Origin: Pezizomycotina sp. ARF18
Taxonomy: Eukaryota > Ascomycota
Assembly: GCA_002224055.1 (NCBI GenBank)
Contig: AZLU01000010.1
Coordinates: forward strand, 41,457-105,456
DNA: 64,000 nucleotides
Direction of reading: 5' to 3'
Below, piece by piece: positions 1 through 64,000 of the stretch. Under the pieces are notes generated by a model. It did no database searches. It saw only the letters and a program-made list of their open reading frames with translations, and was not told where the DNA came from. How positions within the stretch are numbered: position 1 is the stretch's first letter; each line of letters begins with the position of its first letter. Position numbers and translations under genes: made by a program.

Positions 1-778
1 ACTCGAAGCCGACCTTGGCGCCGTTGAGGTACTCCTTGGCGAAGCTCTGGAGATCGTCTTGCTGGCGTACTGCTCGAGGTAGCCGGCGAACGGCGAGGAG
101 ACCAGTGTCACCGGTGGTGGGAGGGTGTAGCTCCCTACGTTGTATAGCTTCTTGAGGCAGTCGGGGGTGATGGTGCTATCGCAGCTAGCATCGGTATCGT
201 CCTGGCGCCGCGTGTGTCTCGGAGCAGGGCGGTTTGGGTCTTAATTGCGCCGCGACCGTTTCCGAAAACGACGTAGGGTGGATCATGTTCACGTGCTCGT
301 GCAGGTGCGCGGGGAGACTGTACTTCGTCGTCGAACCTGAGCGCCGTGTTCGTCGTGATCGTAGGTGTGATATTCCGTCTTCAGGAGGTGCTCGGCGGAT
401 TGCACGTCGGTATGGACGTAACCAATCGTGCTCGACCTTCACGTGTGTTCCGAGGCCCAAGACTTAAGCCAGCCAGTACCGCGCTAACAGTCTCGTCTTT
501 AGGGGCGAGCATGGCCTTGACCTCTTCATGCGTCATGTGCTTCCGTACAGCTCGTGGCCCGGTGTAGAGATGTCGATAACCCTCTTCTCGAAGGCGTCCA
601 CATTCTGCTGGGTAAGGTGGAATCTTGAGGGTGATGGGGTGGCGTGGGTTCGTCCTCCTGATTGCCCGCCAGCCGGCTGGCGGTTTAACCTGCTCGAAGG
701 TCGCGTACTGGACATTAGCCGGAAGCGCCAGCGTTGAGGTGGCGGAAGAAAGGAAAGAAGGGCCGTGAAGAAATGCAT
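1..778 (-). CDS. Sedolisin (S53) tripeptidyl-peptidase-like protease, N-terminal part, runs off the window
   Basis: Secreted acid serine protease of the sedolisin family, which removes tripeptides from protein N-termini. The part inside the window is the signal peptide (MHFFTALLSF...), the activation prodomain and the first residues of the mature enzyme. Prodomain signs are HLTQQNVDAFEKRV, HELYGKHMTHEEVKAML, TEYHTYDHDE and TKYSLPAHLHEHVNMIHPT. The mature start reads CDSTITPDCLKKLYNVGSYT, then GYLEQYA and, one frame over, DDLQSFAKEYLNGAKVGFE. The catalytic Ser-Glu-Asp residues would lie beyond base 1. The start at 778 is the ATG preceding the hydrophobic leader. At least four one-base losses break the frame, each fitting a shortened run such as CCC to CC, so a sequence error is as likely as a dead gene. 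Family is confident; completeness cannot be judged. Confidence 0.82.
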
Positions 779-2440
779 CTTGAAATAGCTGTTAGGAGGA
801 TACCGACGAAGCTCTAGACTACGGAACTAGAAATTCTATCCAAGACAGAGCAGGAAGCATCTGGTATTATATAGACTCGAAGGACTGACAGAGGCTTCGA
901 AGGAGGGATATGTCCAGAGCCATACCATTGTGTTTTTCATATCGTAACCACAAATGGATGCTCGCCGGCGTTAATCGATCTCCTCTCTTAGTGCCCCTGT
1001 AACATTGGATACTTCTTCTCTATCTAATCTTGGTCCTCGTGCCTTCGTTGCATAGAAAGGGCTTTCCATTTCGAGACTATCCACTATCGGTGTTACCAGA
1101 TTCTTCTACTCTAACAGTATTGATTACGGTATCGTATTGTCCAATACGCACATATTGAGCTCGCTGGCAGGTTGTAGGTTAACCCTCTCAACCCGTTATC
1201 CTAATGCAGGGGTAAGCTGGTCCATTGCGTCGCACAATAAGCCGGGGGCTGTCTTCCGACCGCTCCACAGAAAGAGGCTGAACTTCCGAAACTGGCGATA
1301 GTCGTTGAGCTCTTTTGGCCGTTAAAGTAGTCTTTACTGGTACTAATACTGGAGTATATTCTCGCCATATACCTAGTCCATTGGCAAATTGACAGCTCTA
1401 ACCAAGGTTGTGAGAAAGTATACGAGCAACCGCTACCGCCGCTGAGAAATCAGTGAGAGAAGCTTTTGCCAAACTCGGCAACAGCCACACCCGTCTTAGG
1501 AAGAGGGAAAGATGGGAGGGACAGGGTATGGTAACAGGGAAGGTACGTCACGGAACATTTTTTTTATTTTGAGCTGTCAAATGCAGTTGGGCGATAAAAT
1601 ACGCTAGCCAATCATTAACAGTCTCTTGCCGACGTAGAATTGTTTAGAGTTTCTACATCTATATCGTGATTTGTTCTCAGTCTGTTGTCACCGCCGGTAT
1701 TTCTGTAAGGTACAGGTGTAAGGTCGCCAAGAGGCGGGAAAGTACTAGGGGGACCTGCAGAGTTAGAGGCTTGGAAGGCTTGCAAGAATAGAAGCTTCCC
1801 TGGATCCATGGATTGTCCATGGCCAAGGACAAATGAGATCTTCACGCAATATTTGGTTGGGAGTTTGTAGATACCATTCACGGAAAGCCGACTAGCTTCC
1901 GCATCGGTATACTCCCCTTTCAACTTTCTGCAAACGCAGATTTAGGCAAACTCCCCGAATCGATAGATAACAGAAATTGTATACACTGCTCTATATAAGA
2001 AGGTTGTACCGTTTATCGTGATGGTTCCTTTCGTATAGTGTTTGTTCATGTATTTCCCGAGGCATAAGCGGGGGTTCGGTGGAGCTATTGGCCCCGCATC
2101 TGCTAGCGCTGCAATTCCCGAACTTCAAGTATCAAACTCGAAGGTGATAAAACTCCTTCCTGGATCTATAGTAGTATGGAAGAGGAATCCCTTGCTTTCC
2201 ATACTGAATCTGAATTACGTGACTGGCAGAAAGAAATAATAGATACTTGCGCTCGGTTTGAGAAGTTGAGCCCTCATACTTCATTCAAACAGATTTCTTC
2301 GGCTTACGTTTTCGTACTTTGGCTAGATAGCTTCAGAATGTTGGATCTGTCACGGTCTCCGGCACCGGCTTAAGTTGTTCGTATCGTAAAATAGGCACCA
2401 ACGGTCTTCAAACGGCAGAAAATCGCCAGTCCGTTATTCT
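779..2440. other. Intergenic, no supported gene
   Basis: Upstream region of the sedolisin gene and beyond. Only short unsupported reading frames occur, for example a 102-codon one at 1615-1923 on the minus strand and two overlapping ones at 2042-2373 on the plus strand; none shows a family motif. No RNA gene or inverted terminal repeat was seen. Confidence 0.5.
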
Positions 2441-2479
2441 CTAGGATCCATGAATAACAAACCACACAAATTACCAATG

Positions 2480-2725
2480 ACACCGCTGAAAAATATCTGG
2501 ACCAGATTTCCGATCCTTGGCGAGACTCCACAGACAGGAAAGTGCTATCTCAGTTTCGTTACATTGAGGCTCAAAGCAAGGAAATACAGACAGGGCAATG
2601 TTTCTCAAGCGTTTATTCTTGGATTCTTGAATATTCGTGATAGGCAATCGAATCTACAAAGGCGGTTTTTGGATACTTTACAAGGCATGGTTCGAAAAAC
2701 CTGGGTGAAAAATGTTCATTTTTGG
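2480..2725 (+). pseudogene. Relic of a fungal NACHT-type NTPase (NLR-like), P-loop region
   Basis: Fungal NLR-like proteins often carry the pattern I-L-x-S-L-R-F ... A-H-x-x-T-F-x-W-I-F ... F-V-x-W-L ... G-F-W-I-x-G-K-A-G-S-G-K-S-T-L-M-K just before and at the Walker A loop of the NACHT domain. Here one frame reads VLSQFRYIEAQSKEIQ ... VYSWIL, and a second frame reads FVIGNRIYKGGFWI then KAWFEKP and a lysine. The order and spacing fit, but the glycines of the P-loop are lost and stops intervene. I see no convincing Walker B or repeat domain downstream to 3.2 kb. This is inference from motif spacing; chance similarity is possible. Confidence 0.35.
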
Positions 2726-4513
2726 CTATTGCCAATCTCTTGAGTAAATGCTTGATTGCACATCGCGCCATTCGGGGAATTTTGAAATCTGAAAGACGAT
2801 AGCTTCGAGTCCAAGGAAGCAAGCAGCGAGCTAGCTACTGGTTATGAGTCTATTGTGATCGTCGTGCGCCATTTCCGACCTTGATCTGGAAACCAACTAT
2901 CTCGATAATCACGAGGGCGTCGAGTACCCCAGCTCACCGCAGAATGTCTCAAACAGCTTTTAGCCCAATTGCTTATCGTAAACGGTTTTGCAAGGGTTTC
3001 CGACCGGGATTATCCTGAATCTAGTATCTACGGTAAAAGAGAGATGTTGGTGTGGGGACGGAATCGTCGTATCCGAAATTCGAAGGTCGAGTAGACCTAA
3101 CATTTATTGTCATTCAAAGCGTCCTTAAATCTCCGTTTCACAAACATAATACTCTCAAATTTTCTTAGGAGTCTCTTCTCATCATGGGATTCGCTCTAAA
3201 ACGAGCGCGCTATGTTGTAGATGCGCTATCCTTGAGAGTCGAGACTACGGCATCTCATTGAGCGAATTTTACTTGTGGTTGCGCCTCAGCGGAATTCGTT
3301 TTTGCAAAAAAAAAAAAAAAAAAAAAAAAAAAATCGTAAATGAGAAAATCATACAATATGAAGCTGTACTGATTATCTGCTGTGGATTACCTGAGCTTAA
3401 CTACGAAATACCAGATTGTTATCTCAAGCTGCATAATGGAAGCAGCAGAAAGTAGGTGGCATGATACTTCCAACAGTAGTCAAGAGAGACTTGAGGATTC
3501 CAACTCTAGAGCTCAATTGATCGTCGCCTCGCTACTTCATTTAGACACGGATCCCTGCACTATTAAGGCGCAGCGTACCGTCAAGTACCATCCGGCTCAA
3601 AAAAAAAAAAAAAAAAAATCTAATCCGAAGTAGAATACGCGCCAATGACAAATACTCACAACTTCGTATTGGTTAAATTCCGGAGACCGGCACGACTGCA
3701 CTCTTGCACACAACAGCGAATTCCACACAAGCCGGAAGCTGGGCTTGGTAGAAAGGGCGAAGACCAGGGTATGAGGGGTAACTATGGTCGGTACGGCATG
3801 TCAACACGGGATTAAAGAGTTTAGACAAACAGCAACATATACTTATAAGTTTAGTGTCATAAATCGGGAGGACTGGTTGTGGATGAAGAAAACTCCAAAT
3901 TTCAAAAGCCTAATCTTGCAATTTTGCTAGTCTAGAACTCTGCGAAGATACTAGTAGTCCCCCTCGAATAGTAAATTCCAAGTTGTCACAGATAAATAGG
4001 ACGCGATAGGGTATTCCCAGTACATATATCTATAAAGCGATATTGATTTTTCTCGGCCAGCTAGCAGCTTTCAACTAGTTACTGATGTCAGTCGATTCGG
4101 CACCTGTCAACCAATAATTCACACGATATTTCCTCTAATGTGGGTCTAATTACGCAAACTAGGCTGCAATACTTCTGAAGACAGTTCAGGACAGCCCGTC
4201 TAGTAGAAAAGTAATTGCGGAAAGGATACTGAAGAAAGAGGAGAAATACTGACTCTTCGTCGTGCACAACTCGAAGCCTACAGATAGCCGTAACAGTTAC
4301 ATCGTTGTGCTATATTGAAGTTGCCAGAAAGGAATGTATTCGTTCAATATATATGATATTATCAGTATCAGTCATCAAAGAATCATGGAAGATATGAACT
4401 AAATAGCAAAGGCAACGTCGTAATAACCCATATAATCGTCAGTTCCCAACCAAATGTTAAAAAAATATCAGGAATAATATATCCATCGATCGTAATATCA
4501 ATCTAAACTGCAT
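2726..4513. other. Intergenic, with two poly-A runs
   Basis: No coding sequence can be supported. The stretch holds a 28-base A run at 3306-3333 and a 20-base A run at 3599-3618. AT-rich in its second half. Confidence 0.5.
3306..3333 (+). repeat. Poly-A homopolymer (28 bases)
   Basis: Uninterrupted run of A. No target-site duplication or upstream element body is recognisable, so it is not assigned to a retroposon. Confidence 0.9.
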
Positions 4514-5225
4514 TTAAATAACTCCAGCCTCATGCCTGCGCATTCCGTACCAACCGAACAGCGAATCAAAGCACGTATCAAAGCGCTTGCAGAATCGCAC
4601 GCCGGTATTGCAGAAGCTAGCGCTGCCAGCAGTCCTCGTATGCGGCGACACCGCCAGATTAGGCCTCACAGCGGCATCAGCCGTCTCCGAATTCCCAATG
4701 GTAAAAGAAAACGCGCTGGCCATTTCCGCGGTATGTCCGGGCGCCGTGCGAGCACCAAGGACAACCTTCAGTACGCCGCCGCTAGCGAGAGCCTTCGGCG
4801 AGTTGGTCCACGTAAGGTGGGATCGCTAGGAACATACAAGAACATGCTGTTGATACCGCTATCGAAGAGAACGTTACCCTGGTGGCACGGAGCTCCGTCG
4901 AGCGAAACACAACCCGGAGCGCGTACCCAATCTCCAGGTACCTTATCGTTCGACTGCAGCTTGATGAACTTGCACTTAGTGTCCGTGTTGAGACCGATCT
5001 TGAGACCTTCCTTGGTGAAGACGTAGCCTTCCACCAGAGGGACTTATTCTTAGTAGCGGCTCCCGCATTTACGGGCGTGCCGTTGATGGAAACGACGTCC
5101 CGGAAGGGGTTCGCCGCTTGCCGAACTGCGGGTTGGAGGTTTCCGAACCTGATACCCATGAATCTCGGCGCGAGCTCGTTCGTGCGCGTCTGGGGCCCGA
5201 TAGCATCAACTTGTCTGTGTCGCAT
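4514..5225 (-). CDS. Unnamed conserved-looking secreted beta-rich protein
   Basis: I do not recognise a named family. Successive pieces in the three minus frames form one plausible protein of about 235 residues: LAPRFMGIRFGN and NPFRDVVSINGTPVNAG; GYVFTKEGLKIGLNTDTKC; KVPGDWVRAPGCVSLDGAPC; GNVLFDSGINSMFLYVP; VLGARTAPG; and a C-terminal stretch with NTGVRF..KRFDTCFDSLFGWYGMR. The Gly/Asn turns, alternating hydrophobics and the D-S-G-I motif followed by a late N-T-G motif suggest a secreted beta-barrel or protease-like fold, but no catalytic pair is proven. A start at 5225 gives no signal peptide; an upstream exon (a 5272-5529 frame lies on the same strand) could supply it. Frame changes near 5030 and 4790 again fit single-base losses. 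The overlapping plus-strand frame 4532-5026 is treated as a shadow. Confidence 0.5.
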
Positions 5226-5229
5226 CTTT

Positions 5230-7340
5230 AATCTACCGTAAATAACTCCTTTCCTCTAGATGGTCCACAATCTATTCCATGCGACTATCAATCACGTCGA
5301 TCACGTTGGCGAAAAGCCTAAAGCACCCATGGACAGCCACACTTCCTACTCTTTCATTCCACCCGGCAGCCGCTCTAAAGCCTTGGCTTCGACGAAACCT
5401 GGATCGAGCGCTAGTAACTTTGATTAAAGGATACTTTGATGTTGCATTGAAGCTACGTTCAATAGTATCCCAAAGCCAGATAGAAGTCTCTGGAACAAGC
5501 ATATGATCATCATCAAAGCTGAGAACCATAGCCCCACAAGTTCACAGCAATTCCGAGGTTACAAGCACCTTTAGTTAGCAGTCTCTCGAGCTTCTGGGCA
5601 CCCAGGTCGGCAGTTAATCCCTGCATATTTTATTTTTAAAACTCATGAAGATTCCTTTGGGCCTGTGCTTCTGCATGCAAAGCATGAGCGTTGTGGCTTT
5701 TCAGGCGGCAGTGGAGCTAAACTCATGCACGAACCCACGGTAGAAGTTCCTCGCTTCAAGGGTGACGAAACCCCCGCATAATTATTAGGTGCATGAAACA
5801 TGAGACCTCGTGGGATGGAATTTTAGAATAGAATAATTTCAGCTAAACTAGAACTAGTGGAAAGGTTGCATCAAGGATATAGGTCGATTTCAAACCGTGG
5901 TACCGGCAATAAGGCTTGTTGAGTTGAAATCCTGGTTAGGTGAATGGTCATGATTCAGAGACCTGGTAGACCTACAGGATTAGGATTCTGAAACATCCCC
6001 CCATGGCCCAGTAAACAAATACCGCCGAATAGAACGAAACATTCTTTTGGTCCGACTTGCGGGCTATTCGGACAACTAGATTCCGTCCTTAGGCTTCAAG
6101 AAGGGGTTCTAGAGAGTTATCAATTACCGGTTTCCAATTGTATTATAGCAAGAACCGTCTCTAACTTTTCATGTGAGGTGATTAGTTCTTTTCAGACCCA
6201 GGTCGATACGATCGTACGGCTGAGTAGTCGAAGGCTTGAAAAAGAGTCGAGCTAAACCCACTCAATCCTGAAACACTGCCTCAAACGACCGATTAGCACT
6301 CATATTCATAAAACTTCTATATCATTATGCAATAGATAAATACATCGAAAGATAAGCGTTCTTGACTTTTTATCAACGACGAAGCTATCAATATCCATGT
6401 TGTGCAAGGCATTTTCTCTGTTTATCAACCGGTTGGGGTAGCTCAAAATTTGTCTCCCGAGGTCTCGGAGGAATTGCTCACGCTTCTCTAAAAAAAAAAA
6501 AAAAAAAAAGTAGACAGAGAGAGAGAGGACAGAGAGACAGAGATAAGATGCAAAATCGTCAACCTCGTACGAAAAAACCGAGCTTTTTCGTGAAACCGTG
6601 CACCTGGGAACCTGGTCGAGAGCTAATCAGGCAATACCAGGTGTCCCCGCCCAGTACCAAACCCACACTTAGTAGTTTAAAGATAGAGACAAAGCATCTT
6701 ACGGGCACGATCCCGAATATATGATAGATTCCGCGATCGGCGTTATATATTGAGACTTTATCAATAAGACACCCTGAAGTCCAAGTTTCAATATTGAGCT
6801 AGATAGAATTTAGGATGCTCGATGCAATGTCTTGACTCTTCCTAGCCCCCCCCCCCCCCCCCCATAGATGTACGTAATCTAACAAGGAAATAATCAGATC
6901 CTACCAGTAAACAGCTATGGAGCTGATATCAAACGCCAGGAATCATGGTACTAGATGAGCGTATCAGTACGATAGGTAGAGAACGAAGATAGCATATTTC
7001 AAAGCTCGTTCATTAAGCTTACGATCAATAGCATATATCGACGGAGAGAACATCAGTGAATGATTTAGGGAAACAAAAGACTTCTATTGTGAAAACTAGT
7101 TGTTGCCCTGAGTATCTTTATATATCAAAGAACCTTAATAAATGATCTAATTTCCGAATAATGAATAATGTGATCCTAAAAGCCCCGAATAAAAAAAGAA
7201 AAATACACTATCTTGTCCCAGTAAAGAAAAAAAGAAGAAAAAAAGGATAGAGAGACCTGAAGAAAAACAAAGCTTTTCACGAGGTACGCAGTAAATCCCA
7301 CTTCATAGCTGGAATTCACCGGCGAAGCTTCCCCGCACCC
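5230..7340. other. Mostly non-coding, with A- and C-homopolymers
   Basis: A minus-strand open frame of 85 codons (5272-5529) may be an upstream exon of the preceding gene or chance. Otherwise no gene is supported. The stretch holds a 20-base A run at 6490-6509 and an 18-base C run at 6846-6863. Confidence 0.4.
6846..6863 (+). repeat. Poly-C homopolymer (18 bases)
   Basis: Uninterrupted C run in an otherwise AT-rich non-coding stretch. Similar 16-base C runs lie at 10754-10769 and 53034-53049. Confidence 0.9.
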
Positions 7341-7342
7341 CT

Positions 7343-9164
7343 TCACGGAACGCGAGAATTATGGCAGCCAACGCACCGCCAGAGAACACCGGCTCGACGA
7401 TGATGCCGCCGGGCCTCGGGAAGCAAACGCAACGCGCGAACTTCAAACACGCGTCGTCCGCGCCTGCCCCGTCGTGCCACGGGTCCGGGCAGGATACGAG
7501 TTCGCCCTTATGCGAGCACTTGCAACCCTTCGAGCACACGTCATAGTATGGACTCCCGCCGTTGTGGCAGTAAGGCCTGTCGTCCCAGCGGCGGGTGATC
7601 TTCGCGGAGGAGAGTGGTTTTGGCTGAAAAAGCGAGAATTTGTTTTCTGTTAGTACTTGGAAGCTTGAAAGCAGAATATAAGGAGTTTTTTTTTTTTTTT
7701 TTAATGTTACTTACGTTGACCTTGGCGCTTTGATCCTTGAGGGTGCGGTCGGACTGGAGGATTCCTTAATTGGAGATTCATTGACGGAGACCTCTTGGTG
7801 GCACCGCTGATGGGACCGCTAACTTGGGTGGAGCCACCCTGGCCGTTAACTCTGCTACGGCAACCTGTGCACCCGCGGGAGATCGGCTCGGCCGCGATAA
7901 TTCCCGGCCTCGCGAAACAACGGCAGTCCGCGTAGCGGGCGCAATCCTGGTTCGGACCGTCCTCGTTTCCAGGATCCCCGGGACTGCATAGCATGAGTAC
8001 GCCTTGACAGAGCATTTACACTTCGTCTGGCAGTCGCGAAGTAACGGCTTCCGGCGTTGTGGCAGTACGGCCTGTCGTCCCAGCGGCGAGTAAGCTTCGC
8101 GGAGGAGACCGGTTCGGCTAGAAAGTAAGAGTTTTTTTTGTGTTAGTACACCGAAAAAGCACAAGATAGGGGTGGATTTTGGTGTTACTGACGCTGACCT
8201 TCTTGACGCTTTGATCCTTTACGGGGGACCTCTTGGTGGCACCGCTGATGGGACCGCCGACCTGTTGAATAGAGCCACCCTGGCCGCTAACTTTGCTACG
8301 GCAACCTGGGCACCCGCCAGAGCCCGGCTCATCAATGATAATACCAGGCCTCGCGAAGCAATGGCAATCTGCTTCACGGGCACACTCGCCGTTCGCGTTG
8401 TCTATGTCGCGGCCGTCCCCTGGATTGCAGAGCATGAGGTCGCCCCCGACCGAGCACTTGCAATTCTTTTGGCAATCGTGGAAGTAAGGGCTACCGCGTT
8501 GTGGCAGTACGGCTTGTCGTCCCAGCGGCGGCTGACCTTGGTGGGGGAGGCTGGGTTCGGCTGTCAACAGGATTTTGGTATATCAGCACTCGAAATGGTT
8601 CAAGAGAAATGGAACACTGGGCTTTGAAGTACTTACGCTGACCTTCTTGGAGCTTTGATCCTTGCTGGAAGAGTCCTTGACGGAAGACCTCTTGACAGGC
8701 ATCGCAGGGGTCCGCAGGCAGTTGGCCCTGCCAAAGAGGGCGGACTTGGCAGAGAGAACGGTGTCCGGCTGTGCAGGAGACATTGTTAGATGATGGTTGA
8801 GGGGAATGAAGAATTGATCACTGAGTATTGAGGGAGGGTTGGATCCATAAAGTTACGTTGGAGTTGGCCTGCTTGACGGAGTTGGCTTGCTTGATGGCAA
8901 CGGATCCCTTGACCTCCGCAACATTGTTGTGGACGTTTTCAAGTCCATTCGCATTACCAGAAACGATACCCTCTTGGCCCTGGGCATTGGGAACAACGAC
9001 AAGATCCTGAGGGCCGTGTTTGTTAGTAAACTATAGCTCATGGAAGCTGAAAGATTGTATGTTCTTTTGCCCTTACTTACATCGAGATGATCAGTGGGGA
9101 GTGACTGCGCCGCCTGAAGGAGGACGAGCATGCAGATGGTGATGAGAACCTTGAAGGACTTCAT
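7343..9164 (-). CDS. Secreted precursor with three tandem 10-cysteine modules flanked by dibasic (kexin-like) sites
   Basis: Six exons, joined in phase 0: 9164-9081 (signal peptide MKSFKVLITICMLVLLQAAQS), 9006-8857 (Asn/Val-rich linker), 8768-8637, 8560-8193, 8117-7715 and 7622-7343; introns are 74-91 nt with clean GT..AG ends. Each of the last three exons carries one module: RRWDD[RK]PYCHN.GS.Y, then C-x3-C-x-C, two spaced Cys, C-x-C-F-x-RPG, and G-C-x-G-C, ten cysteines in all. Dibasic RR precedes each WDD, and KR lies about 90 residues later (ISGATKR). Exons 3-5 end in a common KDQS..K-V-[SN] motif. Known biology: kexin cuts after KR/RR in the Golgi, so separate disulfide-rich peptides may be released. 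Single-base losses interrupt exons 4-6; exon 4 is 368 nt where 369 would keep phase. As sequenced, the last frame would run on to 7303. No named family recognised; effector or defence peptide is inference. Confidence 0.72.
7686..7702 (+). repeat. Poly-T run inside intron 5 of the cysteine-module gene
   Basis: Seventeen T on the plus strand, so poly-A in the transcribed sense, just inside the donor of the intron between the second and third modules. Confidence 0.8.
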
Positions 9165-12100
9165 CTTTTAAGACGTGACTGATGTCTATGAGGAGATCAG
9201 AAAGGTTAGATGAATGGTCACGAAGAGACGACTCGCGTAACGTCTCGTCAATGTCGCGTAACAGCGTCAAAGAACAAACTCGTCAAAGCTTCGAAGTTAC
9301 GATAACGACTTACCTCAACAAGAATATAAGCTAAAGGACTAGTTATACAGTCTTGTTAACGAGTAGCTTTTACTTAAGTTAGATCTTTTTTTCGTATTAA
9401 AATCGGAGGACGCTTTTTTACGATATATTTTTTTTGGTTGACGATTGAAGGATTTGTTGAGAAGTTTCATTACGAAGTTTTCGTCAGAGCAAATTTTAAT
9501 TTTACAATCGAAATTTTTTTTTTTTCCGTGCTAGGGGAATTTTAATAAACAATTTAGCTACGAATATATTTTTCGGCTCAGATCACGTGTATTAACATTA
9601 ATAAATCGTTAACTATGGTAGAAAGAGCTTTCTATCTTCTATACTTCAATATCGTCTGCTAAAATACTACCATGGAATGTATGGAGGCGAGTTAAACAAC
9701 GTTGTTGAGACAGTTCACCATCAGTCTTGGACGGTTGAGCTTTTACCTGAGAGTCGATGCCATGGCACGGATGAAAAGATATCGCGTCTCTAATAAGTTC
9801 TAGTCTAATTATAACTGGATTTAGAAGTGTGGTATTTTCAATATACACGTTGCATATAAACGATAGAGAAGAACAAACAAATCATATAGTCTAGCTAACT
9901 CCTGTTTCATGCAGGCGCTGCAGTGTCCAGATCATTCTAGTCCTGGCCGGCTTTTCCGTGAACATAACTTATTCTAAAGAAGTAAGGGGAAATCCCGGAA
10001 ACATGGATAGCAAGAATCTATATCAGGCTCACTTACCATCCGGGCCGGGACCGCAACTCAGACGACAAAGTACGGGGCTAATGCCACAGGATGCTCACGA
10101 ATAACAATTCACGACATTCTATAGAAGACTATGCTCATCAAAATCAGAAAATATGACCAGCAACTCCACCGATTCCGTCCCAGAAGACATCAGGTCTTGG
10201 TGTGCCATATACACAGTAGAAATGCGGTGTGAAAAACGGCTTGCGACATTTCGCTCCGACTCCTCCAAAGCTATGTGTCGGAGACGTACAGCAATGCGTA
10301 CATTTCTCCTCTCAGCAACGTTGAACGCCGTCGGTTGCAAAACAGAACGGCATCCAGTACCGGAGCCACTCCTCTTCTGACTTACCTTAATACTATCTCC
10401 GGGCTTGCGGCCTTCGCCTGGTGCATCGCACATCAAACGCCTTGTCGTGCGATTCGGAGTGCTTATGCTTGGATCTGAAATCATCAAGTGCTTGCTGTTT
10501 TGGGACCGTGCTTCAGGACCTCGTGGAGTGTTTGCGGAGGACGCAGCAGGTGCGGCGGAGGTCCAGTGCTCTTCTCGGACATTTAACCTCTTTGCAAAGT
10601 CAGTCTTAGCAAATGATCGAACATGAGGATGATCCAGGTCCGAGCATGAAGAAACGAAGAAGAACCAGCTAGGCGTTGGTAGGATATTTATTACATGACC
10701 AGGGGATTCCTTTTCTTCTGAAATATCTTCTTTGATTGTTTTCTGCAATTCCTCCCCCCCCCCCCCCCCTTTTTTTTTTTTCAGACTCATTTCTTCAACA
10801 GTTTTCTGCGATATTTCGTATTTATTTTATTTATTTTATTTTTTTCCTTTTTAGGCTTCTTTCACCCAGTTCTTCTACAGTATTTCACGATTATTCCATA
10901 CATCTTTTGTTGAAGACGTTCTACGTCGGTTGATACTGTTTTTTTACGGCGGACTATTAATGTATTTTTCTTCCTTAAATATTTTTCTCCAGAGATGTTT
11001 GTAGCTGGAGAAGTTTATTTGCTTTTTTTCTCCTTCCTGTTATATTTCCGTGCACATCCTTCTTCACATTGAGAATCTACGAACGTTAAAAACGTTTTCT
11101 TTTCGATCCCGAATAATTTGTTCATGCCTTTCTACACAAGAATTTTTCCTTTCTGTTCATCAAGGGTTGTTGATGTGTCTTCTTACAAATATTTCCTTTT
11201 CGATCCTTTTGAACTAGTCGATATTTTTTTTACTGCGAATGCTCTTCCAGCAGTTTATGTTGTTCCTTTTCAAAAACTTACATTTGGACGCAAGGGAGTT
11301 CCTGTCCCCTTCTTTCTTCGAAGAATTACAGATAAATAGTCGCCGTCTCGGATTGAGATGCGGATTGCTTGTTAGCATGCGATGGTGCGTTAAGCAATTT
11401 TTATAGAGACAATTCCTGTTCTATCATGTCTCCTTTTCTCGTAACTAATCAGCTTTCTAAATATATCTGTTGAAGGCGAACTTCCCGTGATGATCTATCC
11501 ATTGACGATAAACTGAAATATATGTGAACGATGATAATGTCGTACTACTCAATATAATTATCACGGTGCCATCGCTACAGCCAGCCATGACCTCTATACG
11601 ACAAAACCCGAAAAAATAAATAAACGCCGTCGTCGATAATGACAGCGACAACAGCAGTAAAAATTATAAAAATAACTAAAATAAACGATATCAGTATTTC
11701 CGAATCGCCGTTAAAGCATCCCCGATCTACCTCTCCTTTATACATGCGTAATTCACCCATCTTACACTCGAGTCGCACTATTAACGGTGATAATGCTGCC
11801 GTCTAGTAACGTATACTTCTTACTTTACCTACTGCCACATCCGCTTAATTCATTATCGACGCTGAATGCACAATATTATATATTTTGACGTATATCAAAC
11901 AAGATTTTACATTTATTAAAATATAACTAACCCTTACTAGCGCCACCAGAGGTAATAAGCCGTTAAGTGGAGGGTATACGTTGTTGAAGGGCAGTACCGG
12001 CATTGTCACTAGCACCGTGATTAATTCGAAATTAAGTAGGTCCTTTCAGAATTGGACACCTATAGTTTACTTTATGCCGCATAGCACGACAGAGGTGGTA

Positions 12101-13214
12101 TGTACAAGCTGAATTTTTAAGTAATATGCATCATATACCTTTGAAGTTATTTAATCCATTATACTGTACTCTCACTACTTGTATACTTGCCGCTTTGGCC
12201 TGACGGTCTTTAAATATATATCGAAAATTTTTTCGTGGATCAGAAAGTACCAATATGGTAGTCGGAAATACCGATCGATACCCACATTCAATAAATGCAT
12301 GGAAATATACTAGTATATGTTTAATTTCTTCCGTATTTAATCATTTTGAGCCATTATATATCTCATAGTGTGATTTATTATATATTATAATATATAACCC
12401 AGCGCTCGAAAATTGAGGATACTGAAGCACTCACTATGAGTTTAAACCCTTCCAAATCGTATTTGCTTGCAAAAAGGATTCTATTAACCATGAAGAGTGT
12501 GATATACAATATGCAAACATGTCTGCCCTTTAGATATGAAGACATCAGCTAGCTGTGACTGCGTATCACACTAATAATGCTAATGGCGGGAGGAATAGCG
12601 AAGTTGTTTGTTGAAGGTTCAAGGCTAAATGCTATCGCCAGATACGGAGACATCGCGGGTATGTATTTGCACATGGCGGATCAAGGAGATACGCCAACAC
12701 TCACAATACCTAAAACAATAACAGGAAACGTGCCCATTCATAAAAAAAACCGAGAAATTACATTTCCTTCGCTAATTATGATGGGCTTGCGATACCTTAT
12801 TGCGTTTTTCCTTTTCTTTTTTTTTAAGCGAAGTTATCGTGAGCGGTATGAAGTTATTATACTTCACATGAAATCCACAAAATACGCGTTTAATGACGAT
12901 GAAGAAGTTATCAGGGTTCGCATCCAACAACATCCTTACTCTATATTTAATTCTCTAATTCATTAATACATTACTTCTAAAATCATCTACTTTTGTGGAC
13001 CTAACGACTATGCTACATTGAAACTATAGCAGAAAAATTTGTGGAAAAGCTGTGGTAAACGTTATTAGGTAAAATTATCAAATATCCAAGAAAAAATGAA
13101 GATGCAGGTGAGAACTTCAACCTGAGAATCATTACAGCATGAGGCTTCTCTCAGAGCGGAGAATGCGTCAGTGTACGCCGATAGCTTATATCAGATCACC
13201 CGGCGCCTCGAAGT
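9165..13214. other. Long AT-rich intergenic stretch, no supported gene
   Basis: Only frames without recognisable motifs are open: a 223-codon minus frame at 10119-10790 that starts in a poly-C/poly-T tract, short T-rich plus frames at 10736-11339, and a 129-codon plus frame at 12577-12966 with one hydrophobic stretch. The part from 11.4 to 13.1 kb is strongly AT-rich. A C16-T12 tract lies at 10754-10781. I see no RNA gene. Confidence 0.45.
10754..10781 (+). repeat. C16 followed by T12 homopolymer tract
   Basis: Adjacent runs of 16 C and 12 T. They give rise to artefactual low-complexity reading frames on both strands. Confidence 0.9.
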
Positions 13215-15050
13215 CTACGACTGTAGGCCACCGGTTCCCGTTACCATTAACGCTGCCCCGAACTTCAGATATCCTTCTACCATCGGTTTAGGGACTTTGA
13301 GGATGTCTTTGGAGTCTCCGAACACAAATACGCCCATCATCATCATCACAGAATGCTGAAGTATATGACAGTGCAACATATAGACGCCGGGATCGGTAAC
13401 CCTCACCCTAAAAGCCCTCCATCCAGCATCGGCATTAGGCGTTGTCTTCTCTGCGTACTTGTACAGCATAGTCGTGTCTCTGCGAATCGGTTTGCTCTTA
13501 GCCAATAACTTCTCGTTTTCCTCAGCGTTGTACGTTCCGTTTCCGCTTCCGATATCCCAGTAGTGCTCGCCGTGCATATGGTACGGGTGGACGTCTAATC
13601 CACTATTGTCGCTTCCGGTATTTTGAAGGACAATCTCCAGTACTTCTCCGAGCTTAGCGGGGAACGCTCGCGTTTTATTATCGACACCGCCGTTTGCCAT
13701 CGCTCTATCCCAGTCCGGCAAGAACTGTGTAGAGTTCTCGTACAGGGATACCAAATACGGCTTCCTCGGATCAGCGGACTGCTCTCTTCCCAGCCCACAT
13801 TGTTCTGAGTCCATGTCGTATGCGAATTCACGACCTGATGAACATAAATCGTAACGCGCCTAGTAACCTCCTTCGCCGTCGGAAAATGGTTATCCTCCTT
13901 CAGCGGTTCCAACTTATAATCCAAATACGCCCTATCCGTCGGCGGAAGCTTCATCGGCCTCTCCTCCGGAAAATCCGTCGTACTCAGCGGCTTCGACAAT
14001 TCTACCCCTTACAAGAATCCGTCTTGTATTCGATAATCGCATAACCGGTAGTATTCGCCGCCGCAGCTCTCTCCCTCGTTTCCGCCTGCAAGTAAAACTG
14101 CGCCGTCTCTCCTTCGCGAGCTCCTCGCAGCTCTTTGTCTTCAGCAGCGTACTAAACCTCTGACCAGAACCCATCTGTATAAAAGAAACGCTATACGGCT
14201 TCGTGTAATCGCCGTCGGCTTCGATGACGCTGAGTTCTGGGTGCGATTGTATAGCCATAGAAACGAACGAAATAGCCGTCGCACCGATCCAGCGGAGCCG
14301 ATAAGTTTTTCCGGGGTCGACACTGATGATCGCGGGGCCCTTTGAACTTTCGGCTCCGGGGGTGGGAACGTTCGATACGCCTTTACCGTTGATTAGGAGC
14401 GCGTTGGTCTCGCCGCCGAAGACGAAGGGGAGGCTTTGAGACCTTCTTCCATCTTTTCGTCGGTGGCGTTGTACAGGTCGCCGACGAGGATTGTGCGCTC
14501 GTCGTCGTACGTATACGGCGCTTTGCCGTCTTTCTCGTCGATGATGAGACTGCCGCCAGCGGTTATGGCTTGGAAGCCGACGTGGGAGTGGTAAAAGTAC
14601 GTGCCCGCGTGGCCCTTGGGGAAGCGGACCTGGTAGTCGAAGAAATGCCGGGGCGGGATCGGCCACTGGCTGGCCATCGGCGTTCCGTCGGAAAACGGGA
14701 AGGCTGCCTGACTTAAACCGTGCCAATGCTATAAAAGTTAGTGACAGTTACCAAAAGGGACGATAAGGTCTTACCATGGTCAAGTTCTTTCCATCCATAT
14801 CGTTGTAAACGCGAATCCACTTGGTGTGGCCTTCTTTAAATCTGAGCGCAGGACCAGGATGCGTTCCGTTAACAAGCGTCGAGACCCTCTCGGTACCAGC
14901 CAATGCAATCTTCTCGGAGGTGACCCTGAGGATCTCATCTGGCTGGAAGGATCCACCGTGGGTCGTCAGTGTGGGCGAGCCGCAGCCGCACTTGGCCGAC
15001 GACACGGCAGCGAGTGCCAGGTACGTTAACGTTGATGCTAATCGGCGCAT
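13215..15050 (-). CDS. Multicopper oxidase, ascorbate-oxidase/ferroxidase-like (AA1)
   Basis: Secreted copper oxidase that couples one-electron oxidation of a substrate to reduction of oxygen to water. Signal peptide MRRLASTLTYLALAAVSSA. A 46-nt intron (14729-14774, branch CTAAC) falls just before the first copper motif, giving M|HWHG. Further copper ligands are YFYHSHVG, HPYHMHGEHYW and LHCHILQHSVMM, so all four His motifs and the T1 Cys are present. Length is about 595 residues, usual for the family. The CGCGSPTLTTHGGSF start and the HMHGEHYW motif point to the fungal ascorbate-oxidase branch rather than true laccases; the substrate cannot be read from sequence. Three or four one-base losses split the frame (for example an AAGGAGAG site near 14115 and a GGGG site near 14005). 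Reading across them restores family-like sequence, so a functional gene is likely. Confidence 0.88.
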
Positions 15051-16199
15051 GTTTTTTGAGTCGTAGAGATGAGGAAAATCTATCCACAGGTGATGATACG
15101 ATAGGAAGTCAATCCCTTTTTATTTTAACAATCGATTTTAATTCTTTCGCAAATATTAATCTTACGATCCTCTTTCCGGGGGAATCCGAGGAGATAGAAC
15201 CACGAGCGACTAGGGACGAGTAGTTATATTATACCAAGGATCGTAATAACATCATTGCGACGGAAGGAATTTCTCGAAGGATTGCATCTCCTAATGGCTC
15301 ATTCCAACCCAATAGTGGCGCCTATTTTTCTTCGCTGCTATTTTTTAACCAGATCTCCGGTGTCAATCAAGGGTCCATGCGTCAACGTTTGAGATCGAAG
15401 ACAACCTTCCCTAACAGGCTGACTGATCTTCGTGTTCTTCCCAGCGTCATTCTGCAGGCGCTCAGATGTCCAACGTAACGCTCCAACAGCGCTACAAAAT
15501 TTTTCTTGCGCCATGCCTCATGGCAAATATCTTCGATATTCCCTCAAAGTAGCGATAAGCAGCTTGATATGGAGCATAGAGCACCGCGACGGAGCCATGG
15601 CATTCTCCTGCATAGATGTCATTGGGGAAATTAGATCCAGATAGACGATTGGCCCTGAGCCGCAAAAGGACACACCGCCGATCAAGGCACCGAACGTCAT
15701 ATAGAACCATTTTAATAGATCGCAACAGCATTTTGCTTGAAAAAGGCATCCGTTCGCGTGGGAAAAAATGTTAGCTCACAACACATGGCCGACATGGATC
15801 ATGGGAGAATTCCCTTAGGCTACCGATCTAATGAAACCCGCAGAATGATTTGAAAGAAGCAAGCTGGGTCTACTTCATAAAGTCTTTTTTTTTTTCCATT
15901 AGTTCTTGGTTTTCTTGGGTTCGAGCGCATTATACTTGGCTCGGCCTGCCAAATCCCCTAATCAGTCTAACCGATCTATCTCCTGGTCAGCCCTTGTCAA
16001 TTATTGCAATGCGCTCGCATGATAATTAACGTTTTAAAATATGTTCTATTGCAAAGATAAAGGAGGATGGAAATTTTTTTTCCCAATTACACATGACCGT
16101 TCTAGGCTGTAGAGTATGTCGAAAATTTCATCGTATTTCGGTGTCTAGACTTAAAACAGCTCAAAGTCCGCCGTAGCAGCATGATGAGGCTCACTGCTC
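15051..16199. other. Promoter side of the oxidase and unassigned frames
   Basis: Upstream sequence of the multicopper oxidase. Minus-strand open frames at 15492-15749 and 15518-15700 overlap; one has a hydrophobic start (MTFGALIGGVSFCGSGP) but no family could be assigned. They may be fragments of a small gene. Nothing else seen. Confidence 0.35.
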
Positions 16200-16870
16200 T
16201 TATTTAGGATCTATCTCGTTCAATGCATGCTCACGATGCGACCAATCGAAACAAACCCAACTGTTTGGAAGAAATCCAACGGCCGACGGCGAGATCTGAA
16301 TTTCAGAAGGTTCCAAAGTGATCACGCTTAACGTCGAGGCGATACGCCGGAGAAGGCTGTCTCGTTCCTGGATCCAAAGGACTGGTTCCCTCGTGAAGCA
16401 GTGTAATAATCCTTTCCTCACTGCTTCAATCATGATGTTGCGGTTTGTAGTTTTTCCGCTGCCTTGGAATGTGCTATAAATATCAATCTGAGCTGCACCG
16501 TCAGCTTACCAGTGGGGATGTCGACGCAGATAAACGAGAGGCCGGCTTGTAAAGTCCGCCCTGTCGGGGTAAAATCTGGGCCGAAGCGGTGTCTCTGGCG
16601 TGATATAATAGTCTCCGGTAGCCTTTGGTTATGCATATCGATGACTATCCTCCCGGGCAGATATATCCTAGTAATGTTAACTGAAGATCTCGAGGATCCG
16701 GTTTCGATTTGTTCTAGCGGGTAGATCATGCTTATTCCGAGTCAAAGGGTTTGTAGATGTGAATGGTATGTGTAAAATCCGTCTGAAATTAGGAAGTTCA
16801 TGGATCGAAGCTTGCTGAATTAGCCCCTCAGGTGTCGCCCCGACCAGGGTCGAGAGGGATCCGGATGTTG
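16200..16870 (-). CDS. Hypothetical protein, unrecognised
   Basis: I do not recognise this gene. Three minus-frame pieces follow one another with coding-like composition: SGSLSTLVGATPEGLIQQ and ELPNFRRILHIPF (about 16870-16745), then MIYPLEQIETGSSRSS, VNITRIYLPGRIVIDMHNQR and LPETIISRQRHRFGPDFTP (16729-16430), then GLLHCFTREPVLWIQERD and LEPSEIQISPSAVGFLPNSW (16433-16200). Total is about 220 residues without signal peptide or membrane segment. The start is uncertain because upstream DNA passes into the AT-rich tract at 16.9 kb, so the gene may be truncated there. The frame changes fit single-base losses as elsewhere. Confidence 0.35.
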
Positions 16871-17283
16871 TCCGACATTCCGCAAAGGTGGTAGGTGATA
16901 TATCTGGGAAAATAACCGAGCCTATTTTGCTATTCTATGCCCTAAAATGGTAAAATTGTTAAAACGCTACCGTGCTATATTTAGGTATAAATGGGTATCC
17001 TCGTTTAGAATATAAAACCTATTTAGAATGTAAAATATGTAAAATTAAACTATATAGCCTTATAACTCTAAATTTTTATAATTTTAGCTCGTAATTAATA
17101 AAATAATAGAGGACGACGCGTATTATTTTAGTATAATGTGACTAATTAACTTCACTAACTTATAAGCTAACTAACTAATACTATATAATAATACCTGCCT
17201 ACCTGTCTGCCTACCTATATAATAATTAGTTACTAGTTAGTATTATACCTGCGTAACTACATATTTGTGTAGTTAATACTTAA

Positions 17284-17339
17284 TAGTTAGTAGTTAGTAG
17301 TTAGTAGTTAGTAGTTAGTAGTTAGTAGTTAGTAGTTGG
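17284..17339 (+). repeat. Heptamer tandem array (TTAGTAG)n
   Basis: About eight near-perfect copies of TTAGTAG, degrading to TTAATAG at the edges. The unit is not the TTAGGG telomere repeat. Confidence 0.85.
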
Positions 17340-17689
17340 TAGTTAATAGTTAATAGTTAGTAAGTAAGCGTACTTATAATATCGTACTTAAAAAAAATAA
17401 AAAGTTAAGTTTAAAAAAATAAGACTCCTCTATAGTTTTTACTTTAAATCTCTTAGTCATCTATATTATATATAGGAATCTGCGAAGTAAGCCGAGATTC
17501 TAGGTCCGAGGTATAGCGGTATTACCTTATAATACTACCTCCCCCTAGTTTTTAACGAAAACGACCTAATCCTCTATTATTTGGTATTAGGATGCCGCCG
17601 TGGTTCTTTGGTTTTGGTAAGTAGGATCTCTCTGGTTTTATCTCTCTGGTTTTAAAGGTTTTGCTAATATGTTGGTTTAATGCAGGGAC

Positions 17690-17935
17690 ATGACATGGTG
17701 ATATTGGTGGGAGGACACCATGGTGTTGAACCATGGCATGGGAATACCGGTGCTCTCCATAGAGATGTTGAGCCATAGCATGGAGATGTTGGTGGATGGA
17801 CATGGAGATGTTATTAGCTAGCAGATATATATAATATAATAAATAATTATGTTGGTGGATGGAGATGTTGAGCCATGGCATGGGATGTTGTTAGCTAGCA
17901 GATATTTATAAATAATATAATAAATTATATATAAA
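17690..17935 (+). repeat. Imperfect minisatellite around GATGTTGAGCCATGGCATGG
   Basis: The words GATGTTGAGCCAT[GA]GCATGG, GTTGGTGGATGGA and TTAGCTAGCAGATAT recur, the last two spaced about 60-70 bases apart, in at least two long copies and several partial ones. The 109-codon minus frame over this repeat is an artefact of it. Confidence 0.65.
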
Positions 17936-18160
17936 ATAATTCCCAAATCGATGTAAAAATGCAAAATAAAATATAAATAAAATAAACGATATAAAATAAG
18001 CTTAGAATAGTAAAATAACCTTAGGTCTATTTTAAAGTTAAGGGTATATACGAATATATCTAGAACTTTTCCTAATATATCTATACATCGGCTGTAAAGT
18101 AATTCGGCGACGTCTGCATTAAACCATCGAAGTAAGTTCGTAATAGCGAGTTGACGATGG

Positions 18161-20320
18161 TGATGTGGGGTCGCGGTGTTTTCATCAGTGGGGAAAATTT
18201 ACATGTATACATCCTCTATTACCACGAAGAAATAATCAATTGACTGAATTAATTATTTCCCCCCACTTGGCACAAAACAATTCGTCAATAATGTTTCTTC
18301 CCATCTATTCATCCTGCTACAACATTTCTCACCATCGTCATCGTCCTTTTCACGGCCATCGCCATGAATCATCTTCAAGTTCTCAGTTCATCCATATGAT
18401 CCACGAAGGTACTTCGGCTCTTCTTCGTTCTCTCATACCGTGGCTTTGCACTCCTTTGTTTTACACCTGGAAACGGCCTGTTTCGGAGCAGCCACCGCGA
18501 AGCAATTCGCCGCACGGGCGGGCTGGATTACTGGACCTGGCATCATGCAGCTTTTAGCAGAGCGCAAGCCGATTTCGGCTCTTCAATTCAGGTTGGCGAG
18601 GCGGAAGGCGGACACTACCAGAGATGCGCACTGCAAGCTAGCTAGCTACTCTTTAAGGTCAACCCTAGCGACCTTGCAGCTCTCGCAGTTTCGTCGAGTC
18701 AGCATTAGCCTCGCGGACCATAACCACAAAAGGGGATTCGATCGATCGATCATGGCTATCCGCGAGTCAAGGACCCTGACAGCGTCGACCAACTTCTTTT
18801 TCTGCACGACTGCGGCCCCCACTCACATAAGCACACGAGTCCCCAGAGAGCTCCTCTTTTTTGAGCTCGAGAGGGCCGCGCCGGCTTTCTTTGACTCGAT
18901 ATCAATCGCGTATCCCTCAATTGCATACTTGACGAATTAGTCTCATTTGCGTAAATCAATGCCCGTTCAGTCAATTCTTTTCCCGGAGCCGCCTATTTTA
19001 GCGTGGGTCTGCCCTTTTCTGCACTAGCTATTGGGGGTTGGAAACTGCCCAGAATGTCGCTTCCGAATAGGCGCTAATGCAACAGCTCGATGTTATATCA
19101 CCACCGGCAGGCTCGGCAAATTTTCGGAAAATCAATTGACGATTTATCTGGTCACGCCAATAATATCGTCGGCGACCATGACCCACGAGGTTGATAAACT
19201 CGTGGCGCTCAAGTCCCCTCTTTTTACTGAAGGAACGGTTCTGTTCGCATATGAAGCGGGCGAGCTGGAAGGTAGACGTTGGAGGCTTGGTGCCCTTCAG
19301 CCGCAGGAGCTACCATGGCCCCTTTCCCTAGAGATTAAAAATGTGAGACAATCCCATGAAGGTTTTGGAGTTTGGCTAAGCTAACGCGTTTTCCCTTGAA
19401 ACCGGGGCTTCTTTCCGTCCAATAGACCCGCTCTCCGTTGTTGCGATGCTCGAATTACCTTTCGAGCAAACCCCCACCCCTCCAGATATCTTGGGCATCG
19501 GGTGTGCGACTCGAATACTCAAGAGTAGTAGTAGTCTGCTTGTAAGTCTGCTTGTAGCCGCTACTAATCCTATTGAAATTTTTGAACAAGTAGCCGCCAA
19601 AATGTTCTCCTGTTCTAGTTTCAAGGCTCTCACCGAGGAACGAATTTACCGCTATTTGCTTTAGTGGTCGGCATCATAGGTATTTTTGAAAAACACCACA
19701 TGCAGGGCGCGAAAGTGATCGTAACGGTGACCTCAGCATTTCAGCGGTTCAATATTGGTCCGTTTACCGGACTAGTTTCGTGGAGCACGCCAGGCTCAAA
19801 CTTGGGTTCCCTACCCCCGGAAATTCCCCCGGCACTCATACGAAGCTTCTTTTCAACCCCACCGCGTAGGGATCTTGCCTTTCGATATCTTTAGCGTCTT
19901 TTGGAGTTACGGCGGCAGCCCTCTTGCCAAGGCGGCTTTTGTTGGTTGGTAGTTGCTGACACCAACCTCTTCTTAGCCAAGAAGGGGATTCTCCGCCGGG
20001 TCCCCGCTGCAGATTTTATTGGCGGGTTAACCGAATGGTCGGTAACTCTCAGTCACTGACTACTTGCGAAGGGAAGACGAAAACGAAGCAGCTTCATGAG
20101 GACAATCAGTGTTTGTCACACAAGCCAAGGGTCGAAGTACGGTTGCATCCCTCGCTTTCTCAGGAAACCAAACCTGAGGATTATAGCTCAGCCTTGGTTT
20201 CTTGGTAACGGATGTGCAAATGGTCGCGGTGTTTCTTTCAAAGAGTGGAATATATTGATTATTTTGTGTTGGGACCAATTCCTCGGATCTCCCGATGTCG
20301 ATCAGTAGGGCGAGGAAAAA
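18161..20320. other. Non-coding island of balanced base composition
   Basis: GC content is visibly higher than in flanking intergenic DNA, yet no frame shows a fungal gene motif. Open plus frames at 18165-18557, 18440-18940 and 19031-19384 lack introns, domains or convincing partners. The texture (purine-rich blocks, CCCCGGAAATTCCCCC-like words) reminded me of plant-type mitochondrial intergenic DNA. That is impression only. Confidence 0.3.
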
Positions 20321-21073
20321 GAAAGAAAATATAACAATAAGTGGACTCCGTTGTGGAGTAAAAGCAATAACAAACGGATATTAAAGGATAGAGTACCCTG
20401 AAGAAAACGGTGGAGCCTGTTACAAAAGATCAAATCGGATAGGTAAGGGGCTCTATTTTTCAATATATATCCGTCAACGTCTATTAATAAGAGAAGAAGA
20501 TATATACGAGATCGTAGACGCGATACTGATATGTACGATGGATCAAGAAGTAGCGGATTGAAATGATCTCTCTTCGTTGGAACTGCTATTCACCGCGATA
20601 CAATACAGCATTTCAACTCCCTCGACCTCCGAACTATTCCCCACCTACCTGTCAACAACTGCTAAAAAAAGACAATAATAAAAGGAAAGTCTCTACTAAC
20701 TAACACTACGACGAGGCCAAACCCTTTTTAAGTCTCATTTTTGCCACAAGAAAAAGTGGGAAGGTTTAACGCTAGAGGGAAAGCCTCCTTCGTGCCTTCC
20801 TCGTCCATCTCCCTATTTTCTTTTTGACTATTCCTGTTTTCACTTTGTCCTTTTTTTTTCTCATTCTCTTTCCTTCTAAATTTCTCGCTCATTTCGTTCT
20901 CGCTCTTGCACCTTTAATCGTCTCCCCCTCCCCCCCTCCTTATCCCTTATCTGGTCTCTATCGTTTGCCCCTACCTATCGCACACCAGCTTTCGCTTCTC
21001 AACCCGTTGAAAAACTCGTCAAGACATCCGCCTTTCACACCGTCGCCTTTTCACGATCTACACACGGCGACAA
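20321..21073. other. Upstream region of the LaeA-like gene
   Basis: No gene. The last 300 bases before the ATG at 21074 are strongly pyrimidine-rich (CTTTTT, TCCCCC, CTTCT words), typical of promoters and 5' leaders of ascomycete genes. Confidence 0.5.
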
Positions 21074-22711
21074 ATGGATCATCCTATGGAGACCACAACC
21101 AAAACGATGCCCATAACGCCGAGCAATGCTTCAGCGATCGAGGTGGAAAAGACGACGGGTATGCACAATCTAACAAAGCCTTCCTTTCCCTTTGGAACTC
21201 CCACCGCCGTCGGCGTGTTTCTTTCGAGCACGCTGAGAAGCTTTTCTGACTATCGCTCCTTTTGCTCACTCATTTCGTCGCAAGACGAGGACTCAGAAAC
21301 TACCTACAGCGACGACGAGGAATCCAGCTTGCAAACGTTGCCGGGTAGCATCCTCGACTATGGTGAGTCGTGTTTTAACCAGGATCCTTACCCATGACCA
21401 CGCAAGTACAACAACTCGCAGCAGATGCGCAAGAGGGGGTTCGGTGAGAAGTCGCATCTCTTGGGACAAGGTAGACTTTTTTTTTGACGTGTACTAAACT
21501 CTAAATCTTTCTTTTCCAATAAACAGTTTACGAGAACGGAAGACGGTACCATGCGTTCAAAAAAGGAAACTATCCCTATCCCAACGACCAGGTTCGTACA
21601 ACGCCAACACCTCGGAGTAACAAAACCATTATTTACCTTCCATGAAATCGATTCCTGCAGAAAACTGACTTGGCGGCGCTATCCCGAATAATCACATAGA
21701 AAGAGTGCGATAGGCAAGACATCATCGAGCACATGGTACGGACGGCCGTTGGAGGGAAACTGTATCTAGCACCAATCGACAAATCACAAATGCACAACGT
21801 TCTCGACATAGGCTGCGGTACGGGATTGTGGTGCGTACAGTTCGCGGACGAGTGCCCAACGCGCGGATCGTCGGCACGGACCTGAGCCCATCCAGCCGGA
21901 GTGGGTACCCCCGAATGTCCACTTTCAGGTAACTGCATCCGACCTAGCTCGTATTTAACTTTTAAAACTTGACTAACTTTTTTATCTTATTGTTAATGTA
22001 GGTGGATGATTGCGAGGACACATGGTCGTTTCGCGAACAGTTCGACTTCATACGGCTCAGCAACCTATCAGGGTCCTTGAAGAGTTGGGTAAATATTACA
22101 AATCCGGTTATACCCCCCTTGGTGATCATGGGTACTAACACAAAGTTTCTTTTTATCCACCTTCCAACAGCCATGGCTTCTGCAACAAGCATATAAGCAC
22201 TTCGACCGGAGGCTGGATGGAGATTTCAGAGTCCTACTTCAAACTATCCTCGGCAGACGCTCATTAAAAGATGATTCTTCGCTGGCTACGTGGAACAATA
22301 TGCTCATCGAAGCTTCGGAGGAGTTTGGCCGGAGCCTAGCGCCGTACGCGGAGTGGTGCAGCTGTTCGAGAATGCGGGTTTCGACCGGGTTCACCAGCAG
22401 AGGTTGATCCTGCCTTTGAATGCGTGGGCGAAGGATGAAGGGCTGAAGATGCTGGGGAGATATCTGCGGATCGCAATCGAAGAAGGACTCGAAGCGCTAT
22501 CAATGGGTCTGCTGACGAGAGTTAAGGAATGGGCGCCGGAGGAGGTTATGATTCTTTTGGCGAACGTGAAGAAGGATTTGAGGCGAAGAGATATCCACGC
22601 CTATGTGCCATAGTCAGTTTCTTTTCATAGTCCCCTTTCGCAAGTGATGACTTCATCCACGCTAACTTACCTTTCAGCAACATCACGTACGGCCAGAAAC
22701 CGTACTTATGA
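21074..22711 (+). CDS. LaeA-like SAM-dependent methyltransferase
   Basis: Class I methyltransferase of the large fungal LaeA-like family; LaeA itself is a nuclear regulator of secondary metabolism, but most homologues have unknown substrates. Exons: 21074-21362, 21527-21591, 21700-21928, 22002-22089, about 22171-22613, with a probable small last exon ending at the TGA at 22711 (NITYGQKPYL). Motifs: disordered start, DYVYENGRRYHAFKKGNYPY, LYLAPI..HNVLDIGCGTGLW (SAM-binding motif I), IVGTDLSPIQPEWVPPN, VDDCEDTWSFREQFDFI, SLKSW|PWLLQQAYKHF, GGWMEISESYF and DIHAYVP. Intron 3 has a GACTAAC branch site. One-base losses occur at CCC and GG runs (TGCCCAAC, AGCCCATC, GCAGACGCTC). It converges with the gene at 23109. 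Family confident; role in metabolite control unproven. Confidence 0.85.
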
Positions 22712-23108
22712 CCTTGACTTGGTATTTTGCTCTAGTTTCGTTTTCCATGCACGAAAGGTGTACGGCTACCCAGTTCTTATTTCCGTTGTTTTACTGGTGT
22801 TCTGAGCTTTGGCCCTGCAGTCCGAACTCGAAAATGCGTTCTTCTCTAGCACCTCGGTCTAATAGTTACGCACCAGGCGGGCTTTTGCAAGTTCTTTTTC
22901 TTTCCGCTTCATGTACATACGCATTCACGTCTTCCACGGCCGAAGCATTTTTCCTTTTCCGTCTTATTGCTATTTATGGATAGGTCTATCATATACCATT
23001 GGCGCTACTCGCACACGAAGTGAGAGAGAATGAAACTATTACCCAATACGTTGATATTGGGTAGCGATTCCGTCTTAAATATCAAACGCATTTCCCAAAC
23101 ACTTTTTT
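22712..23108. other. Shared 3' region between convergent genes
   Basis: Holds the 3' ends of the methyltransferase (+) and the helical secreted protein (-). T-rich, with no conserved coding content. Confidence 0.5.
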
Positions 23109-24195
23109 TTAATCCAAGAGTAAGATTATAGTGCCTAATGGGTTCGGTATACGGTACTTCTCTCCATCAGCGGGAGCGGTTTCCTTCTGCTCACGAACCA
23201 GCGGTTGGTCAACTACCTGGCTGACCTCTTGAGCTCCAGGAGTCTCCTGCTCACCGAGCTTCTCGAGCTGAGTATCCTTAGCTTGCCTCGGCAGTCCCCT
23301 CCTCTTAAGCTCTCCAAAAAATGCGTTCATCTCCGCATCCACCTTATCCACCCACTCCCCCAGCGTACTCTTCGCCCTCGGTACCGCAAGCCTTAGCTCC
23401 GCCTCGAACTTTAGCCTCCACATCTCCGCCTGCGCAGCCAGCACGTGAATATCATTCACCTTCCCAACACCATGCGCCCAATCGCGTTGTATTTTCTGCC
23501 TGATGAACGCAATCTTCCAGGTACTCAACCTCCACCACGGATTCTTACCCGGTCCGTTATCAGCAACGTTCGGACGGGTTCGTAGTATTTCTTGGAGAAT
23601 ATCTAACTTTTGCAAGTACCATTCAAGACGGCGCCGGATTTCCGGTAGGTCTTTTTTATCGCGGAGTTCGCGGGATAGGTTTAGGCCTTTTTCGGTAGAT
23701 GTGATAATTCGTTTTACTTCGTCGATGCGGCCCTGCGGATGAACTCCTCTGAGGGATCGGGAGGGGTTCGCCGCGTTCGTTGAGGTTGGCTTTACGCCCT
23801 AGCATTCTTAGTAGTGTTACGATCTCGTTGTACTTCTGGTCCGCGTCCCGACGAAGGCCAGCGCGCTTGACCCACGTGTTATCGGAATCCTCGGGGCGGA
23901 CGTACTCCATGAGTATTTCTTCGCGCTGTTTAACTAGCTTGCTGAGCTCCTCGCGGGCGAATGGGATTTTGAGGTCGAGAAATTGTATGTTAGGTACCTT
24001 ATATTCTACCTTATCATCATTTCAAGCTCATCAAAGCTTTTAGAGATAGCTAAGCCGACGGTAGCTCCAATAGAGCCCCCAGGAAGGGGAGTTTTCATCG
24101 CTGGGGCATCGGATGGAGCCGGCGCGGGTGATGGTAGCGCGTTGGCGAAGCCAATGAGTAGCAGAGGAATCTGGACGACGACGCGGCACCTTCAT
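23109..24195 (-). CDS. Secreted, mostly helical protein of unknown function
   Basis: No named family recognised. The ATG at 24195 is followed within one base shift by VVVQIPLLLIGFANALPSPA, a clear signal peptide, then a Pro/Ala spacer (APAPSDAPAM). The rest is charged and helical: PFAREELSKLVKQREEIL, YVRPEDSDNTWVKRAGL, DADQKYNEIVTLLRMLG, DEVKRIITSTEKG, RRLEWYLQKLDILQEILR, NPWWRLSTWKIAFIRQKI and EMWRLKFEAELRLAVPRAKS, ending in an acidic, Glu-rich tail. Predicted length about 365 residues. No intron is needed: the apparent stop after ELEMM is explained by loss of one G in an AGGGTA site. Several other single-base losses occur. Coiled-coil content suggests a structural or protein-binding role; this is inference. 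Confidence 0.6.
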
Positions 24196-25105
24196 TTTTA
24201 GTTCTGTTATCAACAAGGTATAGCCAGATGGGTAATGAAAGTTTACTTGGGCGCATCAAGCTCACTTATATGCGGGTTATGAGCCCTTTTAAATATCCTA
24301 CGTTATATCTCGTTAGAATCGTCCGATACCCGGTCAATCATCAATGGCCTTATTTACCGAATTAACTAGCAATAAAACACGGGTTTAAAAAAATGTGTCA
24401 CGGTCGGTATCTCACCGAACAGCAGCATTCTAATAGTCCTTCCCAAGTAGCTAGTTCCGATATTGAAAACAATCTCAAATAAACTCGTCACTAACCGGCT
24501 GTAGGCAGAGAAGTCTCGAACTTTATTTTTCACGGTAATAGCGACATTAGACCGCGAAGTAAGCACACGAATGACCGCGTCTCGGTTCCAGAGAGTGGTG
24601 TCCTTCAATACTTAGCCAGAGTTTGAATATTCCTAATACGTATCCTACCGAGATGTTCCAGTTATCATTACCTGGAGCTGAGACAGAAATCAGAACCAAG
24701 AGACTTTTTGTATAGCAAAGATCGGAACAATGCTAGGGATATATCTGAAAATGACCTCTAGCCATTCCTGTTTCTTGTTTACATATGCTCAACTTATTTT
24801 TCTGAACTAGCGTTGGCATATATATCACGAGGGTGCTATTGCATCGGCAATGCAATTTCATCGGTAGCGCCTACATACTCGTTGGGCTTTTCACGAAAAT
24901 TATTGGCTATGAGCATTGGTTTGGTCTGAATTACTATAATTAATTACTACTAGTATTCGTATATTTTATCTCTATAACTAAATGTACGGCGGTAAACGCC
25001 AAACTTAAGCCCATGATCGCAAAGAACGAATCTCCCTGAATGTCAATGCAAGCACCGATAGACCTCAATAGAAAACAATAAGAATGCACAAAAATGCCAT
25101 TTCTA
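24196..25105. other. Intergenic
   Basis: Non-coding as far as I can see. An 80-codon minus frame (24366-24608) has no recognisable motif. Confidence 0.5.
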
Positions 25106-26675
25106 TCACTGAAGGTCCAGTACCGCTTCATTGCTCTTTAATCCTTTCAGTAATACCTCATGCTTCTTCTCAAGCATCTTAACCGTCTCCACCTGCTTCC
25201 GCAGTATCTCTTTATACTCCCCTTCGAAAGGAACTATAATACCACTATGCCCCAGCGGAAAGAACCAGCTCGTCATCTGTCTCCACCTCCCCTTCTCGTC
25301 CTGTAGCGTATAGCTATCAGGATCGATCCAATAACCTTCATACCCTTCCTTCTTACTGCTCCTAAAACCCTACACCATTATACCACAGCGGTTTCCCGTT
25401 CGTATCGACGTGCATTATCGCTTCCGTCACGGTTACGTTGTTCTTCTTATTCCACGCGCCGAGGCGGATCCGTACGCCGGGTTGAAGTGGTACGGGATCT
25501 GCAAAGCTTCACAGGCAACCCAGTACGTTTCCTTGTCGCCACCCATGTCGTCTTCGAGGAAATTGCCGTAGCGGTCGTATGCGTCTGCGGAGTTCATCCA
25601 CGCGGCGAACATTACGGCCGCGAGAACGCCGGGCGGGATTTATCCATTAAGACGGCGCCGGAGTCCACTGGAACAAAATAGTTAGCCTCCCAATTTTCTA
25701 TCTTTGAATATCTCTATATTCCTGAACAGGTTTTTTGTTGAACTCACTCTCGTTAACCCATCCCTCCTTCTCCTGCTCCGTCCACCACCTCGACCCGTTC
25801 AACTCCTTCGACGGCAGTCTCCCCTCCACAACGCTATCAACCATCCACTTGAAGCTCCTCGGCGCGCCCATGAGCCTATCGTGGAAAAACAGCGCTCCGG
25901 TTCTTTATACCCTTCATCCTCCCAAAACACCGCCGGTCCTGCAAAAACACGGTATCCGCGTCCACAAGCATCGGTTCGTCAAAATTACTAGCTAGAAGCG
26001 CGAACGGCTTCACGTTATACCCTTTCTCCCGCCCGACGCAGTCTTCCGTCCATACCTTATACTCGTAGATATTGCGGAACGTCGTATCGCCGCCGATTTT
26101 CTTTATAGCGTTTTGCTGTTCAGACGTCATATCTGAATTCCCGTCGTTCCATATTTCTATCGGTAAAGAAGAATTAAACACTAAACGGATCGTACCTACG
26201 AGACCGAGAGTAAATTGAAACTGCCCCGAGCCGGCGATATTACGATCCCGCGCTTCCGCCGCGTAAGTACACCCTTTGCTCCCTTTCTCTCAGAAATTTC
26301 TTAAACCTATCCGTCAGCGACGCCTTCGTCGCGTCCGTTTTAGCGTAAGGTATTACTCTATGCTCTATCGATTTGAGCAGTTCCGCACGGTCGGATCCGT
26401 CCTAAAGATATCCATCCGACCCGTGACGAAAGCTCGCGAGCTTCATGTACTGCCGAAAAAGCCTGGCGTGTTCGCGGACGTATATCCTCGTCATGTTCAG
26501 CGGCGGCGCCGTATATTCTCCACTACAGCGTTCCATTCCTTCTCGTCTCTGAATCTTGAAAACCTCGTCCGCCCATGTCTTACCGAAACCCAGTTACCGA
26601 ATAATACGACGTGGAAAAATAGGAATACGCCGACGCAGAGAGCCAGCAGCTTATCAGCCTGTGTGTCGTCCACAT
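25106..26675 (-). CDS. GT71 alpha-mannosyltransferase (MNN1 family)
   Basis: Type II membrane glycosyltransferase that adds mannose to protein-linked glycans in the Golgi. N-terminal anchor LLALCVGVFLFFHVVLFGNW, then a stem, then the catalytic domain: LPIEIWNDGNSDM, EQQNAIKKIGG, NVKPFALLASNFDEPMLVDA and DADTVFLQD (the DXD metal-binding motif), WMVDSVVEG, MDSGAVLMDKSRPAF, YGNFLEDDMGGDKETYW, LGAWNKKNNV, IMHVDTNGKPLWYNG and FFPLGHSG. An 80-nt intron (25668-25747, GTGAGT..CTAAC..CAG) joins NE|MDSGAV. The stop is at 25106-25108. The ATG at 26675 is the nearest to the anchor but needs a one-base shift, so the start is uncertain. Length about 500 residues, normal for the family. Confidence 0.82.
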
Positions 26676-27696
26676 AATTTATATACAAGAATACGAGTTT
26701 TAGTCCGTCTACTTCGCTATCGATGTTCTTTGGTATAACTGGTGGTATCTAAATCTTGAGAAAAATGTCTGGGGGATGGTATTGGCATTATAAGAGAAAG
26801 CTTAAAAAACACTCTCATGAATTGATATGAGAAACACGCTGCTTATTTTTTATGTAGTAAGAGACAATTTTGCAAATATTTTATCCAACATTATTAGGGT
26901 ATTCAGAGTTAAATGTCTAGGCCAAAAATCAAATCTTATGAAGTAACCGAAAATACAAACGGATTTTTACTTTTTTTTTTCAAAGTTTTTGGCTCAGATT
27001 GCTATTGCTCACTCAGAAGCCTTCCCCAAGACCGTCATGTCATTATATGAAGTATGTTCAATTTTGTTTTCGACCAATTTCTCCATCACAAGTCTTCGCG
27101 GAGTCGGATAGCACACACAAATTCCACAAGCTCTTGCCTTGACGACTAAAGAAAAGAAACTACTAGCTGTAGCGTCTTCTGATCCCAAATCGAATATAGC
27201 AATAAGATGAGGTTTGGGGAGAAAAAGTATCTCTTTATTAAAACTAAATCTGCACCGTAGACCCGAAAAAGTCCTCCCGACCGCCTAAGGATTACTCTTA
27301 CACTTCCCACTAAGAAAAAAAAAAAAAAAAGAATCGTTCGTTATATATGTACATGAGAAAATTATAATATTAGAGCACTAAATGTTCGGATATATATATG
27401 GGTCTTTTTTGGGTTGGGCCTAATACATAGCCAGTGTATACCTCGCTTCTTTGTCTCTTGATAATCTATAGGTTTATATAGTTTTTTCAAAGACAGAAAA
27501 TATTAAAGAAAGAATAAGAAATAAACAAAGATGAAAGACAGATTCAAACGAAAACACCGGGAAGTTCTCCCAACAAAAAGAAAAGAAAAGGTATTATTGC
27601 TCAATAGTAGTACGACAGGGAAAAAAAAGAAACCGTAACATCATTAAATAAGTCGTTTCTAAACGCCGTTAAACTAGATCACGAAAAATGATTTAG
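26676..27696. other. Intergenic
   Basis: No gene seen. A 16-base A run lies near 27315, and the right half is A-rich on the plus strand. Confidence 0.5.
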
Positions 27697-29893
27697 TTAC
27701 GGTGTCGGCGACCTAGAAGGCGGAAACAGCGGCGACCGCGCAACAGGAGGCGTAAGTCTCAGCTTAATAAGAGGGGATCCCGGCGTACCAGGCGTATTCG
27801 CGGCGATTGGAACCTCTTCGCTATTGGCGGCGTCGTGGGGAACGAATCGAGATTCACGTCCAGCGCGCTCAACCTCTGCAAATTGAGCGGTTCCGGTACA
27901 GCCTTCGCCTTCTGCGGCGCCGGCGTAGAGATAACCTCTTGCTGGACCGGTTAGATTTCGTCGTCGTCGTCGTCGTCGTCGTGTACGAGCCGGACGCCCG
28001 CTTGTTCACGGCAGGAGAGGTAGGCGAGTTGGTGTTGGTGGGTGATGTCCCATACGAGCCGGACGCTCTCTTGTTCATAGTAGAGAGGTAGGTGAGTTGG
28101 TACGCGTTGACCGCGTCGCATACGAGGCGGACCCCCTCTTATTTGTGGGAGGGAAGATCGGAGAGTTGGGATTGGTTGTCCTCCTCTTAAGGGAGAAAGA
28201 CGAGGTAGGTGCTCTCGGCGAAGGTAATGCGTCGGTGGGAGGAAGTTCGGGGAGAGATGCCGTCGGCGGTGGCAGAGGGGGAGGTATGGTGCCGAGGTGA
28301 ATGCTGTGAGGTGACATCCCGTTGACGGGCGGAGGTGTAAGGATGAGCTCGACAACGGGACGGTGGGATTTAACGGGCGGTGGAGCGGCTTTCTGGACTG
28401 CCTCGGTCTGGAGCTAGACGGCGACGCTCCCGGCGACCGTGGAGGCGTCGGCGACAGGCCCGTAAATGAAAACTCGCTCGAACTCGTCGACGGACTGTTA
28501 ACGGGGTGGCCCACCGTGAGCGATGACCTCGTCTTCCCAGCCGCGACAATGCGAGCCTTGGATACCGGCGCAGGCATACTGTGAACGCGCTTCAATCGCG
28601 GACTATCGGGCGGGCTATCGCTCATAGGTACCGGAGGCAGCTTCTTGAAGCGATCGTGTGGCGGTGGCTGTCCGCAATCTTGACGGCGACGGCAACGCTG
28701 CCGCGGGATGCAAGGCCCATCTCCTCGTCGTCGATGAAGCGCGGAGTGTTGGGATCGCTGCTCGTCCCGAAGCTGCAACTTCGCACTGTGGCCCTCGTCG
28801 ATTTGGTACGCTCAAGATCGGCGAGGTTATATGCCACGGAGCCGCGGCGTGTGTTGAAGTCGGTCGTACCGCGAAGACGATGATGCGTCAGGGCCTGATG
28901 GCCGGCCAGCAGCCGCACACTATCAGGAACTGAGATTCGAGCAAGTATAAGAAATGCATCGAGGTTTCATCCCAGAAGGATTTAGGCTCGTGTAAAACTT
29001 GGAAACCGCTAGTGTTCTGAAAGCGCTGATTATACAAGGTCTAAGTTTCCATGTTAGAATAACGTTTCATAACGAATGGATGAGAAATCAAGGAGGAATC
29101 CAACTTACACTAGACCAAACAAGAAAAATAGGACTAGGATACTTTGTGACGAGTTCTCAGCGTCAAGCTTGGCAACAGTGACAAAGGAAGTAAGAGTAGG
29201 AGGACGTCCGTTAGGACGATAAAACCACTAATCGCAAGATGCCGTGTGCGGGTTTGGACGCAGTTCGCTTGAACGGGAGAACTCCAGTAATCGAAGCCAC
29301 TGCATTTAATTATAAAACCGAATATCGAGGCGATAGAGCCTAATACTACGAACAAACCGACAAGACACATAGAAAACGGAAGAAACGATTCCGGTCTAAA
29401 CCGGCAATGGTAAAATTCCGGTACTCGAATATTATTGAAAGTTTTGTGAAGAGAAGGGTTAGGATGAAGATGACGTTAGTCGGGAGGAGTAGGAAGAGGT
29501 TCATTGAAGATTCGTTGTAGCTTATATCCCAGGCACGTTTCCCTTCGCCGCCGTGCGTTACCACTACGCAATCTGTTAGCATTTCGTGCAACATAAAAAG
29601 TCTTGAAACGGGTGGACTTACAGTAGCACTGAAGTGCTTGTAGGAGGATCAGTAGCGCCTACGATAGTCAGCAAACCATACCTTCATGATCAAAATATTT
29701 TGAAGTTCACGTACAGATGCAGCCAGGATCAACCAATCCTCCACTCTTATTGACTTTCTAAACCTGAAATCCCGCCCCACTACAGCTACCCTCGAGTATA
29801 TCCTGAAACAGACCGCCATGAGTGTTATCGCCGTAAAGCTATCGCCGCCTGCATTATACCGACCGAAGAATTGTCGTGAGGTAAGGACGCCAT
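27697..29893 (-). CDS. Rhodopsin-like seven-helix protein 1 (fungal integral membrane family) with repeat-rich tail
   Basis: Member of the large ascomycete family of PTH11/rhodopsin-like membrane proteins, mostly uncharacterised, some acting as receptors. Probable start MASLPHDNSSVGIMQ at 29893. Membrane parts: TAITLMAVCFRIYSRVAVV, RVEDWLILAAS, LLLPTNVIFILTLLFTKLSI, VLSVCLVGLFVVLGSIASI, the C-x(n)-C loop with DYWSSPVQANC, and LTDVLLLLLPLSLLPSLTLR. At least two or three introns are needed. The long cytoplasmic tail is Ser/Pro/Arg-rich (DFNTRRGSVAYNLADLE, SSDPNTPRFIDDEEMG), carries three NKR[AG]SxSY..T..TNSPTS repeats, a (TCG)n tract, and ends in NTPGTPGSPLIKLRLTP...PPSRSPTP. Frame breaks are frequent, as elsewhere. 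Family moderate to good; exact exons uncertain. Confidence 0.7.
27957..27982 (+). repeat. (TCG)n microsatellite in the receptor tail
   Basis: About eight TCG units. In the minus direction the tract encodes poly-Asp in one frame and poly-Thr in another, so its length decides which tail frame follows. Confidence 0.8.
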
Positions 29894-32800
29894 TATCCGC
29901 GGCACCTGTAGGATCGATGTCTGGTCGAACGCATCCACAAAGGCGGCCTGCAGCCGGGACGTCGCCGGTCCTGCGTTGTGTTGCTGATAACATCTGTAAA
30001 CTGTGGCCAGCCGCTGAACGTCGAGAACGGTTGGCTGTGAAACTCTTGGATAACCGCCCCTGTTAACGTCGCCAGAGCATAAATATTCGGACGTTAACGA
30101 TGTAATCCGCCACTACCTCCATCTTTCCTTTCCACAAGAGCTTCTCTTGCCCCCCTTTTTGCGCGCTCCTAAAATTTCAATGTCGATGATTCCGAAAGAC
30201 CAATTCGTCAGTTCATGTTCGTCCTTTCCTTCCTTAGACTCAGATCATAGAACGTTCCATTGAGGTTGTATATAGGCGCGTAAACAATAGGTATTAAGAC
30301 ACCATATAATAGGGAATACTATTAAAGAGGTCCTATTTTGGGGCTATGAGGTGTTTATAGGGTGGTCGAGATGGCGGTTCGATCGAATTCGCAATCGTAA
30401 AAAGTGAGATACTTACTTCACTAGCCGAAACCTGCCAACACCACTACGATTGCCCAGTGCCAACAAGATTCGCTAGTTCTCCTTTACCGTCCTTTTTTGC
30501 TAGGCAAACCTCCTATACTAGCTCGTGCAAATTATAAAATAATATCAGTGATATATCGTAATCGCTTCCAATATCGCTGCTCCCATTCGGGCAATCTTTG
30601 TCGAAAGGCTTGTTTCTCCAAGTTGCTTCCCATGTTACGACGAAGAGAGGGCAACCAGTGATATTTCAGTTTGGGCTCACTCACCATCAAATGAATGATT
30701 ACTTGGGCAATCATAGGCGGCAATATTGAGGGATATTGGCCCGTGCCAGGCAGTCCTCCACTATTCAAGTCTCCACTTGCCCCCCAATACGACGGTTAAG
30801 GAGTGTCCATGCTTTCTTTTGAGTCTTGACTCCTCGAGCGAACTGTAAAAAACGCCGTTCGGCCGTTTTCTCCCTCTTTCTCTCACCGCCCAGCCAGAAA
30901 AAACTCAATGATCGACCTCGTTCCTGCATGTTTTGGACTCTCGCTTCTGCTGTGATAAGGGCGCTATGACAAAATCTGGCAGTATCCCACGCAGAAATAC
31001 TTGTTTCATCGTTCCCGCCGCACGTTTGCTCCACCCCTCCAGTAATTTCGCTCGATATTAACGCAAGCCACATTTTCTGTGTTGTTTTTTTGTCTTGCAA
31101 CTTTTTATCCCTCATTACCTCAATAGCTTCGCGGAATAAACCTTAGTATATGTTGTGTTTTTGACAGGATTGAAAGGATTTGATTTAGTGAGAAAGAAAT
31201 GAGATGAAAGATCGAGACAAGGAAGAGGAGCGATTACGAGACTCGCTGGGCGAATAAGGTCGAGATTCCACCCACCGTGTTAATGATCCCACTCCCCCGA
31301 TGGACCGGACGGATCTGGACTCGGAAGAGACAAATGACAAAGGCTTCGAACCGGGATGTCACTTGGAAGGGCGAGTCGATATCAAATGAAGCCAAAGTCA
31401 TCCAATTGCGTCTATCCCTTATTCCCTAACGCGATAAGCTTTCTTTCAAAATTGGTGATTGATCGCCCATCATATTCAAGCCCTATTTTGAGGTTTTCGT
31501 GAAATATGAAGACGCGGATCAAAAATCGCTTTCAGTTAAAGCGCTACGGATCATTTCTACAAATGAAAAAGCTTCGTTCCGTTAGCGTGCTGGAGTCCCT
31601 GACGATCTTCGACTTATTCTATCCTCGTGGAGCGTATACGGATTATTCGTGAATTCGCACTATGCAACCTGAATAGGAGGATAAAAAGAGAAACAGGAGA
31701 AACGAACCTCGTGAATTGTAATGCAGATAAGCAATTGAGATTACCCTCTTCACGGACGAGGATTCAGTGATCGGCCTCTTCCCCTTATTCAAAGGACCCT
31801 TTTGAATATTTCCGACCGTTGAGCTTTATCTATTCAAAACGGACCACGAGGAGAGCGTCTTGGACTCTGAAGCTAGAAAGCAGATCCCACGCGACTTTTG
31901 CGAGAGTAAATCAAGATTCAGGATTCCTCTGCGAAAAATGATTGCGTGAAAAAACGCGAGCTGTTAAACGACGATCTTATAACCCTTGAAGGGCCAAAAA
32001 GAAGCATCAAAGGCCACAAGGCGGCGTCTTGAACGGGTAATTGATTCGCCTCTCTCAGATTTGCGCCGAATAACGGCGATAGGCTGTCAATCCACGTCTC
32101 CACGCTGAGCAATGAGCAATATACGATCCACTTAACTCAGCGTCCCTTTTTCGCTGTGAGCCATCCTGAACGGAAAATTTCGACGCAATTCGACGTGCGA
32201 GAGAGGTGAGAAAGAGGGTCGAAGTAGGTCCACGCAGCAGTTACGCTACTGCTCGATAGCTGCTTTCGGCGAGATTGATCGCTATACTAGAGCAGTATTC
32301 GAGACGAGCGGCGAAAGCATAAGAGCGCTCGTGACTCCAGTCTTTCCCCCTACACACTCTCCGTTAGGGCTTCAAACAAGAGAAGATGAGGATCCTAACC
32401 GGAAGCACGTCGGTAAAGGCCCTTTCTGTCGCCTATACCATGTTGATAAGAGTCTAGAAGGCCTGAGAATGAGGTGTGAGTGACCCGAGATGACAGAAAC
32501 ATGATGATTGCCTCCTGTGCCGTGAAGTTGAACTGAATGTCGAATGATACGGAGATGGTGATCTTGAGGAGAGGAGGTGACGATAATGAAACTCTATAGC
32601 AAATTTATTTTTAATCCTGCAAGTACTACCAAAATAGGAATATTACGGCAATAAATAATTAAATACTTAATTGCACACAAATTGCTTCATCTGGAAGCTG
32701 CTGTGCCTTTTTTTTTTTTTTTTTTTTTTTTGCCATCAAATTCTCCAATCAATTCCATCATCCGCAAGCAACACACGACATCTATCTAACCTCCGTCAAA

Positions 32801-32914
32801 CTCCATCATCACCATACAACGAACAACTCTTCAATCAAACAGCTCTCACGAAAAAGCTTCTATACATCGCAAAGCCTCTCTTGCGTCCTTATCCAGTTCA
32901 ACAGATCATTCGCC
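29894..32914. other. Long intergenic stretch
   Basis: No supported gene in 3 kb. Minus frames at 30532-30768 and 30765-31115 adjoin and could be one 190-codon chance or orphan frame; no motif is visible. The region holds a T24 run at 32708-32731. Confidence 0.4.
32708..32731 (+). repeat. Poly-T homopolymer (24 bases)
   Basis: Uninterrupted T run about 200 bases upstream of the putative small gene at 32915. May lie in its promoter. Confidence 0.9.
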
Positions 32915-33632
32915 ATGACTATCTAGAGCCTGAAGAGTTCGAGCTCCCCGCGTCCGAGAGAAGATGAAGGAGAAGCTCCAACCCACGAGAAGATCTTCAT
33001 CTGCTTCATCAGCAGCATTGACCCTGCGACCGCAAGATGTGTGCAGCGTAAGCTTTCCTCCTGTCCTTTTCATTCTCATGATCAACGTCGAGCTAACAAA
33101 CAAGCTTGCAGGACTGCCGCGAAACCGAGCTCAACGTTGAATTCATTTCAACCATCCGAAGTATGTGTGACCTACCCATCTGAATGCGCAAAGAGATGCG
33201 TACATGAGGCTAAATCTTTCTTTCTTAGGCAAACGAAGAGGCTCTACTACGTCGAAGTTGGGCAGAAGGACGAGTAAGCAAATCTCTCAGCAAAACCGGC
33301 TAAAGGCGCTCAAAAAGAATTTTCTTTCTGACTGACAAGTCTTCTCAAACGAACAGGTGGAAGGACCGAACAACGTATACCGCAAGAACTGGGGTATCAC
33401 GGCGTAAGTAGCTTCCTGAAAGAACAGCCTGATATGTAGCTTTAACCTGAAGAGATTGCTGATGCTCAAGAATCGTATGACGTGAACAGCATCCCTACTC
33501 TCGCCAGGTACGTCCGCGGACCGAGGTCGATATCGTGGAGATGAAGGTTGGCAAGCTGGTCGAAAAGGAGCTAAAGGACGCGCAGAGATCAAGCGCTTCC
33601 GCGATCACAAGGAGCCGCATTGGGATTGCTGA
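32915..33632 (+). CDS. Putative small multi-exon gene, unrecognised
   Basis: No family recognised. Four or five short coding-like pieces are each bounded by plausible splice signals: a piece with SLKSSSSPRPREDEGEAPTH, EKIFICFISSIDPATARCVQ before a GTAAGC donor; DCRETELNVEFISTIRS after a TTGCAG acceptor; ANEEALLRRSWAEGRV after CTTAG; VEGPNNVYRKNWGITA between GAACAG and GTAAGT; and a last piece with VDIVEMKVGKLVEKELKDA and IKRFRDHKEPHWDC ending in TGA at 33632. Total about 140-160 residues, probably soluble. A TAG three codons after the likely ATG (32915) argues for caution about the start. A mixed A-rich tract follows at 33676-33703. Evidence is splice signals and composition only. Confidence 0.35.
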
Positions 33633-34520
33633 AAATTGTGGTCTTTGTTATTTTAAATGCTACGTTTGGTTTCGCAAAAAAAAAAAAAGAAAAAAAAAAA
33701 AAACCCCGAAGATTAAAACTGTCAAGAGAGAAATAAATGACAGCGTAAGCTAAAAAAAATTTCGATTAGCTTAATAATATCCAGATGAACACAAACGAAG
33801 TCCTCCTTTAGTAGGGAGTTAGTCCCTATTGTTCCTTAAGATGACGAACCATCTTAGCCTGTCTAAGCCATTAATTTTAAAGTCAGCATTCAGTTGTCTC
33901 ACACGATCTGGTCCAGGTTTGCCCAAGGCCGCTATCACCTTATACCAATGTCTCAGGATGCTACCTTAGCGTTGGTGTATGCTCGATTGACAAGAAACGT
34001 TTCTAGAACTTCGAAGTTTTTCGGGTCCGTAAACATGCCGTACACCCGACGGTTAGCGGCTTCTTTTCGGAGCGTAAGAACTGGTTATAACAAAGCATAA
34101 ACAACCACTATAAATTGCTCGAAGAGCATTAAACATTGTGAAAATAATGGAACGAAGGCATTTACCCATGTCGCTTTTTCTACTCGCACTAGCCAATGCT
34201 ACTCGTGTTTGACTACATTTATTCATGCCCAGTGATTGGTTCGAGTGTTTCTCCGATATTTTTTTCGAGAACCAAATAAGAAATAGCCTAGAAAAACATC
34301 GAACACTACATTGCATCAGTGTCTATGAGTTTAATTGAGAAAGTATATGCAAGGAAAGAACTTCATGGTCTCGTACTTTTTGCTTTGAATCAATATTACT
34401 TCAAAGGCATTCTGAATTAGGTTTGCTAAATCGTAATTTCAGAGACAAGGCTAGTCTACTGATGTTTCTGCATCCCCACAAGCCGCACTAGCAGAAAGAT
34501 AACTTACCTCAGCTCCTTTG
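33633..34520. other. Intergenic
   Basis: Holds the A8-G-A14 type tract at 33676-33703 just after the putative gene, then AT-rich sequence without a supported gene. Confidence 0.45.
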
Positions 34521-34529
34521 TTTATAAAA
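34521..34529 (+). promoter_or_regulatory. TATA-box-like element
   Basis: TTTATAAAA lies 121 bases before the ATG of the small secreted protein at 34650, with a CT-rich stretch between, a usual arrangement for strongly expressed ascomycete genes. Confidence 0.4.
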
Positions 34530-34649
34530 TGGGCTTTTCCCTCGTAGCGATCTGGCCTTTTCTCTCTTCATTATCCGTCTTTACACAGAGTCTTCATCTT
34601 CCAACAACTAGAAAACTACAAAACTCTTCGAAACAATCTATCCAAAAAA

Positions 34650-35096
34650 ATGAAGCTCACCGCCACCACCCTCTCCCTCGCCGCCTGCCTCCTCTCCGTC
34701 GCCTCTGCGCTGACGGAATCCGCGAAGCCTACCAGCTCTGCTACTGCAAAGGCACCGACGGTCAGCCCGACAACGGCCGCACCGACGCGCCTGCACCAAC
34801 ACGAAGACCTACACCGTCATCACCGCGGGCTTCAAAGACACCTCCGTGGTGCCGACCTACAGCGACTACAAGGTGAGGTGACCGGTCAGAGCGTCGCGAT
34901 GTGCATGAACCGCCGTACTGGAAGAGGGACACGAAGAATGAGCTGGGTTGAAGATTAGGGAGACAAGTCGTGCGGGTATGATCCGCAGAAGAATAATTTC
35001 AACGAGGCGTATGAGTGTGCGACTATTGCGTGGGTGGAGGTGAGATTTTTCCTGAGTAGTTTCGATAGATTAGGGGGATGTTTATCTCTCCAATGA
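34650..35096 (+). CDS. Small cysteine-rich secreted protein, paralogue A
   Basis: Signal peptide MKLTATTLSLAACLLSVASA. The mature part, read across one-base losses, is AKPYQLCYCKGTDGQPDNG, RTDACTNTKTYTVITAGFKD, TSVVPTYSDYK, VTGQSVAMCMN, PYWKRDTKNELG, GDKSCGYDPQKNNFNEAYEC and ATIAWVE, followed either by an intron or by about 20 more codons to the TGA at 35094-35096. About 125-145 residues with six or more cysteines. It shares the order [YF]Q-x-CYC, then C, then A-M-C-M, then a late Cys pair and Trp with the gene at 35723, so the two are tandem paralogues. Function unknown; secreted, possibly an effector-type protein. The frame as sequenced (34650-34958) is broken after the signal peptide. Confidence 0.6.
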
Positions 35097-35722
35097 CTCG
35101 GATGGATTTACGGCTATTGAAACTTTAATTGTATAAGATAGTAATGCTAGCTAATATAATAATAATATTGTAACTGAGTTATGCCTATACGTTTTTCCCT
35201 TTAGGTGTAGACATGCTTAGAAAATCGTGTTTTTGGGGTATTTAATGTGAGCATGCTCAGATCGTTCCATGATTCCCTCACTACCTACCCGCTATTATAG
35301 CAAAAGCAGATATTTGATTCGAATCAGGAGAAAGATTAAAAATAAAAGGGACCATATTATGAGATGTTTCATGGGACTGCTATGGCCATGCTTTGCTGTA
35401 CTGTATCGCAAGCTCTGCTATTCACCGCTTTCGGGCAAGGGATCATGAAACGCATTACCAACTTCGAGTCTCATGCATGCTACCGTACCTCGCGATGCTA
35501 TCGATCTTTGCACATACAATACATCTAATCGCTCTGATGTACAACTGAGAACGTTTCACTAGAAATACCTAATATCTAGTATAGTAACACAAGTATAAAA
35601 CTGCGAACAACGGTCATCGTAAATGTTTCGTTCAGTCATCATCATTCGTTTACCTGTCTGCTTCCCTCCCTCCACAGCCTCCAAAGCACTCATATTTACC
35701 CCAACCATAAGATTTCCCAATC
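35097..35722. other. Spacer between the two small secreted protein genes
   Basis: AT-rich. No gene seen; contains the promoter of paralogue B. Confidence 0.5.
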
Positions 35723-36092
35723 ATGAAATCATCACTATCTCTTCTCGGCGTCCTCCTCTCCTCAGCGCTCCCCAGCTCACCACCGCCTCGCCCTTCCAAG
35801 CCTGCTACTGCCAGACCCTTAACAACGCAACCGAACAACCCGCGCACCGCAACCGCATGTAACAACCTCAGCGGTACGTCCTACCCACCGCGGATTCAAC
35901 AGGAAATACCCAATTTACCGAGGATACAGTTCCGCGTAGCATGCCGATCGCGATGTGCATGTTCACCAACGACACGACGTGAAGAGCGAGATGGTAGCTA
36001 CGCAGGCGTGCGGCACGTACGCGGATGCGTGGCAGGTGTCGAATAACGTTTTGTGTGAGCATATTAAGGGACAGAGCAGGAGTTGTTCCTGA
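35723..36092 (+). CDS. Small cysteine-rich secreted protein, paralogue B
   Basis: Signal peptide MKSSLSLLGVLLSSALP followed (one base shifted) by LTTASPFQACYCQTLNNATE, QPAH and TACNNLSG, then VPRSMPIAMCMFTNDTT, VKSEMVATQACGTYADAWQV and SNNVLCEHIKGQSRSCS before the TGA at 36090-36092. The FQACYC and AMCM motifs align with YQLCYC and AMCM of paralogue A. An intron may lie between NNLSG and the VPRS piece (a GGTACG site follows SG). About 110-120 residues, seven or more Cys. Same strand and same size class as its neighbour, so a local duplication is likely, with strong divergence outside the cysteines. Confidence 0.57.
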
Positions 36093-37036
36093 TGGATATT
36101 TTTAGGAGGAAGGACGGGGGATTGGAATGGGAGGATCGGCGTGTCTGCTGTATGGAATCGGGGTTTCTGTAGGAGGGAAGGATATCACGCTTTTATAAGT
36201 AGTAGATAAGCATGCGGCGTTTGGAGCTAAATTTGAGTCATGAAGAAAGCTCGATATGGATTCTATTATGGAGGAATCCCAAGGCTTGTAGGCGTGTAAT
36301 TTTTCATAATAGCATAAAAGATATCTTTTCGGCGAGATATGGATTATTTGCTAGACGAGAATTCGCGCGCGCGCGCGCGTGTGTGTGTGTCCGTTTACTG
36401 GGTGGTTATTAAATAGACTTGGATACACGCACCTCTAGAGGGTCCAAGACTAGGGTGCACTGATATCATAATATCAGCTATTATTATAGTAATGATAAAC
36501 ATCAGCACTGTAGCCGGCATGTTTTGAATTGAGGTTCTTTAGAAGTTGTGTGATATTAGTTTACATCTTATAGCGCAAGACCACACTTGATATTCTATCT
36601 TCCGTGGTTCTGTCTGCTCACTCCGACATGGCTAGCGAAGTATTTGAGTTCCCTGGTCACCCAGAAGGGGCTGTCAGAAAGTAGACTTCTGCTTGTTTAG
36701 TTTCAAATTTCATCCTCGATACTCCCCTTTGAAGAAAATAGGGGCGCATGGACCTGGGGCGGGTTGTGAGATATTTCATCCATTTGGTCTCTACGCTGGG
36801 AACTTAATCTAAACCTTTTCTAACGTTACAATCTCGATATCATGCAGGACTTGCCACCAAATCGCATACTTTAATTACTATCTACAGCTGGGTGGGTCAA
36901 TGGTTATGGTTGAAAACCAGGAAAAGGAAACTGAGAGGAAAGGAGAGGAAAGAGGCCCGAGAAAAGGCAGCGACATATAACCGAGAGGAAGACAAGTAGT
37001 CACTCGCCATTCTCCTCGGATTTTAAACCTTTTTCT
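36093..37036. other. Intergenic with (CG)n(TG)n tract
   Basis: No gene supported. A dinucleotide tract of CG then TG lies at 36364-36390. Confidence 0.5.
36364..36390 (+). repeat. Compound dinucleotide repeat (CG)n(TG)n
   Basis: Alternating CG units pass directly into TG units, as if part of a CG array had been converted by C-to-T change; purine-pyrimidine alternation continues throughout. Confidence 0.8.
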
Positions 37037-38479
37037 CTAGTCTTCTCGCAACTCCACTTTTTTGCATCCTCCTCTGCTCAACCTACCCTTGAAGTTGAGG
37101 ATCTTGTTCATGCGGACACTTGTTCGTCTTCGGACACTTGTTCGTCTTCGGACACTCTGGTGTAATGAAGTACAGGTTTGTATCGGGCACCTCACCGTAT
37201 ATTGCTTCCAATCGTTGAAAAACTTCTCATAATCTGGAGACATTCGCCAGTAGTAAAACAGCGGAGTATGATACCCAGAAATCTCCTTAGGAACCTCCCT
37301 TGAAGCCCATATGCGTCTTGGCAGAATCCGGGAACTAGAATCCGGGAACTCTCTAGCGAAACGATCTCTCTATCGAAACACTCCTTGATAGTTCGAGAGT
37401 CTTCGGAAAGGGATCCATAGCTGAAGTAACGGTCTACCGGGTACGTGTCTGCGTCATCCTCCTCGCAAATAGCAAGCGGGATAATAGAGATTGAGTTCGG
37501 CATCGTCACATCTACAATCGGGTGCGTCGAAACCCCAAAGCCATGATGGTCTCTCGCGCCAGTATGCTAGGCACAGCTACGGCGTCGTCCCAATCAATAA
37601 TAGCGGCAATTTCGGGTATCCTACCATTGCTTGCAGTCTCTAAAGTTTCGGTTGATGATCCCTTTTTTTTCATAATGATATTTCGCGGAAATAGGTCTTG
37701 TGATGGATGACAATGTTACGTTCACAGTCAAAGAAGCCCAAATCGTCCATCTTGTTGGCAACCTTTCTAAGTCTGGTGTAACATTCGTCTCTATCAGACA
37801 TGAACGTCTTGGCTCTCTCTTCACCCGCTTTATATTTGAGCATGAATCTATCCCAGGCTTGAAATGTCTCAAATACCAGATCCTTGAGATTACGCGTGGG
37901 ATTGTTATACTCGCGGTCGTTATGAATTCCAACACCGAAACCCGTCACTTCCAGTTCCTTAGCGATGGCACGCATCTTATCTGCGCTTTCGGGGGCGTTA
38001 TAAACAATGCGTTCCGGGACGCTATCGGATGCTTTAAGGCGTCCGGCTTCGGGAAATACAACAGACTCAAGTCGCGATATCGTTCGAGCCATGAGCCGTG
38101 CGACGTGGAGCTTTTCCCCCAGTGATAGACTGTCGTATATTTCACAGAGAGTATCGCCTGAGATATTTTCTAGGAGAAGGTAAGGTCGCGCGAGATAATT
38201 ACCATTCTCGGTTCCCATTCGCACGTCGTATTCGAGCACTTGCGGCACCGGGATGGTCGGATGATGATTCAATAGAAAGGAATAAACGGTCGCCTGGTGC
38301 TTAATAGGCGGGTCCGTGTCCGACCAATTATAGGGTAAACGAAATATCGCCTTCTCTTTCCTAAGGTCTGATTCATCATCAGAACTGAGTGAAATGGTCG
38401 CTGACACGATTGCATTACTTGAGCCTCCTTCGAGGGCTTCTGCATTTTCAATGGAGTAAGTTGACCTCGAGAGTTTCAT
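37037..38479 (-). CDS. APH / choline-kinase-fold phosphotransferase
   Basis: Protein-kinase-like small-molecule phosphotransferase of the aminoglycoside phosphotransferase family, common in fungi with unknown substrates. Starts MKLSRSTYSIENAEALEGGS with a nucleotide-binding-loop-like EGGSSNAIVSATI, then KAIFRLPYNW, ATVYSFLLNHHPTIPVPQVL, RPYLLLENISGDTL, and the helix LHVARLMARTISRLESVVFP. Catalytic loop IVIHHKDLFPRNI (Asp and Asn as in HxDxxxxN) and metal-binding IAAIIDWDDAVAVPSILARE follow in a frame reached by adding one G at an AAG-ACC site near 37700. The C-terminal part, DRYFSYGSLSEDSRTIKECF then YYWRMSPDYEKFFNDWKQY, ends at 37037. A shared acidic ORF lies directly upstream and may be its N-terminus. 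About 470 residues. Confidence 0.77.
37117..37156 (+). repeat. 18-base tandem duplication in the C-terminal coding region
   Basis: ACACTTGTTCGTCTTCGG occurs twice head to tail, with a third partial copy, encoding SVRRRT repeats near the end of the phosphotransferase. Confidence 0.75.
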
Positions 38480-38492
38480 GATACTAGCAATT

Positions 38493-38875
38493 AGAATACG
38501 ATTGTAGGCGTCCTCAGATAACTCAGAACCGTGTCGGAGTATTCATCGGCCGAGGAATTTATATAATCCATATAATCATTTTGGAATCCTTCAGAGCCTG
38601 CCGAATGTTCGGGCCCGAAGAATCGCTATAATCCTCATCGAGTCTTCGTCGGTTGAGCATCCGATTGAACTATTCTGAAATTCTTCAGACTTCACCGAAT
38701 GTTCGGAGCCCGAAGGATCTGTGTCATCCTCGCCGGAGGCTTCGTCAGTGAAGGGGTCGATGAGATTATTTTGAAGTTCTCTAGAGGTTGATGATTGTTG
38801 GGAGCCTAGACAATCCAGAGGCAGTTCGCATGCCGGAGGGAGGCCCTCAGTCGCTTTAGGCTCCGTGACAGCCAT
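38493..38875 (-). CDS. Acidic Ser-rich ORF with internal repeats, possible N-terminus of the phosphotransferase
   Basis: Begins MAVTEPKATEGLPPACELPL and consists of three imperfect units of roughly 30 residues: one with ELQNNLIDPFTDEASGEDDT, one with EFQNSSIGCSTDED and DSSGPNIRQALKDS, one with IIWIIYISSADEYSDTVL. The DNA copies share GAACATTCGG- and TCGGG-type words. One-base shift near 38635 joins the second to the third unit. Ending LSYLRTPTIVF lies about 15-25 bases before the ATG of the phosphotransferase on the same strand, so it may be a disordered N-terminal extension of that enzyme or a separate small gene. No function can be read. Confidence 0.45.
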
Positions 38876-40797
38876 ATTCGTTGCTCACTTGTGAAATAGA
38901 AAAAGGCAAATGTCTTGAGCGGCTTAATGTTTATGAGCTTCTTGGAAATGGTTGGAGTAGCTTAGGGTAGCGATGATCAACCTTTTATTAAATAGGATTT
39001 TTAATAATATGTACTAGTAAAAGCCAGTTATAACATCTTCGTCTGGATGTTGAGTAAGTAACCAGTAAGTTATTGGGATTTATTTCTCTTATTTATTCCG
39101 CAGATATTGTATCTAGGTTACAAAGAAGATATGCTATAGGAGATGTATAAGTTGATTCATCAAGAAAGCAAATTGAATAATGTGTACGATCGTGTGACGA
39201 GCCCCGAATTCTGCAACACAAACCTATGAAGCATACTTCTCCTTGTTAATGGACTAGCAGTGGTCACCATAGAGGAGCTCCTAAATCTTATTATATTCTT
39301 TGAAATCTTTTACAATCTCAGTTGCTTTTTACTGTTAAAATGTACAGCTGTTTTTATTAACTTAGTTTTGCAGACAAAGCGATGAAACTGGAACTAGCAC
39401 GGACAGGCTCATACATGTAATAGCTGTCAAAGAAGACAATAACGATGTCAGTTTTAAGTGAAGTAACACCCTTTTAAGTAATAATGGGGGGTATTATTGC
39501 AAGTACTAAAAGTCCTGTTCGAGCCTATAAAGTTACATTTTCCGTTGATGTAGGTAGAATAAAGCTTGTGAAAATATTCTATCTTGGAGTTCCGACAAGG
39601 CGATTTAGCAACATAAGGGATCTCAAATAAGTGTATAAGCCTGACAGTGAAGCGCTTGCTTTGGATAAAACCAGTCCCGACCCTATCGGCGCGGCTTCTT
39701 CCCGCCCTTCCTACATCCCTCCCATTTAGGTGAGGTAAATCGTACTTCTAGCACTTTTCTGATGCACTCTGCAGTGAGCACCTTTCGTGCTGAAAAGATG
39801 TTTTTGGTATGTACGGGCCGACAGTTCTTGCCATCCCTGAAACGGCCTCCACAATGGTGCGTCCTCATGCGAGACCTTGTAGCGGAATGACCCATTGTTC
39901 TGAATTGATCTTTTTAATCTATTCTGAGCGTAATTGTTATTTTAGCGGTAGTTGCTTCTATCAGAGGCGATAATCGATTTTTTAACAAGTTTTAAGAGAT
40001 AGCTAGGAGCTGTTGGTCTTTTTAGGAGGGAGATATATAGCCTTAAGGCTAGATGCTGGAAGCAATGATGATAGGGACAGGACAGCATGGCACTGGGAGG
40101 GCTGCTTATAGCTTTCGGGTCAAGGGCGTGCCGCATTGTATCTTCTATCCAAACTTGACGGATCATTCACGATCATGCCGGATTAGTATCAACGGGACGG
40201 CTTCGAAATCGTGAACATTCATACTGCCGTTAGTATGGAGTAATGACCGGGAGTGTGCCTCTTTATGATAACTTTTAAAGGGAAACAGGCGTAACCTGAA
40301 TAACCTATTGATTGTTCAGCCAATTATTACTCTTGGATCCGTCTCTTCATTTTTTCACTACTAATTTCGCATCTCTTGTCATCGCTTCGTTCTGTTACTT
40401 CAACTACCCAGGATACGAATTACGATCAGGTGAGAATGATGATATATAAGATCCGAATGATGATAAGGTCCGAATAATGATACTCAAGAATGACGATACG
40501 CTCCGAGTCGCGATACGGTCTGGAGGAGCTTACTGATATCAACTCTGACAAAACCATTATGCGTGTATTCTATTTCAAGCAGCACTTGTGCACCGGTGGG
40601 TCTGGCTTCACCCGCGGAGCGATATAACACAATTACATGTGACTAACCTTCGAGGTGTTAGATAGAGATCGTGATGCCTGTCAGGTACTCTTGAAAAGCA
40701 TGTATTTAGGTGGACATTGAAATAAATCAAATCAACTTAAATAAGATTGGAAAGAGTTTAGCGAGGAGAAGACAGCAGCTATATATCAGGGTAAATA

Positions 40798-40836
<39 letters not shown>

Positions 40837-42065
40837 ATAACGGTACCGAAGATACAATAGTTAATGGAAATCGTTCATAATTTTCACACGGATTTAATTG
40901 AATATATCGCTTAGTATTATAGATGCGGATAAAGGATTTCCTCTATATACTCGCAGTACATCGTATCATTATTCTTCACACCCACTTTGTGGCAGGCAGC
41001 GGCGGGATTCTTCGGTTTTAAAGTATCGGCAGTCATAAGTGCGGCTTAGGTAGTGCGACTGCTGGCTGCAACAAGAATATAGTATAGCTGAGTTTATCCT
41101 TGTAATCGTACGACGGTACTGGTATAATGGATCTTTTAATTACTGTTGTTATATACCCTAATATCATAAATCCGCATTATCCGTTCAGTCTATAATGACT
41201 TCTGGGCTCTGAACTATTTAATTCAAGACGGGCGGGCCCGCTCACCGGCCGCGGAAGTTTCAGAAAAACTCTGCTTGCTCGCTGTTTGTTACTTCCTTTG
41301 ACAAACTTTACGCCATTATCACTCGAACATTATTACTTCACCGGTTTACGGAACCATGCCCTAAATGATAAACCGATAATTGCAAAAGAGGCAGATTTTA
41401 TCTCCTTGTCAGAACTCTTTATTGGCTCCCAAGTTACACTCGCACGTTTATTCTCGCCCTAGCTCCTCGTAACGGGTAAACAGATCTTCAAAACATGCAA
41501 GTTGGTGATAAATACTTCACTCTCCACCCCAAATTGGCGAGTTTCAAATTAATTTTATTCGCTAGACCAAAACGCACACGCGTTTACAGAACGCTATACA
41601 ATATAGAAAAAAAATCAAGATAGCAGGAAAAGAGTATAAGAAACTTGTATAATACACAACCTGTCTAAGAATATCCTGTTTGAGAATTATTATCGTAATA
41701 ACGATGGGATATTTTCTTCTGCCTTTAGGCTAATATAATACTTTGACGGGAGCGGGATAGAAATGGGATAATCCATGGTACGGAGCAAAAGTACTGAGAA
41801 TCTAAACGGACTCGGAGTGGGGGGTTTTTATTCAGCACAATTTTTCCGCGGCTGGACCGTCTAACCGAGCCCGGCTTTGAGCGTATGATGGGCTTCCTGT
41901 CCACGCTTTTTTCATAGGACGTTTAAAATGCCCAGGACATCCTGATAAAAATGTGCGGGGTTTTTGATTATTTCACGCATACGATATTACAAGTTCATAT
42001 CAATAGTTCCCTTTTGACTGAGGGAATAATATTTTTCCTTTCTAAAAAAAAATATTCCGGTGGTC
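38876..42065. other. Long intergenic stretch with a (TA)n array
   Basis: No gene supported in 3.2 kb. A 70-codon minus frame at 39683-39895 and a 74-codon one at 39942-40166 have no motif. The stretch near 40420-40520 repeats GATACG, GATGATAAG and CCGAAT words. GC-rich patches lie near 41230-41290 and 41840-41900. Confidence 0.45.
40802..40833 (+). repeat. (TA)n microsatellite, about 16 units
   Basis: Perfect TA dinucleotide array in AT-rich non-coding DNA. Confidence 0.9.
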
Positions 42066-43747
42066 ATGGCTCCTCTGCCTAAGTGGCTTCTGGAGTCACT
42101 CGTAGAGTATGGTATAGGGGCTGCTGTGATATTACTACGGGTCTTTGCCAGATTAAAGACGGTCGGGGTCCGTGGCTGGAAGGGGGACGACTACATGATC
42201 CTTCTGGCTTTCGTAAGACTTCTCTCGTAATACCATATCGACATATCGTAAAATAACCTATTACATGACACTACCTTCCTCTTGATATGATGCTAACCTT
42301 TGATAACTTCATCAATATAAGGCCACTTACACCGGCTGCATCTACTGCCTCCACGGCATAAGCGTCAACGGCATAAACACAAACGTGAGCACCGCCATGG
42401 CCCTCACAATGACGCAGGCGCAGCGAGATAAAGTTAAACTCGGCTCGAAGCAGAACTTCGGGACGTGGTTGACCTACACCGCCTTTTTATGGTGCCTGAA
42501 GAGCTGCATGTTGTTCCTGTACTGGCGGCTTCACCTCGCGCTGTGGCAGAGAAGGACAATATACTTTACGGCCGTCCTGGTCGCGCTGACGTACGCGGGC
42601 GTGCTGGCGACGATACTGGGACACTGCCACCCGATCGAGAAGAACTGGCAGGTTTTACCTTACGCGGAGGGATGCGGTGAGGAAACCTATGGATAATCTT
42701 TCGTTGGTTTTAGAAGGAAAATCTCCTAATTATAACCTGAATATGGAAATTATAGTGCCCAACTACTATAACTTCTATGTCGTCGGGGTTACAAATTTCG
42801 TGTAAGGTTCCCCTCAAGCTGTCGTCCCGGATCTTTCCTATATTCATTTACTAACCCGTCGCGTATTCAGAACGGATGCTATCGTAATATCTATCCCTTA
42901 CCGATACTATGGCGATCTCGCATGCCCATCAGAAGGTTCGTATATCATGAGCTCAGTACTCCTCGTAAAACATGAATGTCTTGGCTCTAACCCATCACCT
43001 GCCGTCCACCATAACAGAAAACTGCTCCTATCGCTCCTCCTGTGCTCCGGCATCTTCATAATGATCGCAATCTGCCTCCGAAACATCCTTTCCCTAATCC
43101 GCCTCTACCAAAACCACGGCAAAAACATGGTGACGTCCTAGTCTGGTGTACCCGCGAAATGGTAACCGTCACATTCCCTTCGTATTCGCAAATATCCTTA
43201 CCTCTCCGTTCCTTGTTTACTAACTAACCACCCTCCGTAATAATAAAAAACAGTTAGTAGCAATAGTAGTAGTAAACGCCCCCTGTATAAAACCGCTCTT
43301 CTCTTCCTCCACATGGCTCCGCCACACATCCTACCATAACAACCCTCCGACCCGACCGATCCGTCCGAACCTTCATCAAACGTATCAAATTTAAAAGGCG
43401 GCGGTGCTGTTCACGAGAGAACACGGAGTAATTCTATGCCGGTGATGGCGCAAGGGTACGGAAGCCGTCGATTATGGGGCGCGGGTATATACCCGAGAGT
43501 AACTGGAGTAAGAGCGATCATGATCTAGAGCAAGGTTCTGCGGATGCTCCGCGGCAGGGGTCTGTTATTAGCGGTAGTAAAGATGGCGAGAGAGTGAGGC
43601 TAGGGTCGGTGACAGCGCCGGAGCCGTGCTTAGGGCATCTATATCGAAGGGAGGGTTGTCATACGGCCTGGTAACAAAGGCACGGAAGAGATCGAGGAAC
43701 TTATGAGTACGGAAGACGATAGTGGAAGAAGCAGTATTAGAAAGTAA
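42066..43747 (+). CDS. Rhodopsin-like seven-helix protein 2 (fungal integral membrane family)
   Basis: Start MAPLPKWLLESLVEYGIGAA, helix AAVILLRVFARLKTVG, then the family's WKGDDYMILLAF motif before a GTAAGA donor. After a first intron: ATYTGCIYCLHGISVNGI, then QNFGTWLTYTAFLWCLKSCM, LFLYWRLHLALWQRR, TIYFTAVLVALTYAGVLATI and GHCHPIEKNWQVLP, with Cys residues that usually pair outside the membrane. Later exons give VVGVTNFVTDAIVISIPYR, RKLLLSLLLCSGIFIMIAIC and LSLIRLYQNHGKN. The tail (HERTRSNSMPVMAQGYGS, ARVYTRE-like and EELMSTEDDSGRSSIRK) ends at TAA 43745-43747. At least three introns. The same family as the genes at 27.7-29.9 kb and 59.7-61.3 kb. Ligand unknown. Confidence 0.75.
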
Positions 43748-44405
43748 AACCAGTGTGTCTATAGTCTAATAGGATTCCTCATTCTGCTGTTTTCGTAGGC
43801 GTTCTTGTACGTAATTTTCGGTGTCTCGTGAAGTGTTCCTTGCGATCTGGAGTATAGCAGTAGTGGGTACACGATATCACTTGAATTTGCATCACAATTC
43901 TGATTGACATGATCATGACTTTCGTAGCGCGCATGCTTCAATACGTTCACTTTGGCTCTTTTGGCTCTAGGTTTTTTTTTTTTTCGGTAAAACAATAAGG
44001 TTGTCATCAAATGCTGCTTTCATGCTAACGTAAATGCTACATACATAGAACATAGTCAGTATCCTCTCCCAATCTAATCTAATGTCAAAAAAACTCAAGA
44101 AATTTCAGTCCTCAAGAAACGATAAAAAAATGCTTCCAAAATGCCACTTGCGCCGACGCTAAAATCTCCTAAGGAGAGCGCGTATGCTCAATAGAACTAG
44201 TACAATAAAAGAGAGCTTGCCAAACAATTCGAGCGTGAAATGAGTGAACTAGGGTGGGTATCGCGTTAAACAAAAAAAAAAAAAAAAAAAAAGAATGAAT
44301 AGACGACGACTTGCAGTGGAGTAGAGATGCGAGTATATGAAATAAAGACGTAAAAAAAGAAAACGGGATCATTGTAAAATGATATAGCCTTAGAAAGAAG
44401 GCGTA
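43748..44405. other. Intergenic between rhodopsin-like gene 2 and the laccase
   Basis: Shared 3' region of convergent genes. Contains a T run near 43972 and an A22 run at 44272-44293. No gene. Confidence 0.5.
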
Positions 44406-46775
44406 TTATACACCAGACCCTTCGTCCGGTAAGTTCACGCCGTTGTAATACTTCGTCCACTGCTTGCATTGGTTCTGCATGTTACGGTGCAAGGGCGTAT
44501 TCTTGTTGTTCTTGATCTTGTCGGCATCTCGATGAAGTTGAAACCCATGCCGGCGTTGGCGTGCCAGGCGATGTGACAGTGGATAAGCCAAGATCTGTCA
44601 AAGAAATGTTAGCTATAAATCATCAAAAGGATATCGTTTTGGTGCAAGTGAAGGAAGAAACATACCCAGGATTGTCCGTCTGGAAAGCGATCACGAGATA
44701 GCCACCGCGGAAGGGTAGCGACGTCCTGCGCGGCGGGTTATCGAGGTTGAGCTTCAACGTGCTTGCGTCGTAAGAGCTGTTGCTCTGCGCGATGACGGAG
44801 AAATCATGGCCGTGGAGATGGATAGGATGCGGTACCGTCGGGCCATTGACCTTAGTCGGCTCGTTGGATTGCGGCTGCGTGAAATTGTCCAAAATGAGGA
44901 AGTAGTTCCAGTCGCCCTCGTTGTTATCGAGAGTGATAGGTACGTATTCCCTGGGGATAGCCTTGCCCTCATCGATGAGCTTGACGGTGGGTTCAGACCA
45001 GTTCAGCTTGAGCGAAGCGTAGCCGAGAGCCCAGCTGTGCAGCTTCGAGCCGGTATCGTTGATATTTGGCCACGGGAACTGACCAGCTTCAAACTGCGGG
45101 ACCTTGCCATCCTTATCGGCACCGACGCGCTTGCTAACAACGGGACAAGCTTGTTGGCAGGGGGATCCATGCAACCAAAGGTAGTCCTAGTATCGTTGAG
45201 ACTCGGAGGCATCCCTCGGCCACCAGCGTAGCGCAGGATACCAAGGTGGGAGTTTGCAGGAGTAGCACCGCCACCGGGCCGCCAGGGCCGCCCTGGCGCT
45301 TAACGAGCCTGTTTGCTGGGTAAGTAGGCCCATCAGCAGCAATTGGAGCAGCTTCCGGAACAGTTCCGTTAAGTGGGGTTCCAGCAATGACGTTGGAGAG
45401 AGTGGTGAGTTAAGAGTGCAGGGCCGTTGGTGGTTCCTCCGTTCCCGTTGCTGCCGTTGCCATTACCACCAGACGTGGGCGGAGGTCTGAAACCACCGCC
45501 ACCGGTGCACTGGCGCAGGTTGATCCAGAAATTCTTGTTGTCGCAGATATCCGCCTTGGCCTCGAGGATGATTTCGTATCTGAAATGCTTGTTAGCGCTA
45601 TACTCCAAAGTGAACGAAGCATAAGAGCTTAGTCTTACCTCTGTCCAGGTCCAAGTTGATGGTATCAGTCTTGTATGGTTGAATCGCAACAAAGTCATTG
45701 GCAACGACGGTGAAGTCGTGGCCATCGATCCAAAAAGTAAACTGTGTGTCGATGGCCATGCTGATGAGGTGCATCTTGTACTTCTTGCCCTTCTGGATCG
45801 TAACCTCAGTGAGACCACCACGCTCGGGCTTGCACAGCGGATCGGTAGTGGAGCAGTTGTAGATACCCTTGCCGTTAAACAGGACGGAGTCAGAACGCGG
45901 CAGGTTCCTTGGAAGTCCAGCAGACTTTGGGAGAATGCGCTGGCGTGCAGCCAGTCCGTCATGGCAAATGGGCCGAGATCTTCATCGTAATCTGCGCTGG
46001 TAGGACCTCGGATGATGAGCGGCCCGGCGATACCGTCCGGGTATTGCACGGCGAAATGGGAGTGATACCAGGAAGATCCGTATTGACTACGCCAAGAGTT
46101 CAAGTTAATACAACCACGTGACCATGCGTGACCTTTTTTTTATAGGTGGTTGGTTCTGGTGAACTTACGTTGCGACGAACTCGTAAACCTGGGAGGACCC
46201 GGGCATAATGGGCACTGGGTTACTCCCGGAACACCATCCTGGAGGTTAGAGTTAAGTTGCCGTATACCGTGCCAGTGGATCGTGGTGCGTTTCCGTTGTT
46301 CAGTCTGTTAGTGACCTTGACGCGGACCGTGTCACCCCAGTTAACGATAATTGGAGGACCCGGATATTGCCCGTTAACGACCATCGCATCTTTAGCGTAG
46401 CCGTCAGGGTAGATCGTCTTCTGAGAGATAGTCAAATCGAACTGTTTAACCGTTAATACATGTCTATTCCCAAGTAAGACTTTAAAAGGCAAGCTAGGAG
46501 AACCGTACGCATCGAACGACACCTCTTGGCCACTTCTTCTCGTAGTCAGTGTTGATATCGAAACCGTATCCCCACGACCCGCGATTTCCGCAGCTGTTTA
46601 TGTCGCGGTCGAAGGACCATTGCAACCCTGCCTCCAGGAGTTGTCATTGCTGTCGATGTGTGGTGGTAGTAGTACGAGCGAATAACGCGCCTTCGTCCGT
46701 AGTAGGGAGAGCGTGGGAAATGCTGCTCGTAAGCAGTAAAAACGAGAGTTGAAAAGCTAACGAAAGGACCTTCAT
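44406..46775 (-). CDS. Laccase (multicopper oxidase, AA1) with Gly/Asn/Pro-rich insert
   Basis: Secreted phenol oxidase. Signal peptide [20 protein letters not shown]. Conserved laccase features: [92 protein letters not shown] and [12 protein letters not shown], so all four copper motifs are complete. Introns: 46087-46168 (VAT|QYG), 45580-45638 (GQR|YEI) and 44595-44665 (NPG|SWLIHCH), all GT..AG with CTAAC-like branches. C-terminus ends [18 protein letters not shown]. Between cupredoxin domains 2 and 3, after NLRQC, comes an insert of about 60-70 residues ([20 protein letters not shown] and [12 protein letters not shown]) before GILRYAGG. One-base losses break the frame several times. Substrate (melanin, lignin or other phenols) cannot be told. 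Confidence 0.88.
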
Positions 46776-47169
46776 TTTGAAAGAATGAAGAATAAAGAGA
46801 AAACCCTAAGCGGGATAGGGAATAGTTACTAGAAAACTGCAAGACTCGAAAGTGAATGGCAGGAAGCGGATAGCCAACATAAATATTCGTTCCGAGGGAA
46901 GGGATATCGGGCATATTTAAGCTCGAGAAGGTCTGATGACAAGCTCTGGTGTGCATCGGACGGCGCACGTCGATCAGATTATCTCCAAGAACTACCGTAC
47001 CGCGTATACAGTAGCAACAACTGCCTTGCCCCTTCAAATTATAGTGAAATAAGGAAAAGGAAAAGGCAAATAGCGGTACCGCCCTTTCGAGGCTGCGAGA
47101 GAGCGGCGGCGTTTTCCACGCCATGATGAGGAGTGGAGGACTGATCTGGATTCTAGGTGATAGTGCAAG

Positions 47170-47173
<4 letters not shown>

Positions 47174-47208
<35 letters not shown>
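47174..47208 (+). repeat. Poly-A homopolymer (35 bases), longest in the window
   Basis: Uninterrupted A run about 400 bases upstream of the laccase start. A second run of 23 A lies at 47523-47545. Confidence 0.9.
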
Positions 47209-47210
<2 letters not shown>

Positions 47211-50200
47211 GAGAAAAGGGAGAAAATACGATCCCCGCAGTACCAAGCGCTCCACATTATCCTATAGCAATATCAGCCAAGAAAGAGAGGCATTTCGCAG
47301 TTAATGCTCTTGAAACAGAGCTCGGTTCGGAATAACATAGAGAAGAAGGGAATGGCGTGAGATGTCACTTTGTACTTTGTGACGATTTTACCACCCTTGG
47401 GAACGATTGTTTTGGGGGAAGAAATCGCCGCGCGATATGTAGGACCTCCCGAGCTCCAACCTTGACAAAAAGCAAAAAAGCAAAGAAAAAGAAAAGTAAC
47501 AGTAAGCGGAGGTTGAAAGCTCAAAAAAAAAAAAAAAAAAAAAAAGAGAAAGAGAAAGACAAAGCAAGTAAAGGTTGCTGTACATATCCAGTACGGAAAT
47601 ATCAGCTGAACCATTAGAGAAAAAAACTTCTGGCATGAACAAAAACGAACAGAAGATTGAATATTGGTGAGTCTTTTTTTCGACAAACATCGCGGTCATC
47701 AAGGCGAGGCCCGGTGCTATTTTTGTCCAAGTGACTATATATCTATATCATCTTCTTCCTTTAAACAACGTAGGATCCGTTCATGTTGAGGCTGAGTTCG
47801 CGCAAATTTTACTTATACTCTTCTGCGACGACGAGGCCTGTGGTCAGCAAGAGGTAATATCTCTTATCTGGCAGTCATGAAAGCTCCCTAATTCGCTGCC
47901 TTTCCCGGATCTTCCGGTGGCTTGTTTCCTATATGATAGAGACCTAGGGTTACGGAGCAATGCTGCGAGATGAGTTGAAAAAAAAAAAAATTTGACTTTC
48001 CTCTTGCATCCAAATATACACGAGAAATATCGCATTGAACCGTTTTATCCGCCGTCCTGAGCGTTCCCACACTACACTTCGTCGTGAGCACTGAGGACGA
48101 CATCTCATCGTGATAAGAATTGCAGAAAGGGGCAATCAATTATTTCTGTAAGCGGCTTCCTGTTGCGCCAAGTGTTAGAGATTGATAGACAAAGTCACAA
48201 AAGCGACAATCCCGTCCACACAGGGAATATTAACTTTAATGAGAGATTACCTAGAGAAGAATTCTATAACCAAATCCCGTAGTGTTTATCCACTAAATAG
48301 GCTGCCCCGGCTGGGATTCTGAAACGAGGTCAGGGTTAGGCGAGAAGAGAACCAAATGTGAATGAACGTGTTTGCAAAATCCTGCTCTCCACGTTAGTGC
48401 CGCTTGCCGCTCGATGTGATCTAAGCCACCTAAAATTCAGATAGAAGGTAAGAAGCTGCAAGTTAGTCAATTCAAATATTATTATTAGCAACGACCGTCT
48501 GTTTCGATATTTTTTTGGTTTCCTATTCACTATAATCGGATTCTTACCTATGTTTAAAGTTTATTGGTTGCGTCAGGGGAGCAAAGTGATACCAAAAGTT
48601 TTGAATAAACATTTTTTTCCTCCATCCTTGCCCTTGACTTTCACTTTCGTTTCCCATGGATCTGTTTGGGAGAGAGGCAAGCATCGTGGATTCGGGAATA
48701 TCTATCGCTTCCTCCCTAAGTTGAAAATCTCTTTCGAACCCTTGCCCTTGTCTACCGTGACCAACTCGTTGGGTAAGGAGAACTATCCAAAACTGAACAG
48801 AAAATTGAATGAGATGACTCCAAGTTGATATCCCTGCAGATGGTAACTCTCTCGCTCTTTTCCCTTGGCTGATGAAATAACTCTTTATCGTCAGTTGATT
48901 GTTATCTCGGGGCTAGAGCTGGCAGATACCTCAACGATATCTGATTCACTTGATTAGAATTTTACTACCGACGGGCGGAAGGAATTACCTAACTCCAAAG
49001 AATAAGGTGTTTAAGGGTCGCTATATCGTGTCGTGTTGTTGCTTTCTAGTGGAGGGGTAAAGTGGGGACCTTGTTCGCGCAGATCGAAATCTCGAAGGAT
49101 GGACTTGTGACTATTTTGGACAGTATTTTTTGCGCTTCGCAAAAGGGCTGCTCGGCCCACCGCAAGAAGCTCCATAACGCCAACTATAGAAAGCGTTCCT
49201 TCCATGAGTTGGTTACGTAACAAAAATACGTTCTCCAGAAGAGTGATACGTTATAGCCGTCTTCAAGGAAGCGACTCTAGGATTCTACTGGCGCCTAGGA
49301 TAAAACGGATGAGGAGAGTCCGAAGTTGCTTCGTGATATTTGACGTACGCTGAGCAAGGGTAAGAGCGGGAAAACTTGCGTAATGCTATTCCGATCTTAA
49401 TACCACCGTCGTGACATGAGCTCCCTGAGCAAGCCGGAGGTAAATCCAGAGCGAAGCCGACTCGGACATGGAAAACTTTGCCCTAACTTGAGGGCCAAGA
49501 AAAGGCAGAAATACCCGTTGTTAAAAATCAAAAATACAAAACAGAGAAATAAAAATTAAAATAAATATTGGGGATGAGGCATAAAGGTATTATAGCCATG
49601 TGTTTCGCAAGGATGGCGTGCATCATCGCTTCTCGAAATTTTCCGGCCGAACCTTTGCGGCATATCGAACTGATGCAAGCGGCCATCCACGGATCTGTCA
49701 AGAAAAGTTGAGAAAAAAAATATTGAGTCCAGTCGGAATATGAAACTCCGGAACAGGGTCGGCCTCGTCTCTTTTTTTAATTGTGTAACAGTAACCCATG
49801 GGTAATAGGTTTTTAAAGTATCCGTCTTTTTTGGCACCTCTACCTTCGAAGCAGTCGCCGGAATCCTAAGTTGGGCAGGCGCGGAGCATTTCTCAGGAAA
49901 TTCCTAGAAGTAGCCAACACTGGTAGCATAGACGACGGATTAATATCCTCCGTTAGCGATTCGCGGGACAGGAGAACCTGTCAGGGTAGATAACGGTTTT
50001 ATCCTGAGACGAATTGACTGACTACCTTCGCAAGCATCATGCTCCTTTGCCAGCCATGACGCCGGGCTCGAAATCTCAACTCCCCCGTACCGTATTTTCC
50101 ATCTCCTCTCAAACGCAGTAATCGGAGCTCATGGAGCGGAACAGGCTTCAGCGAGATTTTGGCGATAAAGTTTTTCCCTCTCAGGCTACTATTTTGGTGT

Positions 50201-50691
50201 ATTATCAGTGCTCATTCAGTTATCTCTTGAGTAGCTGCCCTCTACCCCTGGAAAATGCGAGTCCCGATCCGTCCGAAAAAAAAAAAAATTTTTTTATTTA
50301 TTTTTTTTGTGCGTCATGTATACCACCTTGTCTTTGGGGATTCGAAAAAGGCTGACGAAAGCAGAAACAGCATCCAACAAACATGTATCGGCGCAGCGGT
50401 GAGATGAGCATCTCGATTTTGGAGGCGGACAGCGGCGAAAGGGGATCCTGGAGCTAAAGTAGAGTCGACAGTTTGTGAGAGCGAGGTCTCCCAGTCATCT
50501 AGACGAAAAATGATTAGCATGCACAAAAGTATCAAGACAATGGAGAGAGTATTGGCCTTCGTAGCTTTGACGACTTTTGTCAAGTAAGGGAAGAGACATT
50601 ACGGCCGCAGATGGACCGAAATGTATGACGAGGGTGAATGCTGTAGAAGGGCCCTGGGGAGGGACAGTCAATAGACGTGAATATTGCTTCT

Positions 50692-50765
50692 TGTTCCACC
50701 GCTTCTGCTTCTGCTTCTGCTTCTGCTACTGCTACTGCTGCTGCTGCTGATGATGATGATGGTGA
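50692..50765 (+). repeat. Compound microsatellite (CTTCTG)n(CTACTG)n(CTG)n(ATG)n
   Basis: CTTCTG units pass into CTACTG, CTG and then ATG triplets. Not inside a convincing reading frame. Confidence 0.85.
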
Positions 50766-51140
50766 GATCGTTTTCCTTGAAGGTAGAACGGTTGAAATAT
50801 TTGAATAACTCAGTAGTTTAAATTATTATTATTTATTTAATCATTTATTTATTTTTCCTCATAAAATCGTCCGCCATTTTTAGTTCCATACAAGAAATAT
50901 TATTCAATTCAACATAAATTATATACACTTAAGTATTTATTTATTGCCTACAGGGAGGGTCCTTGCTATATCAAAGAGCTCTATCATCGTCATCAAGACA
51001 CGCAAACGCTACTTACCAGGACAACAAACGATCAGCGATATACGCTATATACAGACTCGGAGAGGCGGACGCCAGCGATGAGGAGATGCACGGTGCATGG
51101 TGGACCATCTTGGTCGCAGAAAGGCACTACGGGGCGCTGG

Positions 51141-52160
51141 TCATAGGTCGACGAGACAGAGTCTCTGGTCTTTCGAATTCGAGCAAGCGGTTCGCTGAGC
51201 TGCGTTAGTTGCAGAGTCGGTCGAGTTATAGAATAGCAGGACCTTCCGGCCTTAAAGATGCTGTCGACGGACGGCGGGTCGCCGGTAAAATCTATTGAAT
51301 GTCATCAGTCAGTGTGACTCCTCCTATCATAGCCTTTTTTTTCCCAGGTTTTAGAAGCAAGAGACTTACCAGTATTCCCGTTGCTCCAGTTGTTTAGTAT
51401 AATACTGCCATTACCACTAGGATCAAGTTCGCATCGACCACCTGAGCCTTCTTCTCGCCGTTCGCGTACCACGTTACCTGGTCGGGACTCCAGTCGAACC
51501 TGTACTCGTTGAAGCTTCCGGTCGGATCGATACCGTTGAACTGCGCGATGTTTACTGCCGTATCTTCCCTCTGCAACGGCTGTATCGTCATCTTCAAGCC
51601 TGGGTCGTGCGGTCCTTCAGCCTGTCCCGAGATGTACCGAGTCAGATCTCGAGGTCGATTTCGGCATAGTCGTTGCGGTAGAAGAACATTCCGTGACAGG
51701 CGCCCGGCACCGTCGACGCCTCGGCTGTGAAGCGGAAGGAGCCGAACTGGAAGTTCGAGTTGTTAGTGCGTGCCTGCGCGCTGTTGATGCTGGCCGCGGA
51801 AGCGGGCCCTCCAGATACGATGAGGTCGAGCTCCGACGATGTTAGAGCGACGTTGGCGGCGGTGTAGTTCACCTTCGCGGGCTTAGTGCTAAGTTGGCGG
51901 TTGTCCACTGACCATCCTTGAGACTGCAGGAAAGCCAACATGTCCGATTGCGTTGAACCGTTATAGGCCGAGGGCTCGAAAGTTTGCATCGAGGTCAAGG
52001 TTAAGCTTGTCTCCGGGACATAATAGCCGCAGGCACAGTTCACATTACCGTAGCGAGAGACTGGTATGCAGACCTTTTATGGTGTTTATGTGCCAGCGTA
52101 GCCGGAAGAGAGATGCATAATGCAACGGCGACCATGAGCAGGACCGTTAGAAACCCCATA
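51141..52160 (-). CDS. GH16 family beta-glucanase-like glycoside hydrolase
   Basis: Secreted enzyme of the family that cleaves or rearranges beta-1,3(4)-glucans. Signal peptide MGFLTVLLMVAVALCISLPA with a following HKHHKR (possible kexin site). Mature start NCACGYYVPETSLTLT. Catalytic core: NFQFGSFRFTAEASTVPGAC, HGMFFYRNDYAEIDLEI, where E-I-D-L-E is the GH16 nucleophile/acid-base motif ExDxE, then WTRYISGQAEGPHDPG, GSFNEYRFDWSPDQVTWYAN (family F-x-W motif) and SIILNNWSNGNTG. A 78-nt intron (51292-51369) precedes DFTGDPPSVDSIFKAG, then LFYNSTDSATNAAQRTACSN and the stop at 51141. Length about 310 residues. One-base losses near 52030, 51640 and 51410. Whether it acts on the own cell wall or on plant glucan cannot be decided. 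Confidence 0.82.
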
Positions 52161-53189
52161 AGGAAAGGACGTCGGCGGTAAGAACGGCCAACAGCAGCAA
52201 AACGGAGTTCGGGTCTGCCGACTTGGACATGACTGAAGGCGTCTAAGCATGAGACCTTATAAATGGGTTCCGACCCAAGGGATAGCTCCGCAACCAAGTT
52301 GATCTGAAGAAGCGGCGTGAAGGTTTGTTGCAATGTATTCTTACAAGGTTTCGAGCAATACAGCTAAAGACTGGCTCGCTAGCTTCCAGGCCAAGCGCAA
52401 CTTACTTTAGAAGGATCTAGATCAAACAGCAAATAAAGTCTGAGCGAGCTTCTGGGATCCAACTTGAACTCAAGGTCAAGACTGAATTGGAAAAACTGTG
52501 GAATGATAGTTTTTCTTCGGACGTTTTCACGGCGAGAATAATTCTAGCGCAAACTTTGCTGAGTCAGAGCATAGCTTGTCATGCTCTCGGGAATGCGGAT
52601 CCTGTTATACTTCGAAGGGTAACCGATTTCTTCTTCAGTTGAGGCTAAGAAACAACTTCACCGTTCCCGGAAATCTGGTGGGCTTCTCAACTTATTGCAC
52701 CGCATCCGGATAGCCGAGCAGTCTCATCAGGGCGATCCTGAATCCGTCCGACTTTTAGAATGAGGAAATACCAGCTCAAGCACTAGCCAAATCCTCGAAG
52801 CTATTCCCAACGCGTCTGCGTTGACGATGTTTTTTCGCCTCTTGTTCGTCGATCGGTTAAATACAAGAACAACAGCTCTACTAAGAAGGATTGCATCACA
52901 ATGGCTGGCATATTTACAAACCGGCGACCCTGTTTTTTCTAGTTGGGTCATGATCGGACGAAATCAGACCACGTTTTTACGTGCCTGTTGGAAAAAACGT
53001 GCCAACGTCACGAAAGGACAAAAGGTGGAAATTCCCCCCCCCCCCCCCCAAAAGCCTTCCCGAAAGGCAAAATATAACCTACGGGATGAGGTTCGAAGCA
53101 AAAATTTTGGGCAATATTCATTTTTGTTGTGACAAACCTTCAACCAGGCGTGGTTCTAGAGTCTACTCAAGGTTTCGTTACCACGCAAG
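52161..53189. other. Divergent promoter region between GH16 and GT2 genes
   Basis: The two wall-related genes are transcribed away from each other across about 1 kb. Holds a C16 run at 53034-53049. Small open frames are without motifs. Confidence 0.5.
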
Positions 53190-56068
53190 ATGTCGTACTC
53201 TGGCGATCCAGACTACTACCGATATCTTTATTCCAACACCTTGCCGGAGACTCGTTTTACTGACCCGTTCAGAGACGACGAGTATGAATACGCCGTTTCG
53301 CATCCGCGCATAGAGTTCGATAATCCCTTTCGAGACGACGATGACGAGGCAGAACTAGACGCACGGAATTCGTTCCACAACGTGATGCCGTCCCTTTAGG
53401 AGGATCGTGGCGGTCCGGTCCACAATCGTGGGCGCAGTACGACATCCGCGTACCGCCGCCCGTATGGGTGCAAGAGGAGCAGGAACGGGATAGGAGATTG
53501 GAAGAGATGGAGAGAGCGCGGAGGAAGGGATGCGGCGGCGGGAGAGTAGCGTGGATGAAGACCTCTCGCCCATTGTCTTCGATAGATGTGATGCTGCCGC
53601 AGCACCGTCCGACCGAGTCTGCTACTACTGAATCGAGCCACCGAGCATGGAAGAGATGGACATGAACTTCGGCCTCGCACCGATACAAGAAGAGAGGGGG
53701 AGGAGTCGCATTAGTATTGCGGTGAAAGAACCACCGAGGGCCGCCAGAGCAACGAACACCCACAAGCACCGTCCGGCAACGGCGAGGCATAGCAGTCGCC
53801 GCCCATCGATGCGGCAGCGGTCATCGTCAGTCTTTCGACCTATATGGGTAGGATGTCAGGCTTTAGGCATCTCAGGGGATCAGACAGCCGCCGTAAATCT
53901 AGCTGCAACAACCGGCGTTCTACTTTGGCCGCGCAATGACGAAAGACGGCCTGGACATTCCGATTTCGAAACAGAGCTTGCACCAGAAGTAGCGGAGGAG
54001 TTTATGAAAAAGATTAAGAAGGAATACGACGCGTCCATGCGCGTAAAGTACCCTATAATAGAAAAGTATATCTTCCCATGGTTCTGGTATTTTCTCACTG
54101 CATTCCTTTTTTGGTTTCTTATGATCGGGTTACCGATCTGGCCGGAGCATTTTACGGCTATACCTGTTCTTCAAGAACGATAAAACACACATTACGATGG
54201 GGTGCCTCATATTCCTCTTCTGGGGCACGTGGACGTGCTTCCTTCCCATGATCTTCACAAGATTCGAGCCGGACCCAACGGACGCCGAGGTCGAAGCCCG
54301 AGATGCGTCAACTACGGCGCTCATAATACCAGCCTACAAGGCTGGGGGCACTACCCGCGACCATCGAATGCGCATTGAAAATCTTCAAACCAGAGCAGAT
54401 CTTCGTCGTAGCGAACGGAAACTCGCCCACCCCTCTAGACGAAACCGCAGATGTCTGCCTCAAGTACCGCGTCAACCATACGTGGGTTCCCGTCGGGTCG
54501 AAGATAGCAGCCGAGTTCGTCGGCGTCGCGCTCGCGAAACAGTACGAGTACATACTGTTGATAGACGACGACGTCCACCTGCCCCCTAACTTCCCGCTGC
54601 CGATAGAGCGTATGCAAAGAGTCATCAGGATAAATGGTGGAAGAGGGGGATGGCGCAGACGGCTTGCATCGGGTACACGATTCACAGCACGGGCGCGAAT
54701 GGCAGCATAGGAACGGTATGGCAGCAGGCGCAAGATCTCGAATATAAGCTTGCGGGAATGACGAGGGTTTTCGCTGGTAATGTGAGTATAGTACTGCTAG
54801 GTTCCTACTAATGATGGTTGTTCCATAAAGAGAAGAGGTTGAGGGATTAACGGCTTTTTTTTTTTTTTTGATGTGATTTTAGTTTGGAAGCTCCACGTTT
54901 CCTCACGGCGCCTGCATCCTATGGGACCGCAAGATCCTGATGGGCCTCTTCGGCGCGCACCCGGCTACGCCATCAGTGAAGATTGGTATTTCGGCCACAT
55001 ATCCGCGGCCTTGGCCACCGCATCCAGTTTTGCTCTCAGGTCTTCGTCGAGACGGAGACCCTACAAACTTCCTGTTCCCTGACAAAGGCAGCGGCCGCGG
55101 CGGCTACGGAGAGATGACAGTCTGGAAGCAGCGCTTCTACCGCTGGAACTTCTTCCACGTCTACCGCCTCTGGGATAACATGGTCTACCTCCTCTTTGCC
55201 TGGCGCCTCGGACGCCTCGAGATAGTAACGAAGTACTGCGTCTTCGTAGAGATCTACGACTCGCTCTCCTTCATCCTCCGACCGATTATCTTTCCCGTCG
55301 CGATGGTAACGTCGCCGAAGCTGAGCGTGATAATTACCGCGGCGACGATCGTGATGTACTGCCTCGGCTCACTAACGTTCAACGCCTTCATCCTTGTAAG
55401 AAGAAGGCGGGGGTGCGCTACGGCATGCTGCCGCATTACTTCTGGATGAAGTTCATATTGAATTTATAAACTCGGCGAGCGTGTTTTACGCGTGGTGGAT
55501 GTACGGGACGTACTTTAACAAGAAGCACCCGAAGGTGGTCGAGAACTACATCGCGCTCGAAGCGGCGAAGACGTGCATCGCCGCGAAACTGGGCGAACAG
55601 GTGCAGCAGGAACTCAAGGCGGAAGGCGATAAAACGGTGGCTATTATTAAGCCGACGGAGGTAGCTAGGGTCGCCTGGAGGGCCAGCGCGCAGCTCGGAG
55701 AAGCAATTGAACGATCGCTGAAGCTGCGAAGGAGAAGGCCGGTTCCTGAGCTGGAGGGAGAGGAATGCTCTGTGAGTAGCTTGAATAGGAGAGACTCAAG
55801 TTCGGCGGACAATTACCAAGAACGGAAGGGCTCAACGGGTAGTTGGAGTAACTGGGGTGGTACTAGCAGAAAGGGACCAACGGGCAGCCAGGCTCCGATA
55901 CTTGACGAGGCGGCAGGGGAAATGGCGTCGCCGATCGGGAAATCTAGACCTCAGTGGAAACGCAGATCCGCTGGGAGTGGGGTCGGTGCACTCGCGAGGA
56001 CGCCCGAGGTCCCGGAGCAGCGGGAAATGAAGGTGATCCCACGGTATGGGTTTCCAAAGGGCTCATAA
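53190..56068 (+). CDS. GT2 polysaccharide synthase-like glycosyltransferase
   Basis: Processive membrane glycosyltransferase of the GT2 type found in filamentous fungi; related enzymes are needed for hyphal growth and surface polysaccharide. Disordered, acidic and Arg-rich N-terminus (MSYSGDPDYYRYLYSNTLPE, two NPFRDDD-like motifs). Membrane segments KYIFPWFWYFLTAFLFWFLM and MGCLIFLFWGTWTCFLPMIF. Catalytic region: TTALIIPAYKAG, IFKPEQIFVVANGNSPTP, VNHTWVPVGSKIAAEF, YILLIDDDVHLPPNFP (DxD), QQAQDLEYKLAGM, FGSSTFPHGACILWDRKI, HPGYAISEDWYFGH (E-D) and KQRFYRWNFFH (QxxRW type). Further helices follow: LSFILRPIIFPVAMV, LSVIITAATIVMYCLG and FYAWWMYGTYF. Intron 54782-54882. Length about 925 residues with a long Ser/Gly-rich tail ending IPRYGFPKGS. 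Frame breaks are repaired by single bases. Confidence 0.83.
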
Positions 56069-56369
56069 GCTAACGGCAGGTTGAAATACCTGGCAATCTG
56101 GAAAGGGCACCCTTGTAAAGAAATGAAAGAAAACTATTCGTTGTAGATGACAATGCATCAGTAGCGCTGGCTTGAATCAGTATAGTATTGTGAGAATTAA
56201 AAGAGTTTCTTTATTAAATTACATACGAAAGGGAAAGAACTAAGGCATCAGCTTGGATCTGTTTAGATCAGGCCATCTGTGAAGACAATCACGGTATCAA
56301 AGATGCGCTTTCAACCACCACCTATAAAACTTGAAGCAGTCCCCCGCAGACTCCAAAACCTCCATAACA
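56069..56369. other. Short 3' spacer
   Basis: Convergent 3' ends of the GT2 gene and the secreted cysteine-rich gene. No other feature seen. Confidence 0.5.
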
Positions 56370-57046
56370 TTATCCACCTCCCAACAATCCCTTCAAATTC
56401 ACCACTTTCAAAATCTGCAGCCAATCCGACAACGGTAGCGTACACAACCCACTCTGCACATAACAACCGCTATGGCTCTCGAACGCCTTCGTCTTAATAT
56501 CTGCGCAGCTCGTCGTCGCCGTTGCGCCAACATCTATCGCTTCCGAAACGAGATCGCGCTGTAGACACTGCATGACGTCGTTCATCCACTTCTGCCCTTT
56601 GCGGAGAACTTCGACGCGGCGGATTGGAACTTTTCGCAGTAGTGCAAGCCGTAGCCGAGGGGTAGCCTTCGGGACCGCAGTGGTAGCGGGATTCGAGGCA
56701 GTTAGCGTAGAAGGAGCAGTCGCCGCGGGGAGGGTGGGCGCATTGCGGGTTCGTCGTGGCGGGAGCGCAGCAGGTTGTCCGGTGGCGCACTTACGGCTTC
56801 TGTGGGTGTGGGTGTTAGCGGGGTAAACAAAGGTCGAGTAACGGACTTCGAGTTTCATCGGGATTATATCATAGAGGGTACAAAATGGGGGAACTTGAGA
56901 CTCTACATTTCGGAAACTCCGTCGCAGGACTGGTCATGCGGTTGGCATCGGCCTTGCAGCGCCGTGGAGGTAGTGCAAGCGTTCTGCAGGGCAGCGCAAC
57001 CCAGAGTCAATAGTGTTATAAGGCTGAAGCTATTGAAGATCCTCAT
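56370..57046 (-). CDS. Secreted cysteine-rich protein with a conserved GDCSFY/GQKWM core
   Basis: Exon 1 from ATG at 57046 encodes signal peptide MRIFNSFSLITLLTLGCAA and ALQNACTTSTALQGRC. After an intron whose donor I cannot fix (acceptor probably CCCACAG near 56820), the core reads KCATGQPAACAPATTNPQCA, HPPRGDCSFYANCLESRYHC, GPEGYPLGYGLHYCEKF, SAASKFSAKGQKWMNDVMQC, LQRDLVSEAIDVGATATTSC, ADIKTKAFESHSGCYVQSGL and CTLPLSDWLQILKVV. The pattern of Cys with ...YC..F...F...G..W....M.CLQ resembles a family I have seen among ascomycete secreted proteins and is loosely like stanniocalcin; I give no name. About 190 residues, 12 or more Cys. Two frame changes fit one-base losses. Extracellular; function unknown. 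Confidence 0.62.
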
Positions 57047-59715
57047 ATTTCGATGTTCTACTCCGAGCAGAGCGAGTGCCGATGTAGCAATGTTGAGTTT
57101 TATATTGTTTATAAGGGTCTACGAAGAACTGTGGAATAGCAAAAATGCTTAAGCAGCCGACTTGACGTCTTTTAAATGCTTACGTCGCTGATAGTTTTTC
57201 TTCTTCGCAAAAATCAGCCTCGGAGACTTGAAGCCGTTCCGCATGTTGGCCAAACACCAACATTTCAAATGCTTGTTTTCGAAACGTGCATTTTCTTCAC
57301 TACGTTATCTCGGCTAATGCTGTTCGAAGAGTGACATCTCTATGGATGTTGTTGAATAAGTCCACTAGCGTTCATGACGTCTAAAAACCTGAAAATATTC
57401 TTCGCCTTCTAAACTGAGAAGGTGATTATACTTTTAAATGAGGAGCGGACGTCATCAAATATAAAATTCGCCATGGTCAATAGTTTCATTTATCTATCGA
57501 CCCATTTTATAGCGGATATAAGATAACCACCTACCTGAATTATCGGATGGTTTGAACCGCCGAGAACAATATAGTTATCTTATTCATTCCAGGATATTTT
57601 ATATCAAAGCCTAGACCTTGCTGACAAGCACGCCGCGGCCGTGGCAATCTCGACATCGCGTGTCAAGATATTGACTTCATGATCGAAATACAAGATTATG
57701 GAAAGCATCCTAGAAATGAGCTCCCTCAATCTAGGCTTTTAATAAGAAACCCTCTCCTGAAATATAAAGCTGCTTCATTAAGAATTAATTAAGATGAATG
57801 GATATAATGATGCGGGCCGTGTTTCCCCTGTTCCGACATCTTGGTACCAAGGACACAAGAGCTTTCGACCACTAAATCGACCGGCGTGAGATCTTTTCGG
57901 GCGGCATTTGCCGGTCTGAAGTAAATATTGGTCAAGAGACGGAACTCGGGCCGAGGACGTCTTCATCAAACCTATAGCCGGGTTATACCATCATTTCCTA
58001 TGCCAAATCCACGGAAATTATAATTGAATCTCGGAATTGGAGAATAACACTTTATATTTTTTTTATTCAAGTCTTACCACGTAACGGCCCAAGCGACATC
58101 CCAGTTATCAGGAACGGGAAACACACTGGCAGACAGATAATAAATGAGGTCCCATTCTTACCAATTTAGGGTCGTGAATTTTTGAAATATTATTTTCCAT
58201 ACCGGTGAATAAAGTAAGCGTACATGACCAGAAAATGGTGAGCCTCGGAGGCACGATCGAGGAATATCCAGTATACGAAGCTTTAGGAAAAAGTTACAAA
58301 CATGCCCCTATTGCGAGGCTCAAAGGTGTTCAGACTAGTATCGGATCTGAAAGTTTCAGGTCTTCTCTCATACTCTTTTGCTTCTTTGTTTCTGGACATG
58401 ATCGAATCACTAGATTGAATGTATTTTTACGATCGATCGTAATCGTCTTGAATAGATCACGATTAAGCTATAGCTCAGAGCTAGAACGGCAAACCAGGAT
58501 TAATACGAGGGTTTTAATTCACCCCGGGATTAGTTTAGTCAGAAACGATTTGACTCTCCAAAAGCTATATTTAGTAACGCGAGGTAGGTGCTATTCACGT
58601 CTTTAAGTGCGTAGCGCGTTCATATTGGTGTTCGAGCGGAATGTTGTTGATTGTAATTATAGGGCGAAAAGAGAAGTTTCGTAATATGCACTCAGGAAAC
58701 ATAGGTACAGAAACAGACGATGCACGCGTATACGTCTTACATGGAAGAACCCGGTACTTATTATATGGAATAGTATAGTACTTACCTCGATTTACAGGAT
58801 AAATTGGGCGAATATCATTGATTTGAACATTACGATTTAACCTACGGAGGTCCGGTAGCATGTATTTTCGAGTATTCAACTAATTACTTCTCAGTTTTCG
58901 ATCAGAATGCGATATAATTTCCTGTGGGAGCTAATTTCGGGTAGCCCAGGAAGCATCTCCGTTCTTGCAGATCGTATCGTACGGCAGTTAACAGAGGTCT
59001 ACAACCTCTTGGGAAAATGAAGCCAATATTATTATCTTCACCGTCCAGCTTTACAACTGGACTCTACAAAGCATTCTTATTTGTATTTTATCCTTAAAGC
59101 GTATCCCAGAACTCCTATGATTCCTTAGATCGGTCGGGAAATGATTTTGACGTATACTACCGTATATTTTTGCATTATTGTCTTACCGCAATACCAGCAG
59201 CATGAATATCTCTCGCATAGGTAAAACCGATTGCATCGTGTCGCTTCGCAGCCGAATTAGCGAGAAGATAGCGAAATAGATATAAGCGTAGGTAAGAAGC
59301 ACATGAGTGTAATGCCGTAAAAGAGTTTAAATTTAGACTTAAGTGTCGCTATGATCGTATGGAGCGAGGAAAAGCTGTTATTTTAGAGCTCTGAAAATTT
59401 GGAAGATCTGCTTAACTAGAGATTAATAAATTTTAGAAATTAAATACAGAACATAACGATTGCCAATGTAAATGCCACAAGCGTATGTAACCTCTAGTAG
59501 AGTGATGCCAGTCGGTCGACGTGAGAACTGCTTTTTGTGTATGTCTCCGAGAATCACGAGAAAAATACAGAAGCCCAGAAAGTGTTTCTTATTTACAGGA
59601 GAAAGTGGACGGGGGTATCGAACGTAAAAATACAACCAGTAGTACAAATGTATCAATTACGCCAGCAAAAAAACAAACAATACAAAAGGAAATTCCGAAA
59701 CTAAACGAAACAGTT
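57047..59715. other. Intergenic
   Basis: No gene supported. A 133-codon plus frame at 58205-58606 and a 94-codon minus frame at 58595-58879 lack motifs. AT-rich throughout. Confidence 0.45.
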
Positions 59716-61256
59716 TTATTTATAATCTCCGCTCGTATATCGGTAGCGGTGGTAGTAATGGCGACGGTTGCTGCGGCATGTGCTCCGTCGTAACATCGAC
59801 GACGTGAGTTTCGTCCCATCGATGTTGCCCCATCCGACTTGTATGTGATCACCATCTGTGACACCCTCTCTTTCGTCTGTGCTCTGATCATCTTCTGCGC
59901 TGAAACTGGGCGTATAGCCGCTGTGCGCGAGTCCGATGCCCATTGCCGTCGCCATCTCGACGTCCATGTCGATATTGCCGCCCCCTTCCACCATCGTTCT
60001 CGTACCCATACCCGCGGCACCGTCTCGCCCACCGTCTCCTTCTCATGGAACGTCATGCTCGGCGAAGAAAACAAGCTCGTCTCCGCGACGCTATCGTTCT
60101 GCCGACCGGTGCGATGGGTCCTGGTGTTGCTCCTGAGGGTTGAGACTCGGCGGCCGGTCGTTCCGGAGGTCCACTGGCGGTGGCTCGACGACGCTATCGT
60201 TATGCTCTTCCTGCTCGTTGTGTCGCGCGCTAACATCTTAAAGGCGGGCAGACAGGCTACGAGGATAGCCCACGTCTGCTCCATCGTGGAGAAACAGTAG
60301 ACAACGGGTGTCGAGACGGTAATGTAAGAGGATGCTAGAAGAGCGCAGGCGAAGAAGAGGCAGACGAAACCGGATGCGAATGTAATTGCGACGCCAATCT
60401 TTTGTCGGAATGGCAGCATGACAGTTCGTAGAACGGGGAATGGAGGAGATAGACTGGAAAACTTGTTAGATCCAATTATTTCTTATGAAGATGTCTAAAT
60501 ATAAATCAAAACCTACTCATGACGTCCGACGCAAGATGACTGCCTATTGTAACTCCGATAACCACGGGAGAGTTCAGATTATAACAAGCTTCGACCTCGT
60601 TCGGGGTCCAGTTTCTCCAAACGGGTTTGCACCAGAGGAAGGATAGAAGCAATCCAGCAACCCAAGTCGTAGCAACGAAAGCGACTGTAATCCACCAGGC
60701 TATGCGAGTCTTCTGCATACCGGGAGGTATGATGACAGAGAAGAAGCAGAGCATAGCACACTTGACGCAGTACATCGTATTAAGGTACAGAGCGTCCTCC
60801 ACGTAGTAGATCTTTATAGATTTAAAACGTCAAGATTTTTCAACTCAGTTAGGTACTCGGAAGGGTAAAATCATGATGACATAGACGGAAAGACTACCTC
60901 GTTGATCAAAACTGACTGAGAGTCCGTTGGAACGTAATCTTCTTTGAAGGAGCCCAGGCTGTGTAAAGCGGTGTCGAAGGCATTTTGACTGAGGAAGTTG
61001 AACCATGCCATCAATACCCAGAAGTCTACCCATTGGAAACCGAAGCAGCTTCTGTCCCTGTCCCGCCGATTGATTATCCGGATGTACAGCCTTAGAGCGA
61101 CGAATATCCTGCGAGGGCTGCCATCGCCCATTCGAAGGACTATCATGAAAGGAAAACATGTTAGCAAAACAGTGTTCTTAGATCAATGCGGTAACTATAA
61201 TATCATTAATCCCAAGCGATTGTTCTTACTATCAGCTGATAACCCTGGACAGCCAT
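59716..61256 (-). CDS. Rhodopsin-like seven-helix protein 3 (fungal integral membrane family)
   Basis: Exon 1 MAVQGYQLI from ATG at 61256, then a GTAAGA donor and an intron of about 85 nt. Next: RRIFVALRLYIRIINRRDRD, QWVDFWVLMAWF (position of the family's DD-Y motif), ALYLNTMYCVKCAMLCFFSV, MQKTRIAWWITVAFVATTWV, AGLLLSFLWCKPVWRNWTPN, CYNLNSPVVIGVTIGSHLAS, and after another intron LPFRQKIGVAITFASGFVCL, FFACALLASSYITVSTPVVY and TMEQTWAILVACLPAFKML. These match the later helices of PTH11/rhodopsin-like proteins. The tail holds GGGNIDMDVEMATAMGIGLA, HSGYTPSFSAEDDQSTDERE and HIQVGWGNIDGTKLTSS and ends at 59716. Frame changes near 60180 and 60010. About 420 residues. Ligand unknown. Confidence 0.75.
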
Positions 61257-64000
61257 TGTGACGGACTACGAGACGTCTGAGGCACGAAGACCTCAAAAAC
61301 ACTGCTCGGTTTCGAAAATAAGAGGATAGAGAGACAACGAGACCCGTATAATCACACTCGTGATCTTAACGAACGGGACCCAAAGAAAATAAAGATAATA
61401 AGGGAAAAAAACGTGAGGACCCCTCCCGTTCTTGGAAAAGTTTTGGGGATATCTTTTTGTTTATATAAAAAGGATCATCATATTAATATGATTGTTAATT
61501 TTAATTCCCCTAATACCGGTACCGCGGTGGTTTAGTAGGGATAATTTCCCACGCGAGAAATTTGACAACTTTTTAGGTATCGAAACTTAGGCGGAGTCGA
61601 GCGCTCTTTACCCAGCTGCTCGTGACAAAATGGTACTGACTAGCACGCAGGGGCACTAACAGGCCTCTGCTGATTTATTTCCCTATTTTAAGGATGCATC
61701 CGGCTGTTTCGAGAAGTGAGTACATATATTTCGCACGGTCGGATGCACTGTGTGTTTATAGTCAAGTAAAGGAAAAGGTCTGACATGGCCACGCCTCTTT
61801 TGTGGTCTGTCGTTGAACCCCTTGCAGCTCTTGGCTTAACTCTTTCTGCTCTCTTTCTCCTTTCTCGCAGTCTCATCGTGTAAGCAGGAAACTACGGTCT
61901 CTTCTGCGTTTGTATAACGCCGAATAAAGCCGGAGTTATTGTCTCTAAGGGAACATGGGTTTCTCATATTTACATACATGTGCGTAAAGTTTCTGTATTG
62001 CGCCCTGTGGGATAGGAGTTTATGCACTCATGTTATACCGGGTGTACCCAGACAACTCAGCCCTTAAAATCAGGGATCTCTTCAGGAACCAAAGACATTA
62101 TTGCCCGTGACCTCAACGCCGTGAACCGTGGCTTGATATGATAAAATCACTATTGTAGCTTTAGTTTATTATATGAAAGCTCATTAACGGTAGAAAGCCC
62201 CATTTAGAGTTGATTGCCTTGGATCAGTAAATGGTGAACGTACTTAGCATGTAAGTAATGTTTCTTGAACAACGGCAGTTAGGTTTAACTCTTTTCACGG
62301 TCTCTTGTGCAAATCTTCAATGTGGGAATCCAAGCAGCGGGGCTTTCTCACCTCTTTTGCCATTTGTGGTGATAAACCTCGTTCATAACAATATATTTTC
62401 TTGGAATCTGAGACCTTACCGTATGGGAAAATAGTACCCTTGCTGTGCAGATTTCAAAAAATACTATGGACTGTAACTTCGTCAGATGTATCTCTCAATA
62501 GATCTCAAAGACGAACACAGACAACGTGGACAGAGAGATTCAGCAACGTTATTTGCATATCTTGCAGAAACTGTTTACTTTTTTTTTTTTTTTTTTTTTT
62601 TTGTCTTTTTGTTGCTATAAGCTTTGTTTTAAAATCTCGACTTTCTCCCTTATATTAGCGAGGAGATATCCCTGAATATTGGACCCTTTCCGGATTCTGA
62701 AGGCGAAATTGAGATTCAGTGATCGTCGCTTCCTGTAGGCTTATCACACGAAACGTGCCCTTTGTAATATTAAAATTTCGGGAGCGCGTGGATGGTGTAT
62801 TCACAAAATTGTGATTGTTTTAACGGGCGATTCTATTAATATCCAAGAATGACGATGATTTCGTAAAATTTTGAGCTCGTTATCAGCTCTCCCGTGAGTC
62901 CGGGTGAGCCCGAGGACGAAAAGAAATCATTACAGGGTATGCATTATCGCTCCATCGTCGTCTTTAGACACAAAGCGGGCGTAGGTAGAGGAATGCAATG
63001 TCAATCCTCTTAATAGCTCTTTTTTCATAGTTTCTCTTTACAACAACTACTTTGTATCACGACGACGCCAGCCGTAGAAAATGCCCATAATGGTCTCCTC
63101 AAGGCGTGGATGTGGGTCTCTATAACAACTGCGAGCTTGAAAAGCAAAGGACTCCCCTTCAATTACCTTTGTGGCTCACCATTTTTTTCGTTATCGTTTA
63201 TATTCCCCTCGACTGCGTCTCCGCAGGTTGGTATAGCATAGCCCCAGTAAACCTTGAAGAAGATCAATTCGAACTGTAAGAACTTATAACTTGAATATTA
63301 TATAGCTCTGTATTACCCGTGTTGCCTTCCAAGCTTAGAGACCATTTTGCAAGCAATGCGGGGACCGGTGGTGTTTTCACAATTTACTTGTAATCGTAAC
63401 CTCCGGTACATCGCCGAGATTCACAGTTTGGCGAATTGTCTGCAAAAGAGTAAATAAATAAATAATAAAAATTAACAAATGCACTTCAACCTAGTGCTCC
63501 TTTCAATAGCTCCTAGGATCCTTCAGCCTCCTAACATTGAAATGGATACACATCTAGTGCGAAGTCCAATAATCCGCAATCGGGCGTAAAATAGTTTTTA
63601 ATATTCGGTATGTCCTATGTCACATCAAGTCCGAGTTCCTTTATCGAAAGAATGGATTAAGGACAGACTTGATCATGAGAACGCATCTAAGGAGCAAACA
63701 ATCCCTAGCTAGCTTCTGCCTCCGAAAAATCTTATATGAAATATACTCAGATATTTTCGTCTTGTTATGCAACGACGGCGTTTATTACACCAGGAGATAT
63801 ACCGTAGAATTCTGGAAGAAAGAAAGGTAAGGCTTCTCGGATCGGGATCCAATTCGCCTGGGTCTAGGCTTTTCGAGACATACTCCTCTGTGTTCCTGCA
63901 GCTGCAGGTACAATCCACGAATACTCATCCGCAGCAATAAGGTTATCCGTTCTCAATTGCGTTTAATTCTATATCTATACTCTTATTTCCGCTCTGAATT
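61257..64000. other. Intergenic to window end
   Basis: Nothing supported in 2.7 kb. Includes the promoter of rhodopsin-like gene 3, a T24 run at 62579-62602, and short motif-free frames (62401-62658, 63709-63918). Confidence 0.45.
62579..62602 (+). repeat. Poly-T homopolymer (24 bases)
   Basis: Uninterrupted T run in non-coding DNA. Confidence 0.9.

Follow-up and report, generated by a model that had tools for sequence, protein, structure and literature searches.

A candidate secreted precursor with three unnamed ten-cysteine modules between putative Kex2 sites in Pezizomycotina sp. ARF18

A gene with three homologous cysteine-rich modules is located on the minus strand of the 64,000-nucleotide stretch of contig C10 (AZLU01000010.1) of Pezizomycotina sp. 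ARF18 that was analyzed here (referred to below as the window). It extends from an ATG at position 9164 to position 7343 and consists of six exons (Table 1), separated by five introns of 74, 88, 76, 75 and 91 nt. All of the introns have GT-AG borders, and four of the five contain a CTAAC, with CTGAT in its place in the third. The six exons of the first-pass annotation are thus reproduced. Together with the rDNA of the genome, the introns point to a eukaryote. Exon 5 was taken to begin after the TAG acceptor that closes intron 4, and phase 0 of the module exons holds by homology. The anatomy readable in the sequence comprises a hydrophobic, signal-like start encoded by exon 1 (MKSFKVLITICMLVLLQAAQS, read by eye), a pro-region, the three 10-Cys modules, and linkers that hold dibasic sites.

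Table 1. Exons of the precursor gene and the two introns between its module exons, in window positions.
Feature	Position	Strand	Length	Content
Exon 1	9081..9164	-	28 codons	Start codon and signal-peptide-like hydrophobic segment (signal judged by eye)
Exon 2	8857..9006	-	50 codons	Pro-region, without Cys or dibasic pair
Exon 3	8637..8768	-	44 codons	End of pro-region with KR site, then first KDQS linker
Exon 4	8193..8560	-	368 nt	Linker half, RR-W, module 1, ATKR, KDQS linker
Intron 4	8118..8192	-	75 nt	GT-AG
Exon 5	7715..8117	-	403 nt	Linker half, RR-W, module 2, ATKR, KDQS linker
Intron 5	7624..7714	-	91 nt	GT-AG
Exon 6	7343..7623	-	281 nt	Linker half, RR-W, module 3

The three modules share their borders. 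All of them open with RR-WDD(K/R)PYCHN, modules 1 and 2 close with ATKR-S (hyphens follow the dibasic pairs), and exons 3, 4 and 5 each finish with a KDQS tail, so that the linker peptides recur three times, like the cores. These start, end and tail motifs had been pointed out before and can all be read in the sequence. Aligned in-frame pieces are 71% identical between modules 1 and 2, 48% between modules 1 and 3, and 38% between modules 2 and 3. Judged by these identities, the repeat of three modules is far beyond chance. Each module has ten Cys when pieces in different frames are summed: 1+9 in module 1, over two frames; 1+3+6 in module 2, over three frames; and 8 in module 3, to which the second frame of exon 6 adds 2. 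The proposal that phase-0 exons each encode a 10-Cys domain holds in this summed form, with the phase assigned by homology, but not for a single frame.

A continuous open frame, which the first-pass annotation had silently assumed, is not present, as every module changes frame. None of the lengths of exons 4–6 is a multiple of 3, and at least six frame changes occur in their 1052 nt (∼5.7 per kb). One is in exon 4, and one is in exon 6, before the last two Cys; the other four fall in exon 5, at three places inside it and at its start, the last depending on the acceptor chosen. Single frame steps are net minus one, while the step in the exon 5 tail is net plus one or minus two. The last copy had been described as ending after GCVGC; this motif and the stop at 7343 are indeed there, but they are out of frame with the remainder of exon 6, which itself stays open as far as a stop at 7303.

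To judge the assembly itself, we used the HSP70 family as a control. Among 38 matches in the genome (46.4 Mb, 408 contigs), 35 were used, forming five gene-like groups on contigs C3, C49, C70, C208 and C303; the remaining three (two on C44, one on C10) were left out. All five groups contain frame changes that leave no space for an intron, with a total of 20 in 9.1 kb (6, 6, 3, 2 and 3), two of which are less sure as they derive from pieces overlapping by 145 and 325 nt. Seventeen of the 20 are net minus one. The resulting rate of ∼2.2 per kb is a lower bound, and the spans include introns; a Poisson comparison by hand with the rate in the precursor gene gives ∼0.03. Because five HSP70-type genes are unlikely to be all broken in life, the frame changes in the precursor gene are probably faults of the assembly, with the living gene intact. 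The frame breaks in the five groups examined also make gene calls on this assembly unreliable.

A decaying gene, with genuine frame changes that affect mainly module 2, would account for their density and for their concentration in exon 5, as well as for a rate above that of the HSP70-type groups. Since the rate is higher and four of the six changes are in that exon, partial true decay of module 2 is possible. Decay of the gene as such is nevertheless quite improbable, given that the HSP70-type groups are broken likewise and mostly in the same direction, that the in-frame homologous pieces of the precursor gene are free of stops, and that its splice and branch-like sites are kept. Substitution rates also argue against decay: dN is below dS in all three module pairs (0.21 and 0.61 over 70 codons for modules 1 and 2; 0.51 and 0.99 over 61 codons for modules 1 and 3; 0.69 and 1.15 over 42 codons for modules 2 and 3), the pattern expected if the protein is constrained, although these figures are blurred by sequencing faults.

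The distribution of dibasic pairs suggests how the product of the gene may be processed. In the pieces examined, no dibasic pair is found among 255 core dipeptides, compared to eight among 99 linker dipeptides; the counts omit the final exon 6 piece, the positions where pieces join, and the stretch of the exon 5 tail that was not read. The eight pairs consist of three KR and three RR (exons 3–6) and two KK. The difference (Fisher p = 3e-5) is descriptive only, as the borders were drawn at the dibasic sites themselves. Taken alone, the dibasic-free cores are only mildly unusual, because 873 of 20000 shuffles of the cores also contain no dibasic pair. The placement of the sites is a stronger point for a Kex2-type layout than these statistics: RR-W precedes all three modules, and KR-S follows modules 1 and 2. 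The earlier claim that dibasic sites flank the first two cores is therefore upheld, with all eight pairs of the examined pieces in linkers. Core 1 is 293 nt long and core 2 289 nt, or ∼97 residues, a length that is uncertain through the frame changes. The genome contains one match to the proprotein-convertase P-domain (PF01483), on contig C56.

These features invite comparison with the Kex2-processed repeat proteins (KEPs) of fungi. In a survey of 250 secretomes, KEP motifs of 3–352 aa are reported, with three repeats as the minimum and with large motifs occurring in few repeats (Le Marquer 2019, PMC6339444). The repeats had initially been regarded as far larger than known Kex2-processed ones, which does not agree with motifs that reach 352 aa; by the same figures, both the size and the number of the repeats lie inside the known KEP range. 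The gene further resembles KEPs in a start that looks signal-like by eye and in its three similar pieces between KR/RR sites. It differs in that the modules are 10-Cys domains of ∼97 residues, whereas the commonest motif class in Dikarya KEPs, yeast-like basidiomycetes apart, is 9–24 aa (PMC6339444). The survey counts as KEPs those proteins that yield at least four fragments after KR/RR cutting, at least three of them alike (PMC6339444). When this rule was applied to the sites in the sequence, the three KR and three RR would leave three alike cores and three KDQS linkers, provided that the exons join in frame. A second survey asks for 8 to 100 aa between Kex2 sites and excludes repeats >100 aa (Umemura 2020, PMC7329392); cores 1 and 2 are near this limit, within the uncertainty of their length.

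Among individual repeat precursors, Rep1 and Hum3 of Ustilago maydis likewise have repeats between Kex2 sites (putative in Hum3), but these are amphipathic and 31–55 aa long (PMC4617103), in contrast to the ∼97-residue 10-Cys module. Effectors of the Kex2-processed pro-domain (K2PP) class, which include the FOLD effectors Avr1 and Avr3, share with the precursor a secreted product and a pro-region with a Kex2 site, and Avr1 and Avr3 are cysteine-rich, like the modules (PMC8528282, PMC10942635). As described there, they consist of one mature protein behind a pro-domain. The precursor has three homologous modules, and it was not assigned to this class; no PDB sequence matched the module profile.

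Hydrophobins have a paired CC, unlike the module pieces, in which no CC is found. They also have 8 Cys (PMC10672791), compared to the summed ten per module, and no Pfam hydrophobin family was matched, which together set the gene apart from hydrophobins and polyhydrophobins. The trihydrophobin and pentahydrophobin of Claviceps are nevertheless similar, as each is a single secreted chain with at least three cysteine-rich domains (PMC12375992). The precursor gene joins the two traits, a cysteine-rich multi-domain chain as in polyhydrophobins and repeats between Kex2 sites as in Rep1 and Hum3. By analogy, its product could be secreted in one piece, with linkers that keep the domains apart and basic pairs that are hardly cleaved, if at all. 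Chains of this kind with three to five domains exist, and the same source names cutting of polyhydrophobins by fungal proteases as a future question (PMC12375992). The restriction of dibasic pairs to the linkers in the pieces examined, with RR-W before the modules and KR-S after the first two, makes an uncut chain unlikely.

The signal-like start and the repeats between Kex2 sites are also compatible with a ribosomal peptide precursor of the dikaritin type, with cores that UstYa (DUF3328) proteins would cyclise. Genes for such proteins are found near 22% of the 7878 KEPs of the second survey (Umemura 2020, PMC7329392), and UstYa-type matches do exist in this genome. All four that were found, a lower bound, are on contigs C87 and C96 and none is on C10, an argument against a dikaritin-type cluster. 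When window positions 1–15000 were scanned in six frames with Pfam, only multicopper oxidase and pro-kumamolisin matches were obtained. A dikaritin-type precursor is thus very improbable.

The module was compared with known families, sequences and structures. Pfam searches at E up to 1 returned nothing for six of seven gene pieces; a DUF995 match to the remaining piece (E = 0.17) was rejected, being below the cut-off of that family and partly out of frame. Among PDB sequences, a profile of the three-module alignment had no match (E up to 10). An AlphaFold2 model of the module 3 piece, from three rows, reached a pLDDT of 42.9, which is too low for a fold search. The previous statement that no named family is recognised in the module agrees with these Pfam and PDB results, and as far as the families checked are concerned the module is unnamed. 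Within the genome, module 3 gave five matches at E up to 1 and the module 1 piece three matches at E up to 10, all inside the precursor gene; in this paralog search only the best candidates were scored, and broken frames lower its reach.

Protein searches gave no hit with the open frame containing the module 1 piece (E up to 0.1, 8 candidates), with the three-module alignment (E up to 0.1, 52 candidates), or with a longer query run together with a control (E up to 1, 192 candidates). The control, a 63-residue hydrophobic stretch in an open frame near 54 kb to which Pfam assigns no name either, was also blank. These null results are weak, because the control found nothing either: the collection may be poor in fungi or the control poorly chosen, and absence of the module from other fungi does not follow. 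Six module strings searched in the literature had no occurrence, and among the papers listed on Kex2-cleaved precursors of cysteine-rich tandem or polyprotein type, no title names such a module. NipA of Arthrobotrys flagrans was considered and dropped, as the passages on it (PMC11237121) describe a small cysteine-rich protein but neither tandem repeats nor Kex2 cutting.

The way in which the repeat arose may still be visible in its introns. Introns 4 and 5 are alike (z = 7.7 against shuffles), while the other nine intron pairs give z-values from -0.3 to 5.0, the highest for introns 1 and 5. Since other pairs reach 5.0, composition and common splice signals account for part of this likeness. 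The introns of the linkers stand at matching places between the modules. The repeat unit may thus have arisen through duplication of an exon plus an intron, so that one transcript would encode a small cysteine-rich secreted protein several times over.

Overall, we consider it rather likely that the gene encodes a secreted precursor of the KEP type, with an unnamed module and with reading frames broken by the assembly. It is filed here as a probable KEP-type precursor, its cleavage and function being predicted from the sequence. The precursor would enter the ER, where the disulfides of the modules would form, and a Golgi kexin would then cut after the KR and RR pairs. Of the three disulfide-rich proteins released, the first two would have ∼97 residues and the C-terminal one ∼81, and short Lys/Ser-rich linker peptides would leave the cell along with them. 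Small secreted cysteine-rich fungal proteins generally act outside the cell, and a role there, against a host or a competitor, would be the most likely one for the modules on that ground, though this is a weakly held guess. A broader reading, which we hold only tentatively and regard as doubtful, is that the gene represents an unnamed family of 10-Cys secreted domains that builds poly-domain precursors exon by exon, with kexin freeing both the modules and three possibly active linker peptides. If real, the precursor would be a clear case in which a fungus obtains the same folded cysteine-rich protein several times from one transcript, and in which the introns still record the duplication. As the assembly breaks frames in HSP70-type genes, such precursors could be overlooked or divided by automatic gene calling.

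Two genes for multicopper oxidases are located on the minus strand elsewhere in the window. The first (13218–14734) is laccase-like, with 7zn6 as the best PDB sequence match, and its three Pfam domains are distributed over two frames, through an intron or a fault; in the second (44626–46139), the first and last Pfam domains lie in separate open frames. Part of the activation domain of a pro-kumamolisin (sedolisin peptidase) is present at ∼539–631, also on the minus strand (E = 2.3e-7). Elsewhere in the genome, three UstYa (PF11807) matches within ∼5 kb on contig C87 (88916–94127) may indicate a cyclic peptide cluster. Contig C189 carries rDNA repeats at 18998–62479, with 5.8S matches ∼10.87 kb apart; the distance from the second to the third is double, where one copy seems to miss the exact pattern.
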